This document shows, piece by piece, positions 1 to 64,000 of a stretch of 64,000 bases of DNA. The DNA is taken from NCBI RefSeq assembly GCF_024449095.1, contig NZ_CP024628.1:744001-808000 (forward strand), given 5' to 3'. Below the pieces are notes generated by a model. It was not told the DNA's origin, ran no database searches, and saw nothing but the letters and a program-made list of their open reading frames with translations. The DNA comes from Vibrio coralliilyticus (lineage in GTDB: Bacteria; Pseudomonadota; Gammaproteobacteria; Enterobacterales; Vibrionaceae). The position numbers and the translations under genes are program-made. The first letter of the stretch is position 1; every line of letters begins with the position of its first letter.

Positions 1-217
1 CAAAGCGTGATGTATCAACCTGTGTATTGGCCGCAATGACTATTATTTCAGCGGAGTTTATCTCCTCAGAAGTTAACATTTGAGTTTCAATAACATTTGA
101 TTGGCACTCAATTTTCGCATTCCACTTGAGTTTATCAGCGGCTTTCTCTAATAGCCCTGCAGCAATGATGCTGTTTGCGACACCACTAGGGCAGGCGGTA
201 ATGATTGCAATATTCAT
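1..217 (-). CDS. fruA: PTS fructose transporter subunit IIBC, N-terminal part (cut by window edge)
   Basis: Partial gene: only the first 72 codons lie in the window, on the minus strand, starting at the ATG at 217. The visible part begins MNIAIITACPSGVANSII, the start of a fructose-type IIB domain; the Cys in TACPSGVA is the residue phosphorylated in this family. FruA takes phosphate from the EIIA domain of FruB and imports fructose as fructose-1-phosphate through a membrane IIC domain that lies outside the window. It starts 17 bases after the stop of fruK, so it is the last of the fruBKA genes visible here. Identity is supported by the motif and the operon context. Confidence 0.93.
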   Translation of the reverse strand, partial: MNIAIITACPSGVANSIIAAGLLEKAADKLKWNAKIECQSNVIETQMLTSEEINSAEIIVIAANTQVDTSRF

Positions 218-234
218 AATCTCGACCTTTGTCC

Positions 235-1185
235 TTAAGCTTTCGGTTTAGAAAGCGGGTTGATTTTGATTTGTTTTTGTAGGGTATGTACTTGCTCGAT
301 GTCTGGCACACCAACACCGACTTGGCTCACAGCCAAGGCGGATAGTGCAGTAGCAAAAGACAGTAATTCTGTTTTCTCTAGCGATGCCATATGTCCCCAG
401 CACAAACCAGCAACAAGCGTGTCTCCTGCCCCCACAGTACTAACAACGTCCATGTGAGGAGGTTGCGCTTGGAACCATTCATCTTGGTTTAACCACATCA
501 CACCGTCAGCGCCCATCGACACGACGACATTCTCGATTCCAAGCTTGTTCAGTTCTTCTGCCACAGATTGGCATTCTTGTGTGGAGGTCAAAACGCGGCC
601 GACATAATCAGATAGCTCTTCATCGTTAGGTTTTATTAACCATGGAGAGGCCGCTATTCCAGCCTTAAGCGCTTCACGGCTTGAGTCAAATAGGACTTTT
701 TTGCCTTTTCCTTGTAAGTAGGAAATCCAAGAAGCACAACGCTCAGGAGTGACCCCTTTGGGTAGGCTGCCCGCTAGTACAAAATAATCGTGATGTTCTG
801 TAAGCTCTTCCAGTTTTGCTTCAAATTGACTCAATGCCAATTCATCGATAGCTATTCCCGGGAAGTTGATATCGCTGACGTCACCGCTTTGTTCTACGAG
901 TTTGACGTTAATTCGTGTTGCACCGTTGACACGAATAAATTGATCATCAGCTCCTATATCTTGGAATAACTGACAAAACATCTCTTGGTTATCTCTTCCG
1001 AGGAAACCAGTGACCGTGACGTCAGCTCCTAAATCTGACAATACTCTTGCAACGTTGACACCTTTACCTGCTGCATGGAATGAGCTTTCGTGAACAAGGT
1101 TTACTGAACCTTGCTTAAGGCCCGAAAGGCTGCCAGTGAGGTCAAGAGCTGGGTTGAGAGTGATAGTAACAACTTTATTTGTCAT
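235..1185 (-). CDS. fruK: 1-phosphofructokinase
   Basis: A 316-residue PfkB-family sugar kinase that phosphorylates fructose-1-phosphate (the FruA product) to fructose-1,6-bisphosphate in the cytoplasm. The N-terminus TLNPALDLTG and the glycine-rich AAGKGVNVARVL stretch are typical of 1-phosphofructokinases. The C-terminal GAGDTLVAGL motif carries the catalytic Asp and anion hole of PfkB kinases. Length is normal. It lies 9 bases after fruB and 17 bases before fruA, so the three genes form one operon. Regulation by Cra is likely because of the operators upstream of fruB. No defects seen. Confidence 0.96.
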   Translation of the reverse strand: MTNKVVTITLNPALDLTGSLSGLKQGSVNLVHESSFHAAGKGVNVARVLSDLGADVTVTGFLGRDNQEMFCQLFQDIGADDQFIRVNGATRINVKLVEQSGDVSDINFPGIAIDELALSQFEAKLEELTEHHDYFVLAGSLPKGVTPERCASWISYLQGKGKKVLFDSSREALKAGIAASPWLIKPNDEELSDYVGRVLTSTQECQSVAEELNKLGIENVVVSMGADGVMWLNQDEWFQAQPPHMDVVSTVGAGDTLVAGLCWGHMASLEKTELLSFATALSALAVSQVGVGVPDIEQVHTLQKQIKINPLSKPKA

Positions 1186-1194
1186 GACGTTTCC

Positions 1195-2331
1195 TTAACT
1201 CTCGCCTAAGCCGGATTCAATGGCTGCACCGATTGAAGCTAAAGCTTGCTTTACATCACTACCTTCTGCGGTGAATTGAAGGTGATGGCCTTTCTTTACT
1301 CCTAACGCAATGACTTTCATCAGGCTCTTCGCATTCACGGCTGAACCATCACCATCTAGATTTGAAACCTTAATGGCGGATTCAAACTTTTTCGCTTCGG
1401 CCACAAGCATAGCGCCTGGCCTTGCGTGTAATCCGTGAGCATTCTTAATCACAAAGACGGCGCTATTATCACTATCCGCTACAGGCTGGGAGTCTATGTC
1501 GTTCGATTTGAATAAAGCGAGTAATTGGTCTGCCGTCGCTTCTGTTAACGTATTTTGCTTACCTTCAAACACGATGTGGCTAATAGTGTTTAATTGAGGT
1601 TTATGACTATCGTTGCAAGCTGCAAATGCGATTAATGCTTTTACATTCTTATCTTCGTACTCGCAGTGGTTGGCAGTGGAAACAAAAGCCATACCTGTGC
1701 GGAGAACTGAGCGGTCTGAGCTGACTAGCCAAAGGCCATTGCCAAGATGAGTAGGGGGAGTCGTCACTAAGCTCGCCACGAACTCACTATTGGCACAACC
1801 GGTATTTTTCAGCAGCCCACCTGCAACCGCAGACATTTGAACCATATCGCTCGCTGGGAAGTTAAGCTGAATCAATGAAGGATCAAAATCAATGTCTAAC
1901 TGCGCTTCCCCATTGAGAAGGGCAATGATTTCTTCTTCACTCTTAGCATGTTTTATCTTTTCCTCTACGCCATCGGCTGATAACACCTTGGTAAGTTGTT
2001 TTAAGATGCCTAGATGTTCATCAGATTTAGCCGCAATGCCAATCGCCACGTAGGCCGTATTGCCGTCTCCCCAGTCAACACCTTGTGGGAAGTGTGCAAT
2101 GGTTACCCCTGTTGTTTTTACAAGAGAGCGAGTGTCAGTTGTACCGTGGGGGATGGCAATGCCGTTACCGAGAAATGTTGAATTCTGGTTTTCGCGGTTG
2201 AGCATTCCTTCAACGTAACCATTATCGACTAGACCCTTATTAGTCAGTGACTCAGCCAGAAAACTAATGGCACTTTTTTTATCCGAGAACGATTGCTGTA
2301 GTGCGATATCGTGTTTTGTTAGTTTAAGCAT
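1195..2331 (-). CDS. fruB: PTS fructose transporter EIIA-HPr fusion (diphosphoryl transfer protein)
   Basis: A 378-residue fusion. An N-terminal fructose EIIA domain (about residues 1-145) has the phospho-His motif GIAIPHGTTDT. A middle linker region (about 150-280) follows, and a C-terminal HPr-like domain (about 290-378) has the active site NAHGLHARPG. The protein receives phosphate from enzyme I and passes it to FruA, so it replaces HPr and EIIA for fructose. It is the first gene of fruBKA, and all three Cra-type operators lie in the 269-base gap between it and the divergent fruR. Length and domain order are as expected for gamma-proteobacterial FruB. Confidence 0.96.
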   Translation of the reverse strand: MLKLTKHDIALQQSFSDKKSAISFLAESLTNKGLVDNGYVEGMLNRENQNSTFLGNGIAIPHGTTDTRSLVKTTGVTIAHFPQGVDWGDGNTAYVAIGIAAKSDEHLGILKQLTKVLSADGVEEKIKHAKSEEEIIALLNGEAQLDIDFDPSLIQLNFPASDMVQMSAVAGGLLKNTGCANSEFVASLVTTPPTHLGNGLWLVSSDRSVLRTGMAFVSTANHCEYEDKNVKALIAFAACNDSHKPQLNTISHIVFEGKQNTLTEATADQLLALFKSNDIDSQPVADSDNSAVFVIKNAHGLHARPGAMLVAEAKKFESAIKVSNLDGDGSAVNAKSLMKVIALGVKKGHHLQFTAEGSDVKQALASIGAAIESGLGES

Positions 2332-2386
2332 ATGCGCCTCAATTCGTTTGTTAATACGATTCAGTTGTCCTTAACTTCAACTTCAA

Positions 2387-2402
2387 GCTGAATCGTTTCA
2401 GC
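2387..2402. promoter_or_regulatory. Cra/FruR operator 1 (fruB-proximal)
   Basis: GCTGAATCGTTTCAGC is a near-perfect palindrome matching the known Cra (FruR) site (consensus half TGAAWCG). It lies 55 bases upstream of the fruB start. Confidence 0.85.
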
Positions 2403-2492
2403 AAATTGGTAAAAAAATTCAGCAAATCAAAAAGCGTCGCTTTATCTTGCTGTGATATTCAAAACTCAAATCTTTATCAAATTTTCGATTTT

Positions 2493-2508
2493 GCTGAATC
2501 CTTTCAGC
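2493..2508. promoter_or_regulatory. Cra/FruR operator 2
   Basis: GCTGAATCCTTTCAGC is the same palindrome with one changed centre base. Its centre lies 22 bp from the centre of operator 3, about two helical turns, so cooperative binding is possible. Confidence 0.8.
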
Positions 2509-2514
2509 TTTTAT

Positions 2515-2530
2515 GCTGAATCGTTTCAGT
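2515..2530. promoter_or_regulatory. Cra/FruR operator 3, adjoining the probable fruR -10 box
   Basis: GCTGAATCGTTTCAGT is followed directly by TATAAT at 2532-2537, a consensus -10 box reading toward fruR. A repressor bound here would block the spacer of that promoter, which suggests FruR autoregulation. The promoter call itself rests only on the -10 match. Confidence 0.78.
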
Positions 2531-2600
2531 TTATAATGCAAATATTGTTGGGATCATCATTTAGGATTTTTGATCCAATGCACAGAATAAGTAGGCTCAT

Positions 2601-3581
2601 ATGACACTTGATGAAATAGCCAAATTGGCTGGGGTATCGAAAACGACAGCCAGTTATGTCATTAATGGCAAGGCACAAAAGTATCGAATCAGTGAGAAGA
2701 CACAAAAGAAGGTCATGGCTGTTGTCGATGAACACAATTACCGACCAGATCTCGCTGCAAGTACGTTAAGAGCAGGGCAGAGTCGCTCATTTGGCTTGAT
2801 TATTCCTGATTTAGAGAACACCAGTTATGCCCGCTTGGCTAAGCTATTAGAACAAAACTCGCGTGCGGCGGGATACCAAATACTTATTGCTTGTTCGGAC
2901 GATGATCCGGTGACGGAAAAAAGCGTTGTTCAGGCATTGGTTAGCCGTAAAGTAGATGCTCTTTTTGTAGCTAGTGCTATTCCAGAAGCCAGTGACTTTT
3001 ATCTCGAATTGCAAAATAAAGGCACGCCAGTGATTGCAATAGACCGACCTTTGGATGATGAACATTTTTCATGTGTCATTAGTGAAGATTTTAGTGCAGC
3101 TTATGAGTTGACCTCGTCGGTTTTAAGTGACGGTGTAACTAAGGTCGGATTGATCGGGGCACTACCTGAGCTGAATATTTCTCGAGAGCGTGAACTCGGT
3201 TTTCAATCAGTGGCTCAGAAAGCACAAATAGATACCGTTGTTGGGTATGGTCAACATTTTTATCGTCAAGATGGTCGAAAAGTTCTCGAAGGCTGGATTG
3301 CCGAAGGTAACGTGCCTCAGGCTATCATCACAACCTCATACACGCTTCTAGAAGGAGTGTTAGATGTTCTTCTGGAAAGACCTGACGTTATGGCGAACGT
3401 GAAACTATCGACGTTTGGTGATAATAGGTTATTGGATTTCTTGCCGTTCAAAATCAATTCCTTACCGCAGCAGTTTGAACTGATCGCTGATAGTGCTCTT
3501 GCTTTGGCATTGAATGCCACAGCCAAACGTTATCAACCTGGGATTGAACTGGTGCCGAGAAAAATCATAGTGAGACAATAG
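2601..3581 (+). CDS. fruR: Catabolite repressor/activator, LacI family
   Basis: A 326-residue LacI/GalR regulator. The N-terminal helix-turn-helix (TLDEIAKLAGVSKTTASYVI) and hinge are followed by a periplasmic-binding-protein-like sensor domain (about 60-326). The sequence around KYRISEKTQKKV and RPDLAASTLRAG is typical of Cra/FruR, which senses fructose-1-phosphate or fructose-1,6-bisphosphate and releases DNA. It is divergent from fruBKA and shares a gap with three Cra palindromes. The ATG lies two codons before the first conserved HTH residue, so the start is well placed. No anomalies seen. Confidence 0.94.
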   Translation: MTLDEIAKLAGVSKTTASYVINGKAQKYRISEKTQKKVMAVVDEHNYRPDLAASTLRAGQSRSFGLIIPDLENTSYARLAKLLEQNSRAAGYQILIACSDDDPVTEKSVVQALVSRKVDALFVASAIPEASDFYLELQNKGTPVIAIDRPLDDEHFSCVISEDFSAAYELTSSVLSDGVTKVGLIGALPELNISRERELGFQSVAQKAQIDTVVGYGQHFYRQDGRKVLEGWIAEGNVPQAIITTSYTLLEGVLDVLLERPDVMANVKLSTFGDNRLLDFLPFKINSLPQQFELIADSALALALNATAKRYQPGIELVPRKIIVRQ

Positions 3582-3582
3582 G

Positions 3583-3607
3583 TAAGCCCGGTAAATGACC
3601 GAGCTTA
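3583..3607 (+). terminator. Possible terminator after fruR
   Basis: TAAGC-C-CGGT, a five-base loop, then ACCG-A-GCTTA form a hairpin with one mismatch just after the fruR stop, followed by a short T stretch (GTTTTG). It separates fruR from the convergent gene at 3616. Confidence 0.5.
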
Positions 3608-3615
3608 GTTTTGTG

Positions 3616-4134
3616 CTAATACTGGAAGCGGACTGACATAGTGATCTGAGGTCCGTAGAGGCCATTATTGCGAGTTTCCGCGGAAAGAGACAACTGCTCC
3701 GTGGAATGAAAACGTACACCGGCGTGGAATACAGAACTGTCATCATTGCGCCCAATGCGGCCTGTTGCTTCAATTTGCTCAGCAAGCCACATGCGAAAGC
3801 CAATATTGACTTCTGCAACAGTATCGGTGTCACCGCCAGCTTCTTCAGTAAATTTAGTTTGGTGTACAAGTAATTGACCATATACGTCAGCAAACTGACT
3901 GATTGGTCCATTAAAGCCAATACCGCCAGCCAAATCGTAGTCGTTGTCGAACTGTGTATCCGCTCTCAGGATAAAATGAGAGTTGTCAGTGAAGAGTGTG
4001 CTGAATTCAACACCGCTCATTTCAGGGTTCACCGCTGTGCGTACTTCAAAGAAGTTATAGTTAAAGTTGTTCGCATTTACCGCGCCAGCGAAACCAGCAC
4101 AGATGAACGCACTGGTTAGGATGATCTTTTTCAA
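3616..4134 (-). CDS. Small outer-membrane beta-barrel-like protein, function unknown
   Basis: I read this as a 172-residue exported protein starting at a TTG codon (4134), because GGAG stands eight bases before it and the product then opens with a clean signal peptide (MKKIILTSAFICAGFAGAVNA). The reading frame stays open 21 codons further upstream, but that extension would bury the signal peptide. The mature part has alternating polar/aromatic strands and ends SVRFQY; a terminal aromatic residue is usual for outer-membrane barrels. No named family recognised. It stands alone, convergent with fruR. Confidence 0.65.
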   Translation of the reverse strand: MKKIILTSAFICAGFAGAVNANNFNYNFFEVRTAVNPEMSGVEFSTLFTDNSHFILRADTQFDNDYDLAGGIGFNGPISQFADVYGQLLVHQTKFTEEAGGDTDTVAEVNIGFRMWLAEQIEATGRIGRNDDSSVFHAGVRFHSTEQLSLSAETRNNGLYGPQITMSVRFQY

Positions 4135-4231
4135 GGGTAGTACTCCGACTCGCATCAAGTTTTTGACTATAAAAAAGGCTTGCAATAAGCAAGCCAAATC
4201 TTAACGCAGTGGGAGATAAATTACTTTATCT

Positions 4232-4600
4232 TTAAAGCAGTTGAATACGATCGACTTCAATTTCTGGAGTATTTCCACCTTCAAATTCACCAAAAATACG
4301 CAGGTTTGTTGTCGCATCTATCGCCTGGTTAAGTCGGACATCATCATCGATCTCAATTTGAATTTCACTCTTTCCATCAGAAAACACAAACGTATCGCCT
4401 TTAACTTGACGAACAATGTTTCCATCGACGACCACGTTCTTCTCTGTAAACATGTTGCTGTCTGCGAGTAAAGAGTCCACAGTTGACAGATCAACGGGAC
4501 CATTAAACTGAATGCCAGATGAAGTATGATCTGCCTTTGCGAGTACCAGAGTAGGTGAAAGAATTAGAGCAGTAGCGGTAGCCAAAATAACTTTTTTCAT
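4232..4600 (-). CDS. YgiW/YdeI-family periplasmic OB-fold protein
   Basis: A 122-residue protein with a signal peptide (MKKVILATATALILSPTLVLA) and a single OB-fold (BOF) domain. The FNGPVDLSTVDSLL, DTFVFSDGKSEIQIEID and FGEFEG segments match the NirD/YgiW/YdeI stress-tolerance family. Relatives act in the periplasm in tolerance to peroxide, acid or cationic compounds, but the molecular activity is not settled. An independent promoter is likely in the 167 bases upstream (4601-4767), which it shares with divergent cobQ. Confidence 0.82.
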   Translation of the reverse strand: MKKVILATATALILSPTLVLAKADHTSSGIQFNGPVDLSTVDSLLADSNMFTEKNVVVDGNIVRQVKGDTFVFSDGKSEIQIEIDDDVRLNQAIDATTNLRIFGEFEGGNTPEIEVDRIQLL

Positions 4601-4767
4601 ATGATTTCCTTTTGGAAAAGTTTCGTTGTTGATGGTGCTATTAAGCCATAGCTATTTTGAATAACCTCTGAGGAGAGTATTCATATTCGATTCATTTATT
4701 GAGTCAACAAAGCCAAAGAGGCTATGATTAAAGAATACCGAAAAAAGACTCGTAAAATTAATAGATT

Positions 4768-6231
4768 ATGCAATCAGCATTACAAGCACTAATGGTTCAA
4801 GGCACCACATCTGACGCCGGGAAAAGTGTACTCGTGGCCGCGTTATGTCGTGTTTTGGCAAGAAAAGGGGTAAAAGTTGCTCCTTTTAAGCCACAAAATA
4901 TGGCACTGAATAGTGCTGTTACGTCCGATGGCGGTGAGATAGGTCGAGCTCAAGCGGTTCAAGCTAAGGCTGCTAAAGTAGCTCCTACTGTGCACATGAA
5001 TCCTGTTCTGCTCAAGCCTAACTCAGACACAGGTGCACAGGTCATATTACAAGGTAAGGCTCTAAGTAATATGGAGGCGATTGGCTATCAGAATTATAAG
5101 CAAATGGCCTTGCCGACTGTGCTTGAATCGTTTTCAGTGCTTCAAGAACAATTTGAGGCTGTTATGATCGAAGGGGCTGGCAGCCCCGCAGAAATTAATC
5201 TTCGTGAAAACGATATCGCTAATATGGGGTTTGCTGAAGAAGCCGATGTACCTGTTATTATCATCGCCGATATTGATCGTGGCGGCGTGTTTGCGCACTT
5301 AGTTGGCACATTAGATCTTCTTTCTGAATCTGAGCAGAACCGAGTTGTAGGTTTTGTAATCAATCGATTTAGAGGTGATATATCTTTGCTTCAATCGGGG
5401 TTAGATTGGTTAGAACAACGAACCAATAAGCTAGTACTTGGCGTGCTTCCTTATCTGCATGGTTTCGACCTAGAGGCGGAGGATGCGATAAATAATGAGC
5501 AGTCTTCTAGTGAATCGGCAAAGTTGAATGTGGTTGTCCCTGTGTTAACCAGAATCAGCAATCATACCGATTTTGATGTACTAAGGCAGAATCCGGATAT
5601 TCACTTTCGTTATGTAGGTAAAGGCGAGAAGCTTGATAAAGCCGATCTCATTATTTTACCGGGGAGTAAATCTGTAAGAGCGGATCTGGAGTATCTACGC
5701 AGCCAAGGTTGGGACAAAGACATTGCAAGACATGTTAGGCTAGGCGGCAAGCTTATGGGAATTTGTGGTGGTTACCAAATGCTAGGACAGGCGATTCACG
5801 ATCCTTTCGGTGTTGAAGGTAAAGCGGGGCGCGCAGATGCTTTAGGCTATTTACCTGTTGAAACTGAATTGACGAAAGAAAAAGCGCTGACCAATGTAAG
5901 AGGAATACTCGAACTATGTAACGAATCGGTTCCTGTGAGCGGGTATGAAATTCATGTTGGCAGGACATCCGGTGAAGGCTTATCCCCGATTTCTTTAGAT
6001 AATGGTTTATCAGATGGCGTAATCAGTGATTGCAATCAAATCTTTGGTACCTATCTACATGGTATTTTGGATACCCCTGAAGCAATGGAACTGGTGTGCC
6101 GGTGGGCAGGTGCTGCGGATATTCGCGCAATTGACCATCATAAAAATCAAGAGCTCGCTATAGACCGTATTGCCGATGCTGTTGAACAACATATGAAGCT
6201 CGATGTAATCTGGCCAGAACTTTATAACTGA
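4768..6231 (+). CDS. cobQ: Adenosylcobyric acid synthase (glutamine-hydrolysing)
   Basis: A 487-residue CobQ/CbiP enzyme of late cobalamin synthesis that amidates the corrin side chains b, d, e and g using glutamine and ATP. The N-terminal DTBS-like ATPase domain (about 1-230) carries [13 protein letters not shown] as its P-loop. The C-terminal class I glutamine amidotransferase domain (about 250-450) has the nucleophile in [10 protein letters not shown] and the His of GTYLHG. Length is normal. The ribosome-binding site is weak. It is followed after 5 bases by modA, so it probably shares a transcript with the molybdate transporter. Confidence 0.94.
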
Positions 6232-6236
6232 AATAG

Positions 6237-6983
6237 ATGATGATTTTTTTTAAGCGACTGACTGTCGTTATTTTTACGCTGTTTACTTCCGTTGTGGTTC
6301 ATGCGTCTGTTAATGTTTATGCGGCATCCTCAATGACCAATGTGATTAAGAAGCTGGCAGAAGAATTTCAAACAGAAACAGGTACGAAAGTGACCCCTGT
6401 ATTTGCAGGTTCTTCTTCACTTGCTAAGCAGATCCTTAACGGGGCGCCCGTAGACATCTTTATCTCTGCCAACCTTAGGTGGAGTGACTACCTTATTCAA
6501 AAGGGCATGATACAGAGTGACAATGTCACTAATTTGGCTGAAAATCAGTTAGTAGTTATTGCTCCGTTAAATAAGCCTACCAATTTTGATGTGCGAAGTA
6601 GTGAACAGTGGTTGAAGAAACTGTCTGGGCAAAGAATTGCGATAGGGCAAACTAATGCTGTTCCAGCAGGAATGTATGCTAAAGAGTCATTAGAGACGTT
6701 AGGTGTGTGGGAATCTTTGAGAGATCATCTAGCGCCGGTCAATAATGTGAGGGTAGCACTAACACTTGTTGAGCGAGGAGAAACGCCTCTAGGGATAGTG
6801 TATATAACCGATGCGATGGTGAGTGATAAAGTGAAGATTGTCGCTACCTTGCCATCTTCGACTTACTCACTAATTACGTATCCTATGGCTAGATTAAACG
6901 AAAAACCGGCCACTTTAGAGTTTGAGGCTTTTCTCCAAAGTGAAAAAGCGCAAGCGATACTAAAACAATACGGATTTAACTAG
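6237..6983 (+). CDS. modA: Molybdate ABC transporter, periplasmic binding protein
   Basis: A 248-residue solute-binding protein with a signal peptide ending near VVHAS. It opens the mature part with NVYAASSMTNVIKKLAEEF, and has AGSSSLAKQILNGAPVDIFISA, the oxyanion-binding segments of ModA. The central TNAVPAGMYAKESLE motif is also typical. It captures molybdate or tungstate and delivers it to ModB. The gene lies 5 bases after cobQ and 11 bases before modB. A perfect matS-type sequence lies within the gene. Confidence 0.95.
   Translation: MMIFFKRLTVVIFTLFTSVVVHASVNVYAASSMTNVIKKLAEEFQTETGTKVTPVFAGSSSLAKQILNGAPVDIFISANLRWSDYLIQKGMIQSDNVTNLAENQLVVIAPLNKPTNFDVRSSEQWLKKLSGQRIAIGQTNAVPAGMYAKESLETLGVWESLRDHLAPVNNVRVALTLVERGETPLGIVYITDAMVSDKVKIVATLPSSTYSLITYPMARLNEKPATLEFEAFLQSEKAQAILKQYGFN
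6517..6529. promoter_or_regulatory. matS-type MatP-binding site
   Basis: GTGACAATGTCAC matches the matS consensus GTGACRNYGTCAC at every position. It lies inside modA. Such sites mark the Ter macrodomain of Vibrio and enterobacterial chromosomes. Confidence 0.7.
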
Positions 6984-6994
6984 GATTATCTTCA

Positions 6995-7687
6995 TTGCTT
7001 TCTGATTACGAATATCAGGCGCTAATGCTTAGCCTAAAAGTTGCGCTTTATACTATCTGTTGGCTGATTCCTATCGGGATTGGATTTGGTTGGCTGCTGG
7101 CTAAAAAGCAGTTTATCGGTAAAAGCTGGCTCGACAGCTTAATTCACCTTCCTTTGGTACTTCCTCCTGTTGTTATTGGTTACTTACTCCTGATTTCAAT
7201 GGGACGCCAAGGTTTTATTGGCCAATGGTTGTACGAATATTTCGGGCTAGTCTTCTCTTTCAGCTGGAAAGGGGCGGTACTTGCGTGTGTGATTGTTGCT
7301 CTACCTCTGATGGTTCGTTCAATTCGCCTGAGCTTAGATAGTGTAGATCCTAAACTTGAGCAGGCAGCCGCAACACTTGGTGCCTCTCCACTTAAAATCT
7401 TCTTTACCATCACGTTACCACTGACAATTCCCGGAATCATCACAGGGACAATGCTTTCATTTGCACGTAGCCTAGGGGAGTTTGGCGCAACGATCAGTTT
7501 CGTATCTAATATTCCCGGAGAAACCCAGACGATTCCTTTAGCTATGTTTACTTTCATTGAAACGCCTGGAGCAGAATTAGAAACGATGCGCTTGTGCGCA
7601 ATCTCTGTAGTCATTGCTTTAGCTTCTTTAATCGGCTCGGAAATGTTGAATCGTCAGTGCGCCAAAAGATTAGGAACACAACGATGA
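6995..7687 (+). CDS. modB: Molybdate ABC transporter, permease
   Basis: A 230-residue inner-membrane permease with about five hydrophobic segments. The EAA loop EQAAATLGASPLKIFF, followed by TLPLTIPGI, contacts the ModC ATPase. I take the TTG at 6995 as start (product begins MLSDYEYQALMLSLKVAL), with AGGA upstream; no ATG fits the usual ModB N-terminus. The stop overlaps the modC start (ATGA), which implies translational coupling. Confidence 0.93.
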   Translation: MLSDYEYQALMLSLKVALYTICWLIPIGIGFGWLLAKKQFIGKSWLDSLIHLPLVLPPVVIGYLLLISMGRQGFIGQWLYEYFGLVFSFSWKGAVLACVIVALPLMVRSIRLSLDSVDPKLEQAAATLGASPLKIFFTITLPLTIPGIITGTMLSFARSLGEFGATISFVSNIPGETQTIPLAMFTFIETPGAELETMRLCAISVVIALASLIGSEMLNRQCAKRLGTQR

Positions 7688-8790
7688 GTAATATCCTAAT
7701 CCAATTTAAGCAGACTCTCGATGAGCAGTTATTCGATGTTGATGTGTCTATACCGGGAAAAGGGATAACGGCTATTTTCGGCCGCTCTGGGGCAGGTAAA
7801 ACATCAATTATTGATGTTATAGCGGGTTTAAGAGCCCCTGATGAAGGAGAGATTGTTGTTTCGAACAAGACACTATATAGCTTTCAGACCAAACTGAATA
7901 TTCCTGCGTATAAGCGTCAGGTTGGTTACGTGTTTCAGGAATCGAGGCTTTTTCCGCACTATCGTGTAAAGGGGAATCTTCTTTATGGTGTGAAAGATTT
8001 TGACCAAAACCACTATGATAAAATAATTAAGCTGCTTGCTCTTGAGCCACTTCTGAAACGATTCCCAATCCAACTTTCAGGTGGAGAAAAGCAAAGAGTT
8101 GCCATTGGTCGAGCGTTATTATCTAAACCCCAAATACTTCTTATGGATGAACCTCTGGCTTCGCTTGATATCCCTCGCAAACGAGAAGTTTTACCATTTT
8201 TGGAACAGCTGGCGAGCGAAATAGAAATTCCGATCCTTTATGTCTCTCATAGTTTGAATGAAGTTGTACGCCTAGCAAATCACATTGTCGTGATTGATGA
8301 TGGCAAAGTGGTGACTTCAGGAAACCTCGAGGAGGTATGGTCTTCAAGAGCGATGAGACCTTGGCAATCTTTCTCTGATCAAAGCTCGCTATTTGAGGCT
8401 AAAATCCTTCACCATAACTCAGACTATGCATTGACTAAGGTTAAGCTGGCTGAAAATGTTTGCCTCTGGGTTCAGCGTTTAGAAATGGAGAATAATGCCA
8501 AAGTCAGACTTCAAGTAAGAGCCAGTGATGTGTCTATTGCATTGGATAGACCGGATAAAAGCTCGATACGAAACATACTTAAGGCCACAATTGATCAAAT
8601 ACAAACTCACTCAAACGGTGCAAAGCGTCAAAGTGTTTCAGTTAAGCTAAAACTGGATAAAGAGTGTTATTTATGGGCGACGATTACCGCTTGGGCCAAA
8701 GATGAGCTAGAACTCGAAGAAGGGCTTGAAGTGTTTGCACAAATTAAAGGGGTGAGTGTGACCCAAAAAGATGTTGTATTGAGCCATTAA
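7684..8790 (+). CDS. modC: Molybdate ABC transporter, ATP-binding protein
   Basis: A 368-residue ABC ATPase starting at the ATG that overlaps the modB stop. Walker A is GRSGAGKTS, the signature LSGGEKQRVAIGRAL, Walker B ILLMDEPLASLD, and the switch His is in YVSHS. The C-terminal third (about 290-368) is the TOBE/Mop-like domain that binds oxyanion in ModC. It energises molybdate import through ModB. A longer open frame extends upstream inside modB but is not conserved in type. Last gene of the cobQ-modABC run, followed by a terminator. Confidence 0.95.
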   Translation: MSNILIQFKQTLDEQLFDVDVSIPGKGITAIFGRSGAGKTSIIDVIAGLRAPDEGEIVVSNKTLYSFQTKLNIPAYKRQVGYVFQESRLFPHYRVKGNLLYGVKDFDQNHYDKIIKLLALEPLLKRFPIQLSGGEKQRVAIGRALLSKPQILLMDEPLASLDIPRKREVLPFLEQLASEIEIPILYVSHSLNEVVRLANHIVVIDDGKVVTSGNLEEVWSSRAMRPWQSFSDQSSLFEAKILHHNSDYALTKVKLAENVCLWVQRLEMENNAKVRLQVRASDVSIALDRPDKSSIRNILKATIDQIQTHSNGAKRQSVSVKLKLDKECYLWATITAWAKDELELEEGLEVFAQIKGVSVTQKDVVLSH

Positions 8791-8793
8791 AAA

Positions 8794-8821
8794 CGCCGTA
8801 CTGTATCATGCGGCGATTTTT
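8794..8821. terminator. Terminator between convergent modC and the gene at 8829
   Basis: A seven-base-pair stem (CGCCGTA / TGCGGCG with one G-T pair), an 8-base loop and a T run directly after; A residues precede it, so it can act in both directions. Confidence 0.75.
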
Positions 8822-8828
8822 GGTGTTG

Positions 8829-9266
8829 TTACTTGGCGAAAACGTCAGTGAAATCACGCTTTAAAATGGGGTCACGACGTGCTTTCTTAATCTGTTTAAC
8901 CATATCTTTTACACAGTTATGAAGAACTTGATCAAGAAGCTGAGCACGATACTCTTCTTTCTGCTCATCAGTCATATCTTCAGGTAGCTTTAACGTTGGG
9001 AACTCTTCCATTACATTAACACCTGCAAACGCCTGACTCACAGAGATTAGAGCATGAAATTGCTCGAAGTTATCTAGAACATTTTGAGCACTTTTTGGTA
9101 GCTCATCCCAAGCTTCCCGAACCGCTTCTTCAGAGACTTCGTGAATGGATGTCACCATGAAGTGCATCGCTTCAGGTACATCGTCAAATTCGATGACTTG
9201 ACGAAGCTCTGCTGAAACTGTCGAAAGGTCAACTTTAGGTTGTTCTGTTTGATTTGCGTCAGACAT
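8829..9266 (-). CDS. Conserved DUF3069-type protein, function unknown
   Basis: A 145-residue soluble, acidic, helix-rich protein without signal peptide or membrane segment. The sequence (ELRQVIEFDDVPEAMHFMV, LHNCVKDMVKQIKKARRDP) resembles the Vibrio proteins I know as DUF3069; the family name is from memory. No catalytic motif is visible. The gene is single, convergent with modC across a terminator and divergent from the response regulator at 9421. Confidence 0.78.
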   Translation of the reverse strand: MSDANQTEQPKVDLSTVSAELRQVIEFDDVPEAMHFMVTSIHEVSEEAVREAWDELPKSAQNVLDNFEQFHALISVSQAFAGVNVMEEFPTLKLPEDMTDEQKEEYRAQLLDQVLHNCVKDMVKQIKKARRDPILKRDFTDVFAK

Positions 9267-9420
9267 TAATTTTTATCTCATAAATTTTACGTATACAGCG
9301 GCGTTATCCTAAAAAATCCACATTAAATGTCAACCATAGTGGAGGAATTGGTGACCTTAGAGTATTATTTTTTATAACCAGCTGATTTTTCGGCCAGTTT
9401 ATAAATAACAGGTAACGCGA

Positions 9421-10374
9421 GTGGAATTATCGGGATCTTCGATGAAAATACTTTTAGTCGATGATGTGCAAATGGAGCGCATGCAATTGGCTATTCGTCT
9501 AAAACAGCTGGGCCATACCGTCGAAATGGCCGAATCAGGGGAACAGGCATTAGAAATGTACCCCACATTTGAACCAGAACTCATCTTACTCGATATTTCA
9601 ATGCCTGAAATGGATGGTTTTGAAGTTTCTAAGCGTATTCGTTCCATTTACAAAGAGTGGATACCCATCATTTTTCTTAGTAGTCACGATGAACCAACGA
9701 TGATCGCTAATGCAATTGAAGCGGGTGGGGATGACTACCTAACCAAGCCCGTCGATAAATTGGTTCTTGCTTCCAAATTAATTGCGATGCAACGCATTGC
9801 CTTTATGCGTCGTGAACTTAACCAAAAAACGGCCGAATTGGCTAAGGTGAACCAAGAGCTGGAAAAATTAGCCAGTGAAGATGGCCTGACTAAAGTGAAG
9901 AATCGTCGCTACATTGATGAAAAACTTAAAGAAATGATTGCTGTCCATGGTCGTCACAGCCTACCGCTGAGCTTGATTTTGCTCGACGTTGATCACTTTA
10001 AACTCTACAACGATAACTATGGTCATATTGAAGGGGATAAGTGTTTGATAGAGATTGCTCAAGCCTTGGACTCCTTATTTTCACGCAGCGGTGAGATTGT
10101 TGGGAGATACGGTGGGGAGGAGTTTGTTATTGTATTAGGTCATACGGACGCCGAACATGCTCAGCAGCACGCAAGACGTATTCAATCTACACTCGAAACC
10201 TTAGCAATCAAACATGAATATAGTTTAGTCTCCGACTATGTGACGGTGTCACAAGGCGTGTGCAGTTTCACTCCCAAAGGTAGCGAAATACCAGATGTGA
10301 TGTATTCAAAGGCAGATGAGGGGCTCTACAAGTCAAAAAGTGAAGGTCGTAATCGATTCAGTTATATCGAGTAA
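9421..10374 (+). CDS. Response regulator with diguanylate cyclase (REC-GGDEF) output
   Basis: A receiver domain (about residues 8-125: LLVDDVQMERM, phospho-Asp in LILLDISMPEMDG, Lys in YLTKPVDK), a short coiled linker (LNQKTAELAKVNQELEKLA) and a GGDEF domain (about 150-317). The active-site loop is GRYGGEEF, so it should make c-di-GMP. The inhibitory RxxD motif is degenerate (RSGE). The start may be the GTG at 9421 or the ATG at 9442; both have a plausible ribosome-binding site. No histidine kinase lies beside it. A perfect matS-type site is embedded in the coding region. Confidence 0.92.
   Translation: MELSGSSMKILLVDDVQMERMQLAIRLKQLGHTVEMAESGEQALEMYPTFEPELILLDISMPEMDGFEVSKRIRSIYKEWIPIIFLSSHDEPTMIANAIEAGGDDYLTKPVDKLVLASKLIAMQRIAFMRRELNQKTAELAKVNQELEKLASEDGLTKVKNRRYIDEKLKEMIAVHGRHSLPLSLILLDVDHFKLYNDNYGHIEGDKCLIEIAQALDSLFSRSGEIVGRYGGEEFVIVLGHTDAEHAQQHARRIQSTLETLAIKHEYSLVSDYVTVSQGVCSFTPKGSEIPDVMYSKADEGLYKSKSEGRNRFSYIE
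10240..10252. promoter_or_regulatory. matS-type MatP-binding site
   Basis: GTGACGGTGTCAC matches GTGACRNYGTCAC exactly; it lies inside the REC-GGDEF gene. Confidence 0.7.
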
Positions 10375-10394
10375 GCGATTTTATCCTAATAGTT

Positions 10395-10420
10395 TAAAGG
10401 CTCAATAAATTGAGCCTTTA
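10395..10420. terminator. Bidirectional terminator between two GGDEF genes
   Basis: Eleven-base-pair perfect stem TAAAGGCTCAA / TTGAGCCTTTA with a TAAA loop; A/T-rich flanks serve both convergent genes. Confidence 0.75.
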
Positions 10421-10428
10421 TATGTAAA

Positions 10429-11664
10429 TTATGCAATTTCGACACGGTTTCGTCCTGCACGCTTGGCTTTATATAAAGCCGCATCAGCACTCTTCATCAC
10501 TTCACCGACATTATCAGCGTCACTATAATCTGCGACCCCAATACTAATTGTCACATTAACGTGATCATGGGAGCTCGATCTTTTACGTTTTTTGGCGCCT
10601 GTCTTGTCATTTTTGGGTCTGGATTTCTCGTTTCTTACAACCATTTCATATTCTTCTATGGAAGCTCGTAACAGTTCTAAGTGATCCAAGGCCTCCTCTA
10701 CGTTTTTATTTTTGAACAAAACCGTAAACTCTTCCCCCCCATAACGATAGACCTTTGCTCGTCCCCCGACTTGCTTCATTTTACTGGCGACAAGTTTAAG
10801 GACATCATCTCCGGTTTCGTGGCCATAAGTATCGTTAAATGATTTGAAATGGTCGATATCAAGCATAGCGATAGTGTAGCGCTTACCTAGGTGACGCAAA
10901 TCAGACTCTAATGCCAGACGACCAGGAATATCGGTTAATCTATCTTTGAAGGCAAGCTCGTAACTCGCTGAAAACATGTAAATGAGCAAGAGAAAACCCG
11001 ATAGGGTGAACATAGTGCTGGACACATATTGAATGTGGAAGAAGGTAAACGTAACAGTTGAAAGCGTTATAGCTGAGTATACCACCGCGTCAATAATACG
11101 ATTGGCTTTTAAAACGAATATCGCACTTAATAATACGGCGCCGATCGAATACAGAACCAGTATCAGAGGTAACCTAGAGACACTTGGCTCAGAGTAGAGA
11201 AAGGTTTTATCAAAGCTTTTGAAGCCACCTTCATAGAAATGCGTGAGGATAAGGTAACACCACAAACCCATGAGTGACAGTGTAACAATGTAGATTATAA
11301 ATGACCGACTTAGTACGCCTCTTTCTTTGTATGGATACACCAACGCACAAGCAATAGGGACAACAAATGCTAATAGAGAGAGCTCAAGTAAAGTAGAGCC
11401 TGTAGAGAGTGAGCTTTGTAGGTGTTCTTGTATGTACCAATAGACGACAAGCATGGTCAGTGCCACCATAGCAATTCGACACTGTTTGAAGGCATGACCT
11501 AATCCGATAACACTCAGGAATAAAAAATAGGGGAGATTTGCAGTAATGCCTAAGTTGGCTTGAGTGAGAAGAATCACATTATTCATGCCCAAACCAATCA
11601 TCGCTAACAGCAGCACCGGAAACGTTAAACGAAACCAATTTGTTGTTACCAAAGAAAACGACAT
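10429..11664 (-). CDS. Membrane-bound diguanylate cyclase
   Basis: A 411-residue protein from the ATG at 11664, which has AAGG eight bases upstream. A TTG 42 bases earlier lacks good spacing. About seven to eight hydrophobic segments fill residues 1-235, then a GGDEF domain with YRYGGEEFTVLF (active form). The RxxD inhibitory site is not seen (GGRA at that place). The GGDEF domain contains an unusual lysine/arginine-rich insertion (around KSRPKNDKTGAKKRKRSSS). The sensing domain is MASE-like but I cannot name the subtype. Its promoter region faces the ComFB-like gene at 11887. Confidence 0.88.
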   Translation of the reverse strand: MSFSLVTTNWFRLTFPVLLLAMIGLGMNNVILLTQANLGITANLPYFLFLSVIGLGHAFKQCRIAMVALTMLVVYWYIQEHLQSSLSTGSTLLELSLLAFVVPIACALVYPYKERGVLSRSFIIYIVTLSLMGLWCYLILTHFYEGGFKSFDKTFLYSEPSVSRLPLILVLYSIGAVLLSAIFVLKANRIIDAVVYSAITLSTVTFTFFHIQYVSSTMFTLSGFLLLIYMFSASYELAFKDRLTDIPGRLALESDLRHLGKRYTIAMLDIDHFKSFNDTYGHETGDDVLKLVASKMKQVGGRAKVYRYGGEEFTVLFKNKNVEEALDHLELLRASIEEYEMVVRNEKSRPKNDKTGAKKRKRSSSHDHVNVTISIGVADYSDADNVGEVMKSADAALYKAKRAGRNRVEIA

Positions 11665-11886
11665 GTACCTAGCCTTAGCCTTATTTATTAACTTCTTAAT
11701 ATACAAGCCTTAGAATACTTTGATTTGATGATTTTCCAAGCTTTTTACTAAACTAATGAATGAAAAGTGAGTGTTAGTATAAACAATGGTCAAAAAGTGA
11801 CGGCAAAATACCCCGAATCCCACTTTGTGCCTTATAGTTAACTGATACTCATAAGAAAATTCCAAATCTTAAAGGAGTTAAGGTTT

Positions 11887-12258
11887 ATGCAAATTAGTGT
11901 TGATGTTCACAACTACATGGAAACTCTTGTAGGCCAGGTTTTAGCTCACAGTAAATACACTGACCAGTTTGATCATGAACAACTCGCAGATTTGGCTTGT
12001 TTGGCCCTAAGTCAACTTAGACCTGTTTATATTCGTCATGATATCGACTTCTTATCTGCGCTGTCAGAGGAAAGGCTCGTTGTTCTTAAGAGGTATTCAG
12101 TCACAGCTGTTGAAGCTGCGTTGACAATGATAGTTGACGATAGAAGAAGAAATCGTAAAGATGAAGTTCCAATCATGTTTAGCCAACCAAGATTCGATGA
12201 TGATACGGAACTTGAATGGTTTGAAAAACCTCTGATTATGCATAAGCAAGATACCTAA
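11887..12258 (+). CDS. ComFB-family protein, probable c-di-nucleotide receptor
   Basis: A 123-residue soluble protein. The segment LACLALSQLRPVYIRHDIDFL matches the conserved core of the late-competence ComFB family (A-L-x-x-L-x-P-x-Y). Recent work, as I recall it, describes ComFB-domain proteins as receptors for c-di-GMP/c-di-AMP. The gene lies next to two diguanylate cyclases, which fits such a role. It is followed after 10 bases by the HlyU-like gene, with AAGGAG between, so the two form an operon. No com genes are nearby. Confidence 0.8.
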   Translation: MQISVDVHNYMETLVGQVLAHSKYTDQFDHEQLADLACLALSQLRPVYIRHDIDFLSALSEERLVVLKRYSVTAVEAALTMIVDDRRRNRKDEVPIMFSQPRFDDDTELEWFEKPLIMHKQDT

Positions 12259-12268
12259 GGAGTACTAG

Positions 12269-12550
12269 GTGGGACTATTTTCTCGTTTGTTTGGTGGCGC
12301 TAGTAAAGAGCAAGCTAAAGCCGAAGTTGAACCAATAGAATATAAAGGCTTTCTGATTTACCAAGAAGCTCAGCCTGAAGGTGGTCAGTATCGAATCGCA
12401 GGTCGTATTACAAAAGAATTTGAAGGGCAAATTAAAGAGCATCGATTTATACGCTCAGATGTTCTGTCTTCTGAATCGGATGCTAATGAATTTATGTTAA
12501 AAAAAGCGCAAATGTTTATCGATCAGATGGGCGATAATATTTTTAATTAG
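12269..12550 (+). CDS. HlyU-family protein
   Basis: A 93-residue small protein starting at GTG with AAGGAG six bases upstream. The sequence MGLFSRLFGGAS followed by EYKGFLIYQEAQPEGGQYRIAGRI belongs to the Pfam HlyU family, which differs from the ArsR-type HlyU activator of V. cholerae haemolysin; the names are easily confused. Function is not established. Co-transcribed with the ComFB-like gene and followed by a terminator. Confidence 0.8.
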   Translation: MGLFSRLFGGASKEQAKAEVEPIEYKGFLIYQEAQPEGGQYRIAGRITKEFEGQIKEHRFIRSDVLSSESDANEFMLKKAQMFIDQMGDNIFN

Positions 12551-12580
12551 TCTTTCCAACTTGATGAATGTCATAAATTT

Positions 12581-12616
12581 AAGAGCCATTAGTCGTTATG
12601 CTGATGGCTCTTTTAT
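12581..12616 (+). terminator. Terminator after the comFB-hlyU-like pair
   Basis: AAGAGCCAT / ATGGCTCTT perfect nine-base-pair stem, 14-base loop, then TTTT. Confidence 0.78.
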
Positions 12617-12845
12617 TCTGTGTATTACCGCTATTTATCTGATTTAATTAATAATTAAATGCAGCTGGTACGACCTCTCAAATTTTAGTGAAAGCGTTGT
12701 TTCATCATCATGTAATACTCGAAGTGCTTCATTACCAACGGTTATATGTAATGATATTTTGTATTTTTGTTACAAAGTGCTTGAAGTTAATGAAACCGTT
12801 AGATAAAAACAGTTAATCATTGTTGCCAGTAGTCAAGGAATAGCT

Positions 12846-14381
12846 ATGCAAATTGGTGTGCCAAAAGAAATACTCGCGGGTGAAACGCGAGTGGCTGCCT
12901 CGCCCAAGTCGGTTGAGCAGCTGTTGAAGTTAGGGTTTGATGTTAATGTCGAATCTAGTGCAGGGGAACTTGCAAGTTTTGATGATTCCTCCTTTGAATC
13001 ATCTGGTGCCAAAATTGTCACCACGGAAGAGGTATGGCAGTCAGACCTCATTCTTAAAGTTAACGCACCAAGCGACGATGAAATCGCCTTAATTAAAGAG
13101 GGTGCTACACTCATCAGCTTTATTTGGCCAGCTCAAAACCCAGAGTTGATGGAAAAGCTTTCGAGCAAGAACATTAACGTAATGGCAATGGATTCAGTGC
13201 CTCGAATTTCAAGGGCACAAGCGTTAGATGCATTGTCTTCAATGGCCAATATTGCCGGCTACCGTGCAGTGGTTGAAGCTGCCCATGAGTTTGGTCGCTT
13301 CTTCACAGGCCAAATTACAGCGGCAGGTAAAGTTCCACCCGCCAAAGTGCTTGTGGCTGGGGCTGGTGTTGCTGGCCTTGCTGCAATTGGGGCTGCTGGT
13401 AGCTTAGGGGCAATTGTTCGAGCGTTTGACGTTCGTCCGGAAGTCAAAGAGCAAGTTCAATCGATGGGAGCTGAGTTCCTAGAAGTCGATTTCAAAGAAG
13501 ATTCTGGTGCGGGCGATGGCTACGCAAAAGAGATGTCAGATGAATTCAACAAAAAAGCGGAAGAGCTCTATGCTGAACAGGCTAAAGATGTTGATATCAT
13601 TATTACAACGGCACTCATTCCAGGCCGGCCTGCGCCTAAGCTAATCACCAAAGAAATGGTGGATAGCATGAAAGCGGGAAGTGTCATTGTCGACCTAGCG
13701 GCTGCTAACGGCGGTAACTGCGAATACACTCAAGCAGATAAAGTCATTACGACTGACAATGGTGTTAAAATTGTCGGTTACACCGATATGGTTGGCCGAT
13801 TACCGACTCAATCATCTCAACTTTATGCGACTAACTTAGTTAACCTGCTTAAACTACTTTGCAAAGAAAAAGACGGTAATATTGATATCGACTTTGAAGA
13901 TGTTGTTCTTCGCGGTGTTACGGTTGTTAAAGAAGGAGAAGTGACATGGCCTGCTCCTCCGATAAAAGTATCAGCTCAGCCGCAACAGAAACCTGCTGAG
14001 CCAGAGAAAGTTGAAGAAAAAATCGCAGAGCCAGTTTCTCCGGTCAAGAAGCTTGCCGCTTTAGCTATTGGTGTTGGTGCTTTTGCTTGGATTGCGTCTG
14101 TCGCGCCTGCAGCATTTCTCTCTCACTTTACGGTGTTCGTCCTCGCGTGTGTTGTAGGTTATTACGTTGTCTGGAACGTAACGCACGCACTCCATACTCC
14201 TCTTATGTCTGTGACTAATGCAATTTCAGGCATCATTGTTGTTGGTGCTTTATTGCAGATAGGTCAGGGGAATGGGGTTGTATCTTTCTTGGCATTTATT
14301 GCCGTTTTAATTGCAAGTATCAACATTTTTGGTGGCTTCACCGTCACTAAACGTATGCTTGAAATGTTCCGTAAAGACTAA
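12846..14381 (+). CDS. pntA: NAD(P) transhydrogenase subunit alpha
   Basis: A 511-residue proton-translocating transhydrogenase alpha subunit. The N-terminal NAD(H)-binding domain I (about 1-380) starts [17 protein letters not shown] and has the Rossmann motif [20 protein letters not shown] and the mobile loop region [17 protein letters not shown]. The C-terminal part (about 400-511) has four hydrophobic segments of domain II. With PntB it uses the proton-motive force to drive NADPH formation in the inner membrane. It starts a two-gene operon 12 bases before pntB. The 295 bases upstream hold a terminator and probably the promoter. Confidence 0.97.
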
Positions 14382-14393
14382 GGAGTAACGAGA

Positions 14394-15770
14394 ATGTCTG
14401 CAGGATTAGTACAAGCAGCTTATATTGTTGCTGCATTATTCTTTATTTTGAGCCTAGCTGGTTTATCCAAACAAGAATCAGCGAAATCAGGTAATTACTA
14501 CGGTATTGCCGGTATGACGATCGCCTTGATTGCAACGATCTTTGGTCCTGAATCTCAAGGCTTTGTTTGGATCATTATCGCAATGGCAATTGGTGGCACC
14601 ATTGGTATTCATTACGCTAAGAAAGTAGAAATGACCGAAATGCCGGAGTTGGTTGCAATTCTTCATAGCTTTGTTGGTATGGCTGCGGTTTTGGTGGGCT
14701 ACAACAGCTACCTAGATGCACCAGAAGCTGCGACACACGCTGAACATGTGATTCATTTAGTTGAAGTCTTCTTGGGTGTGTTCATCGGTGCGGTAACTTT
14801 TACGGGCTCTGTTGTCGCATTTGGTAAGCTTCGAGGTATTGTTTCATCTTCTCCTTTGAACCTTCCGCACAAACATAAAATGAACTTGGCAGCAGTTGTT
14901 GTTTCGACTTTGCTTATGATGCATTTTGTGAACGCTGATGGCAGCATGTTCGCACTTATTGTAATGACATTGATTGCATTCGCGTTTGGTTATCATCTTG
15001 TCGCTTCTATCGGCGGTGCTGATATGCCAGTCGTCGTTTCAATGCTTAACTCTTACTCTGGTTGGGCTGCCGCAGCGGCAGGCTTCATGCTTGCAAACGA
15101 TCTTCTCATCGTAACGGGGGCTTTGGTTGGTTCTTCAGGCGCCATCCTTTCGTACATTATGTGCAAAGCAATGAACCGTTCGTTTGTCAGTGTTATCGCA
15201 GGCGGTTTTGGTCAGGAAATTTCTATTTCAACCGATGTTGAGCATGGAGAGCACCGTGAATCCACTGCGGATGAAGTCGCTGAAATGCTGAAAAACTCTA
15301 AGTCGGTGATTATCACTCCAGGTTACGGAATGGCTGTTGCTCAAGCACAATACCCAGTTCATGAAATTACTGAGAAGCTGAGAGCTAAGGGTATAAAAGT
15401 ACGTTTTGGCATTCACCCAGTTGCTGGCCGGTTACCGGGTCACATGAACGTACTTTTGGCAGAAGCGAAAGTTCCGTACGATATCGTTCTGGAAATGGAT
15501 GAAATTAACGACGATTTTGATGAAACCGACACAGTTCTCGTGATTGGTGCAAACGATACTGTTAATCCAGCAGCGCAAGAAGATCCAAACAGTCCGATTG
15601 CTGGCATGCCGGTTCTAGAAGTTTGGAATGCGAAAAACGTTATTGTGTTTAAGCGCTCTATGAACACAGGTTATGCAGGAGTGCAAAACCCGCTGTTCTT
15701 TAAAGACAATACACAGATGCTATTTGGTGACGCGAAAGAGAGTGTAGACGCCATTTCTAAAGCTCTGTAA
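14394..15770 (+). CDS. pntB: NAD(P) transhydrogenase subunit beta
   Basis: A 458-residue subunit. About eight or nine membrane helices (1-260) form the proton path, followed by the NADP(H)-binding domain III (about 285-458) with [13 protein letters not shown] and the [10 protein letters not shown] and [15 protein letters not shown] motifs. It completes the PntAB enzyme. A strong terminator follows, separating it from vxrA. Confidence 0.97.
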
Positions 15771-15788
15771 CATAGTCTAACTAAGTAA

Positions 15789-15814
15789 GAAGCCAGCAAC
15801 TGCTGGCTTCTTTT
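15789..15814 (+). terminator. Terminator after pntB
   Basis: Perfect stem GAAGCCAGCA / TGCTGGCTTC with a very tight loop, then TTTT. Confidence 0.85.
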
Positions 15815-15873
15815 GTTTTCTGAGTAGCATTATTGACACCAATATTACATTTGAAATTTATATTTTTGCCATA

Positions 15874-17373
15874 ATGTTTTACTCTAAATCTAACCTACTG
15901 ATTTATAGAATTTTTGCATTGATTAGAACGGTTTTCAATATATTAACAGTATGTACAGCAGCATTGAGTTTCAGTGCTAATGCTGATTCGCTGCCTGAAC
16001 GCATCGATCAATTTGTCGATTCTTTCAGCCAGGATCAATTCAGTGCATCTTACGATATTCGTATCATACAATCTGATTACCCAACCCGTTTGATCACCCC
16101 AGATTCAATGCTTCCTCAGACCTCGTCTTATCCATTGAAAGATATTCAACGTTTGTATCAACTGGCACAAAACTGTACTGGGAAACTGCCGTTAAGCCCG
16201 TTGATTACTGAACCGTTGGTATTTACTCGAGCAGTTTGTAAAGGGACAAAGCTGAGTGAAAAATGGTTTGCACGCAGTGGGTTAATTCACCCGGGTGGCG
16301 GTACTTATGCCAAACGTTATGTTTCGTTACATCCTGAAAGACAAGAGCAGCTCCAACAGTATATGCATATTAAGGAGAGGCCATTAGCGCCAAGGGAAAC
16401 ACTGCTTGGCCGCTTGCAAAGAATGAACGAAGAAACAATACTCGCGTTGCTTTCAGGATCGAGTATGTTTCTTGAGCAGGGTGAGATGTGGCTACGTCAA
16501 AATGATAGTTACTTAGTTTTCCCAGAAAGTATTTGGAAACAAAATGCAGATGACGCAGGATTAAGTGTTCAGCTAAAAAGCGAGTCGAATAGCTGTTTTG
16601 TCCAAAGGGGGAATCTCTGTTGGGATGTTGAAGATCACTCTCAGATACTTCGAGTCAGCATGGTCATATTGGTTATTGCCAATATTCTGTTGGTTTTAGG
16701 ATGGTCTGTTTACCGTTGGAACACTAAACGCCAAGAAATGAAGAGTCGAATGTTGATTCTTCAGATACTAACACATGAACTTAGAACCCCGATCGCGAGT
16801 CTATCTCTAACGGTCGAAGGTTTTCGGCGTGAGTTCGAAAAGCTGCCTGAGTCAGTTTATGATGAGTTTCGTCGACTGTGTGAAGACTCTCGGCGCTTAA
16901 GACAGCTGGCTGAAGCCAGCAAAGATTACTTACAATCAGACAATAAACCTCTGGCCACCGAATGGGTGCCATCAGTGAAAGAATGGTTAGAGTTTAAAGT
17001 TGATGAAGAATTTAATGGCAAGATCCAATTAGCAGTCAATCATGATGTAGCAGCAAAGCTGAATGTTTATTGGCTAGGAACTTGTATTGATAACCTGATA
17101 CGCAACGCGACCAAATATGGTGTTGCGCCGATAGTGCTGGATGTCAGCACTGATGATAATTTAATTACCGTTAAAGTGATAGACCAAGGCGAGTTAACTC
17201 AAAAAGATTGGCGACAATTACGTAAGCCATTTGTTAGTAAAGCTGGTCTTGGTTTAGGCTTAACAATCGTTGAATCTATGGTAGGCAGAATGGGGGGTAA
17301 AATGACCCTGATTGGACCGCCAACAACGTTTATATTGGAGATACCTTGTGAAACAGACACTGCTTCTTGTTGA
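15874..17373 (+). CDS. vxrA: Sensor histidine kinase VxrA (WigK/VbrK type)
   Basis: A 499-residue membrane kinase. The N-terminal hydrophobic segment (about 10-37) is followed by a large periplasmic sensor domain containing four Cys (about 40-260), a second membrane helix (about 265-285), then HisKA with phospho-His in LTHELRTPIASL (about residue 301) and an HATPase domain with N-box IRNATKYG and G-box GLGLGLTIVESM. VxrAB/WigKR in V. cholerae and VbrKR in V. parahaemolyticus respond to cell-wall damage or beta-lactams and control T6SS, biofilm and wall synthesis. The gene follows pntAB, as in V. cholerae, and overlaps vxrB by 26 bases. Confidence 0.9.
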   Translation: MFYSKSNLLIYRIFALIRTVFNILTVCTAALSFSANADSLPERIDQFVDSFSQDQFSASYDIRIIQSDYPTRLITPDSMLPQTSSYPLKDIQRLYQLAQNCTGKLPLSPLITEPLVFTRAVCKGTKLSEKWFARSGLIHPGGGTYAKRYVSLHPERQEQLQQYMHIKERPLAPRETLLGRLQRMNEETILALLSGSSMFLEQGEMWLRQNDSYLVFPESIWKQNADDAGLSVQLKSESNSCFVQRGNLCWDVEDHSQILRVSMVILVIANILLVLGWSVYRWNTKRQEMKSRMLILQILTHELRTPIASLSLTVEGFRREFEKLPESVYDEFRRLCEDSRRLRQLAEASKDYLQSDNKPLATEWVPSVKEWLEFKVDEEFNGKIQLAVNHDVAAKLNVYWLGTCIDNLIRNATKYGVAPIVLDVSTDDNLITVKVIDQGELTQKDWRQLRKPFVSKAGLGLGLTIVESMVGRMGGKMTLIGPPTTFILEIPCETDTASC

Positions 17374-18007
17374 AGACGATAAAAACCTAGCCGATGGCCT
17401 GTTAGTCAGCCTAGAACAAGCAGGGTATGAATGTTTTCACTCTGAAACCATTGCTGATGTAGAGCAATATTGGGATAAGGCGGATCTTGTTATTTTGGAC
17501 CGTCAATTGCCGGATGGTGATTCCGTAGAGCATCTGGTTGGCTGGAAGGCGATAAAAGATGTTCCTGTCATTTTGTTAACCGCACTGGTAACAGTAAAAG
17601 ACAAGGTTACGGGGTTAGATGCGGGAGCAAACGACTATCTAACGAAGCCTTTTGCGGAAGCTGAGCTTTTTGCTCGTATTCGTGCTCAGCTGAGAGCGCC
17701 TGAGTCTGATGCTCAAGATGACAGCAAAGTAAAAACTCAACATTTAGTGATAGATAAAGCAACTCGTGAAGTCTTTTATAAAGATGAGTCCATTACATTA
17801 ACCCGAACTGAATTCGATTTGCTTTTATTCTTAGCAAGTAACTTAGGCCGCGTATTTACTCGTGACGAGCTACTCGATCATGTTTGGGGGTACAATCATT
17901 TCCCAACGACTCGAACAGTCGATACTCATGTTCTTCAGTTACGACAGAAGCTGCCTGGATTGGAAATTGAAACCCTTCGTGGGGTTGGCTACAAAATGAA
18001 GGCCTGA
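17348..18007 (+). CDS. vxrB: Response regulator VxrB (WigR/VbrR type)
   Basis: A 219-residue OmpR/PhoB-type regulator starting at the GTG at 17348 inside the end of vxrA. A longer open frame upstream is not conserved in type. The receiver domain (LLLVEDDKNLADGLL, phospho-Asp in LVILDRQLPDGD, Lys in DYLTKPF) is followed by a winged-helix DNA-binding domain (about 120-219) ending RTVDTHVLQLRQKL and LRGVGYKMKA. It is the partner of VxrA. Its stop overlaps the vxrC start by one base (TGATG), showing tight coupling. Confidence 0.93.
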   Translation: MKQTLLLVEDDKNLADGLLVSLEQAGYECFHSETIADVEQYWDKADLVILDRQLPDGDSVEHLVGWKAIKDVPVILLTALVTVKDKVTGLDAGANDYLTKPFAEAELFARIRAQLRAPESDAQDDSKVKTQHLVIDKATREVFYKDESITLTRTEFDLLLFLASNLGRVFTRDELLDHVWGYNHFPTTRTVDTHVLQLRQKLPGLEIETLRGVGYKMKA

Positions 18008-18879
18008 TGAAATTTAAAGCGTTACTTCTAGGCGTGCTAGCTAGCACGCCTACCTCTGCGGCTAATATCCCATGGTTTGAGAGTAATTCTCCGCTAACTC
18101 AAGCCCACCGTTATTTGCTGAATAATGATCTCCCAGCGATGTTTACATCGTTAGTTGAAGTTTGGCAACAGGAGAAGAATAGAGCAATCTCACCACACCT
18201 TAATGAGCTGTTTCAGCAGTCACTTCAAGTTGATTGCGGCAAAGGTCTAGATTCAAAACCCTTCCCTGACTGGATAAAAGGGGTTACGGTTCGTGCAATC
18301 GAAACCCAAAGCCCAGGACGAGATTCATATCGTGCGCTAATTGAAATTGCGTCTCGAAAAGATGTCACTGATATTTCACTCTCTCGCTGGGTGCAGAAAA
18401 GCATTTCTACAGATAATTCCTTTGTTAAGCTAGCTGAAAATGAAGAACAGATTAAATCATACGTTAAGCGTTACAATCTAAACAGCAAAATCCCTATGGG
18501 CTTATATCGCTTAGATGTTACAGCCAAAGATCAGACTTCATGGAGCTCTTGGATAGTATTCGGCGAACCGAAGGCAAAAGTCACGGTACGCTGGCAATCC
18601 AAAGATCAATGGAGGGTCGAAAGAAATGCGTTATTGAATTCTCATTGCCCTTTGCCAAAGTTAGATACGGCTCTATATAACTATGTTGATGGACAATATA
18701 ATAAAGTGTGGGGAGACACCTATGAGTCCGATTATCCAAACGCTTTAGAACCGAATATTGTTGAACCCGGTCGATACGTCTTAGCCGTATCCATGACTCA
18801 TCAAAGATGGCAAGGCCCAATAATTGTTGAACAGTCCCAAATAATTAGTAAAACATATGACGTTTCTATAGAGGAATAA
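18007..18879 (+). CDS. vxrC: VxrC, DUF2861-type exported protein
   Basis: A 290-residue protein with a signal peptide (MKFKALLLGVLASTPTSAAN), probably periplasmic. The body contains DYRALIEIASRKDVTD-like and SRWVQKSISTDNSFVKLAE segments that I place in DUF2861, the family of VxrC. Function is unknown; in V. cholerae it is encoded in the vxrABCDE operon. Its start overlaps the vxrB stop, so it is translated from the same message. Confidence 0.82.
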   Translation: MKFKALLLGVLASTPTSAANIPWFESNSPLTQAHRYLLNNDLPAMFTSLVEVWQQEKNRAISPHLNELFQQSLQVDCGKGLDSKPFPDWIKGVTVRAIETQSPGRDSYRALIEIASRKDVTDISLSRWVQKSISTDNSFVKLAENEEQIKSYVKRYNLNSKIPMGLYRLDVTAKDQTSWSSWIVFGEPKAKVTVRWQSKDQWRVERNALLNSHCPLPKLDTALYNYVDGQYNKVWGDTYESDYPNALEPNIVEPGRYVLAVSMTHQRWQGPIIVEQSQIISKTYDVSIEE

Positions 18880-18938
18880 TTAAAGTTAAGACACAATAGG
18901 ACGATATAAACATAAGGAAATAGAAAGTTTATATCGAT

Positions 18939-20150
18939 ATGAAAAATTCAATAAAAATCTTATCGTTGTCTATCGCTTTGGCTTCAACAAGTTCCTATGC
19001 AGCCACCTATGCAGTAGAAGCACGAGGCGATGCAATGGGGGGAGTCGGGGTTGTTTCTGCAAACTTCTTAACAGCACCTTTCTACAACCCAGCCATCACA
19101 GCAATCTATAGACGCAACGACGATGTTGGTATGATCATCCCCTCATTTGGCTTAGCCTATAATGATGAGCACGAGATGGTTGATGGATTAGACCAAGCTG
19201 CTGACATCATTAATAGTGCTGTCAGTAGCAATAGTATTACTTCTGAAGATGCTGCTCGACTTCAAACTACCCTCAATGGTTTAGAAAATGATATTGCAAA
19301 GCTCGAAATTGGGGGGGTAGTCGCTTTCGCAATACCAAATAGTTTTATTGCAGCGAACCTTTTCGGTAAGGCCTATGCGGAATCATTTGCACAAACAGAT
19401 ATCTACACCGATGCTGACACTGGTAATAGTGATTTAAACGTGGCCGTTAATGCTGAACTCAGCACTGTCAACGCAGTTGCTATTGGGGTGACTGAAGTTG
19501 GTATTTCTCTGGCTAAGTATCAAACCTTCCTTGGCCAACACATATCTTTTGGTATTTCACCTAAGATTCAACGTGTCTACACCTATGTGTATAGTGCAAA
19601 CATAAATAATTATGATATCAAAGACGTCCGAGACAATGGCACTGGCGAAACCATGTTTAACATGGATGCTGGTTTCCTTTGGTTCCATGGGCCTTTACGC
19701 GCTGGTGTATCAGCGATGAACCTTGTTTCCCGAGATATTATGACTCAGGAGCTCGGTGAGCAGACTTTAGAATCATCTATTTCAAGTGAGACTAGATCTA
19801 TTCCTGCATCTTCATACGCTTATGAAATGAAACCTCAATACACAGTTGGCGTGGGCTTAGTTGCCGACTACGCTACACTAAGTGTCGATTACGATATTAA
19901 TGAAGATGAGCGTTACACAAATTTTAATGATAACACTCAATATCTGAGAGTCGGCGGTGAAATCGACATCATGCGTCAACTTAAGCTAAGGGCAGGGTGG
20001 CGACGTAATCTCGCCTATGACAATCTAGACGATACTATTACTGCTGGTATAGGTCTATCACCATTGAACCTGTTCCAAATGGATGTCGGTGCAAGTTACA
20101 CCAACGAAAACTCAATGGGTGCCTATATCAACTTCTTAGGAAGTTATTAG
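18939..20150 (+). CDS. vxrD: VxrD, TraF-like outer-membrane barrel protein
   Basis: A 403-residue exported protein with a signal peptide (MKNSIKILSLSIALASTSSYA). The mature protein begins YAVEARGDAMGGVGVVSANFL and shows repeated amphipathic strands typical of the 'conjugal transfer TraF' barrel family related to FadL. It lies 59 bases after vxrC and has no conjugation genes nearby, so the TraF name is only a family label. In V. cholerae it is vxrD of the envelope-stress operon. Confidence 0.82.
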   Translation: MKNSIKILSLSIALASTSSYAATYAVEARGDAMGGVGVVSANFLTAPFYNPAITAIYRRNDDVGMIIPSFGLAYNDEHEMVDGLDQAADIINSAVSSNSITSEDAARLQTTLNGLENDIAKLEIGGVVAFAIPNSFIAANLFGKAYAESFAQTDIYTDADTGNSDLNVAVNAELSTVNAVAIGVTEVGISLAKYQTFLGQHISFGISPKIQRVYTYVYSANINNYDIKDVRDNGTGETMFNMDAGFLWFHGPLRAGVSAMNLVSRDIMTQELGEQTLESSISSETRSIPASSYAYEMKPQYTVGVGLVADYATLSVDYDINEDERYTNFNDNTQYLRVGGEIDIMRQLKLRAGWRRNLAYDNLDDTITAGIGLSPLNLFQMDVGASYTNENSMGAYINFLGSY

Positions 20151-20186
20151 AAGTTCTGGTGATAATAAAGAAATCATAATATAGTC

Positions 20187-20214
20187 GGCTCCTAAGTAAA
20201 TAGGAGCCTTTTTT
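20187..20214 (+). terminator. Hairpin plus T run that also carries the vxrE ribosome-binding site
   Basis: GGCTCCTA, loop AGTAAA, TAGGAGCC, then six T, then immediately the ATG of vxrE. The shape is a classic intrinsic terminator after vxrD. The 3' arm also holds AGGAG eight bases before the vxrE start, so the same hairpin would hide that ribosome-binding site in read-through RNA. Confidence 0.8.
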
Positions 20215-20364
20215 ATGCTAGATGATTTCCCATCTCTATCTCACCATGAACAACAAAAAGCTGTTGAAAAAATCCAAGAGCTAATGGCACAGGGGATAAG
20301 TACAGCAGAAGCCATCAAAATTGTCGCTGAAGAAATCAGACAGCAAGCAAAGCCAAAAGAGTAG
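20215..20364 (+). CDS. vxrE: VxrE, UPF0181 (YoaH-like) small protein
   Basis: A 49-residue protein beginning [20 protein letters not shown] and continuing [20 protein letters not shown]. It matches the UPF0181/YoaH family closely along its length ([24 protein letters not shown]). The family has no assigned function. Position after vxrD matches vxrE of V. cholerae. The ribosome-binding site AGGAG is inside the preceding terminator-like hairpin. It is followed by a strong terminator. Confidence 0.87.
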
Positions 20365-20383
20365 AGCCGTTTATTTATATAGG

Positions 20384-20409
20384 AGAGAGCAGGAAACTGC
20401 TCTCTTTTT
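20384..20409 (+). terminator. Terminator after vxrE
   Basis: Nine-base-pair perfect stem AGAGAGCAG / CTGCTCTCT with a GAAA tetraloop and a T run; closes the vxr operon. Confidence 0.88.
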
Positions 20410-20860
20410 ATTTACACTGCAAAGATATTTTCCATAGGAAATTATCTTTGAGCCAAAATGAATCACACGATTAAGTAATGAGAATTTCACACTAAGTCAT
20501 TTAAATACAATGAGTTAGAATGAGATATTCATCTCCACAACAAAGTGGCGCACCCCTTTGTTGTAATTTAATTACAAAGAGTAACCTTTTATCTGTAAGC
20601 ACTCACTATTCCATAGCATTTTGTTCTTATGAGTTATGGTGTCACAGATAGCTTTTGGAATGTTTGGATTAGAAAGAAATGTTAGAGTCCGATCTCTGAG
20701 CGTAGAAATGATAAGTTGTAATATGACAGAAAGCTCTAGTTTGACTTCACTATAAAAAGATACAGTGTCACTTATTGGCTGTGATTATAAGAGGTAAATA
20801 CGAGATAAAAGGCAGATAATTTAATATCTAAACATTGTGGGGGCGGACATCAAACGCTCG
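20410..20860. other. Long AT-rich intergenic stretch, no gene seen
   Basis: No convincing coding frame. It contains an inverted repeat ACAACAAAG / CTTTGTTGT (20537-20564, 10-base loop), a TTGTAATTTAATTACAA palindrome (20561-20577) and two weak matS-like 13-mers (20633-20645 and 20759-20771, each 11 of 13 positions). The rest shows nothing I can name. It lies between the vxr operon and a convergently oriented lipoprotein gene. Confidence 0.5.
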
Positions 20861-21397
20861 CTATAAATTGAAATCAACGAACGTAGATTCAACTAACTTA
20901 TCATTAGAGTATCTTTTTAATGGATACGCGACTGAGTCAGGACGATAAACAGCCTTATACTGGGCAAGTTTCTTCATAATAGGCTCGAGAACTTTCTTGC
21001 CGTCGATATACTTTGGTTGAAACCCTAACAACAGGTTCAGTTCGTAGGAAAGAAGATATTTATCATTTTCGAGTGGATGGATTGCAACCCACGAGTAACA
21101 GTTAATGGTGAGCTTTGGAATTACACTGATATCAGCATCACTCAAACCATCATATTGGCCATTGTTTTCACAAAGCTTAAAGCGCATTACGACTGGTTCA
21201 AAATCGATAGTTAAAACCACAGTTCGATCTTTCTTGCCTTCGCGACTATAGGTAAACATCACATTCTTTTTGTTAGTTCTTGGTACGCCAATAACATGCT
21301 CATACTCAACATTCTCAATAAATGATAAATCCTCCTTAATAGTGGTAGAACAGCCAGATAAAAGAAGAAGAGAAAGAGAGAGAGCAAGTACTTTCAT
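20861..21397 (-). CDS. Putative lipoprotein, function unknown
   Basis: A 178-residue protein with a lipoprotein signal: MKVLALSLSLLLLSGCSTT, lipobox LLSGC with Cys at residue 16. The mature part is beta-rich and contains two further Cys (LCENNG and INCYSW). No family recognised. It stands alone just left of the dif-like site at 21526 and outside the prophage by my boundary. It could be an accessory gene, since it is not part of the vxr-yciH order I remember from V. cholerae. Confidence 0.68.
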   Translation of the reverse strand: MKVLALSLSLLLLSGCSTTIKEDLSFIENVEYEHVIGVPRTNKKNVMFTYSREGKKDRTVVLTIDFEPVVMRFKLCENNGQYDGLSDADISVIPKLTINCYSWVAIHPLENDKYLLSYELNLLLGFQPKYIDGKKVLEPIMKKLAQYKAVYRPDSVAYPLKRYSNDKLVESTFVDFNL

Positions 21398-21525
21398 TGA
21401 TTAATCAGTTTCAGCTTTAGATGAACACATAGCATTTTCGCATGAGCTGTATGATAAGTACCAGATGTGGAGGCGGATTTTTTAATGGCTCAAACTGGGC
21501 ATTAGTAAATTGCGCCCACAATCCA

Positions 21526-21554
21526 AGTACGCATTATGTCTACTTATGTTCAAT
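21526..21554 (+). repeat. Left dif-like XerC/XerD site (attL of the filamentous prophage)
   Basis: AGTACGCATTA (XerC-type arm), seven-base centre TGTCTAC, TTATGTTCAAT (XerD-type arm). Each arm differs from the right-hand dif at one base. A seven-base centre, as opposed to six, is what I recall for attP of VGJ-type filamentous phages. This supports integration by host XerC/XerD rather than a phage integrase. Confidence 0.72.
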
Positions 21555-21615
21555 GGTTTTCATGTTAAAACAATCAATAGGTTAATAAATTCTTTCGTTT
21601 TTGAGAGAGTAAATC

Positions 21616-21981
21616 ATGAAGTATCACGAAATGACAAAAAACTATATTTTTCGTGAGTTTGAATGCGGTTTATCAGTAGAGGATGCAGCGCATCTTTGTT
21701 TCAAAAGTGTGAGGACAATCAAGGGATGGGATAGGGGGAATTCCATTCCTCCAGAGTGTAAACGGTTGATGCGAATGAGTAGGGGCAGAGAACTAAGTTC
21801 ATGTGAAGACTGGAAAAACTTTGTAATGAGATATGATCGTTTAGAACTCCCAACTGGACAGTTGGTCACAGCACAGCAAGTGCTGATAGGCATTGCCCTA
21901 CTAGAGTTAGGTGCTTCGAACGACATAGGAGTTGCGCGAAAAATATTAAGAAATGCGCGAGTATTAAAACGTCTAATATAA
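21616..21981 (+). CDS. DUF3653-type phage regulatory protein
   Basis: A 121-residue protein. Residues about 15-60 (FECGLSVEDAAHLCFKSVRTIKGWDRG) look like a helix-turn-helix in which the second helix ends in the WDRG motif. The rest (PPECKRLMRMSRGRELS, then WKNFVMRYDRLELPTGQ) matches the DUF3653 proteins often seen in Vibrio filamentous phages. A regulatory role is inferred. It is the first gene inside the left att site and ends in a terminator shared with the convergent operon at 22009. Confidence 0.75.
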   Translation: MKYHEMTKNYIFREFECGLSVEDAAHLCFKSVRTIKGWDRGNSIPPECKRLMRMSRGRELSSCEDWKNFVMRYDRLELPTGQLVTAQQVLIGIALLELGASNDIGVARKILRNARVLKRLI

Positions 21982-21988
21982 CCAAAGA

Positions 21989-22008
21989 GGCTCAATTTGA
22001 GCCCCTTT
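21989..22008 (+). terminator. Terminator after the DUF3653 gene
   Basis: GGCTCA / TGAGCC stem with a short A/T loop followed by CCTTTTT; it separates two convergent units. Confidence 0.65.
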
Positions 22009-22671
22009 TTATTTTTGATTCAGCTTTTCTATCTTGGCTAACCAAGAACTAAAATGTTTACATTGCCTACGAATTTCATCAAGACCAATATCATCGGCAA
22101 TTAACGGGCCATGAACGGTCTTCTTATAACTTGGCATTACTGAAAGTATACGCTTCGAAGGGGCAGTTTGTGGGCTATTGTTAATATGTTCTGGGCTAGC
22201 GAAAGAATCTTTTATGGCTATAAGCTTTTCTATCGCATCATCATTATCATCTAGCCAGTAACCAAAATGGGTTGGGTCACAAAAAAGATAAGCTTCATAT
22301 TCGTGTAATGTTAAGTTACCAATGAAGTTTGGCTGATCAATATCGTTTTCGAAGGCGGTTTCTAGGTGGTTAACCTTTTCAAATAGATCTCGTTTAGCTG
22401 TTAACTCTGGAGCACGTATTTCTGGAAAGTCAGTAGGCAAGGCATAAAAATCAATCAATGTAGTCACATAAGCATCATTGTCAGATTTACACAGCTTTTC
22501 AATTTGGTGTTTGATTTTACCATAACTTACAATACCTCCTTTATGGCCTCTGCTTGTTTGAGCCAGTATAGGTACAAAGAAGATATTCTGTAGAGCGAAG
22601 TGAGGGGCTAGAACATCTGTTACAAAAGTTTCTTCGGTTTGGCCCTCAACAAAAATCTTAACACGTATCAA
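22009..22671 (-). CDS. DUF4276 (TOPRIM-like) protein, ATPase partner
   Basis: A 220-residue protein. I place the start at the TTG at 22671, which overlaps the ATPase stop (TTGA), giving MIRVKIFVEGQTEETFV; an ATG 36 bases upstream is possible. The VEGQTEETF segment supplies the conserved Glu and TLIDFYALP the conserved Asp of a TOPRIM-like metal site. GNLTLHEYEAYLFCDP is typical of DUF4276. TOPRIM partners of OLD-type ATPases usually cut nucleic acid, so an effector nuclease is likely but not shown. Third gene of a coupled operon (RHH, ATPase, this). Confidence 0.82.
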   Translation of the reverse strand: MIRVKIFVEGQTEETFVTDVLAPHFALQNIFFVPILAQTSRGHKGGIVSYGKIKHQIEKLCKSDNDAYVTTLIDFYALPTDFPEIRAPELTAKRDLFEKVNHLETAFENDIDQPNFIGNLTLHEYEAYLFCDPTHFGYWLDDNDDAIEKLIAIKDSFASPEHINNSPQTAPSKRILSVMPSYKKTVHGPLIADDIGLDEIRRQCKHFSSWLAKIEKLNQK

Positions 22672-23759
22672 CGTTGTGGCCTCCCACCCAATAAGTTTTT
22701 CTTCCACATTTCACCTAGACTGTAATCTTGCAGCCATTCGTTGAGGTGCTCTTCTTCTAAGCGTTTGAAAGTAGATGCGCCGTCCACTCTATCAACAACT
22801 ATTAAATCTTCGATATCAAATTCGTTAACTAATTCAACAGATTGAGTTGATACTATCAACTGATGTTCATTGCTCGCAGCCGAAATTAAAGCAGCTAAAA
22901 CCGATATTGCGTATGGATGTAAGCCCAACTCTGGCTCATCTACAATAATCGCACTTGGCATAAACTCTTCAGGTTGCAATAGAACTGTAGCCAAACAGAT
23001 AAAGCGTAGCGTTCCGTCCGAAAGTTCGTTTGCTTTGAAAGGTATGTCTTGATCTTTTTCTGTCCATTCCAATTCAATAAAGTCTGAATTACTTGCTGTA
23101 GACCTTAGATAAAAATCACCAAAGAAAGGAGCCACCATTTGAATAGTTTTAACTATACGCTTGTAGTTGTTTTTATGGTTCTCTTTCAAACGGTAAAGAA
23201 ATGCGGCCAAGTTGGAGCCATCTTCACGTAAATATTCATTATCATTAATTCGGTGAACCTGCTTTACTTTTGCTGAATCACTTGTATCGTGAAAATGGTA
23301 AACTCTCCACATACGCATTATTGGAAGGGTATATTGTTTAACACCAGAACGGTGGTTATCCACCATAGATTCAAAGTGACCAGAATATACACCCATATCA
23401 CCAGCCATATTCCACCACAGAGATTCACGAGAAAACAACATTCTATTATCGCTGGTCGGCTCTAAATTAAATTTGTACCCGTTGTTTCCGAAATAAAACT
23501 CGCCTTTGATGTTATCAGATACTTTCCGACCAAAATGAAGAAGTGCATCTGGGCCACCTGATTTTCCCACCGTAAGTTGCAAACGATGCTCCAATATGGC
23601 CGGAATTAATTTTAAAAATCCAATGAAGTTTGATTTTCCCGCTCCATTTGCACCAATTAAAACATTCAAACAGCCCATTTTGATATCACAGTGCTTGATA
23701 GACTTGTAGTTTTCAATTAGCAAACGGCTTAGCTGGTCAGAGTTAGTTACTTCTTTCAT
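22668..23759 (-). CDS. AAA/ABC-type ATPase of a putative defence operon
   Basis: A 363-residue SMC/RecF-like ATPase (AAA_21 type). Walker A is GANGAGKSN near residue 38, the signature-like motif is LSDGTLRF, Walker B is AIIVDEPELGLHP, and the switch region is VSTQS. It ends in a conserved-looking SLGEMWKKNLLGGRP tail. It overlaps the upstream RHH gene by 4 bases (ATGA) and the downstream TOPRIM-like gene by 4. The pair resembles OLD, PARIS or Gabija-like ATPase plus TOPRIM defence modules, but I cannot assign it to a named system. Confidence 0.85.
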   Translation of the reverse strand: MKEVTNSDQLSRLLIENYKSIKHCDIKMGCLNVLIGANGAGKSNFIGFLKLIPAILEHRLQLTVGKSGGPDALLHFGRKVSDNIKGEFYFGNNGYKFNLEPTSDNRMLFSRESLWWNMAGDMGVYSGHFESMVDNHRSGVKQYTLPIMRMWRVYHFHDTSDSAKVKQVHRINDNEYLREDGSNLAAFLYRLKENHKNNYKRIVKTIQMVAPFFGDFYLRSTASNSDFIELEWTEKDQDIPFKANELSDGTLRFICLATVLLQPEEFMPSAIIVDEPELGLHPYAISVLAALISAASNEHQLIVSTQSVELVNEFDIEDLIVVDRVDGASTFKRLEEEHLNEWLQDYSLGEMWKKNLLGGRPQR

Positions 23760-23944
23760 TCATTAACCTCAGAATTATGTTGAGCTACTAAAGGGTTAAA
23801 ATGATTGTCTTTATGATGATTCAAAAACTCAGAGACAGCATGTCGAACGATCCACGAGATAGAAACACCGCTTGAGCTTGATATTTTCTGCAACTCTTGG
23901 TGTTGTGCTTCTGACAGTGTAAATGCCGTGCGTACAGATTTCAT
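23756..23944 (-). CDS. Ribbon-helix-helix protein, probable autoregulator
   Basis: A 62-residue protein: KSVRTAFTLSEAQHQELQKI is the beta strand and first helix, and SSGVSISWIVRHAVSEFL the second helix, of a CopG/Arc-type DNA-binding fold. Such small proteins commonly repress their own operon. Its stop overlaps the ATPase start (ATGA). An inverted-repeat region lies directly upstream (23952-23992). The last 20 residues are polar and may be a flexible tail. Confidence 0.8.
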   Translation of the reverse strand: MKSVRTAFTLSEAQHQELQKISSSSGVSISWIVRHAVSEFLNHHKDNHFNPLVAQHNSEVNE

Positions 23945-23951
23945 AAGTAAA

Positions 23952-23992
23952 GTATAGACTTATATATGGTGATTCACAGTGCATCACTATAC
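23952..23992. promoter_or_regulatory. Nested inverted repeats, candidate operator of the RHH-ATPase operon
   Basis: Outer arms GTATAG (23952-23957) and CTATAC (23987-23992), inner arms GTGAT (23969-23973) and ATCAC (23983-23987), starting 8 bases before the RHH gene. TATATA on the minus strand inside this stretch could be the -10 box. Confidence 0.5.
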
Positions 23993-24064
23993 ACCAATCT
24001 TGGATACAGTGTTATTTTATTAGTTTGTGATATCTCATTAGATTGCAATAAGCTTGGACTTTCA

Positions 24065-24084
24065 CCCCGTATTACTATACGGGG
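24065..24084. other. Perfect hairpin in the prophage
   Basis: CCCCGTAT, loop TACT, ATACGGGG. It has no T run on either strand, so it is a weak terminator candidate. It lies downstream of the secreted-protein gene at 24101. In a single-stranded phage genome it could be a structural signal; that is inference. Confidence 0.45.
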
Positions 24085-24100
24085 CGTACTCTGCCCACCA

Positions 24101-24562
24101 CTAGAGTGCTTTTCCTAGCGTCTTTAACGTTCTTTCCCAATGCTGTCTAACAGACGTGTATTTCTTTGTGGAGAAAGAGTAGACCACGTTATTGAACATG
24201 ATTTGCACGTCTGAGTTACCTGAGAACTCTTTTTTGACGAAGTTAATGCCTTGTTGTGATTTAGGTATCCAATAGGCACGTCCAGAAGAGCATCGCTGAA
24301 TAAAGTTAACCCATTGGTACTGAACTTTCATTTTGGTGGTTTGACCCTCATCAATACAGAAACGTCCACGGCCAGCAAAGGCGACAACCGATGGGTTATT
24401 GTGATTTGAAACGAAGCGAACGTAGTAGTTGTCATCTTCTCTGGACCTTACATAGTGAGCTAGGCCATCAACGGTCCAGTAATCTTTATCATCTGGTTTA
24501 ATTAAGTCGGCATGCGCTAGATGTGAAGCCAATGACAAAAGCAGAAATGCATACTTAAACAT
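24101..24562 (-). CDS. Small exported protein, possible prophage cargo
   Basis: A 153-residue protein with a signal peptide (MFKYAFLLLSLASHLAHAD). The mature part has two Cys (RFCIDEG and QRCSSGR) that could form a disulphide, and a basic C-terminus (WERTLKTLGKAL). No family recognised. It lies downstream of zot on the same strand, the place where CTX-type phages carry cargo such as toxin genes. A cargo role is inferred from position alone. Confidence 0.68.
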   Translation of the reverse strand: MFKYAFLLLSLASHLAHADLIKPDDKDYWTVDGLAHYVRSREDDNYYVRFVSNHNNPSVVAFAGRGRFCIDEGQTTKMKVQYQWVNFIQRCSSGRAYWIPKSQQGINFVKKEFSGNSDVQIMFNNVVYSFSTKKYTSVRQHWERTLKTLGKAL

Positions 24563-24908
24563 CTCATTTTCCCTTATAGATGTGGTTGATTTATTGATTT
24601 CGAAAATGTTCTACAGGAAAGGGATTTAAATATCAAACCGATTGCATTAAATCGTTGGTTAAAGCTTGTAAGGTCTAGGAGTAGGGGATGTATGACAATG
24701 ACGCACCAAGCTCAACTCTTCTCCTCCTCAGTTTTCGTCGTCGTCGCTTATTCACTGGTGCGCATCGTTTCCACATGAAACCCGTTACAATTATCAAGTG
24801 TTGGATTGTAGAGGTACATCACATGAAATTAGTTACACAATTCAAGATTTAATTATGATACCTGTTACAATAATCAAGAGTCATGAAATGAGTTACAGGA
24901 ATCAAGTT
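24563..24908. other. Prophage non-coding region with repeats and a long-range inverted repeat
   Basis: No coding frame is convincing before 24909. It holds an imperfect inverted repeat (ATG-A-CGCACCA at 24698-24708 against TGGTGCGCAT at 24756-24765) enclosing a GTCGTCGTCG run, then the four 25-base repeats. This could be a phage origin or regulatory region. Confidence 0.45.
24774..24906 (+). repeat. Four imperfect 25-base direct repeats
   Basis: Copies start at 24774, 24822, 24854 and 24882, with the common form ATGAAAnnnGTTACAnnAATCAAG. Copies 1 and 3 are most alike (GTTACAATTATCAAG and GTTACAATAATCAAG), as are copies 2 and 4. They end just before the ATG at 24909, so they are likely operators for a phage regulator or iterons. 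Confidence 0.75.
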
Positions 24909-25346
24909 ATGAGTGTACAATGCAAAGCTGCGATGGGTGATGACATCAAGAGGCTTCTTTCTGATTTTCAGCACGATGTAGGTATGTTCCGTGAAGGCTA
25001 TTGTTACATGGAACACCCAGAAACCTCCGTGCGCATTGCTCGTAGCTATATGGATAAGTCCCCTGAGTTCTACTTTTTGGATGGGTGGGGTACGCCACTT
25101 AGCGTTAATAATGAGTGTTCTTCTATGAAAAACAAAGACGCCAAAGCACAGCATGGCGGTAAGCGTTCGGGCTCTGGCCGAAAAAAGGGGCTTCCTACTG
25201 AAAATGTACGGTTGGTTTCCGCTTTAGCCTTTGAGTGCAAGCAGCTTTCTGATTACTACAAGTCTTGCTCTGATAATGAGCGCTCTAAGATTGAAGTTGC
25301 TCTTCGTGATTTATTTCATAGCTTGAGTGCGAATCAGACTGATTAA
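24909..25346 (+). CDS. Phage protein with a basic GGKRSGSGRKKG motif, probable regulator
   Basis: A 145-residue protein from the ATG at 24909 (AGGA eight bases upstream). An open frame reaches 37 codons further up but consists of the repeat array. The N-terminal part (DDIKRLLSDFQHDVGMF, YFLDGWGTPL) is unfamiliar. The centre carries GGKRSGSGRKKG, a glycine/arginine/lysine motif common in phage DNA-binding proteins. The C-terminal helix region follows (SALAFECKQLSDYYKSCS). It is opposite in orientation to zot, as regulator genes often are in VGJ/f237-type phages. Confidence 0.65.
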   Translation: MSVQCKAAMGDDIKRLLSDFQHDVGMFREGYCYMEHPETSVRIARSYMDKSPEFYFLDGWGTPLSVNNECSSMKNKDAKAQHGGKRSGSGRKKGLPTENVRLVSALAFECKQLSDYYKSCSDNERSKIEVALRDLFHSLSANQTD

Positions 25347-25552
25347 CCTGTACCCGTTAAGCGCCTTAGGTGTAATACGTCCTCGTCCATGTCGCATTCG
25401 ATTGTGCATTCACTAAGACACTGTCAGAGGCTTGGCAGGACGAAGGTTATTTTTCTTTATCGGGTTATGTGCACTGACCGCGCCGCCCACCAATGACACA
25501 ATTGCAAAGTTAATCAGGCGGCTTGGTGCTTCGCTTGCACTTCGTGCATTGC

Positions 25553-26985
25553 TTATCCCTGCGGGGCTTTAAAGCGAGACTTAACGAGTCTGGCCGCCTC
25601 CCCAAGGATCCACATAGTGAAGTCATAGAAAAGTTTAATTTCAGGTGAGCCAGATTGAGAGCCACGTTCTATCGGCTCTCTCTGGACAGGTTTACAAAAG
25701 ACATTAAGACTGGCCGCTTGCTTAGTCAGTTTTAAGAAGCAGTCATCGTAGTGAACAAATTGAATGTCATTGGCGGTCAGGAACGAGTCATTGAGGTGGT
25801 ACGTGCCTAAAGGGGTAACCGCTTCCAGCGTAACAAAGAAATCAAACCCTTTATCGGTGTGCTTGGTCGCATGGCCTGTGTAGTAAAGCGATTGAATGTC
25901 ATACATGCCAAGCATATTGCGCAGCAGGTTTAAACGAGCATCTGGATCAACGGCACTAAGGTGAGTCGTATTGCTATCCCCACCATGAGATACATGAGAA
26001 TGCCCTTGAGCATCCGTTTCACTAGATGGATGAGTTTGTGGGGTATCGGAATTCGAAGCTTGAGTCGTTTGCGCTTGCGTATCTTCCTCAGAATAACGAT
26101 GAACCAAATCGGATATACCATAGATTAAATACCCCAAACCAAAAATGATAAGTAAGCAGACCGCCATGAATTTCGGACTACGGAATAGTGTGTTCATCTG
26201 ACCGGATGATTGCGCTTTTCCGGTCGTTGTGGACTTGTACAATAAGAACGCATCAAGCGGGATTTTTTGCGTGGTTAAGTTCGCGTGCGAGCCTTTAGGG
26301 ATAGAAGGGGTTGTGACCGTCTTGTCATGTCGAAGATGTATGGCTTGCGCTTAGCCCAGAAGTAACCATCACGGCCTTTGTGGAAGAAACATTCTTCAGC
26401 ACAGGCTTTGATACCGGAGTCAATTTGCTTCCAATCGGGAGAGAGGAGTTCAATATCCCAGTTGTAGTGACGATGACGCATGAACCCCTCGTTAAAAGTG
26501 AACGGATAAATAATCCGGCCTTGTTCGTCATACTCAGCGTGGCCGCAGTCATCAATGTCACACGGGTCTAACTCGTCCATGTTAACCGGCACATAGTGAG
26601 AGTTGAAAAAATCCTCATACCCCTCAGGTAAGAGAGGAAGGAATTCTTGAAGCGGTCTATACCGAATCTTTTTGATGTCAAAGCCCACTTTAGGCGAATA
26701 GATATCCTGGCACTCATCGATGACAATCAACGCCCCAAGCGGTGCCCAGCAAAAGAAGTATTGCCACAGCTCCAAACCACGCTCATTTTTGCTCGATATG
26801 CGGATCAATTTGGTGGTTGAAGGAAATTTGATATCAAGGCGTTTTTCCATGATATGAAGTGGTGCCATGCCTTGAATGTTCGTCACCACCACGCGACCCG
26901 CTTTCAATGCCTTCAAAACCGTAAAGTAAGCCACATAAGAAGATTTATACGCGCCATTGGCGCCCGTTCTGATACGTACAGCCAT
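25553..26985 (-). pseudogene. zot: zot (filamentous phage assembly ATPase, pI), frameshifted
   Basis: Two frames together make a full-length Zot of about 477 residues. The first (26985 to 26275) has Walker A TGANGAYKSSY, Walker B ALIVIDECQDIY, and stops early. The second (from about 26340 down to 25553) resumes with RHDKTVTTPSIPKG and QKIPLDAFLLYKSTTTGKAQ, a membrane helix (FMAVCLLIIFGLGYLIYGI) and a periplasmic C-terminal domain. One missing base near 26331-26334 explains the break. Zot/pI drives virion assembly at the inner membrane. A sequencing error cannot be excluded. Confidence 0.85.
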
Positions 26986-26989
26986 CGTG

Positions 26990-27334
26990 TTACACCCTTG
27001 TCATTTTGAGCACAAAGCCAGTCGCAATGAAATTCAAATAAATACTGACGGCTTGAGGGATTTTGAACAGGAACGCATAGAAGCGTATCTCACTAGGCAG
27101 AGCATTAAAGGTGCTGATTATCAGCTCAGTCACACCAATTTCATTCAAAAGAAACTCAGCCGTACGATAGGAGAGCTCCAAATATTTAATCAGTAACACA
27201 AGACGAATTTTGATATACCAAGCATTGAGATAAATGAAAATCTGCTCAAAGTAACTCGGTGTACTTTCAAAAAAATCGACCACCGTTTGACCCATATCCC
27301 CAAGGTTTTGGAGAAGCGTTAAAATCGTTTCCAT
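26990..27334 (-). CDS. DUF2523-type minor coat protein (pVI-like)
   Basis: A 114-residue hydrophobic protein. Its first part (TLLQNLGDMGQTVVDFFEST) and hydrophobic segments (LNAWYIKIRLVLLIKYLEL and VSIYLNFIATGFVLKM) fit the DUF2523 family, which occupies the pVI place before zot in Vibrio filamentous phages. It would cap the virion end together with pIII. It ends 4 bases before zot and starts 1 base after the upstream stop, so it belongs to the structural operon. Confidence 0.78.
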   Translation of the reverse strand: METILTLLQNLGDMGQTVVDFFESTPSYFEQIFIYLNAWYIKIRLVLLIKYLELSYRTAEFLLNEIGVTELIISTFNALPSEIRFYAFLFKIPQAVSIYLNFIATGFVLKMTRV

Positions 27335-27335
27335 A

Positions 27336-27776
27336 TCAACTTCCTAATTGACGTAGACCCACAATGACGGCCACATAGAAATCAGCGTACCAAAGCATGG
27401 CGCAATGGGATTTATCAGTCAGCAAGCTCTGTATTTCAAGAACATACATGGAAGAACAAAAACGTAATAAGGATTGGCAAATCAACCGGATATCATAGTC
27501 AGAGTTGTAAATGATTAAGGATTTACCGATAAGTAAAGGCTCAATTTGCTCCCAGACCATTTGAGAGTTTGTTGACTGGCGAACGTCATCGTTTGAGATC
27601 CCGTGAATAGCTTGTGCTTGCTCTGGGATTGGGTCGCATGGACGAACCAAGGAAGTGAACACCACATCACCAGAAACTGCGTCAATCAGTGAGATTTCAA
27701 CAATCTCAGCATCAGAATCAAGGCCAGTGGTTTCTGTGTCGAGAATGAGTGCGTTAGTGATATCGAGAGTTTTCAT
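27336..27776 (-). pseudogene. DEDD 3'-5' exonuclease fragment fused to a short hydrophobic tail
   Basis: A 146-residue product. The first ~132 residues are DnaQ-like: ExoI motif LILDTETTGLD, the HGISNDDV segment, and ExoII around IIYNSDYDIRLI. The expected ExoIII region (H-x-A-L-x-D) is missing. After CAMLWYADFY the sequence changes to VAVIVGLRQLGS and stops one base before the pVI-like gene. That end looks like the membrane anchor of a pIII protein, which normally occupies this place. I read it as a recombination joint between an exonuclease gene and the last codons of pIII. Without ExoIII it should be inactive. Confidence 0.65.
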
Positions 27777-27804
27777 TTGAATCCCTTAGTCCGAATACCG
27801 ATTT

Positions 27805-27858
27805 ATGGGGATTCTAGTTGCCATTAATGGGGATTGTAAATAGCGCAAAATCGGGATT
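27805..27858. promoter_or_regulatory. Three 9-base direct repeats, candidate repressor operators
   Basis: ATGGGGATT at 27805-27813 and 27827-27835, ATCGGGATT at 27850-27858: spacing 22 and 23 bases, about two DNA turns. They lie between the divergent repressor gene and the structural operon, where RstR-type repressors bind in related phages. Confidence 0.65.
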
Positions 27859-27893
27859 AAACAGCTAAGATAATGACAAACGGAGGTTTTGAT

Positions 27894-28262
27894 ATGTATG
27901 CAAATGAACTGTTAGATGCCTATAAAAAGGCGCAAAACTACCTACAAGACAAGCAAATAGCACACGATTTGAATATCGAGCCGAACAAAGTAAGTAAAAT
28001 GCGCAAAGGTATTCGCTATATCTCTGATGAAGAAGCGATTTTTCTTGCGGAAGGTGCAGGATTAGATCCTGAAATAGCATTATTAGGTTGTCACGCTGAT
28101 CGCAACGATAATCCCAACATCAAAGCGATGTGGGAAAGCATTGCAAAAAAGTTTAATGGGCATGGTTTGCAAGGAATATCAATGGCTTGCGGAGGTTTGA
28201 TATTGTGGATTGGCAGCCCTAACGAAGCCCTAGCTAAGTGCGCATTATTTACGTTATGTTAA
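27894..28262 (+). CDS. Phage repressor, DUF3693/RstR-like
   Basis: A 122-residue protein from the ATG at 27894 (GGAGG seven bases upstream). An N-terminal Cro/CI-like helix-turn-helix (YLQDKQIAHDLNIEPNKVSKMRKG) is followed by SDEEAIFLAEGAGLDPEIALL, typical of DUF3693 regulators in Vibrio filamentous phages. The C-terminus is hydrophobic (QGISMACGGLILWI). The last eight codons and the stop are supplied by the chromosomal dif site. It is divergent from the structural genes, with three repeated operator-like boxes between. Confidence 0.8.
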   Translation: MYANELLDAYKKAQNYLQDKQIAHDLNIEPNKVSKMRKGIRYISDEEAIFLAEGAGLDPEIALLGCHADRNDNPNIKAMWESIAKKFNGHGLQGISMACGGLILWIGSPNEALAKCALFTLC

Positions 28263-28264
28263 AT
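28237..28264 (+). repeat. dif site (XerC/XerD recombination site), right end of the prophage
   Basis: AGTGCGCATTA, centre TTTACG, TTATGTTAAAT. The two arms are identical to the canonical Vibrio dif arms as I know them, and the six-base centre is of normal length. This is the chromosome dimer resolution site, and it doubles as attR. It overlaps the end of the phage repressor gene. Confidence 0.9.
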
Positions 28265-28409
28265 TATATAAAAAATAGAAAGCGCCAGTTCAAGCGCTCT
28301 CTTCTTCTGTTATATGGTATTTCTCAAATTAAACATAATCAGATTTACCATAAAATACCTAATAAACAGTTTGTTTAATCAGAGATTAACAAACCATTAT
28401 TAGTTGTCC

Positions 28410-28721
28410 TTAACCGCCAGCGAGTTTCACTGTATGACCTTTCTTTTCAAGGTGAGCCTTTATTTTCTCTCTCGCATCACCTTGAATTTCGATATTGCCA
28501 TCTTTTACAGAGCCTCCACATCCACACACTTTCTTCAGTTCTGCGGCTAATAGTTTAAGTGGTGCATCATCCAAATCTAACCCAGATACAATACACACGC
28601 CTTTGCCTTTGCGCCCTTTGGTTTGTCGCTGGATACGAACAATACCATCACCTTTGGGTCGTTGAACCTTTTCATCTTCAGGTTTGATTCGGCCAACTTC
28701 TGTGGAATAAACAAGACTCAT
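28410..28721 (-). CDS. yciH: SUI1-family translation factor YciH
   Basis: A 103-residue protein with the eIF1/SUI1 fold. KGRKGKGVCIVSGLDLDDAP, LAAELKKVCGCGGSVKDG and IEIQGDAREKIKAHLEKKG are all diagnostic. In E. coli YciH is a stress-related inhibitor or fidelity factor of translation initiation. In V. cholerae its homologue follows the vxr operon directly, so this gene marks the chromosomal side of the prophage. It follows the DUF3319 gene by 5 bases and is probably co-transcribed with it. Confidence 0.93.
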   Translation of the reverse strand: MSLVYSTEVGRIKPEDEKVQRPKGDGIVRIQRQTKGRKGKGVCIVSGLDLDDAPLKLLAAELKKVCGCGGSVKDGNIEIQGDAREKIKAHLEKKGHTVKLAGG

Positions 28722-28726
28722 AAGTA

Positions 28727-29098
28727 CTACTTCTTCTGTTCGGCTTTTTGTTTAGCCAGCAAGTATGCCTCTATATGCTTCTGGATCGCAAGCTTTCCAC
28801 CCTTAATGAGTTTGCCGTTAAAGAAACAATACCAAGCGTTAGGCTCACCAGTATCATTTTTTATAGTGTAGCCATGAAAGTTCTCTTGTGCTGGATTACC
28901 TTCGGCCTGTTTTTTATTTCCCAGGGAACCAAACTCTTTGGGATCAATTATTGTGGCAGTATCGCAAAACCAATCAATACTCTTTTTTACTGCTGGCATG
29001 CTTCCAGACAAAACATGATTTTTGATCTGAACTTGCCATATGTCAGTAGAACTTCCAGCAGTTTTGAGGGTAAAACCTCTATATGTCGCAGCAGCCAT
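28727..29098 (-). CDS. DUF3319-type protein with two internal repeats
   Basis: A 123-residue protein from the ATG at 29098; a GTG two codons upstream is possible. It has two similar halves: YRGFTLKT...VKKSIDWF and FHGYTIKND...IQKHIEAY, each a beta-rich segment followed by a helix. I associate it with DUF3319, a family name from memory. No enzyme motif is seen. It ends 5 bases before yciH on the same strand. Confidence 0.75.
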   Translation of the reverse strand: MAAATYRGFTLKTAGSSTDIWQVQIKNHVLSGSMPAVKKSIDWFCDTATIIDPKEFGSLGNKKQAEGNPAQENFHGYTIKNDTGEPNAWYCFFNGKLIKGGKLAIQKHIEAYLLAKQKAEQKK

Positions 29099-29196
29099 AG
29101 TCACTTTATTTTAGTAATAAGTTAAATTAATAATAATTGTATATCGCCCTTAATCAAGTATATTGGGTAAGGATAATTCTGTTATAGTGCGCTTGA

Positions 29197-30153
29197 ATGA
29201 AGAAAAATATTAGGGTAATCACAGATTTAGATACAAGAAATCGATTCATTAAACTGTTTACTCAATCTGTGAGCATAGACATGATGAATTCACTCACAGA
29301 TGGTCAATACGCACATAACTCTCTGTTAGCATTAACAAAAGACTGGAATTTATTTTCTGATTATTGCAGGAGGAAATCGGTTAATACTCTTCCCGCTTCT
29401 ACGGCGGCTGTACGTCTTTTTTTGGAAAGAGAGTCTGCTCAAAGAAAATACTCAACCCTTAGGCGTTACATTGTAACCATTTCACTTGTTCATAAAACGC
29501 TAGCAATGAGTGACCCAACAAGTCATTCTAATGTTCAGCAATCATTATCTCAGTTAAGAATCGAGAAATCCGGTGATGCAAGCCCTGCCATCCCTTTTGA
29601 ACGGCATCACCTTGATCAGCTGACAGAAAAGCTCGACAAGAAACCTTCAATCAAGGTAGTACGTGACCTAGCGATTTATCACTTAATGTTTGAGTGCATG
29701 CTAAAGCGTTCAGAGCTGAAACAATTAACTCGAAACAACATTAAACTAGGAACGAATGATTGTCTTGTTTTTATTGGAGACTCAACCTACACACTTACAG
29801 ATAATGCTTACAAATATTTATCAAAGTGGTTGAAGACGCTACCTATACAGAATACATTTTTGTTTAGTGCCATTGATAAGCATGGAAATATTAGTACTGA
29901 CCAATTGAATGATTCTTCTATTTATAGAATTTTGAGATCAGCAAGTGACAAGCTAAAATTAAACGTCAAATTCTCAGGTCAGTCATTGAGAGTTGGAGCC
30001 GTGAAGGAAATGTCACGCAAAGGGATAAAGACGGTGGATATTCAACACTATGGTCGATGGTTAAGCCCTGCGATGCCTTATCAATACTTGGGAAATAAGG
30101 TCATCGCAGAAGCAGAAATGATGATATTTAAACGTTTTAAACCGTGGGATTAA
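29197..30153 (+). CDS. Stand-alone tyrosine recombinase next to dif
   Basis: A 318-residue phage-integrase-type recombinase with an N-terminal SAM-like core-binding domain (about 30-120) and a catalytic domain (about 145-318). Arg I lies in MLKRSELKQL, the second box is SGQSLRVGA (the first position of H-x-L-R is Gln here), a Trp stands in the third box (GRWLSPAM) and the nucleophile Tyr is probably in YQYLGN. It overlaps ddlA at the 3' ends by 4 bases. It lies under 1 kb from dif with no mobile element around it. Substrate unknown. Confidence 0.83.
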   Translation: MKKNIRVITDLDTRNRFIKLFTQSVSIDMMNSLTDGQYAHNSLLALTKDWNLFSDYCRRKSVNTLPASTAAVRLFLERESAQRKYSTLRRYIVTISLVHKTLAMSDPTSHSNVQQSLSQLRIEKSGDASPAIPFERHHLDQLTEKLDKKPSIKVVRDLAIYHLMFECMLKRSELKQLTRNNIKLGTNDCLVFIGDSTYTLTDNAYKYLSKWLKTLPIQNTFLFSAIDKHGNISTDQLNDSSIYRILRSASDKLKLNVKFSGQSLRVGAVKEMSRKGIKTVDIQHYGRWLSPAMPYQYLGNKVIAEAEMMIFKRFKPWD

Positions 30154-31139
30154 AGTGAGCGTCTTATACAATCTGCTAGGAACTCGGAGAATTTTAAGCC
30201 ACTGTGCTCGACCATTTTAGGAAACATCGAAATCGGTGTCATACCGGGAAAAGTATTGACCTCATTCAAATACACATCACCATCCGGAGTAAGGAAAAAA
30301 TCGATACGAGACAAATGACGAAGTTTCATCTGTCTGAACACTTTTTCAGAAGCCTGCTGGATAATGAGTCGTTGATCGTCAGTCAGATCCGTCGCTTCAA
30401 CATCTGTTGTCGAATGGCTATCTGCACTGTATTTCTCTTCGTATGAATAGAACGTGTCTTCCGGCGCTTTAATTTCTCCTGGTGGCGTCACATGCAATTG
30501 GCCTTTGTATTCATACGCTGCAACTTCTAATTCGCGGGGTTTGACGGCTTTTTCTACTAAGACTTGATCTGAATATCCAAACGCATCATTGATTGCTCTT
30601 TGAAGTTGAGCTTTTTCTGTCACTTTATAACAGCCAACAGAAGAACCTTGTCTTGCTGCTTTAACGAATACACTACCCCACTGCTCGAACGCCGCTAAGC
30701 TTTGATCATATGCTAACTTATTGTTTTCAGACAAAAAGATATATGGTGTATTTGGAATGGAAAGAGCGTCGTACCAAAGTTTCGACGTGATCTTGTTAAA
30801 GCTATTCGCACTGGCTTCAGGGCCACAACCCAAATAAGGAATACCTGTAAGCTCAAGCATCGATTGGATATCACCTGTTTCCCCCGGAAAACCATGAATG
30901 CATGGCACAACAAAATCCAGTTTTGTTGCATTTACTTCAGAGTTCAAAGTTCCAGCGTTTGTATCGAGATAAACCAGTTGCTCCCCTTGATACCAACCTT
31001 CAGGTTTCATTTCTACTCGAATCACCTCAAATTCAGGTGTTAACTCAAGTTGGGATTGTACGAAATCTGCTGAAATGAGCGACACTTCATGCTCAGCCGA
31101 ACCGCCACCACAAAGTAGTAAAATTGTTGTATTCGCCAT
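30150..31139 (-). CDS. ddlA: D-alanine--D-alanine ligase
   Basis: A 329-residue ATP-grasp enzyme that joins two D-alanines for peptidoglycan precursor synthesis in the cytoplasm. The N-terminal LLCGGGSAEHEVSLISA is the ligase signature, KAARQGSSVGCYKV forms part of the ATP site, and the C-terminal SRIDFFLTPDGDVYLNEVNTFPGMT carries the metal-binding Asp/Glu/Asn and the substrate loop. Length is a little below the ~360 of E. coli DdlA but all motifs are present. Its own promoter probably lies in 31140-31266, after the terminator of the SPOR gene. Confidence 0.95.
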   Translation of the reverse strand: MANTTILLLCGGGSAEHEVSLISADFVQSQLELTPEFEVIRVEMKPEGWYQGEQLVYLDTNAGTLNSEVNATKLDFVVPCIHGFPGETGDIQSMLELTGIPYLGCGPEASANSFNKITSKLWYDALSIPNTPYIFLSENNKLAYDQSLAAFEQWGSVFVKAARQGSSVGCYKVTEKAQLQRAINDAFGYSDQVLVEKAVKPRELEVAAYEYKGQLHVTPPGEIKAPEDTFYSYEEKYSADSHSTTDVEATDLTDDQRLIIQQASEKVFRQMKLRHLSRIDFFLTPDGDVYLNEVNTFPGMTPISMFPKMVEHSGLKFSEFLADCIRRSL

Positions 31140-31266
31140 TAAGGATCTTTCCGTGAAATAACAGAGGGATTAGTAGAGTTAATCATAATAAAAACTCGGC
31201 AAGGATTCATTGATTTAACCGAATTATGACCGTTCTGACAGTTTGTTTGATGGATTAATGCACATT

Positions 31267-31292
31267 AAAAAAGGGGCTGATGCCCCTTTTTA
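31267..31292 (-). terminator. Terminator after the SPOR lipoprotein gene
   Basis: AAAAAGGGGC / GCCCCTTTTT stem with a TGAT loop; the T run on the minus strand ends transcription before ddlA. Confidence 0.85.
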
Positions 31293-31297
31293 TGAAA

Positions 31298-31867
31298 TTA
31301 GTTAAGCTTATTCAGCGTTGGGAACTCAGAGTTCTTAATCGCATCAATACTCTTAACGAAAGGTTTCATATCCTGAAGGTCACTAGGAAGTTTTGAAATG
31401 GCTTTCTTCGCATCAGCGCGAGTGGCGTAGTCTCCGTAAAGGACTGTGTACCACTTTGTGCCGTTGACGACTTTATAGTTTTCCCACACTGGCTCGCCAT
31501 CACGTGGTAGTTTACGTGCAAACTGGTCCACTTTGGTTTGGCTGCCAACCGCAACAACCTGAATCGTGAAACCATAACGTGGGTTCATCGCTTTTTGTTT
31601 TGCAGTTGGTGGGATAATCGCGACTGCTGGCTTAGCCTTCTTCTGAGGTTGCATGTTAGTCATTTGCTTCTCAGCCATCGGCCTTACAGTCTTAACCGCT
31701 TCTTCCGTGACGCCGTTGGTAACGCCTTGCTCTGAAACAATCGGCTTCTCTACTGCCGCTGTTTTGTAATCCTCACGATAGCTTTCAGAGGACACGTCAG
31801 TTACGTAATCACTCGATACACACGCTGAAAGCACCACTGATAAGCCAACTATTGCGATTTTTTTCAT
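31298..31867 (-). CDS. SPOR-domain lipoprotein
   Basis: A 189-residue lipoprotein: MKKIAIVGLSVVLSACVSS, lipobox LSAC with Cys at residue 16. A low-complexity linker (about 25-95) leads to a C-terminal SPOR domain (about 97-175: YGFTIQVVAVGSQTKVDQFA, WYTVLYGDYATRADAKKAI), which binds denuded septal peptidoglycan. It probably acts at the outer membrane in wall or division processes; the exact gene name is not certain. Single gene with its own terminator. Confidence 0.88.
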   Translation of the reverse strand: MKKIAIVGLSVVLSACVSSDYVTDVSSESYREDYKTAAVEKPIVSEQGVTNGVTEEAVKTVRPMAEKQMTNMQPQKKAKPAVAIIPPTAKQKAMNPRYGFTIQVVAVGSQTKVDQFARKLPRDGEPVWENYKVVNGTKWYTVLYGDYATRADAKKAISKLPSDLQDMKPFVKSIDAIKNSEFPTLNKLN

Positions 31868-32086
31868 GAATTCTTCAAATGCCTTTTGTAGAAGTTACTG
31901 TAAATCATGCCGTTAGATAGGATTAGAATCAACCCAACATTCTAATTATATATCAATACACTGTGACACATGGCACAAAGTCGGAGTCACGTCAGGTGAT
32001 CTGATTAAAACAACGCCTAATTATCTCTGAATTCATTTAAGTGCTTGGTTAATATTAGCTTAAACGCTGAATGTCGGAGTGCATAA

Positions 32087-34768
32087 ATGAATAGTCTAAG
32101 CCACTTACTTAAACCAAAGTCAGTCGCTGTTGTTGGAGCTTCGACCAGAGCGATGCGAGCAGGCAATATCGTTATGAAGAATCTTCTTCAAGGCGGGTTC
32201 GAAGGTGCAATTATGCCCGTCACTCCACGTTATAGCTCAGTGTGTGGTGTTCTTGCTTATAAAGATATAGATTCACTCCCCATTACACCAGATGTCGCTA
32301 TTTTATGTACAAACGCGAGCCGGAATTTAGAACTCTTCAGGCAGCTTGCCGAGAAAAAAGTAAAAACGGTTATTGTTCTCTCTGCAGATATGCATTTGGC
32401 TACTGACGATGGTTGTAGTATTCAGGAAGCCTGTCTTACGGTCGCTCAACAGTCCAATATGCGTGTATTAGGTCCTAATAGCCTTGGTATTATCCTACCT
32501 TGGATCAATTTTAACGCATCATTTTCGCCGGTCACTGCGCAGCAAGGGAAAATTGCTTTTATCTCTCAATCAGCAGCGATGTGCACCACAATACTCGATT
32601 GGGCAAATGACAAAAACATTGGCTTTTCTGCTTTTATCTCTCTTGGTAATGCCCTCGATATAGACTTTGCAGATTTGCTCGATCACCTAAGTACTGATGC
32701 TCATACGGAAGCTATACTGCTTTACGTCGATACCATAAAAGACGCAAGACGATTTATGTCTGCAGCTCGCGCGGCATCTCGAAATCGTCGAATTTTGGTA
32801 TTGAAAGGAGGTAAAACGTCAGCAGGTCGGTTAGCCGCTCAAGCCCACACTGGTGGAGACAATACCCTCGATATTATTTATGACTCAGCAATTCGCCGTA
32901 CCGGTATGTTAAGGGTAAACAACTCACATGAGCTATTTGCTGCAGTAGAAACACTGACTCATTCAGTCCCACTTCGTGGTGAACGCCTTGCCATTATCAC
33001 TAATGGTGGCGGTCCCGCAATCATGGCCGTTGATACCCTGCTAGTCCGTGGTGGGAAACTAGCTGCTCTTCCAGACGAAGTGATAGAACAGCTCAGTGGC
33101 GTATTACCTTCCAGTTGGAGTTACAATAACCCGATTGATTTAGTGGGTGATGCAGGACCTCAGCGTTATATTGATACACTCAATATTTTAATGGATAGCG
33201 ACTGTGCTGATGCCATTCTGATTATGCATAGCCCTTCTGCTATCGCCCACTCCGAGAAAACGGCAATGGCTATCGTGGAAGCAATTAAAGCGCACCCTAG
33301 GCATAAACGATTTAATATACTCACTAACTGGTCCGGTGAACTTACGGCGCGGCCTGCCCGTCAAATATTTACTCAAGCAGGAATTCCAACCTACCGAACG
33401 CCCGAAAGTGCCGTTGTTGCATTCATGCACTTGGTTGAGTACAGGAGAAATCAAAAACAATTGATGGAGACACCAACCACTGCAGAACCAGTGCATATTA
33501 GAGAGTTAAATGAAGCCAAGAAATGGATAAACAACAAACTACTGGATAAAGAAACAGTATCACTAGATACTCACCAAATTGGGCAATTTCTTAAGCACTT
33601 TGATTTTAATGTCTTACCCACTTGGATTGCTTCTGATGCCAGTGAAGCGGTTCACGTTGCCGAACAAATTGGTTACCCTGTCGCGGTAAAACTCCGATCT
33701 CCAGATATTGCCCATAAGTCTGATGTACAAGGGGTTATGCTCAACTTACGTAATAGTCATGAAGTCGCCAGTGCTTCACAAGCGATTCTCGACAGAACGA
33801 AGCTTTCCTATCCTTCTGCTCATGTGCATGGCCTTTTGGTTCAAGGCATGGCAAAACTTGCAGGTGGCGAAGAGATACGTATCAAAGTCAAAACCGATGA
33901 GACATTTGGCCCTGTGATTTTAATTGGGCAAGGCGGCTCAGAGTGGGATGAGTCTATCGATGCGGCGTCTGCGCTCCCACCGCTCAACATGACACTGGCT
34001 CGCTATTTGATCGTCAGGGCAATAAAGAGCGGTAAAATTCGCTTGCAAAAGCTACCCATACCAATGGATATCCAAGGTCTGTCTGAACTTCTAGTTCGGA
34101 TATCACAAATGGTCGTGGATTGCCCTCAAGTTCACGAGCTGGATATCCATCCAGTCCTTGCAGTTGGAGATAGCTTTACCATTCTTGATGCAGATTTAAT
34201 CCTCAAACAATATCAAGGTGATGCTCAAAAACGGTTAGCTATTCGCCCATACCCAGTTGAGTATGAAGAAAAAATTGAGTTAAGAGATGGTGAAGTTATC
34301 CTATTACGCCCTATCCTTCCTGAAGACGAACCTGGCCATGCAGATTTTATTCGTAATGTATCTAAAGAAGATCTGTACAAGCGTTTTTTTAGTGATGTAG
34401 GAGAGTTTAACCACGAGGCTCTAGCTAACTTGACGCAAATTGATTACGACCGAGAAATGGCGTTTGTTGCCGTAGCTGACTATGATTCGCAACCGAAAAT
34501 CATCGGTGTCTCTCGTGCATTGATAAACCCTGAAAATACAGATGCTGAGTTTGCGATTTTGATTCGATCTGACCTCAAAGGAAAAGGGCTAGGTAAGATT
34601 TTGATGAACAAAATCATAGACTACTGTCGCCACAAAGGAACTCAGCAAATGTCGGGTATGACCATGCCAACTAACAGGGGAATGTTGATGTTGGCACAGA
34701 AACTCGGGTTCAAACTTGATGTTCAGTTTGAAGATGGCGTCGCTGACATGGTGCTCCCGCTTCAGTAA
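32087..34768 (+). CDS. Acyl-CoA synthetase (NDP-forming)/GNAT protein lysine acetyltransferase
   Basis: An 893-residue fusion of PatZ/Pka type. The CoA-binding and ligase domains (about 1-450: KPKSVAVVGASTRAMRAGN, ISQSAAMCTTILDWA, THGGGPAI-like ITNGGGPAIMAVD) are followed by an ATP-grasp domain (about 480-700: YPVAVKLRSPDIAHKSD) and a C-terminal GNAT domain (about 725-893: AILIRSDLKGKGLGKILM, the acetyl-CoA loop). Members acetylate lysines such as those of acetyl-CoA synthetase; the synthetase part is often a catalytically dead sensor. Monocistronic and convergent with hupR, 18 bases away. Confidence 0.92.
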   Translation: MNSLSHLLKPKSVAVVGASTRAMRAGNIVMKNLLQGGFEGAIMPVTPRYSSVCGVLAYKDIDSLPITPDVAILCTNASRNLELFRQLAEKKVKTVIVLSADMHLATDDGCSIQEACLTVAQQSNMRVLGPNSLGIILPWINFNASFSPVTAQQGKIAFISQSAAMCTTILDWANDKNIGFSAFISLGNALDIDFADLLDHLSTDAHTEAILLYVDTIKDARRFMSAARAASRNRRILVLKGGKTSAGRLAAQAHTGGDNTLDIIYDSAIRRTGMLRVNNSHELFAAVETLTHSVPLRGERLAIITNGGGPAIMAVDTLLVRGGKLAALPDEVIEQLSGVLPSSWSYNNPIDLVGDAGPQRYIDTLNILMDSDCADAILIMHSPSAIAHSEKTAMAIVEAIKAHPRHKRFNILTNWSGELTARPARQIFTQAGIPTYRTPESAVVAFMHLVEYRRNQKQLMETPTTAEPVHIRELNEAKKWINNKLLDKETVSLDTHQIGQFLKHFDFNVLPTWIASDASEAVHVAEQIGYPVAVKLRSPDIAHKSDVQGVMLNLRNSHEVASASQAILDRTKLSYPSAHVHGLLVQGMAKLAGGEEIRIKVKTDETFGPVILIGQGGSEWDESIDAASALPPLNMTLARYLIVRAIKSGKIRLQKLPIPMDIQGLSELLVRISQMVVDCPQVHELDIHPVLAVGDSFTILDADLILKQYQGDAQKRLAIRPYPVEYEEKIELRDGEVILLRPILPEDEPGHADFIRNVSKEDLYKRFFSDVGEFNHEALANLTQIDYDREMAFVAVADYDSQPKIIGVSRALINPENTDAEFAILIRSDLKGKGLGKILMNKIIDYCRHKGTQQMSGMTMPTNRGMLMLAQKLGFKLDVQFEDGVADMVLPLQ

Positions 34769-34786
34769 GCCAGCAACGAGCTTGGA

Positions 34787-35677
34787 TCACTCTTTAAGCA
34801 TCCAATTTTTCTTAAGATACTTAATACACCATGATTTTGCTTCACCCATTTGGTTTCTTTTCCAAGCAAGTATGATGTCTATATCAAACGTTTCCGTATC
34901 TGAGATCTTAGCGAGCGTTCCATCATCTATTAAAGGCTTTGCCACCGATTGCGGCAGGGTTCCGATTCCTAAGCCGGATTGCAGAGCTTTAACTTTGGCC
35001 GGTAGATTGCTAACGGTTAGCCTTGGTTGTCTTTGAAGGATGTTAACGCTTATAGCTGGTTGTTCTCGTGCGGTATCAGCAATTGCGATGACTCGATACT
35101 TAGCTCTTGCTGCTTCATCGAATGGGCCGTTCCGTTTATGGACATAATGATTCGGTGCTGCGACCCAAATCATTTTCAATGAACCAATCGATTCCGCTTT
35201 CACATCAAGTGGTAACGTTTCTGGTTTTGGGCAGACCAACAGATCAGATCGACTTTCATCAAGTGATTCCCAACAACCGGCAAGAATCTCTTCTTGTAGC
35301 CGAATACGTGTTGAACTGACATTGCTTAAAGCCTCTACCATAGGGAAAAAGTGTTGTACCGGAATCACCCCATCAAAAGCGAGTGTGATATCTAACTCCC
35401 AGCCATTAGCAAGCACACTGGCATCATTAACTAGCTTTTCAGTCGCGGCTAAAATGGCTCGCCCTCTTTCAAGAATGAGCTTACCGGCACTGGTGAAACT
35501 CGCTTTGTGCCCTGAGCGGTCAAAGATCATGATGTCTAGATCTTGTTCAAGTTTCTGTATCTGATAACTCAGCGATGAAGGTGCTCTATCGAGCTCATTC
35601 GCTGCTGCTGCGAAGCTTCCTCTGCGATCTATTGCATCGAGAATATGCATGGCTTCTAGAGTAATTGGACTTTGCAA
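34787..35677 (-). CDS. hupR: LysR-family regulator, HupR-like
   Basis: A 296-residue LysR regulator with an N-terminal winged helix (ITLEAMHILDAIDRRGSFAAAANELDRAP then LSYQIQKLEQDLD) and a substrate-binding domain (about 90-296). It is divergent from the haem receptor gene, the arrangement of V. vulnificus hupR-hupA, where HupR activates hupA in the presence of haem. The name rests mainly on that arrangement. The 257 bases between the genes should contain its binding site; a T-N11-A box was not pinned down. Confidence 0.85.
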   Translation of the reverse strand: MQSPITLEAMHILDAIDRRGSFAAAANELDRAPSSLSYQIQKLEQDLDIMIFDRSGHKASFTSAGKLILERGRAILAATEKLVNDASVLANGWELDITLAFDGVIPVQHFFPMVEALSNVSSTRIRLQEEILAGCWESLDESRSDLLVCPKPETLPLDVKAESIGSLKMIWVAAPNHYVHKRNGPFDEAARAKYRVIAIADTAREQPAISVNILQRQPRLTVSNLPAKVKALQSGLGIGTLPQSVAKPLIDDGTLAKISDTETFDIDIILAWKRNQMGEAKSWCIKYLKKNWMLKE

Positions 35678-35851
35678 TGCTGTTATTCCTATTAATATAA
35701 ATTAATGATTAGCGAAAATAATCACATTTCCAGCGTACTAAATAAATCTTTACAATTGTAAATAAAATGTTTATCCGACTGTATTAAAAAGACTTTTAAT
35801 TAATTAACACGAAGATCGGTAAAAGAAGCAACACGAATAAATAATACGAAC

Positions 35852-35870
35852 GATAGTAATTATCATTTAG
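35852..35870 (+). promoter_or_regulatory. Fur box upstream of the haem receptor gene
   Basis: GATAGTAATTATCATTTAG agrees with 13 of 19 positions of the classical Fur consensus. It lies 64 bases before the receptor start, as expected for iron-repressed haem uptake. Confidence 0.65.
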
Positions 35871-35934
35871 ATCCTATAGAGTTCTGTCCGTCCCAAACAT
35901 AAGCCTCATTGTGGATCTAAAGGTAATTACAACA

Positions 35935-38064
35935 ATGTATAAAAAATCATTATTATCAGCTTCAATTATACTCGCTCTTGCCTCGAACGCGCACGCTGAA
36001 GAGTATGCATTATTTGACGAGGTCGTGGTATCCGCTTCACGCACAGAACAACAACTTGAAGATGTTGCTGGATCGGTATCTGTTGTTACAGCAGATGATA
36101 TCGAAAACAACATGACATCAGGTTTGGAAGATGTATTTAAGTACACACCTGGGGTCACAATTCAAAGTAATTCACGTCAAGGTGTTCAGAGCATCAACAT
36201 TCGCGGTATGGAAGGAAATCGTATCAAGGTGTTAGTCGACGGGGTTTCTCAAACAAATCAATTCACCCCTTCCGGTACTCAATCATACAACTTCATAAAC
36301 TCTTCTCGTGTTGATGTAGACACCGATCTCTTAAAGTCAGTTGAAATCGTTAAAGGTGCAGCGTCATCTCTTTACGGCTCAGATGCGATTGGGGGTATCG
36401 CTGCTTTTGAAACGATTGATCCTCAGGACCTTCTTGATGGCCGTGAGTCAGGTGGCCACCTCAAGTTCAACTACTCTTCAGCAAGTAATACTTTTAGTGA
36501 GTCTGTCGCTGTAGCTAAGAAGTTTGATGATTTGGAAGCGCTTGTTGCCTATACAAGACGTGATGGTGACGAACTTGATAACTTTGGGACGCCTGACAAG
36601 CAAGATACGACAAATAATAACTTACTTGTAAAACTGGATTACAAAGTCAATGACGATCACCGTCTTAAGTTCACTGGTAATGTGATTCACAATACCGTAG
36701 ATACTGATCTTACAAGCACTAGCTACACTAACTATACCGGTGACGACACCACTGAACAGCAACAAATTGGCATCGAGCATATTTGGAACACTAATGCTCA
36801 GTTCGCGGATACTCTTACTTGGCAGCTCGATTGGCTGAAAAAGGAAGAAAATGGTGTTACAAACCGCACATCGAATGGCGGAATGTTTTTGCCAACAGCA
36901 GGTAATGTTCAAAAGAAAGACTATATCTACGAAGACAAAGGGATACAGTTTGATTTGCAGCTAGATAAGTCTTTCTCTGTAGGGAATGCAGAACACTACT
37001 TGATTTATGGTGTCGAATATTCTGATAAAGACATCAAAAATCTTAACAATGAATATAACTCCATTGATGCAGACAAAGTCATTTTCTATATCCCTGCAGC
37101 ATCTGAAACACGATATGGCTTCTTCGTACAGGACGAAATAACGTTTGGTAACCTTGTTGTTACACCAGGTATCCGTTTTGACTCATTTGAGACAGATCCG
37201 GGTGATGCAAGCTCAAACCCAAGTGGGAACGACCAATCAGAATACAAAAAATACTCTGACTCTGCATTGACGGGCCGCCTTGGCACAGTCTATACGCTAG
37301 ATGAACAAAACAAAGTTTTTGCTCAGATTAGCCAAGGCTTCCGCGCACCAGACTTCCAAGAACTATATTACTCATTTGGTAATCCAGCTCACGGTTACAT
37401 TAACTCGCCAAACCCTGATTTAGAAGCCGAAGAAAGTGTTTCTTACGAGCTAGGTTGGCGCCATAATACCAACGTTTCTTCCTCAGAAATCTCGTTGTTC
37501 TATAGTGATTATGACAACTTCATTGATTCGCAAATAGTAAGTGGTTCAAATACGCCAGCTGATCCTTCGGTATACAAAAACGTAAACATAGACGAAGCCA
37601 AAATTAAAGGTATTGAAGCTTCAAACACATTCTATTGGGATGAGATTGCTCCTGTGGAAGGTTTCAGCTCACGTATCGCCGCTGTTTACACTGAAGGTGA
37701 GGACCACGAAGGTAAGCCGTTGAACAGCGTAAACCCTTGGAATGCTATCGTTGGTGTCAATTATGACTCACCTACTGGCTCTTGGGGTACATCATTTAGC
37801 GTAAGCTATACTGCCGGTAAAGATGCTAAAGACATTAACTCATCAGGCTCTAGCGATGAGTACATCACAATTTCAAGCGCAACGGTGGCTGACCTAACAG
37901 CATACTATGTTCCTGTTGAGGATCTAACGCTACGTGCTGGTATTTTCAACCTTGCAGACAAAGAGTACTACAACTGGAATGACGTACGTGGCTTAACTGA
38001 GGAAAACAAAGATTTGACTCAAGCAGGTCGTAACTGGGCCATTACTGCTAAGTACGAATTTTAA
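35935..38064 (+). CDS. hutA: TonB-dependent haem/haemoglobin receptor
   Basis: A 709-residue outer-membrane receptor starting at the ATG at 35935 (MYKKSLLSASIILALASNAHA signal peptide). A TonB box-like segment (FDEVVVSASRTE) and plug domain (about 30-150) precede the barrel. The FRAP motif (GFRAPDFQELYY), a following His (NPAHGY) and NPDL mark the haem receptor family. It ends in KYEF, a terminal aromatic. It imports haem across the outer membrane with TonB. Known as HutA in V. cholerae and HupA in V. vulnificus; which name fits better cannot be decided here. Regulated by Fur and probably HupR. Confidence 0.93.
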   Translation: MYKKSLLSASIILALASNAHAEEYALFDEVVVSASRTEQQLEDVAGSVSVVTADDIENNMTSGLEDVFKYTPGVTIQSNSRQGVQSINIRGMEGNRIKVLVDGVSQTNQFTPSGTQSYNFINSSRVDVDTDLLKSVEIVKGAASSLYGSDAIGGIAAFETIDPQDLLDGRESGGHLKFNYSSASNTFSESVAVAKKFDDLEALVAYTRRDGDELDNFGTPDKQDTTNNNLLVKLDYKVNDDHRLKFTGNVIHNTVDTDLTSTSYTNYTGDDTTEQQQIGIEHIWNTNAQFADTLTWQLDWLKKEENGVTNRTSNGGMFLPTAGNVQKKDYIYEDKGIQFDLQLDKSFSVGNAEHYLIYGVEYSDKDIKNLNNEYNSIDADKVIFYIPAASETRYGFFVQDEITFGNLVVTPGIRFDSFETDPGDASSNPSGNDQSEYKKYSDSALTGRLGTVYTLDEQNKVFAQISQGFRAPDFQELYYSFGNPAHGYINSPNPDLEAEESVSYELGWRHNTNVSSSEISLFYSDYDNFIDSQIVSGSNTPADPSVYKNVNIDEAKIKGIEASNTFYWDEIAPVEGFSSRIAAVYTEGEDHEGKPLNSVNPWNAIVGVNYDSPTGSWGTSFSVSYTAGKDAKDINSSGSSDEYITISSATVADLTAYYVPVEDLTLRAGIFNLADKEYYNWNDVRGLTEENKDLTQAGRNWAITAKYEF

Positions 38065-38098
38065 AACCTGCCTTTACTAAGTCATTAAGAGCTTAGTT

Positions 38099-38150
38099 TA
38101 AAGCCATCGCTGGATACTCTGCTTTAACAGAGGTAACAGCGATGGCTTTA
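38099..38150. terminator. Long hairpin terminator between hutA and the chemoreceptor gene
   Basis: TAAAGCCATCGCTG / CAGCGATGGCTTTA, a 14-base-pair perfect stem enclosing a small CTCTG / CAGAG hairpin. It separates convergent genes and can work in both directions. Confidence 0.8.
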
Positions 38151-38161
38151 CTTATGGCTAG

Positions 38162-40474
38162 CTAATATTTGAACTGAGAAACTTCCGCATTTAACTGCTC
38201 AGCCTGTGAAGACAAGCCCTGAAGAACATTATCCACATCACTAACTTGGCTCGATACCGCTGAAGATGCATCTGCGATAGAGGTAATACTGCCACTGATC
38301 TCATCAGTCACCGCTCTCTGCTCTTCTGTTGCTGCCGCAATTTGCACATTCATTTCATTAAGATCGTTCAGCATGGTCACGATCTGTTCCAGCATAACTG
38401 CGTTTTGGTCACACGTATCTACTCCTTGTGAAACCGTGCTATTAGCGTTTTCTATACTCTTCGATACATCATTAGTTTCACGCTGCAAAGATTCAATCTT
38501 CTCACGTATTTCTTCTGTTGATGATTGAGTACGCCCAGCTAGGGAGCGGACTTCATCCGCAACTACAGCAAAACCGCGGCCTTGTTCCCCCGCCCTTGCC
38601 GCTTCAATAGCAGCATTGAGAGCAAGTAAATTTGTTTGCTCTGCAATACCTTGTATGACATCCAATACTTCAGCAATGGAGTTACTTTCATGATGTAAAC
38701 GACCAATAGCCTCGACAGCGGTCTGCATTTCTTCGTTTAAACGTGAGATTTCTGAGCCCAAATTACGTCCGACAGTTACCCCTTCACTGCCTGTATCGTT
38801 CGCATTCTTAACAAACTCAGCCGCTCGACTCGCAAACTGTGCCACCTCAGCAATTGAAGCACTCATTTCGTTTACCGCGGTCGCTACCGATTCCGTTCTG
38901 TGATTCTGATCCTGAACGGCTGCTCGAGTACTGTTCATATTCCCTGTCATACTTTGAGTATTACTATTGAGATTTTCGGTCGCCTCAGCAAATTTACGAA
39001 TAATATCCTGTAAGTGAGTAAAGAGAGAGTTGAGGGACATCGCCAGATCAGCCATCTCATCTTTGCCGTCTTCCTCAAGGCGCTCTGTCAAATCATTGTC
39101 ACGACTGATTTTTTGTATTTTCTCGCTCGCAATGCGTATAGGTCGCGCAATACTGTTACCAAGAAAGTACGAAACTAATACGGCCGCTATTACACCTACG
39201 ACAATACTGGTCATCACAGTCGTAAGTTTGGACTGAACAAGCACATCCAAATCCGCTAACGCTTCTGCCTTATCTATTTCAGTCACAATAGCCCACTGCA
39301 ATCCCGCAGCATCTAGAGGAGAATACACCGACAAAACTTCTATACCACGGTAATCATTAATCACATTAGAACCACTTTGCCCTCGGAATGCTGCTTTAAC
39401 GCTATCCGTGTCCACCATCTGACGACCAATCGCTGAAGACTTACCTTGTATTTGATCAATTATCGAGCTAGACACACCTGAGCTTTCTAGCTCCTTAATA
39501 TATTGGTCAGGGTCTTCGATAAGAAAGCGAGATTCACTTCTTAACAAATGATCGGGCCCCACAAGATAGGTCTCTCCTGAATTACCGAGTCCAGCATAAC
39601 TCCAGTTTTCCTCAAAGGTCATAATGCCGTTAATCTTATCGACGGGCATCTGGAATATCAGTACACCAATAGTTTGATTATCCACTCTGACGGGAGTGGC
39701 AATAAAGGAGGCTGCCGCTTCATATGAAGGAAAGTATGGCGCAAAGTCCTCAAGGTGATATTGAGAAGACCCTAAATTTAGCGCCCCTTTGAACGCTCTG
39801 GCGATACCGCTGCCTGCATAAGGGCCAGAGTTAAGATTTGTCGCATAATCAAGTTCTTTGAATACCGAATAAATAACGTTGCCGCTAGGATCGACTAAGA
39901 AAATGTCGTAATAACCAAACTCTTCTAAAAAGCCTTTGATACTTGGGTGGTACTTACGATGCACTTCATCGTATTCCGTACCCAATGAGTCTGCCATCAT
40001 TTGATGCTTTTCGCCTAGTGGATTTGGGTTGACACCAATGTAACGAGCTTGAAGTGCTTTTGCTCTTGGTGACAACCTATTCAACTTCTGCATTTCATTT
40101 GCAGAGTTTCCGCCATTAGCCGTTCGATAGGTTGTGCCAAAACTCGATGTGTAATAATTGCTAAGGCGAGATAAATCACTGGCACTCACAGATTCAACAG
40201 GATAACGCTCAAATGTGTCTTTAAACGCCACCATCGCATCCCTGACACCAATGGAATTGGCTGTGGTCAACATTTGCCCACGTATGTGTTGGAAGTAATT
40301 TTCTATTTCACTTCTTTTGTTTTCTCGAATGGAAGTAAGCTGACTAACGGCACGTTGAAACAGTGCTTGTTCTGAGAGCACTGATGCTCTCCACCCTACA
40401 AAAATCCCTGTTGCAACAACGGCAATACTACATAATAAGGTTGAAGCCAAAACTATTTTAGTGGCAATCTTCAT
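38162..40474 (-). CDS. Methyl-accepting chemotaxis protein
   Basis: A 770-residue chemoreceptor from the ATG at 40474 (AGAGG seven bases upstream); an ATG nine codons earlier lacks such a site. The N-terminal membrane helix ([23 protein letters not shown]) is followed by a large periplasmic ligand domain (about 30-420, with a Cache-type part [16 protein letters not shown] and [13 protein letters not shown]), then a second helix, a HAMP domain and a signalling domain with the hairpin tip [32 protein letters not shown]. The ligand is unknown. Monocistronic. Confidence 0.93.
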
Positions 40475-41262
40475 AACCGAACCTCTTTGCGGAAACTCCA
40501 TCTCCGCCTCTGTGTTTATTCAGAAGAGTCTTGCCAGCTGACGTACGATTTATATGCATTTAGTGATATAAGTGTAATCATAAAAGTCGATTTTTTCGAT
40601 TTTGGTTAGGTTTATTGTTGTATGGAAAATTAAACCCTGAGGTTAAAAATTCTATAACCAATTGAAATAAAATCAAAAAAAGCCAATCCACCCTACTCAT
40701 TAAGTAGTAATTGCAAACTGGTCTAACCTGTTAAATTCATCAAAAATAATTCTCGATCAACTTATATCTGCCTGTAATAGCGTCATTTAATCAACCAGTA
40801 TGTCGTGTGCGAATCAATGACATCGTAGAGCTATTCATTTAGTAACGAGTTTGGCTCTGTTGTGAGTATCAAAAAGAAGTTTTCAGACAAATTTTGCAAA
40901 AAAAACCGGATAATATTCTTGTAAAATTCTCCAAATCGATAGTGAATCTTTTCAGATTTCGATATTCCCACTCAAAAAAACCAGCACTTTCATCTGTTTT
41001 TTAACGTTTGTAAGAATTAGTTTACTCCGAGGTAACGCCCCAAATCAGGCGCAATTTAACATTTTGGTTACACTTAGGTTAACTGGCATAACCAAGATTC
41101 ATCACTGGATTAAGTTTATATAGCAGTGTGAAAGAATGCATATGGCTAATTCTCTAGAATAGTATTTCAGGCTATAACAGAGTTCAGTACGCGAAACTTG
41201 GTTTTGCCCGGAGGATGTTAATCAATTGCTGCCAAAGAATGCAGCGTAACAAGGAGCTTGAG
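40475..41262. other. 788-base intergenic region between the chemoreceptor and 2-oxoacid dehydrogenase genes
   Basis: AT-rich, with no convincing coding frame on either strand; short open frames lack ribosome-binding sites. It must hold the promoters of both divergent units. No LiuR-type palindrome like those at 47566 or 57609 was found here. TTTAACGTTTGTAAG near 40990 only partly resembles one. Confidence 0.5.
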
Positions 41263-42357
41263 ATGAACGTTCAGGCCTTACCCATGAATCGATTTATCGA
41301 TCATCATGGTCAAGTAGTTAAACCACTCCCTGAGTGGGCTGATGCTGCGACACTGAAAAAGTTCTATTGCGACATGGTTGTCGCACGCACCTACGACAAT
41401 AAAGCTGTCGCCTTACAAAGAACCGGAAAGCTAGGAACCTACCCATCTCACTTGGGAGCTGAAGCCTTTGGTATTGCCATCGGCCACGCACTGCGAGTAC
41501 AAGATGTTTTCGTCCCCTATTATCGTGATATGCCTGCAATGTGGGTTCGCGGTATCGGTATGGAGAAGAATCTTCAATACTGGGGTGGTGATGAACGCGG
41601 TAGTGACTTCTGCCCAGAGGGTAGTCACCTATCGTGCCAAGACTTACCATTCTGTGTTCCTATTGCCACACAATGTACTCATGCAGTTGGTGTGGCGGCG
41701 GCGTTAAAAATAGCAGGCGACCATAATGCTGCACTCGTCACCTGTGGCGATGGTGCAACATCAAAAGGTGACTTCCTTGAGTCCATCAACTGTGCTGGTG
41801 CTTGGAATATTCCACTGGTGTTTGTGGTTAACAATAACCAATGGGCGATTTCAGTACCACGTGCACTACAATGTGCTGCTGATTTTCTTTCGGAGAAAGC
41901 GAAAGGCGCTGGCATACCTGGTATCACGGTTGACGGCAATGACGTTGTTGCCATGTTTGACGCTGTTTCTACCGCTTTAGATAGAGCCAGAAAAGGTAAA
42001 GGCGCAACGCTTATTGAGGCAATCAGCTATCGTCTTAGTGATCATACGACCGCAGATGATGCCAGCCGCTACCGTAGCAAAGATGAACTAAACCAAGCTT
42101 GGCAATACGAACCCATTCTCCGCCTCAAAAATTACCTCCTCAATTACGGGCACTGGTCTGAAGAAGAAGAGCAAGCCTTACTTTCTAAAGCAAAGCTAGA
42201 AGTCGAAGAAGCGGTTGAACGTTATCTTAACCTCCCTCCTCAAGCTCCTGAATCTGCGTTTGACTATCTGTACGAATCCCCCGTTACAGAACTGAATAAC
42301 CAGAGAGATGAACTGATCAATAAAGCGATGCGAATGCAGGGAGGCAAACATGTCTGA
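41263..42357 (+). CDS. Branched-chain 2-oxoacid dehydrogenase E1 alpha subunit
   Basis: A 364-residue thiamine-diphosphate enzyme subunit from the ATG at 41263 (AGGAG six bases upstream); the frame is open 16 codons further up. The ThDP motif is GDGATSKGDFLESINCAG through NN, and the regulatory loop has ISYRLSDHTTADDASRYR. It decarboxylates 2-oxoacids, most likely those from Val, Leu and Ile given the neighbours; pyruvate or acetoin cannot be ruled out by sequence alone. It overlaps the E1 beta gene by 8 bases. Confidence 0.9.
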   Translation: MNVQALPMNRFIDHHGQVVKPLPEWADAATLKKFYCDMVVARTYDNKAVALQRTGKLGTYPSHLGAEAFGIAIGHALRVQDVFVPYYRDMPAMWVRGIGMEKNLQYWGGDERGSDFCPEGSHLSCQDLPFCVPIATQCTHAVGVAAALKIAGDHNAALVTCGDGATSKGDFLESINCAGAWNIPLVFVVNNNQWAISVPRALQCAADFLSEKAKGAGIPGITVDGNDVVAMFDAVSTALDRARKGKGATLIEAISYRLSDHTTADDASRYRSKDELNQAWQYEPILRLKNYLLNYGHWSEEEEQALLSKAKLEVEEAVERYLNLPPQAPESAFDYLYESPVTELNNQRDELINKAMRMQGGKHV

Positions 42358-43333
42358 GATTACACTCGTTGAAGCAGTTAACCTCGCCTTGCATCATGAA
42401 ATGAGCAAGGATTCTAAGGTTGTCGTTTTAGGTGAAGATGTGGGTGACAATGGTGGTGTATTCCGTGCCACTGTTGGGCTAAAAGAAAAGTTTGGTCTAA
42501 AACGAGTCATTGACACCCCACTTGCAGAAGCCTTGATCGGCGGTGTGAGTGTCGGTATGGCAACGCAGGGCTTGAGACCTGTGGCAGAGTTTCAGTTCCA
42601 AGGGTTTGTGTTTCCCGCCATGGAGCACCTGATGTGTCACGCTGCTCGAATGCGTAATCGAACACGAGGCCGCCTAACCTGCCCGGCGGTTTTTCGTGCA
42701 CCTTTTGGCGGTGGTATCCATGCACCAGAGCATCATTCAGAGAGCATCGAAGCTCTGTTTGCTCACATTCCAGGGTTCAGAGTTGTGATTCCATCATCAC
42801 CCCAGCGTGCTTATGGATTACTGCTAGCGGCTATTCGCAGTAATGATCCTGTGATGTTCTTTGAGCCAAAACGTATTTACCGCACAGTTAAATCTAATGT
42901 CATTGATAATGGCGAAGCTCTACCGCTTGATAGTTGTTTTACGCTTCGCAAAGGCCGTGACGTCACACTAGTCACATGGGGCGCTTGTGTGGTTGAGTCA
43001 TTACAAGCAGCGCAAAGGCTGTCAGAACAAGGTATTGAAGCTGAGGTAATAGATCTCGCGAGCATCAAACCTATCGATATGGATACTATTTTGAAATCGC
43101 TCGACAAGACAGGACGCTTACTGGTCGTGCACGAAGCCAGTAAAACCTGTGGTGTCGGTGCGGAGATCATTGCACGTGCGGCCGAACATGCTATGTGCAC
43201 TCTTAAGGCGCCACCAAAACGCGTAACAGGTATGGACACGGTTATGCCTTACTACCGAAATGAAGATTATTTTATGATTCAGGAAGAAGACATTGTTATT
43301 GCAGCAAAAGAACTCGTGGAGGGATGGAAATGA
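42350..43333 (+). CDS. Branched-chain 2-oxoacid dehydrogenase E1 beta subunit
   Basis: A 327-residue transketolase-like subunit. VVVLGEDVGDNGGVFRATVGL, DTPLAEALIGGVSVGMA and the C-terminal domain VTWGACVVESLQAA are typical of E1 beta of the BCKDH/PDH family. It pairs with the preceding alpha subunit to transfer the acyl group to the lipoyl group of E2. Start ATG with GGAGG five bases upstream, inside the end of E1 alpha. Confidence 0.92.
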   Translation: MSEITLVEAVNLALHHEMSKDSKVVVLGEDVGDNGGVFRATVGLKEKFGLKRVIDTPLAEALIGGVSVGMATQGLRPVAEFQFQGFVFPAMEHLMCHAARMRNRTRGRLTCPAVFRAPFGGGIHAPEHHSESIEALFAHIPGFRVVIPSSPQRAYGLLLAAIRSNDPVMFFEPKRIYRTVKSNVIDNGEALPLDSCFTLRKGRDVTLVTWGACVVESLQAAQRLSEQGIEAEVIDLASIKPIDMDTILKSLDKTGRLLVVHEASKTCGVGAEIIARAAEHAMCTLKAPPKRVTGMDTVMPYYRNEDYFMIQEEDIVIAAKELVEGWK

Positions 43334-44466
43334 GATCATTTTTATTGCCAGATCTTGGTGAAGGGCTCGCAGAGTCAGAGATTGTGCAATGGCATGTGAA
43401 CGTCGGTGATATGGTCGAAGTAGACCAAATTATATTAACAGTCGAAACAGCAAAAGCTGTTGTCGAAGTACCAGCGCCCTATAGTGGTAAAATTGTCAGC
43501 CGACATGGAGAGGAAGGTGATGTCATCAATATCGGTAGCCTTCTGTTAGAAATCGAAGAAGAAGGGACGACAAAGAAAGCAGAATCCAAACAAAAAGATG
43601 CTGCAACTGTTGTTGGCAATGTCTCAAGCCAAACTCATCAAGTCGATGTCGACGATTTTTGGATCGGTGCTTCACACAATACCAGCGAAGGCTCCCCGAT
43701 CACAGCGATGCCTTCTGCGCGCTTACTTGCGAAAAAACTCGGGGTGGATCTTCTTCGAGTAAAAGGCAGTGGTCATGACGGTATAATTACCGACGCTGAT
43801 ATTTATGAAGAAGCTGGCAAACAGCAACCGGGAACAGAAGTGCTAAAAGGCGCTCGTAGAACCATGGCTGGCACCATGGCTGAGTCTCATCACAATGTGG
43901 CGTCAGTGACGATCACCGAGGAGGCTTTGTTAGAAAATTGGAAAAAAGGGGAAGATATCTCGAGTCGGCTAATCCAAGCCATTGTGCATGCCTGTGAGAA
44001 AGAGCCAGCACTTAATGCTTGGTTTGACGCCGAAACGATGACTCGATGCGTACATAGCTCTGTGAATATTGGTATTGCAGTGGACAGCAGCCACGGTTTA
44101 TACGTCCCCGTTCTGCGTAACGCTAACGAGGTGAAAACGGAAGATATACGCTCGTGGCTAAATGAAACGGTGACAGGCATCCGTGACCGGAAAATTGGCC
44201 GTGAGCAGTTGCAACATGCCACTATCACATTGTCTAATTTTGGTGCCATTGCAGGAATTTATGCGACTCCCGTTGTCTCCCCTCCTCAGGTAGCGATCGT
44301 CGGTGCGGGGCGTATTATTGAAAAAGTCGTGATGCGAAATAATGAAGCGGTCGCAGTCAAAGCGATGCCACTCTCGGTCACTTTTGACCATAGAGCGTGC
44401 ACCGGAGGCGAAGCAGCTCGCTTTACCAAACTATTAGTTGAGCACTTGGAAATGAAGCTTAACTAG
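43330..44466 (+). CDS. Dihydrolipoamide acyltransferase E2 of the 2-oxoacid dehydrogenase complex
   Basis: A 378-residue E2. The ATG at 43330 overlaps the E1 beta stop (ATGA) and has GGAGG seven bases upstream. The lipoyl domain (1-80) has lysine 42 in ETAKAVVE. The peripheral-subunit-binding domain lies at about 120-155 (MPSARLLAKKLGVDL). The catalytic domain ends DHRACTGGEAARF, in which the usual H-x-x-x-D-G is H-x-x-x-T-G. It forms the complex core and makes acyl-CoA. No E3 gene follows, so the general Lpd is probably shared. The 3' end overlaps the convergent GGDEF gene by 8 bases. Confidence 0.92.
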   Translation: MRSFLLPDLGEGLAESEIVQWHVNVGDMVEVDQIILTVETAKAVVEVPAPYSGKIVSRHGEEGDVINIGSLLLEIEEEGTTKKAESKQKDAATVVGNVSSQTHQVDVDDFWIGASHNTSEGSPITAMPSARLLAKKLGVDLLRVKGSGHDGIITDADIYEEAGKQQPGTEVLKGARRTMAGTMAESHHNVASVTITEEALLENWKKGEDISSRLIQAIVHACEKEPALNAWFDAETMTRCVHSSVNIGIAVDSSHGLYVPVLRNANEVKTEDIRSWLNETVTGIRDRKIGREQLQHATITLSNFGAIAGIYATPVVSPPQVAIVGAGRIIEKVVMRNNEAVAVKAMPLSVTFDHRACTGGEAARFTKLLVEHLEMKLN

Positions 44467-45622
44467 CTTTTTTAGCCGCGACTTGGTTGCGGCCATTTTC
44501 CTTCGCGCTATAGAGTGCCTGATCTGCGCGCTCTATGGCGCTTTGCCAATCATCACTTCCGTTAAACTGAGTCACGCCAAAGCTTGCGGTACAAAAATCG
44601 ACATTACTCGGTAACATTTTTGCTTTCTTAATCGCCTCTCTCAGCTTTTCGGCTACAATGACCGCATTTTCAGTATCAGTATTTGGTAATAAGACTAAAA
44701 ATTCTTCCCCACCATAGCGAAAGCTTAAATCGTCTTTACGGGTTTGCAGTATCAGAAGCTTACCCATAGTCCTTAGCACTCGGTCCCCAGCTTGATGCCC
44801 ATACGTGTCGTTGATTTTTTTAAAGTGATCGATATCAAGAAGTAACAAAGATAGAGGTTGCCTGTGCCGGCTCGAACGAGCTACTTCCCTAGGAAGTAGC
44901 TCTTCCAAAGCACGACGGTTATAAAGCTGGGTCAATTCATCTTTGATGGAAGTATCATAGATAGTCGCAACAAGTCGCCCTGTTAGCATCCATGTCACTG
45001 AAAAACCGATGAATATGATCATGAGTAATGTACTAACAAACGCCAGTTGATGAGCGGTTCCAGAAAGCATGAAGTCATCAATTCTTTGCTCAAACAACGT
45101 CCAGATAAAACGGAATAAATTATAGATGCCCTGTGTTGCTAATCCTATTGAAAGCAGATACTTAGAGGGTGTCATGTCGGCATTTTTGCCTTTTTGATTA
45201 GCAATAATAGTAATGAAGCATAAACTTGATACATACGTGCTCATAAGAATGACACGTGCATTGGTCGAAGGCATAAAGAACGTAAAATAGGTTAACCCGA
45301 CTATCAATACTGGAAAAGTATAAAAACCTATGTTGGCAGTTTTTCTCGGGAAGCCTCTGAATTGACAAACTCCCCAAAGTAAAATGATGTAACTAAACGC
45401 CATTAAAGAGTTGGCGAGTATCTTAGAGATCCAATGAGTGATTTGATTACCAAAGCTAAGGAGAAGGAAACTCACGGAGAGTAAAAGCAGCGCAAAAGCT
45501 ATTGTGCTAATACCTCTAACGGTAGGTTGAAGTTGCTGAATCAATAACAATCCAATGCAATAACATAAAGCCAACAAAACACAGATAATAGACAATGTGG
45601 CTATATCTAAGTGTATGCTCAT
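44459..45622 (-). CDS. Membrane-bound diguanylate cyclase
   Basis: A 387-residue protein with six to seven membrane helices (about 1-215) and a C-terminal GGDEF domain (about 225-387). The active loop is FRYGGEEFLVLLP and the inhibitory site RKDD lies five residues before it, so product inhibition is likely. The sensory domain is of an unnamed membrane type. It interrupts the catabolic cluster on the opposite strand from the dehydrogenase genes and downstream of etfA, but a terminator separates it from etfA. Confidence 0.9.
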   Translation of the reverse strand: MSIHLDIATLSIICVLLALCYCIGLLLIQQLQPTVRGISTIAFALLLLSVSFLLLSFGNQITHWISKILANSLMAFSYIILLWGVCQFRGFPRKTANIGFYTFPVLIVGLTYFTFFMPSTNARVILMSTYVSSLCFITIIANQKGKNADMTPSKYLLSIGLATQGIYNLFRFIWTLFEQRIDDFMLSGTAHQLAFVSTLLMIIFIGFSVTWMLTGRLVATIYDTSIKDELTQLYNRRALEELLPREVARSSRHRQPLSLLLLDIDHFKKINDTYGHQAGDRVLRTMGKLLILQTRKDDLSFRYGGEEFLVLLPNTDTENAVIVAEKLREAIKKAKMLPSNVDFCTASFGVTQFNGSDDWQSAIERADQALYSAKENGRNQVAAKKAS

Positions 45623-45682
45623 CGAATCCCCTCACTAAACACCAATAGATTGAGTTTAGGAGAATTATTGCTCGCTTACACA

Positions 45683-45713
45683 TAAAACCCCGCTAATTTT
45701 TAGCGGGGTTTTA
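45683..45713 (-). terminator. Terminator after etfBA
   Basis: TAAAACCCCGCTA / TAGCGGGGTTTTA, 13-base-pair perfect stem with a short T-rich loop; minus-strand T run follows the stem. Confidence 0.85.
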
Positions 45714-45716
45714 CTT

Positions 45717-46655
45717 TTAAATTGAGTTAGTTAATTCTGGTAATATTTCAAACAGGTCGCCAACCAAGCCATAATCGGCAATCTGGAATATGGGAGCCTC
45801 AGGATCACTATTGATAGCCACAATCACCTTAGAATCTTTCATCCCTGCCAAGTGCTGAATCGCCCCTGAAATCCCGACTGCAATATAAAGCTCAGGTGCG
45901 ACGATTTTGCCTGTCTGACCGACCTGAAGATCATTAGAAACAAAGCCTGCATCTACAGCAGCACGTGACGCGCCAATAGCACCACCTAACTTATCAGCGA
46001 GCTGCTCGACCATCACAAAGTTCTCTTTACTAGCAAGACCTCGGCCGCCAGACACAACCACTCTCGCAGCAGGTAAATCTGGACGTGCACTTTCTGTTCT
46101 CTGACGCTCCACCAATTGGGATAAATCGTTTACGACGTTAATATCCACAGGCTTGATCTCTGCGGAAGAATCGTCGTCTATCGGTACCATATCGAATGCA
46201 GAGCTTCGAATGGTCATCATTTTAATCCGGTCTGATGATTTTACTTTTGCTAGCGCATTACCGGCATAGATAGGTCTGATAACAGTATCCTCAGACTCAA
46301 TCTTAATAACATCTGACAATTGTCCGACATCCAGTAAAGCCGCAACTCTTGGCATTAGGTTCTTGCCAAACGTCGTCGCAGGAGCAAGCACATGTGTAAA
46401 GTCCGCCGCAACCTGTTGTACTAATGAAGCACAGTTCTCTGCTAGCTGATCTTGATAAGCGTCTGAATCTGCGACCAACACTTCTTTGACTGTATCGACT
46501 TTAGCGACTTGCTCTACGACTCGCTGACAAGCGCTGCCTACGACCAGTGCGCTGATTTCAGTGCTGAGTGATGACGCCGCTGACAAGGTTTTCAATGTAT
46601 CCGCTATCAAGGTCTGGTTATCGTGCTCAACGATGACTAAGGTTTTCGCATTCAT
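45717..46655 (-). CDS. etfA: Electron transfer flavoprotein alpha subunit
   Basis: A 312-residue ETF alpha from the ATG at 46655 (MNAKTLVIVEHDNQ), with GAGGGA upstream. A GTG 15 bases earlier overlaps etfB but is less likely. The FAD-binding C-terminal domain has VVSGGRGLASKENF, GASRAAVDAGFV and GISGAIQHLAGM. ETF takes electrons from the acyl-CoA dehydrogenases encoded downstream and passes them to ETF:quinone oxidoreductase (47631). Second gene of etfBA. Confidence 0.95.
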   Translation of the reverse strand: MNAKTLVIVEHDNQTLIADTLKTLSAASSLSTEISALVVGSACQRVVEQVAKVDTVKEVLVADSDAYQDQLAENCASLVQQVAADFTHVLAPATTFGKNLMPRVAALLDVGQLSDVIKIESEDTVIRPIYAGNALAKVKSSDRIKMMTIRSSAFDMVPIDDDSSAEIKPVDINVVNDLSQLVERQRTESARPDLPAARVVVSGGRGLASKENFVMVEQLADKLGGAIGASRAAVDAGFVSNDLQVGQTGKIVAPELYIAVGISGAIQHLAGMKDSKVIVAINSDPEAPIFQIADYGLVGDLFEILPELTNSI

Positions 46656-46666
46656 ACTTATTTCCC

Positions 46667-47416
46667 TCACAACACCTTGGCTTCATTCTTAAGTTTATCA
46701 ACCAGTTCTCCCACACTGGAGACCATCACTCCAGAAGAACGCTCAGCTGGAGTCATTACTTCGATGATTTCATGGCTGCGTACCAAATCAACACCGAGAT
46801 CCGCTGCTGAAATAACATCTAAAGGTTTTTTCTTGGCTTTCATGATATTCGGTAATGAAGCATAACGAGGTTCGTTAAGACGCAAATCGGTACTAATGAT
46901 TGCAGGTAAAGCCAATTTCACCGTTTCTAAACCGCCATCTACTTCGCGTGTTACACTTACCCAGTCTCCGTCGATTTGGACTTTGGAAGCAAATGTGCCC
47001 TGCGGTCTATGAGTCAACGCGGCGAGCATTTGCGCGACCTGATTGTTGTCAGTGTCAATGGATTGTTTACCCAGAAGGACGATGCCAGGTTGCTCTTGCT
47101 CGATTAAGCCTTTCAGTAACTTTGCCACGACTAGCGGTTCTGGTGACTCATTTACCTCTATATGAATAGCTCTATCAGCACCTAGCGCCAATGCCCCCCT
47201 GAGGTTCTCTTGACAGGCAATATCACCAATAGAGACGACAATCACCTCTTCTGCAACACCGGATTCTTTCAGGCGAACCGCTTCTTCCACTGCAATTTCG
47301 CAAAATGGGTTCATCGACATTTTGACGTTGTTGGTTTCAACACCGCTGCCATCACTCTTCACCCTAACTTTGACATAAGGGTCAATCACTCGCTTTATGG
47401 CGACTAGTATTTTCAC
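46667..47416 (-). CDS. etfB: Electron transfer flavoprotein beta subunit
   Basis: A 249-residue ETF beta starting at GTG with GGAGG close upstream. [36 protein letters not shown] and [19 protein letters not shown] are family signatures; the subunit binds AMP and docks the dehydrogenase partner. It is the first gene of etfBA, divergent from etfD; a LiuR-type palindrome lies in the gap between them. Confidence 0.96.
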
Positions 47417-47565
47417 ATCTCCTCCTTGGTGCTAAAGCATTTCCAGAACGATAACAAGTTGATAGATGATGTGTTTATCGCTGTTTTATGTCGCAACTTT
47501 GCGGCTTAATATCACATTAAACACAACTCATGTCGGTTTTTTAACCTATACTCAGCTTAGTAAAG

Positions 47566-47581
47566 TTTACGTTTACGTCAA
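47566..47581. promoter_or_regulatory. LiuR-type palindrome upstream of etfD and etfBA
   Basis: TTTACGTTTACGTCAA closely resembles the two sites before liuR (TTGACGTTTACGTAAG and TTTACGTTAACGTAAA). It lies 50 bases before etfD in the shared divergent gap, so LiuR may control the electron-transfer genes as well. Confidence 0.72.
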
Positions 47582-47630
47582 CTGCACTATATTTATCTAT
47601 AAGAATTAATTGGCAAGGTAGGTTTACACC

Positions 47631-49298
47631 ATGGAAAGAGAATGTATGGAGTTTGATGTCGTCGTCGTTGGAGCCGGACCTGCGGGGTTATCGACCGCAA
47701 TCAAACTCGCCCAACTCAGTAAAATCAACGAAGTACCTCTATCGATCTGTGTTGTTGAAAAAGGGGCTGAAGTCGGTGCACATATACTTTCAGGTGCAAT
47801 TTTTGAAACCAAAGCTTTGGATGAACTTTTCCCTGACTGGAAAGAACTTGGTGCGCCAATCAATAATCCCGTCACCTGTGATGAGTTCATGTACATGACG
47901 ACAGCAAGCAACCATATCAAGATGCCTGCATTTTTGACTCCCAAGCTAATGCACAACAGTTCCAACAACCACGTAATTAGCCTAGCGAACTTGTGCCGCT
48001 GGCTTGGTCAGAAAGCCGAAGAGTTGGAGATTGAAGTCTATCCGGGTTTTGCTGCTGCTAGTGTGAATTATGATGAATCAGGTGCCGTAACGGGTATTAA
48101 CACATCCGATATGGGTCTGAACAAATCAGGAGAACAAAAACCAACGTTTGAGGCTGGGATAGAACTGAAAGCCAAATACACTGTGTTTGCTGAAGGTGCA
48201 CGCGGCCACTTGGGCAAACAGCTCATTAGCAAGTTCAACCTCAATGAGGGTCGACAACCGCAACACTACGCCCTTGGATTAAAAGAAATCTGGCAACTCC
48301 CTCCGGACAGCGAGATCCATATGGCAGGTAGTGTGCTTCATGGCGCAGGTTGGCCTCTGAACGAAACAGACTCTAGCGGTGGTAGTTTTCTTTACCATCT
48401 AGAAAATAACCAAATCGTCGTCGGGTTGATCATTGATTTAAACTACTCGAACCCATACCTCAGCCCATTCGATGAATTTCAACGTTTTAAGCACCACCCT
48501 GTGATTCGACAATACCTCGAAAGCGGTGAACGGATTTCGTATGGCGCAAGAGCGATCGCTAAAGGCGGTTTTGACTCATTACCCAAACAGCAGTTTCCGG
48601 GTGGGCTACTGATTGGTTGCGACGCAGGGACGTTGAATTCAGGAAAAATCAAAGGCAGTCATACTGCTATGAAATCCGGCATGCTCGCTGCCGAAGCGGT
48701 GTTCGACGCACTCCAAGCAGACGATAGCCAGAAAGTAGCTGATTATCAAAGCCTGTTTGAGTCATCGTGGCTGTTTGACGAGCTAAAGCAGAGCCGAAAC
48801 TTTGCCTCTTCAATCCACAAATACGGTGCGATTATGGGAGGAGCACTAGCAACCTTCGAACAAAACATCTGGCAGTCTCTGTTTAACAAAGCAGCACCGT
48901 GGGTGATTTCCGATCCACAAGCAGATTACCTTTCGATGAAAGAAATTTCCCAGTGCGAGGCGATTCACTATCCTAAACCCGATGGCAAACTAAGTTTTGA
49001 TAAGCCCTCTTCTGTTTACCTTTCAGGCACACAGCATGAAGAAGACCAGCCCTGTCATTTGATTATTGCCAGTGAAAGTATTCCTATTGAAAATCACCTG
49101 CCTCTTTTTGATGAGCCCAGCCAACGCTACTGCCCTGCTGGCGTGTACGAAATTGTCACGGTAGATAACAAGCCAAAGCTACAGATCAATGCCGCCAACT
49201 GCTTGCATTGCAAAACCTGTGATATAAAAGATCCTTCGCAAAATATCACTTGGATACCGCCAGAAGGTGGCGGTGGTCCCAATTATCAGAATATGTAA
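47631..49298 (+). CDS. etfD: Electron transfer flavoprotein-ubiquinone oxidoreductase
   Basis: A 555-residue membrane-associated flavoprotein that moves electrons from reduced ETF to ubiquinone. The FAD motif is VVVGAGPAGLSTAIKLAQ, followed by GAHILSGAIFE. The C-terminal ferredoxin-like domain has RYCPAGVYE and NCLHCKTCDI, four Cys for a 4Fe-4S cluster. Length is normal. The start ATG at 47631 has AGG eight bases upstream; another ATG five codons later is possible. It completes the path from acyl-CoA dehydrogenases to the respiratory chain. Confidence 0.95.
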   Translation: MERECMEFDVVVVGAGPAGLSTAIKLAQLSKINEVPLSICVVEKGAEVGAHILSGAIFETKALDELFPDWKELGAPINNPVTCDEFMYMTTASNHIKMPAFLTPKLMHNSSNNHVISLANLCRWLGQKAEELEIEVYPGFAAASVNYDESGAVTGINTSDMGLNKSGEQKPTFEAGIELKAKYTVFAEGARGHLGKQLISKFNLNEGRQPQHYALGLKEIWQLPPDSEIHMAGSVLHGAGWPLNETDSSGGSFLYHLENNQIVVGLIIDLNYSNPYLSPFDEFQRFKHHPVIRQYLESGERISYGARAIAKGGFDSLPKQQFPGGLLIGCDAGTLNSGKIKGSHTAMKSGMLAAEAVFDALQADDSQKVADYQSLFESSWLFDELKQSRNFASSIHKYGAIMGGALATFEQNIWQSLFNKAAPWVISDPQADYLSMKEISQCEAIHYPKPDGKLSFDKPSSVYLSGTQHEEDQPCHLIIASESIPIENHLPLFDEPSQRYCPAGVYEIVTVDNKPKLQINAANCLHCKTCDIKDPSQNITWIPPEGGGGPNYQNM

Positions 49299-49399
49299 CT
49301 GTATTTAACGAGAAATCCAGCACTTAGTGAAAGTGATCAAAGTTTCTATTTCTTACGTATATGAGAATAGGTCTCAACTACAAACCGTGAGGAATAAAT

Positions 49400-49855
49400 A
49401 TGATTAAACGTAGTGTTGGAATTCTTGCTGTTGTCATTGGTTCGGTCAGCTTCGGAGCTCAAGCAAGCGCAGAATGTTCTGTTTCTGTTGATGCGAACGA
49501 CATGATGCAGTTCTCAACTAACAGCATTAGCGTCCCGTCTAGCTGTAAAGAAGTCACACTAACGTTGAACCATACAGGTAAGCTGGCTGCAACCTCTATG
49601 GGACACAACGTGGTTATTGCCGATACAGCGAATGTTCAGGCTGTAGGTACGGAAGGTATGTCGGCGGGCGCGGCGAACAACTACGTCAAACCAGATGATG
49701 CACGTGTTTACGCGTTCACCAAAATCATTGGTGGTGGCGAAAGCACTTCAGTGACATTCAGTACAGAAAAAATGAAAGCAGGTGGTGACTACACCTTCTT
49801 CTGTTCTTTCCCTGGCCACTGGGCAATTATGAAAGGGAAGTTCGAGTTAAAGTAA
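49400..49855 (+). CDS. Azurin
   Basis: A 151-residue periplasmic blue copper protein with a signal peptide (about 1-24, ending near QASA). AECSVSVDANDMMQFSTNSI opens the mature form, with a disulphide to the Cys in VPSSCKEV. Copper ligands are the His in MGHNVV and the Cys, His and Met in FFCSFPGHWAIMKG. Azurin carries single electrons in respiratory or stress pathways. It lies between etfD and the valine operon but has its own promoter region and terminator, so a role in branched-chain catabolism is only a possibility. Confidence 0.95.
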   Translation: MIKRSVGILAVVIGSVSFGAQASAECSVSVDANDMMQFSTNSISVPSSCKEVTLTLNHTGKLAATSMGHNVVIADTANVQAVGTEGMSAGAANNYVKPDDARVYAFTKIIGGGESTSVTFSTEKMKAGGDYTFFCSFPGHWAIMKGKFELK

Positions 49856-49870
49856 CTCATTTCTAAAACA

Positions 49871-49899
49871 AAAAAGGCACGTAACTCACGTGCCTTTTT
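49871..49899. terminator. Bidirectional terminator between azurin and the valine/isoleucine operon
   Basis: AAAAAGGCACGT / ACGTGCCTTTTT perfect stem, five-base loop; A and T flanks allow both directions. Confidence 0.88.
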
Positions 49900-49919
49900 A
49901 ACGTTTGAAAGCTTAAGCT

Positions 49920-50678
49920 TTACATGAATATCCCGCCGTCGACTTCAAATACACGCGCATTCACGTAGTCATTCTCAAAGATAAACTTAGCGGTATTCGC
50001 AATTTCTTTGGGATCGCCCATCCGACCCACGGGTACCATTCTTTCCAGACGCTCGCGCGCTTCTGGTTTCATCGCTCCCGTCATCGATGTCTCAATCACA
50101 CCAGGTGCAATAGCGGCCGCTCGAATACCATACCTTGCCAGCTCTTTACCCCAAGTCGCCGCCAGAGTCGCCACAGCTGCTTTAGACGCCGCATAGTTTG
50201 TCTGACCGATGTTCCCAGCACGAGCAACGCTAGAAATGTTGATGATGACCCCTTTTCGCTTGGAATTGATCATCTGAACCGCGGCTTCTCGTCCACACAA
50301 AAACGTTCCGGTAAGGTTCACGTCAATCACGGAGTTGAATTGCTCAAGCGACATTTTAGTCATCTCACCATCTTTGACTTTCACCAGTAAACCATCGCGA
50401 AGAATCCCAGCATTATTGATCAGGCCGTCTAACTGTCCAAAATCAGTGACAATGTCACTGAATACCTGCTCCACTTCCTGCTCATCCGTCACATTAACTT
50501 TGTAAGTCAGTGCTTTAACCCCGAGCATGTTGCACTGTTCTTTGGTATCCATCAGGGCTTCTTCGTTAACATCCAGTAGGGCTAGTTCCGCGCCAGCTTG
50601 CGCTAGTGTGATAGCCATCATCTGACCTAAGCCTTGCCCTGCACCAGTAATCGCTATTACGCTCTGTTTTAGATCCAT
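49920..50678 (-). CDS. SDR dehydrogenase, probable 2-methyl-3-hydroxybutyryl-CoA dehydrogenase role
   Basis: A 252-residue short-chain dehydrogenase with NAD-binding motif [13 protein letters not shown], catalytic Ser in NISSVA and YAASK as the active-site pair. It is annotated FabG-like by sequence type. In this operon, which has a thiolase and lacks another hydroxyacyl-CoA dehydrogenase, the likely step is oxidation of 2-methyl-3-hydroxybutyryl-CoA in isoleucine breakdown. That assignment is from context. It is the last gene of the seven-gene operon, 12 bases after mmsB. It contains a perfect matS-type site. Confidence 0.85.
50446..50458. promoter_or_regulatory. matS-type MatP-binding site
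   Basis: GTGACAATGTCAC fits GTGACRNYGTCAC exactly and is identical to the site at 6517; it lies inside the SDR gene. Confidence 0.7.
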
Positions 50679-50690
50679 CGGCGAACTCCG

Positions 50691-51593
50691 TTACTTTTTA
50701 GATTGATAAAACTCGAACAAACTTGAAAAGTCTAGCTCTTCATTGCCATTTGCGTTGTGAAAAGCATACAGATTTCGGGCTAAAGACCCCATCGGCACGG
50801 AAGATTGGCTCTGCGCAGCAGCATCCAGCCCTAACCCCAAGTCTTTAAGCATCAGTTTACTCATAAAACCTGGCTTAAATTCGTTGCTAGCAGGTGCTGT
50901 TTCCATCACACCTGGGCAAGGGTTATACAGTTCCAGTGCCCAGTTACGGCCAGAGCTTTGCAGCATGATGTTAGAAAGGACTTTCGGGTCCAATCCATTA
51001 TCAATGCCTAGGTTGAGTGCTTCACAAGTCCCTGACATAAGAATACCCAACATCAGGTTATTGCAGATTTTACCCATCTGTCCATCACCAGCTTTACCAG
51101 CATGGAAGATGTTTTTGCCCATATGTTTAAGAACAGACTCTGCTTTTTCAAAGGCACTGTCTGAACCTCCGACAATGAAAGTAAGCGTCCCCGCTTTTGC
51201 CCCTGCCACACCGCCAGAGACAGGTGCATCAACAAAATCAAGCCCCTTCTCTGCCGCGCACTGGGCAACAATGCGAGCTGACTGGGGATCAATAGTCGAA
51301 GAGTCAATCAGAAAAGTGCCATCTTCAACCATATTTAGTAAGCCAACACCACCGCTATGGTCGCCAAGATATACCGCTCGCACATGCTCGCTGGCAGGTA
51401 ACATTGTTACCACCGTATCCGCGCCTTTGACAGCATCTTCCACTGTGGGCGCAGCAACGGCACCCGCAGACTCCAGTTTTTTTACTGCTTCAGGCATTAA
51501 GTCGAACACCTGCACTTTCAAACCAGCAGCAAGTAAGTTTTCGGCCATCGGGCCACCCATATTACCTAAACCTATAAACGCTATGGTACTCAT
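50691..51593 (-). CDS. mmsB: 3-hydroxyisobutyrate dehydrogenase
   Basis: A 300-residue beta-hydroxyacid dehydrogenase: FIGLGNMGGPMAENLL binds NAD, DAPVSGGVAGAKAGTL is the substrate loop, and the Lys in MGKICNNLMLG is catalytic. It oxidises 3-hydroxyisobutyrate to methylmalonate semialdehyde in valine breakdown. Normal length. It lies 32 bases after the hydrolase gene that makes its substrate. Confidence 0.95.
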   Translation of the reverse strand: MSTIAFIGLGNMGGPMAENLLAAGLKVQVFDLMPEAVKKLESAGAVAAPTVEDAVKGADTVVTMLPASEHVRAVYLGDHSGGVGLLNMVEDGTFLIDSSTIDPQSARIVAQCAAEKGLDFVDAPVSGGVAGAKAGTLTFIVGGSDSAFEKAESVLKHMGKNIFHAGKAGDGQMGKICNNLMLGILMSGTCEALNLGIDNGLDPKVLSNIMLQSSGRNWALELYNPCPGVMETAPASNEFKPGFMSKLMLKDLGLGLDAAAQSQSSVPMGSLARNLYAFHNANGNEELDFSSLFEFYQSKK

Positions 51594-51625
51594 GAATTAT
51601 TTCCTTCTTTCCCTGCTCGTAGAGC

Positions 51626-52756
51626 TCAGTAATGGCCCAGCTGTGCCAGCGGGTGCGACTTTTCATCCCAAAGTGATGCAAACAAGGTATCAATAACGGC
51701 TTCATCAACATTATCGACACGGCTGAACTGCCATTTAGGCTCGCCATCCTTGTCAATCAATCTGGCTCTGACGCCCTCTCGAAACTCTCCTAACAACCCA
51801 GAACGTACCGAGAGATTCAATTCAAGACGAAAACAATCGGCTAATGACAGATCTTTGTATTGATTCAGCTGCCTGAAGCAAATATGGGATGTGATCGGGC
51901 TGCCTGAGGCATGATTTCTTTTCGCAACGTCGAGCCACTTGCTTTGCCCTTCCAGCTCGAGAATGTTCTTACTTACTTCTACAACATTACTAGCGCTACA
52001 CGCGCGTTGGATATCCTGCATAAAGGGCTGCATTTGCGGGTCTGGCTTGTGGCCGTTAACTTTGTCAGCGAATTCAACGAGCAAGTCTGTCACCGCGTCA
52101 TAAGCGTCTTCCCGCTCGTCCCAGAGTAAAGATAACAAGCGCTCAACCAGCGACTCTTTCTCTTCTGAAAGCACCATGTGGTCAGCTAAATTTACATCAA
52201 GCGCATCGCTACCGTTGATCATCACTCCCGTTAAACCGAGGAATAGCCCTACCCCAGGTTCAAGCCTATTAAGGAACCACGTGGCCCCAACATCGGGATA
52301 CAAGCCGATGCTCACTTCAGGCATGGCCAGGCGCGTTGATGGCGTCACCACTTTGTGGCTAGAGCCCATATAAAGGCCCATTCCACCGCCCATGATGATG
52401 CCTTCACCCCATGCAATAATTGGTTTGCAGTAGGTGTGGATCAGGTAATCACATTCGTACTCAAGTTTGAAAAAAGTGGTACAAAACGCTTCGATTTCCT
52501 GACTGGATTGATCTCGCATGACATCATGCATGGTGCGTACGTCACCACCAGCACAGAACGCTTTCTCGCCTTGCCCTTCCAATAAGACACAAGCAATACT
52601 GTCGTCTTCTTGCCAGCGTTCGAGTTTCTCTTTAAGCAAAGCTAACATGTCATAGGTCAAGGCATTCAGTGATGGCGCATTGTCAAGGGTCGCCACACCA
52701 ATCTTGGTATTCCCGTCTTGGCAAGGTAGCTCTTTAAAATGAACGGTTGCTGTCAT
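51626..52756 (-). CDS. 3-hydroxyisobutyryl-CoA hydrolase
   Basis: A 376-residue crotonase-fold hydrolase from the ATG at 52756 (AGGAGG five bases upstream); the frame continues eight codons upstream into the previous gene. GEKAFCAGGDVRTMHD forms the oxyanion hole, and IIMGGGMGLYMGSSHKVVT and MPEVSIGLYPDVGATWFLNRL carry the active-site Glu/Asp of HIBCH. It releases free 3-hydroxyisobutyrate for MmsB. Length fits HIBCH and not simple hydratases (~260). Confidence 0.93.
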   Translation of the reverse strand: MTATVHFKELPCQDGNTKIGVATLDNAPSLNALTYDMLALLKEKLERWQEDDSIACVLLEGQGEKAFCAGGDVRTMHDVMRDQSSQEIEAFCTTFFKLEYECDYLIHTYCKPIIAWGEGIIMGGGMGLYMGSSHKVVTPSTRLAMPEVSIGLYPDVGATWFLNRLEPGVGLFLGLTGVMINGSDALDVNLADHMVLSEEKESLVERLLSLLWDEREDAYDAVTDLLVEFADKVNGHKPDPQMQPFMQDIQRACSASNVVEVSKNILELEGQSKWLDVAKRNHASGSPITSHICFRQLNQYKDLSLADCFRLELNLSVRSGLLGEFREGVRARLIDKDGEPKWQFSRVDNVDEAVIDTLFASLWDEKSHPLAQLGHY

Positions 52757-52764
52757 ATTGCCTC

Positions 52765-53553
52765 CTAGCCATTTTTCCATTGAGGTTGACGTTTTTCTAG
52801 AAACGCGTTGACACCTTCTGTTTGATCTTGAGTGTCAAACAACTGAATAAACAGTTCACGTTCCTTCATCAAACCGTGTGCTAATGGGCTCGTCCTTGTA
52901 TTTTGTATCAATGATTTACAAGCAGTGACCGAAGACGGAGATTGATTTGCCACCATTTCTGCAAGGCTAATTGCTGCATCAAGGGCATTCCCTTTGCTGA
53001 CAACCTCTTCAACCAGCTTGATGTTAAGTGCTTTTGCCGCATCAATCTGTTCACCGCACAAGATAACGCGTTTCGCCCACCCTTCACCGACAAGCGCCGT
53101 CAGGTTTTGCGTACCACCAGCACAAGGCAATAGGCCAACTTTGGCTTCTGGAAGCGCCATAACCGCCTGCTCTTCTGCGATTCGAATATCACAAGCTAAA
53201 GCCACTTCCAGACCGCCCCCCATCGCGTAGCCATTAATGGCGGCAATGGAAACACCACGGAATGCAGATAAGGTTTCAAATGCCTCACCAAACAAGCGCG
53301 ACATATCCACCGCGACAGATTTATCACCATCTGCAAACAATTTTAAATCAGCGCCTGCAGAGAAGAACTTCTCACCCTGTCCGGTAATGACTAAAGCGTA
53401 AACGTCTTTATTCTCATTAAGGTCTAAGACGAGTTGTTTCAATTGAGCCAGACTTTGCGCTGTCCACGTATTCGCTGGGGGGTTGTTCATGGTAACGACT
53501 GCGACATGGTTGCGAATCGTATGTTGAATGGTACTTCCTTCTGAATGATTCAT
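52765..53553 (-). CDS. Enoyl-CoA hydratase (probable methacrylyl-CoA hydratase)
   Basis: A 262-residue crotonase from the ATG at 53553 with AAGGA nine bases upstream; a TTG six codons earlier is less likely. GEKFFSAGADLKLFADGD and GYAMGGGLEVALACDIRI form the oxyanion hole; the catalytic Glu is in LPEAKVGLLPCAGGTQNL. It hydrates the unsaturated acyl-CoA made by the preceding dehydrogenase, in context methacrylyl- and tiglyl-CoA. Ends 8 bases before the hydrolase start. Confidence 0.9.
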   Translation of the reverse strand: MNHSEGSTIQHTIRNHVAVVTMNNPPANTWTAQSLAQLKQLVLDLNENKDVYALVITGQGEKFFSAGADLKLFADGDKSVAVDMSRLFGEAFETLSAFRGVSIAAINGYAMGGGLEVALACDIRIAEEQAVMALPEAKVGLLPCAGGTQNLTALVGEGWAKRVILCGEQIDAAKALNIKLVEEVVSKGNALDAAISLAEMVANQSPSSVTACKSLIQNTRTSPLAHGLMKERELFIQLFDTQDQTEGVNAFLEKRQPQWKNG

Positions 53554-53571
53554 CGTTGAGCATCCTTTCAA

Positions 53572-54726
53572 TTAGAGTAGTTGAGAGCCTTCAGCTAGCA
53601 TTCGACGTGCGATGATCAATCGCATGATTTCATTAGTACCTTCAAGGATCTGGTGAACACGCACATCGCGGAAATGACGCTCCATCGGGTACTCTTTGAT
53701 ATAGCCGTAGCCTCCGTATAGCTGAAGTGCCTGGTCACAAATCTTAAAACCGACATCGGTTGCAAATCGTTTTGCCATCGCACAATATGCCGTGGCTTCT
53801 GGGTCCTGATTATCCAATTTGCTTGCAGCGAGGCGCACCATTTGTCTGGCAGCGACCAGCTCAGTCACCATGTCAGCTAACCTGAACTGCAGCCCCTGAA
53901 ACTGAGCCAGTTCTTTACCAAACTGTTTGCGCTCTTTGACGTATTGCATCGCCTCATTCAACGCCTGCTGTGCTGTACCTATGGAACAAGTCGCGATATT
54001 AATACGCCCTCCATCCAGCCCTTTCATTGCGAAAGTAAAGCCTTCCCCTTCTTTCCCTAACAAGTACTTTTCAGGTACTACAACATTGTCAAACGTGATG
54101 GCACGTGTTGGTTGACTGTTCCATCCCATTTTGGGCTCTTTTCGCCCGTAGCTGATACCTTCAGCATCCGCAGGAATCACAAAAGCAGAAATACCTTTTG
54201 CTGAGCTATCGCCTGTACGCGCCATCACAACTAACACTTCCGTGTCACCAGCACCGGAGATAAAGGTTTTACCACCATTGATGATGTACTCATCGCCCTG
54301 CTTTTTCGCAGAGGTTGTCAATGAGGCAGCATCAGATCCCGCGTTTGGCTCAGTTAAACAATATGAACCAAGCCAATCGCCAGTGATCAGTTTTGGACAA
54401 AACTCTTCTTTGGCTTCTTCAGTAGCAAAACTGGCAATCATCCAAGTCACCATGTTGTGAATGGTCATGAATGCTGTGGTGGAAGTGCACCCCATCGCCA
54501 GTTGCTCGAAGATGATTGAGGAATCAAGACGGCTCAGCTGCAAGCCCCCCTGATCTTCCGGCGTATACAGGCTGAGAAAACCTAATTCACCTGCAGCTTT
54601 AAGTACATCTTTTGGAAACAGCTGCTTTTCATCCCACTCTGCAGCCATCGGCGCTAACTCATCCATCGCAAACTGCTGAGCGGTTTCAGCAAATGCACGT
54701 TGGTCTTCATTAAGTTCAAAATCCAT
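53572..54726 (-). CDS. Acyl-CoA dehydrogenase (probable isobutyryl/2-methylbutyryl-CoA dehydrogenase)
   Basis: A 384-residue FAD enzyme with domains in the usual order: N-terminal helices, beta domain (CLTEPNAGSDAASL, FISGAGDTEVLVV) and C-terminal helices. The catalytic Glu is in HQILEGTNEIMRLI, the place used by short- and branched-short-chain dehydrogenases, unlike the isovaleryl type encoded at 58161. It oxidises isobutyryl-CoA or 2-methylbutyryl-CoA and hands electrons to ETF. Third gene of the operon, 11 bases after mmsA. Confidence 0.92.
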   Translation of the reverse strand: MDFELNEDQRAFAETAQQFAMDELAPMAAEWDEKQLFPKDVLKAAGELGFLSLYTPEDQGGLQLSRLDSSIIFEQLAMGCTSTTAFMTIHNMVTWMIASFATEEAKEEFCPKLITGDWLGSYCLTEPNAGSDAASLTTSAKKQGDEYIINGGKTFISGAGDTEVLVVMARTGDSSAKGISAFVIPADAEGISYGRKEPKMGWNSQPTRAITFDNVVVPEKYLLGKEGEGFTFAMKGLDGGRINIATCSIGTAQQALNEAMQYVKERKQFGKELAQFQGLQFRLADMVTELVAARQMVRLAASKLDNQDPEATAYCAMAKRFATDVGFKICDQALQLYGGYGYIKEYPMERHFRDVRVHQILEGTNEIMRLIIARRMLAEGSQLL

Positions 54727-54737
54727 TTGTCCTCCCG

Positions 54738-56231
54738 TTATCGCAGTTGAATGGTTAGGTTTGGCCCTGTCGGGATATCATCATCAAACCAGCGTGACGT
54801 GACGGTTTTGGTTTCGGTATAGAATCGAACCGCTTGCTTACCATAAGCATGTAGGTCGCCATAGAAGCTGCCACGCCATCCAGTGAATGAGAAGAACGGC
54901 AAAGGCACTGGAATAGGGACATTGATACCCACTTGACCAACTTGAATTTCGTGTTGGTATTTGCGTGCAGCCGCACCGTTTGCGGTGAAAATCGATGTTC
55001 CGTTGCCGTATGGGTTGTTATTGATGAGTTCAATCGCCTCTTCTAGTGTCTCGACTTCCAGGCAAACTAAAACAGGACCAAAGATTTCCTGCTCATAAAC
55101 CGACATATCAGTCGTTACACCTGTGAACAAGGTTGGGCCCAGCCAGTTACCTTCTGGCATGCCTTCAACATGGCACTGAGTTCCGTCTAGTTCACACACA
55201 GCCCCTTGCGCTTTGCCTTCTTCAATCAAACTCACCACGCGATTCTTAGCTTCTTTGCTGATCAATGGGCCGTACGCTGCGTTACCATCATCCCATGCAC
55301 CCGGAGTCATCTTCGCCATTTCCGTTTTAAGATCATCGACCCACTCTTTCGAGCTTCCAACGAACACGGCAACTGAGATTGCCATGCATCGTTGACCAGC
55401 CGCGCCAATTGAGCTGCCGACCAAGTTATTAATCACCTGCGCTTTATTGGCGTCTGGCATCACAACCATATGGTTTTTCGCACCAGCGAACGCCTGAACA
55501 CGTTTATTGAAGTTGGTGCCCGTCTGATAGATGTACTGAGCAACTGGCACAGAGCCTACGAATGACACAGCACGAATCAAAGGATGAACGAGCAGTTTAT
55601 CGACCTGATTCTTACGGCCATGAACAACCTGAAGAACGCCTTTTGGCGCGCCAGCCTGTTCAAATAGCTCAGCCAAACGCATCGCAGTAAGCGGTACTTG
55701 CTCAGAAGGTTTAAGAACAAAGGTGTTCCCTGCGGCGATTGCCAGTGGGAACATCCACAAGGGAATCATGGCTGGGAAGTTAAACGGTGTGATACCACAG
55801 CATACCCCTAGCGGTTGAATCATCGAGTAAGTATCAATTTCCGTCGCAACATTTTCGACGGTTTCGCCCATCATATTGCTTGCGATATTCGCGGCTTGTT
55901 CAACCACTTCAATACCGCGCCAAACATCACCTTTCGCATCGATCGTAATTTTGCCGGTTTCTTTTGAAAGAAGCTCCGCTAGCTCATCATGGTGCTCTTT
56001 AAGTAAGTGCTGATAACGCAACATCAAGCGAGCTCGCTCCGATACCGCAACTTCCTTCCAAGATTTAAATACTTCAGCGGCATTTTGAATTGCTTGCTCA
56101 ATTTCCTGTTCAGTCGCACAAGGAAGTTTGGCAATGACTTCACTGGTTGCCGGGTTGGTCACCTCAACCCATTCATTGGTCTGTGACTGGCAGAACTCAC
56201 CGCCAATAAATAAGGGAACTGACTGAGTCAT
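54738..56231 (-). CDS. mmsA: Methylmalonate-semialdehyde dehydrogenase (acylating)
   Basis: A 497-residue CoA-acylating aldehyde dehydrogenase. [19 protein letters not shown] binds substrate, [12 protein letters not shown] lies in the nucleotide site, and the catalytic Cys is in [16 protein letters not shown]. It converts methylmalonate semialdehyde to propionyl-CoA, the last step of valine breakdown. Normal length. Ends 11 bases before the acyl-CoA dehydrogenase gene. Confidence 0.96.
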
Positions 56232-56248
56232 AATGATGTCCTTTTCTT

Positions 56249-57460
56249 TTATAGTGGGATCTCAATGCCCATTGCGGTTGCTTCACCGCCACCAATACAG
56301 AGTGATGCAACACCTCGCACCACGCGTTTGTTGTTCTTGTTTCCATCTGTGCCCAGAGCCTGCAACTGACGAAGGCTATGAATCAGCGTGACAAGAATCC
56401 TTGCACCACTGGCACCAATGGGATGGCCTAATGCGCACGCACCGCCTTTCACGTTAACTTTCTCGCTATCGAGGCTGAGCTGTTTGACAGCTATCTGCGT
56501 CACCACAGCAAAAGCTTCGTTGATTTCCCATAAATCCACTTCGTCCACCGCCCAATCAAGCTGAGATAGAAGCTGCTCAATCGCGTAAACAGGTGCCAAT
56601 GTGAATTCAGCAGGAATACGGGCATGCGTTGCATGACCTTTGATAATCGCCAGTGGTTCCAAACCCTGTTGCTTGGCAGTCTGCGCATCCATCACCACAA
56701 GAGCGGCAGCCCCGTCGGATATCGCGCTGGAGTTGGCTGCAGTAATCGAACCATCTTTGGCGAATGCGGGCCTTAACTGAGGTATTTTTTCGGGTTTGAT
56801 TGAGCGTGGTTGCTCATCATAATCAAGCGGAGGATCTTTCTTGAGGACAACAGGGACAATTTCACCGGCAAACAAATCCTGCTGCTGTGCTTCAATGGCT
56901 CGGTTAACCGACAAGGTTGCCCACTCATCCATCTGCTCTCGGGTAAATTCAAGCTTATCGGCAATTTGCTGACCAAAAACTCCCATGAGTTCACCTTCAT
57001 ACGCATCCTGCAGACCATCTAAGAACATATGATCGTAGGTCGATTTATGACCCATACGCATCCCAGAGCGTGACTCCTTGAGCAGATACGGCGCATTAGT
57101 CATGCTCTCCATACCTCCCGCAACAATGCAATTGGCACTGCCCGCTCGAATAAGGTCGTTTGCTAGCATTACTGCTTTCATACCGGAGCCACAAACTTTA
57201 TTGATGGTCGTACAACCTACCGCTTTCGGTAGATCAGCCCCTAGAGCCGCTTGTCTCGCTGGCGCTTGCCCACAGCCTGCGGGCAACACACAGCCCATAT
57301 ACACTTCATCGACTAACTCTGGCGATAAAGATTGCTCTTCCATTGCCGCCTTTATCGCGACCGCCCCTAGCTTGGGTGAAGAATATTCAGAAAGCATGCC
57401 CTGAAAACGCCCCATTGGCGTTCTCTTCGCTGCAACTATCCAAATCTCTTTCTCTTGCAT
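56249..57460 (-). CDS. Acetyl-CoA C-acyltransferase (thiolase)
   Basis: A 403-residue thiolase with the acyl-accepting Cys in [12 protein letters not shown], the His in [13 protein letters not shown] and the second Cys in [13 protein letters not shown]. In this operon it probably cleaves 2-methylacetoacetyl-CoA from isoleucine to acetyl- and propionyl-CoA, and perhaps acetoacetyl-CoA. It is the first gene of the seven-gene operon, divergent from liuR with two LiuR-type palindromes between. Confidence 0.92.
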
Positions 57461-57579
57461 TGCCTGCTCCTCACAAGATTGTTGAGTAACGGCTTTACTA
57501 CCTCTGCGACCACAAAGCAGCTAAATTCACGACGCTGCTTTCACTTTTCAAAGCCATTTGTTTTTTGCATGGTTATTTC

Positions 57580-57624
57580 TTGACGTTTACGTAAGCATAG
57601 CACTAACATTTACGTTAACGTAAA
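57580..57624. promoter_or_regulatory. Two LiuR-type operators between the divergent liu promoters
   Basis: TTGACGTTTACGTAAG (57580-57595) and the perfect palindrome TTTACGTTAACGTAAA (57609-57624), centres 29 bases apart. They match the known LiuR motif of gamma-proteobacteria. On the minus strand TTTACG and TATGCT stand 19 bases apart, the long spacer used by MerR-type regulators. Confidence 0.8.
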
Positions 57625-57713
57625 GAAACACATTCACAACCTGTAAAATCTTTTTTACCGTCGTAGTGGAAAGTGTGATTGTCTATCACCTGGCAGTTGG
57701 GGAGTTTCATCTG

Positions 57714-58091
57714 GTGGAAACATACAAAATCAGCGAGCTCGCTAAAGAGTTTGATATCACAACAAGAAGTATCCGCTTTTACGAAGATATGGGCCTAATT
57801 CAACCTGAGCGCAAAGGCAGTATGCGAGTTTATCAGCGCAGAGACAGGGTTCGTCTTAAGTTGATTTTACGAGGGAAGCGACTTGGTTTTTCATTGGCCG
57901 AGATACGCGACTTGTTAGAGCTTTACGATACTAATCAAATAGATACCCAGTTGATTAAGATGCTCAAAATCATTGATGAGAAGGAAGATGTACTCAAACG
58001 TCAACTTGAGGACATCACCATCGTCCTTGACGATTTGAATACCGCTCGCCAACGATGTGAAGAAGCGTTGCAGCGTTCACAAGCCAGCTAA
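57714..58091 (+). CDS. liuR: MerR-family regulator of branched-chain catabolism
   Basis: A 125-residue MerR protein from the GTG at 57714 (GGGGAG nine bases upstream); the frame is open 16 codons further up but adds nothing MerR-like. YKISELAKEFDITTRSIRFYEDMGLI is the winged helix and RDRVRLKLILRGKRLGFSLAEIRDLLELYD the second DNA contact, then a dimer coiled coil (about 75-120). Position between the Val/Ile and Leu operons, with palindromes upstream, identifies LiuR, a repressor of these genes. Confidence 0.92.
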   Translation: METYKISELAKEFDITTRSIRFYEDMGLIQPERKGSMRVYQRRDRVRLKLILRGKRLGFSLAEIRDLLELYDTNQIDTQLIKMLKIIDEKEDVLKRQLEDITIVLDDLNTARQRCEEALQRSQAS

Positions 58092-58160
58092 AGCGCTTCT
58101 CGAGACATCATTAATCCGCCAGGGATCGTAACCAGCAAAAACCGCTGAATCGGAGGCGAT

Positions 58161-59330
58161 ATGATATCTCAGTACACCCCCCTCAACTTTGGGCTCGATG
58201 AGTCTGTGAATATGTTGCGGGAACACGTGAATGCTTTTGCCCGCGAGCACATTGCACCTATCGCGGCCAAAGTGGACGAGGAAAACCAATTCCCGAACCA
58301 CTTATGGTCGCTAATGGGTGAAATGGGCTTGCTTGGCGTGACCATAGACGAACAATATGGTGGCGCCGCAATGGGCTATTTAGCACACGTGGTAGCCATG
58401 GAAGAGATAAGCCGTGCGTCTGCTTCTGTTGCACTTAGTTATGGTGCTCATTCTAACCTGTGTGTGAATCAGATTTTCCGCAACGGAAATGCTGTTCAAA
58501 GAGAAAAATACCTACCTAAATTAATCGATGGCTCCTACATTGGTGCGCTAGCAATGAGCGAACCCAATGCAGGTTCAGACGTTGTCAGTATGCAGCTCAA
58601 AGCCGAATTAAACGGCGATCATTATGTGCTGAATGGCACTAAAATGTGGATCACCAACGGCCCAGATGCGGACGTACTCGTCGTCTATGCTAAAACCAAC
58701 CCTAGCGCGGCTTCACGAGGCATCACCGCTTTCATCATCGAACGTGATTTTGAAGGGTTCAGTCACGCTCAAAAGCTCGACAAACTCGGCATGCGAGGCT
58801 CAAACACCTGCGAGCTGGTTTTCAACAACTGCAAAGTACCCGTTGAAAACGTACTTGGTGAAGTAAATCAAGGCGTCAAAGTCTTAATGAGTGGCTTAGA
58901 TTACGAGCGCGTGGTACTGGCTGCTGGCCCATTAGGCATCATGCAGGCTTGTTTGGACCTTGTTGTGCCTTACGTTCATGACCGTAAGCAATTTGGTCAG
59001 TCCATCGGTGAGTTCCAGTTAGTTCAAGCCAAGGTGGCGGATATGTACACCCGTGCCAACGCAGCACGCGCTTATGTCTATACCGTTGCCGCTGCCTGTG
59101 ACCGCGGTGAAACAACAAGAAAAGATGCCGCTGGCGCGATTCTTTACAGCGCCGAATTAGCAACACAGCTTGCACTCGATGCCATCCAGCTGCTAGGCGG
59201 TAATGGATACATCAATGAATTCCCTGCCGGTCGCTTATTAAGAGACGCCAAACTCTATGAAATTGGCGCAGGTACTTCTGAAATTCGCAGGATGCTTATC
59301 GGGCGTGAACTGTTTGAAGAGTCACGCTAA
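58161..59330 (+). CDS. liuA: Isovaleryl-CoA dehydrogenase
   Basis: A 389-residue acyl-CoA dehydrogenase. The catalytic Glu is in [11 protein letters not shown], the helix-G position specific to isovaleryl-CoA dehydrogenases, while the usual site reads [21 protein letters not shown] and [15 protein letters not shown] form the flavin domain. It makes 3-methylcrotonyl-CoA in leucine breakdown and reduces ETF. Start ATG has GGAGG five bases upstream. Confidence 0.96.
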
Positions 59331-59340
59331 CGAGGATGTT

Positions 59341-60945
59341 ATGGCAATCATAAAAACTAAAATCAAAACCGACTCTCCCCTGTTCACTAAAAATCAGCAA
59401 GCGATGAGTGGACTGGTCGAAAAATTGAACGCAGATGTTGAATCCATCAAACAAGGTGGTGGCGCTAGGGCTGTCGAAAGGCAGCGAAAGAAAGGAAAAC
59501 TTCCGGTACGAGAACGAATTAATCTTCTGCTCGATCAAGGATCAGACTTTTTAGAAGTCGGTCAGTTCGCAGCGTGGAATGTTTATGAAGAATCAATCCC
59601 TTGTGCAGGTGTCGTTGCAGGTATCGGCAAAATAAAAGGGGTTACCTGTATGGTGCTGGCCAACGACCCATCAGTCAAAGGCGGTACCTACTACCCACTG
59701 ACAGTGAAAAAACACCTCAGAGCACAAGAAATCGCTGAACGCTGCCACTTACCCTGTGTTTATCTGGTCGACTCTGGTGGCGCGAACTTACCTCACCAAG
59801 CTGAGGTGTTCCCAGACAAAGACCATTTTGGGCGTATTTTCTTTAATCAAGCACGCATGTCTGCCAAGGGTATACCACAAATAGCGGTTGTTCTTGGGCC
59901 TTGTACCGCAGGTGGCGCTTATATTCCGGCGATGGCAGATGTCTCTGTCATCGTGAAAAAACAAGGCACCATTTTCCTTGCCGGACCTCCTTTAGTTAAG
60001 GCGGCTACAGGTGAAATCGTGACGGACGAAGAACTCGGCGGTGCAGATGTTCATTGCCGTAAATCAGGGGTTGCAGACTACTACGCAGAAAATGAGCAAC
60101 AAGCTTTCCATATGGCGCGAGAAGCACTTGCAAGCAGCAATCAAGAACCTGTGATACCCCAGACGGAAAAGGTGTTGCCACCACGTCTACCCGCTGAAGA
60201 TATCTACGGCATCGTCAATGCCGATCTGCGCTTGTCTTTCGATGTAAGAGAAGTGATTGCGCGCATTGTTGATGATTCCGACTTCGATGAATTTAAAGCC
60301 CTGTTTGGCACAACACTAGTGTGTGGCTTTGCTCGTATCGAGGGCAAACTGATTGGTATTGTCGCCAACAACGGCATCTTGTTTGCGGAATCAGCGCAGA
60401 AAGGCGCCCACTTTATCGAGTTGTGTGCCAAGCGAAAAATTCCATTGCTGTTCCTACAGAACATTACGGGATTCATGGTTGGCAAAAAAGTTGAGGAAGG
60501 TGGCATCGCCAAACATGGCGCCAAACTCGTCATGGCAGTGGCTTGTGCTGATGTGCCTAAGTTCACCATCATCATTGGCGGCTCATACGGAGCGGGCAAC
60601 TACGGTATGTGCGGTCGAGCTTATGAGCCAACGATGATGTGGATGTGGCCTAACGCTCGCATCTCAGTAATGGGCGGTGAGCAAGCAGCTGGCGTGCTCA
60701 CCCAAGTGAAACGTGAAGTCCTGAAACGCCAAGGCGAACCTTGGTCAGAAATGGAAGAAGGTCAGTTCAGGCAAACCATCGTTGATCAGTATGAAGAACA
60801 AGGCCATCCATACTACGCAAGTGCTCGCCTCTGGGATGATGGCATCATTGATCCTAAAGAAACTCGACATGTTCTCGCCCAAGCGCTCACCGCGACAGAA
60901 CATGCTCCGATGCCTGATAGCCATTTCGGTATCTTTAGAATGTAG
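59341..60945 (+). CDS. liuB: Methylcrotonoyl-CoA carboxylase, carboxyltransferase (beta) subunit
   Basis: A 534-residue carboxyltransferase from the ATG at 59341, 10 bases after liuA. An open frame extends back into liuA. It has two crotonase-like halves (about 30-290 and 300-530), with [28 protein letters not shown] typical of MCC and [18 protein letters not shown] near the C-terminal site. It carboxylates 3-methylcrotonyl-CoA using CO2 on biotin of the alpha subunit LiuD. No liuD gene is present in this operon or window. Confidence 0.96.
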
Positions 60946-60954
60946 GAGCCTGAC

Positions 60955-61767
60955 ATGACCACTCTGAAAGATACCGACTATCTCACTTGCAACGTCGATA
61001 CGTTCGGCGTTGCCAATCTGTCACTTAACCGGCCAGACAAGCACAATGCGTTCAACGCGCAGGTTATCGAACAGTTAATAGAATCGATTAACTCACTGGC
61101 ACAGCGGTCGGATGTTAGATGCTTAGTGTTACGTGGTAATGGAAAGCATTTCTCCGCTGGCGCTGATCTTGGCTGGATGCAGTCAATGGTAGGTAAAAGT
61201 GAGCAGGAAAATCAGCAAGATGCGTCAAGACTTGCTCAGTTGATGCGCTGCTTGGATAACTTCCCTCACCCTACTCTCGCTGTTGTTCATGGCTGTGCGT
61301 TTGGTGGAGCTCTGGGGCTCATCTGTTGCTGTGATGTCGCGATTGCTGATCATAGCGCCTTGTTCTGTCTCAGCGAAGTAAAGCTAGGATTGGTACCAGC
61401 GACCATCGGCCCCTATGTGAAACGTGCGATCGGTGCTCGCCAATCGAGACGCTACATGCTGACTGCAGAACGCTTTGGCGCCAACAAAGCGGTTGAGATT
61501 GGTTTAATTCATGAAGCTGTTGAAGCCAGCGAACTGGAGAAAACCGTCACTGAAATGGTAAATCAGTGGCAGCTCAATAGCCCTGCTGCTCTAACACAAA
61601 CCAAAGCTCTGATTCGCGAGTGTGATTCTCAGGCGCTTGACGATGCTTTAATTGAATACACCAGTCAATTAATCGCAAAAGTCAGGGTGTCTGAACAAGG
61701 GCAAGAAGGTCTTAAAGCTTTCTTTGATAAGCGACCACCAAATTGGGCAATGGGAGGCCGTAAATGA
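60955..61767 (+). CDS. liuC: Methylglutaconyl-CoA hydratase
   Basis: A 270-residue crotonase. GKHFSAGADLGWMQSM and GCAFGGALGLICCCDVAI form the oxyanion hole, and the Glu in LSEVKLGLVPATIGPYVKRAIG is catalytic; the GWMQSM and VPATIGPYV stretches are characteristic of LiuC. It converts 3-methylglutaconyl-CoA to HMG-CoA. It starts 9 bases after liuB and overlaps liuE by 4 bases (ATGA). Confidence 0.94.
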   Translation: MTTLKDTDYLTCNVDTFGVANLSLNRPDKHNAFNAQVIEQLIESINSLAQRSDVRCLVLRGNGKHFSAGADLGWMQSMVGKSEQENQQDASRLAQLMRCLDNFPHPTLAVVHGCAFGGALGLICCCDVAIADHSALFCLSEVKLGLVPATIGPYVKRAIGARQSRRYMLTAERFGANKAVEIGLIHEAVEASELEKTVTEMVNQWQLNSPAALTQTKALIRECDSQALDDALIEYTSQLIAKVRVSEQGQEGLKAFFDKRPPNWAMGGRK

Positions 61768-62669
61768 CGACGACCTCGTTACTGCCAGAGTCAGTCAAGA
61801 TAGTCGAAGTAGGTCCTCGCGACGGTTTGCAAAATGAGGAATTGGTTTCTACAAAAGTGAAAGTTTCACTTATTAATCAACTGTCCTGCTGCGGTTTAAC
61901 ACACATTGAGGCGGGTTCCTTTGTTTCGCCAAAATGGGTACCACAAATGTCAGATTCGATGGAGGTGATGTCTCAAATCACTCGTATAACAGGAGTGACT
62001 TACTCGGTGCTGACTCCCAATCTGAGAGGCTTCGAACAAGCCCTAAACACCAGTGCCGATGAAGTCGCGGTATTCACATCGGCTTCAGAAGGTTTCTGTC
62101 AGAAGAACATCAACTGTTCTATTGAAGAAAGCCTGGAAAGATTTCGCCCAGTGGTGGCTCAAGCAAAAGACAAAGGCATTCCGGTTAGAGGTTACTTATC
62201 CTGTATCGTCGATTGCCCTTATGACGGCCCAACCGAGCCCAGTCAGGTCGCCAAGGTTGCTCAAGCACTGCTTGATCTTGGTTGCTATGAAGTGTCTCTT
62301 GGAGACACGATTGGTACGGGTACGCCAGTACGAATTGCGAACATGCTCAACGCGGTTTTTGAGCGAGTGCCTTCACAACAGGTCGCTGTTCATTTCCATG
62401 ACACTTGGGGACAAGCGCTTGCCAATATATACCAAGCTCTTCAAATGGGCGTTCGTGTTGTAGATAGCAGCGTAGCAGGTTTAGGGGGATGCCCTTATGC
62501 CGCAGGCGCTTCTGGTAACGTAGCGACAGAAGATGTGGTTTACCTTTGCCAAGGTTTAGGGATTGAAACAGGCGTAGATCTAAACCGTCTCGCTCAGGCT
62601 GGATGGGAAATCAGCGACGCCTTAGCGCGCCAGCCGACTTCCAAAGTTTCACTGGCTTTGCGTAGCTAA
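61764..62669 (+). CDS. liuE: Hydroxymethylglutaryl-CoA lyase
   Basis: A 301-residue DRE-TIM aldolase-type lyase. VEVGPRDGLQNE binds metal and substrate, SVSDTIG-like LGDTIGTGTP and VHFHDTWGQALAN hold the metal His, and the active-site Cys is in AGLGGCPYAAGASGN. It splits HMG-CoA into acetoacetate and acetyl-CoA, ending leucine breakdown. Its ATG overlaps the liuC stop. The 3' end overlaps the convergent EamA gene by 21 bases. Confidence 0.96.
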   Translation: MTTTSLLPESVKIVEVGPRDGLQNEELVSTKVKVSLINQLSCCGLTHIEAGSFVSPKWVPQMSDSMEVMSQITRITGVTYSVLTPNLRGFEQALNTSADEVAVFTSASEGFCQKNINCSIEESLERFRPVVAQAKDKGIPVRGYLSCIVDCPYDGPTEPSQVAKVAQALLDLGCYEVSLGDTIGTGTPVRIANMLNAVFERVPSQQVAVHFHDTWGQALANIYQALQMGVRVVDSSVAGLGGCPYAAGASGNVATEDVVYLCQGLGIETGVDLNRLAQAGWEISDALARQPTSKVSLALRS

Positions 62670-63590
62670 CAAACTCTCTCTATTTTTGGGCTGATAGGAT
62701 TGAAGTAACAAGCAAACCATTATCAGCCCAATTCCTCCCCACCCTGACACGCCAATATGCTCTCCGACTACGACTACGGCAAATACTGCTGCTACAGCAG
62801 GCTCAAACAGCGTCAACAAACTCGCTTTGCTGGCAGACACCGTTTTTAACCCATAACCAAAGCAGACATAGCCAAGAAACATTGGAACAAACGCCATGTA
62901 CAAAGCGACGGATGTATTTATTGGTGTCGCAAACAAATTACCACCAGTAAAAAACAATGAAGGTAACAACAATAGTGAACCCAGCCCGAAAATACTCCCC
63001 ATCGCAGATTTGGAATGTATGCCTTCAGTGATGAGCATTTTGGCTGCCCACGCGTAAGTGGCATAGGTGAAACCCGCAAGCAATCCGAGCGCTATTCCTA
63101 TGAATTTCATGTGTTGAATATCAGTTTGTGTGGAAGTTGATGTCTCTGATAGAGTCAGTAAAAGGATACCAGTTGCGCCCACGATGAGGCTTATCACCCA
63201 GCGGGTATCGATTGTTTTCTCTTTGCCAAACAGGCACTCCAGAAATGCAACGAAGAATGGCGCACTCGCGATAGAGACTACCGTCCCAATCGCCACACCG
63301 GCCATTCTCATAGAGCTATAAAACGCGAGAGGGTAAACGGCCAAAGCAAGTGCTCCGGTCAACAAAATAGCTTTATTGGATTTCAATATGCGCCGATCTT
63401 TTCTGATCGTGTTGCAAGCAAACAGAGCCAGGAGAAGTCCACCCACACCCATAGAAAAAGCACCAATAGCCAACGGGCTTATATCAGGCGCATACGTGGC
63501 TGCGGTACCAGTCGTCCCCCACAATAAAGAAGCAAACAGGATGACCAGAACTCCAAGATGTCCATTGTGTGTTTTTAGCGTCTGACTCAT
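62649..63590 (-). CDS. EamA/DMT-family transporter
   Basis: A 313-residue inner-membrane protein of about ten helices in two EamA repeats. I use the ATG at 63590 (MSQTLKTHNGHLGVLV), because the product then starts just before the first helix (LVILFASLLWGTTGTAATYA); the open frame is 46 codons longer upstream. Helix motifs VASIASAPFFVAFLE-like and SLLTLFEPAVAAVFAVVVVGE are typical of metabolite exporters. The substrate is unknown. It lies downstream of the AraC gene on the same strand, which may control it. Confidence 0.88.
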   Translation of the reverse strand: MSQTLKTHNGHLGVLVILFASLLWGTTGTAATYAPDISPLAIGAFSMGVGGLLLALFACNTIRKDRRILKSNKAILLTGALALAVYPLAFYSSMRMAGVAIGTVVSIASAPFFVAFLECLFGKEKTIDTRWVISLIVGATGILLLTLSETSTSTQTDIQHMKFIGIALGLLAGFTYATYAWAAKMLITEGIHSKSAMGSIFGLGSLLLLPSLFFTGGNLFATPINTSVALYMAFVPMFLGYVCFGYGLKTVSASKASLLTLFEPAVAAVFAVVVVGEHIGVSGWGGIGLIMVCLLLQSYQPKNRESLLATQSQ

Positions 63591-63696
63591 AGCTGTCTCT
63601 TTGTATTTATCATTTTGATAAGCACAGCTTAAACAAGCAAAGAGCATAAGACTTTGCAGAAAAGACACTTTACTTGATTTTATAGACTCAATTTCA

Positions 63697-64000
63697 TCAA
63701 CCACGTAGCTCTCGGGGAGACAGCCCAAATGATAATGAAAAACGTCGGCTAAAGGCTGACAGGTCAGCGTACCCGACTCTCTCAGCTATTAACTGAACTG
63801 GGATATCCGTATGCGTGAGGAGTGCCTTGGCTTTTTCCATTCTTTGCTTGGTCACGTATTGCAGAACACTTAATCCAGTGGATTGTTTAAAGATCTTTTT
63901 AAACTGCGTCGGGCTCAAACAGGCGACCTTAGCTAAGTTATCTACCGTAATCTCTCTGGCTAGGTCTTCCTCGATATGATGCAGCACGGCTCTAACCCTA
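63697..64000 (-). CDS. AraC-family regulator, C-terminal part (cut by window edge)
   Basis: The last ~100 codons of an AraC/XylS regulator. Both helix-turn-helix motifs are visible: ITVDNLAKVACLSPTQFKKIF and PVQLIAERVGYADLSAFSRRF, ending FGLSPRELRG. The frame continues open to the window edge (residues RVRAV before LHHIEEDL), so the gene is longer and the GTG at 63987 is not its start. The effector domain lies outside. It is probably a regulator of the EamA gene that starts 106 bases downstream. Confidence 0.88.
   Translation of the reverse strand, partial: RVRAVLHHIEEDLAREITVDNLAKVACLSPTQFKKIFKQSTGLSVLQYVTKQRMEKAKALLTHTDIPVQLIAERVGYADLSAFSRRFSLSFGLSPRELRG

Follow-up and report, generated by a model that had tools for sequence, protein, structure and literature searches.

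The window (the whole stretch of 64,000 nucleotides that was analysed) is part of contig C2 of a genome of 5.02 Mb in three contigs. It carries a filamentous-prophage-like element between attL (21526-21554) and dif (28237-28264), both of which are dif-type sites. The features of this element are as follows:

21526..21554, plus strand: attL, sequence AGTACGCATTATGTCTACTTATGTTCAAT, 11 + 7 + 11 bp (site pattern match)
21537..21656, plus strand: predicted 3' end of the repressor gene in the excised circle, 39 codons plus TGA (frame continuation)
21616..21981, plus strand: second gene, 121 aa, phrog_1668, distant relative of the VC1465 family (PHROG, NCBIfam NF040522)
22009-23759, minus strand: AAA ATPase and DUF4276 pair, candidate defence system HEC-01A/B (PADLOC E-values 8.6e-156 and 3.5e-87)
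25553-26985, minus strand: Zot-like assembly gene in two frames (ORFs of 236 and 229 aa)
27336..27776, minus strand: first gene of the divergent operon, RNase_T/DnaQ-like exonuclease (PF00929, E-value 3.2e-12)
27794..27858, no strand assigned: three operator-like 20-bp direct repeats, the second and third 75% and 70% identical to the first, at spacings of 22 and 23 bp
27894..28262, plus strand: HTH and DUF3693 repressor, prophage form, 122 aa (Pfam PF12472, phrog_638)
28237..28264, plus strand: dif, here attR, sequence AGTGCGCATTATTTACGTTATGTTAAAT (site pattern match)

The Element and Its Two XerCD Sites

Matches to the site pattern on contig C2 are limited to attL and dif, and two further matches lie on contig C1. 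The dif site consists of the XerC arm AGTGCGCATTA, the 6-bp centre TTTACG, and the XerD arm TTATGTTAAAT, and attL consists of the XerC arm AGTACGCATTA, the 7-bp centre TGTCTAC, and the XerD arm TTATGTTCAAT. According to the model of XerC exchange, the XerC arm of dif would belong to the phage side and its XerD arm to the host side, and for attL the XerC arm would be on the host side and the XerD arm on the phage side. The element fits the VGJ-type layout with a single attP, namely a 29-bp attP with a 7-bp centre and a 28-bp dif at the other end, and the structure of these junctions is consistent with integration and excision by XerC strand exchange. No match to a phage-encoded integrase family was obtained among the ten larger element ORFs, to which the test was confined, and none of the ten matched pII/RstA replication, ssDNA-binding, major coat or adsorption genes. 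Given these missing genes and the Zot-like gene in two frames, the element is unlikely to be an autonomous phage. The HEC-01A/B-like pair lies as cargo within this element, the one at dif2.

On C1 of the same genome, a fuller relative (L256, G000:C1:1624300-1637500) occupies the dif site, which we take to be dif1 by convention. In the position of its replication gene there is a 441-aa ORF with a weak relaxase match (E-value 9.1e-4), and a further ORF, of 422 aa, is assigned by position only to adsorption. Its Zot-like gene is a single frame of 453 aa, as against two frames in the window.

The repressor ORF starts at the ATG at 27894, another in-frame ATG being present at 27873. Its product scores 74.8 bits with PF12472, for which the curated Pfam cut-off is 21, and matches phrog_638 with an E-value of 9.7e-46; its C-terminal half is DUF3693. 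In the predicted structure of the 122-aa protein the N-terminus is helical, with block pLDDT values of 91-97 over residues 1-50, and the list of Foldseek matches is led by HTHs of the XRE/CI type (best E-value 0.18), which by the predicted model only would correspond to an HTH DNA-binding fold.

The 3' end of the ORF reads TGC GCA TTA TTT ACG TTA TGT TAA, and its stop codon (28260-28262) is supplied by the XerD arm of dif, read TTA TGT TAA. The final four residues, FTLC, and the stop are thus written by the centre and the XerD arm. A sequence-only reading of this DNA had attributed the last eight residues, KCALFTLC, and the TAA to dif. The site does encode C116-C122 and the stop, together with two of the three bases of K115, the first base of that codon (28236) falling outside it. 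The same reading had proposed that in the excised circle the frame would continue for about 39 codons to a TGA near 21656, giving some 157 residues, and computation reproduces these values. Read in the repressor frame from the left XerC arm, the tail CLLMFNGFHVKTINRLINSFVFERVNHEVSRNDKKLYFS comprises 39 codons (21537-21653, TGA at 21654-21656), so that the predicted circle form has 118 + 39 = 157 residues. The tail was further said to enter the start of a DUF3653 gene, and it does overlap the next gene, which starts at 21616, by 41 nt; that gene has no match to DUF3653 (PF12375). We regard this anatomy, in which the repressor gene is given a new end by integration, as practically certain.

Long and Short Forms of One Gene

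The same repressor gene, with the site inside it, is found in records of free-phage or plasmid forms. The extended product has 154 aa in VGJ, ND1-fs1, VFJ, and VCY, 148 aa in Vf33, Vaf1, and pO3K6, 160 aa in K04M1, 154 and 147 aa in two copies of K05K4, and 152 aa in VSK. Exceptions with an early stop within the gene are VEJ (98 aa), VSKK (78 and 113 aa), and a third copy in K05K4 (87 aa). The VGJ record annotates its functional attP inside orf154. The sequence-only reading would have been refuted by free relatives with attP away from the 3' end of the repressor gene; in the records compared, attP lies inside that end.

Long and short forms can be paired at the nucleotide level. The first 354 nt are identical between VGJ (154 aa) and L014 (122 aa), and between VCY and L040 (122 aa), the latter member of each pair being a viral contig that ends at the dif stop, in which integration is read from this ending and not from host flank. 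Further pairs of free and dif-ended genes are 99.7% (K05K4/L087 and pO3K6/L203), 99.4% (Vf33/L237), and 97.7% (Vaf1/L237) identical, and VFJ has no close dif-ended partner (best 82.8%). In tandem array L147, the inner junction carries an extended repressor of 154 aa and the outer end a dif-ended repressor of 122 aa; in array L165 the corresponding lengths are 157 and 125 aa. The inner and outer repressors are 67.5% and 58.5% identical over 118 codons in the two arrays and belong to different phages, and hence the arrays document two types of junction, not one phage in two states. For annotators, this is a warning: what is listed as a 122-aa repressor in a prophage and as ORF154 in a free phage can be two states of a single gene.

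The collected loci contain 138 unique repressor ORFs, of which 80 are truncated by dif, 11 are extended (147-160 aa), 15 have other endings, 14 run off a contig end, and 18 are 5'-incomplete. The dif-truncated forms are 122 aa long in 76 cases, 125 aa in three, and 118 aa in one. In whole genomes of Vibrio, the repressor was matched in 87 of 227 and the second gene in 93 of 227, at most the best 30 loci being read from each whole-genome search. The search for XerCD sites applied a score threshold, by which unlike sites are missed; it found a site for 153 of the 172 second-gene matches and none for 19, in several cases for want of upstream sequence, the gene standing at the start of its contig. 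Without duplicates, the 153 sites amount to 93 sequences; six of these were dropped and the other 87 retained, and for one locus (L076) the start of the second gene was set at a codon that is no start codon. The sequences place attP between codon 118 of the DUF3693 repressor and the second gene, termed Xaf-like below, in XerCD-dependent Vibrio inoviruses, and this layout recurs in many of these phages, including the types of fs1/VGJ and Vf33.

Some right ends depart from this pattern. In L031, L172, and L218 the repressor ends ...MSIPF* at a non-dif junction, and in L034, L183, and L192 it runs into ...W(N/S)YVEGL at a dif-like site, followed by TTATGTTGAGGG. Upstream of attL, pieces of repressor genes that lack the 5' part (74-81 codons long) or decayed remnants occur in L180, L185, L211, L212, L244, L252, and L253, and like remnants were seen by eye in L175, L178, and L183. 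We read such remnants as left over from successive integrations into one and the same dif.

The Reading Frame Beyond attP

From the XerC arm to the start of the next gene, the tail is open in the repressor frame at 84 of the 87 unique sites, the other two frames being open at two and none; the 87 sites are related, and these counts are not independent. Among 17 representatives less than 65% identical, the frame remains open beyond the XerD arm in 15, whereas 1000 shuffles gave a mean of 4.8 (sd 1.9) and never more than 11; of the other two frames, one is open in 3 and the other in 2 of the 17. The open tails comprise 29-42 codons, and all 84 end 4-58 nt inside the next gene. The spacing from the arm to the start of that gene is 67, 70, 79, or 85 nt, all equal to 1 modulo 3, in 81 of the 84 open sites; the 85-nt spacing may be one of 70 nt with a TTG start, and the independent spacing classes are therefore probably three. 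A phage-side frame that stopped within the XerC arm or the centre would have refuted the sequence-only reading, and it is not what the sites contain, with three closed tails in 87: those of L026 and L160 have TGA directly after the XerC arm, and that of L065 stops after 16 codons.

The centre of the phage site is 7 bp long in 87 of 87 cases, in a search that allowed 6-8 bp. It is thus one base longer than the 6-bp centre of dif, which shifts the frame off the stop in the XerD arm. With a 6-bp centre this arm would read as a stop in 43 of the 84 open tails, and so the additional base matters in about half of them.

How readily such tails would stay open by chance was evaluated by random mutation along trees. 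On trees built from the tail only, no tip acquired a stop in 226, 3, and 240 of 3000 runs for three spacing classes, all with an open reconstructed root, so that only one class is strong when taken alone; the reconstructed root of the 85-nt class contains stops, and its value of 76 in 3000 was not used. On trees that include the next gene, which may inflate the number of changes, 70, 0, 26, and 42 of 2000 runs were free of stops. Substitutions in the non-overlapping part of the tail, by codon position 1/2/3, number 20/14/16, 90/71/65, 20/24/27, and 33/33/25 in the four spacing classes, without a general excess at third positions. One subclass of three tails differs, with a distribution of 5/1/10 (10 of the 16 extra states at position 3); its synonymous share is 0.40 when read in the tail frame but 0.09 and 0 when read in the other two. 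In this subclass the residues themselves may matter, and a role of the peptide is possible. Overall, the data fit the idea that openness, and not a specific peptide, is mainly what is kept. By this statistical argument, openness without third-position excess is better explained by a frame that has to reach the next gene than by a peptide of fixed function.

One might also suppose that attP simply fell into the end of the gene, that the C-terminus past residue 118 is dispensable, and that both forms act alike. We consider such a neutral by-product rather improbable. It would account for the low-confidence structure past approximately residue 94 in both forms, the lack of a general codon-position signal, the three closed tails, and the divergence in sequence and length after ...PLYIMR in 11 of the 15 Xanthomonas relatives listed, as if the end were indifferent. 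It would not account for the avoidance of stops in the tail (shuffles leave 4.8 of the 17 representatives open, the actual sequences 15), the in-frame spacing at 81 of the 84 open sites, or the recurrence of an overlapping second gene in Vibrio and Xanthomonas phages and in SMA7.

Several candidate roles of the tail were set aside. The 84 open tails end in RND, YFS, RNE, CFS, HFS, and the like, and none is ssrA-like, which disfavors a degradation tag. A conserved peptide across all tails has no general codon-level signal, the three-tail subclass excepted. An additional membrane helix is inconsistent among the proteins listed, the 19-residue Kyte-Doolittle windows peaking at 2.16 in VCY and at about 0.9 in VGJ. 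As for a folded domain, the AlphaFold2 models of both forms have pLDDT values of less than 50 beyond approximately residue 94, and in the one long form modelled (P0079) the tail has pLDDT values below 50.

In the mycobacteriophage BPs, attP lies in the repressor ORF, whose product has 136 or 103 aa, and immunity is described as integration-dependent (PMC4557955). The BPs and Vibrio systems have in common that attP is inside the repressor ORF and that the prophage form is shorter by some 30 residues; they differ in that BPs encodes its integrase and has an ssrA-like tag on the long form. The BPs repressor is presumably unrelated to the Vibrio DUF3693 repressor. By analogy, and in line with the possible integration-dependent switch of the sequence-only reading, the 122-aa form might be active and stable and the long form unstable or inactive because of its tail, in which case only integration would confer immunity. 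The common geometry (136 vs. 103 aa), the presence of the HTH half in both forms, and the pLDDT values below 50 in the tail of P0079 would fit such a device. The degradation tag implied by the comparison with mycobacteriophages in the sequence-only reading is, however, absent: none of the 84 open tails has an ssrA-like end, and all of them end where they overlap the next gene. The tail has no general residue-level signal, the three-tail subclass differing in this respect, and in mean hydrophobicity its frame (0.46) does not exceed the +1 frame (1.02). We consider integration-dependent immunity of this kind unlikely.

The Downstream Xaf-Like Gene

The second gene of the window was assigned to phrog_1668, whose PHROG label, "tail assembly", is implausible for an inovirus. 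Its only NCBIfam match at E-values up to 0.01 is NF040522, the VC1465 family of Xer recombination activation factors, with an E-value of 1.9e-10 and 40.8 bits, short of the curated cut-off of 70 bits. NF040522 is also the best NCBIfam match in 10 of 10 relatives tested (phage records of Vibrio, Xanthomonas, and Stenotrophomonas and the dif1 prophage), with 21.0-48.7 bits, all below 70. At an E-value of 0.01 the model matches in 7 of 14 control genomes as well, in none of them above the cut-off, and the signal may in part be that of a generic HTH. Because of these sub-cut-off scores and control matches, "Xaf-like" is used here for a distant relative and not for a member of the family. With PF12375, ORF136 of VGJ (20.3 bits) and ORF11 of XacF1 (20.7 bits) score below the cut-off of 22.4.

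An overlapping second gene follows the repressor in VGJ, VFJ, VCY, ND1-fs1, Vaf1, pO3K6, K05K4, XacF1, and phiXv2, and also in SMA7, whose att was not located. As all 84 open tails enter this gene, integration also splits a pair formed by the repressor and the Xaf-like gene. A consensus scan found no promoter proper to the Xaf-like gene, which is weak evidence given 1.9 expected by chance; it may yet be transcribed from a promoter of its own or depend on transcription from the host. Open and closed tails are not distinguished by their Shine-Dalgarno-like scores.

In two PHROG families, 34897 (279 positions) and 25084 (250 positions), the repressor matches one end and the second gene the other, which suggests that natural fusions of the two proteins across attP may exist in some phages.

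Such fusions bear on the idea that the long form has an additional function in the free phage, be it ligand sensing, partner binding, or activation, which integration would remove. A function of this sort has been proposed for ORF13 of phiRSS0 (PMC3816273), and besides the putative fusions the synonymous excess in the one subclass of three tails speaks for it. On the other hand, the tail has no confident fold and no general third-position excess, and we judge an additional function to be very unlikely.

A Proposed Switch

Some kind of functional switch on integration is probable. The mechanism that we favor, at a likelihood that we place just short of even, combines truncation of the repressor with the loss of its coupling to the Xaf-like gene. 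Given the known XerC exchange, integration would carry the phage's own 3' end and the Xaf-like gene behind it to the opposite end of the prophage. The main task of the tail would be translational coupling, in that ribosomes translating the repressor are led on into the next gene. In the free circle, the long repressor and the Xer activator would be made together, and in the integrated state the short repressor would be produced, the Xaf-like gene being deprived of the operon promoter and of coupling. Repression and quiet Xer recombination would then be favored, and the prophage would stay stable until the operon is re-formed by excision.

If the Xaf-like relatives act like XafT, integration would disconnect a Xer activator from the promoter of the repressor. 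XafT activates XerD (PMC9765430), whereas integration of VGJ is driven by XerC (PMC4246890), and this difference counts against the part given to the Xaf-like gene in the coupling mechanism. More tentatively, with a likelihood nearer to a third than to a half, the position of attP between the repressor and the Xer activator might be such that recombination switches off its own activator and excision restores both genes, with dif, at which chromosome dimers are resolved, serving as the stop of the repressor and the 7-bp vs. 6-bp centre as a frame switch.

Phages that borrow XerCD have no integrase gene to regulate. If correct, the proposal would explain in a testable manner how such phages link recombination to the decision between the integrated and the free state, as recombination itself would change the repressor and unlink a possible Xer activator.

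Related XerCD-Dependent Inoviruses

The sequence-only reading knew of no comparable device in a filamentous phage that uses host XerCD, but the principle is already in print for phiRSS0 and XacF1. In phiRSS0 of Ralstonia solanacearum, attP is described as lying in ORF13, and integration creates a new stop by which the product is shortened from 156 to 130 aa; Yamada's review suggests that the two forms differ in function (PMC3816273). The Vibrio phages resemble phiRSS0 as an inovirus dependent on host XerCD, with a dif-type attP in a repressor-like HTH gene that becomes shorter after integration (PMC3816273, PMC4471427). Compared with the description of phiRSS0, they are set apart by a near-constant 122-aa ending provided by the XerD arm of dif, by the 7-bp centre acting as a frame shift, and by the downstream Xaf-like gene.

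ORF12 of XacF1, a Xanthomonas phage, is reported to contain attP and to be split on integration (PMC5666396, PMC4076744), and a 5' deletion of this ORF delayed integration and made the prophage unstable (PMC5666396). ORF12 belongs to the same family as the window repressor (PF12472, E-value 4.4e-14; phrog_638, E-value 4.9e-43). In XacF1, Cf1c, and phiXv2, the attP core is located at about codon 123 of ORF12, and in XacF1 and phiXv2 the next gene overlaps ORF12 by 4 nt, just as the second gene overlaps in Vibrio. XacF1 and phiXv2 are thus of the type found in Vibrio, with a DUF3693-family repressor, a dif-type attP near codon 120, and an overlapping second gene. In contrast to Vibrio, 11 of the 15 Xanthomonas relatives listed carry varied ends after ...PLYIMR and have no fixed short end; these ends would be coded by the host.

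ORF154 and ORF136 of VGJphi and their counterparts are direct relatives of the window genes. XafT (VC1465) of TLCphi is a distant relative of the Xaf-like gene and is likewise encoded by an element that exploits Xer; unlike XafT, the Xaf-like proteins fall below the NF040522 cut-off, and activation of Xer by them is putative. The literature searched, which includes few subscription papers, contains no description of the fixed 122-aa form in Vibrio, of the stop in the dif arm, or of the split between the repressor and ORF136 or the Xaf-like gene. What was not found in print, then, is the scale of the phenomenon, the logic of the frame, and the separation of the repressor/Xaf-like gene pair.

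Operator-Like Repeats and Possible Immunity Types

The DNA-binding HTH half is common to the long and short forms of the repressor. The operator-like repeats are situated between the repressor gene and the divergent phage operon, whose first gene, that of the RNase_T/DnaQ-like exonuclease, is the likely target of repression, as judged from position only. The core of the repeats is found at -89, -67, and -44 in the window and at the same three positions in L001, L002, and L081. Among the 20 upstream regions (the window included) whose repressors have an HTH half at least 80% identical, five contain at least two copies of the core, as compared with the core in none of 45 regions with an HTH half less than 70% identical, 50 intermediate regions being outside this tally. 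Two copies were reached in none of 20000 shuffles of the window's upstream region. The repeats overlap a promoter-like site on the minus strand (27840-27811), in a region where such sites are no commoner than expected by chance (2 found, 2.5 expected). The presence of at least two cores among phages with similar HTHs points to a possible code of immunity types.

The repressor of L256 is 53% identical to that of the window, with a similar C-terminal end and a different HTH half, which suggests that domains may be swapped between immunity types. Upstream of the repressor in L004, L005, L059, and L064, a different core was seen by eye at a similar spacing of about 22 bp.
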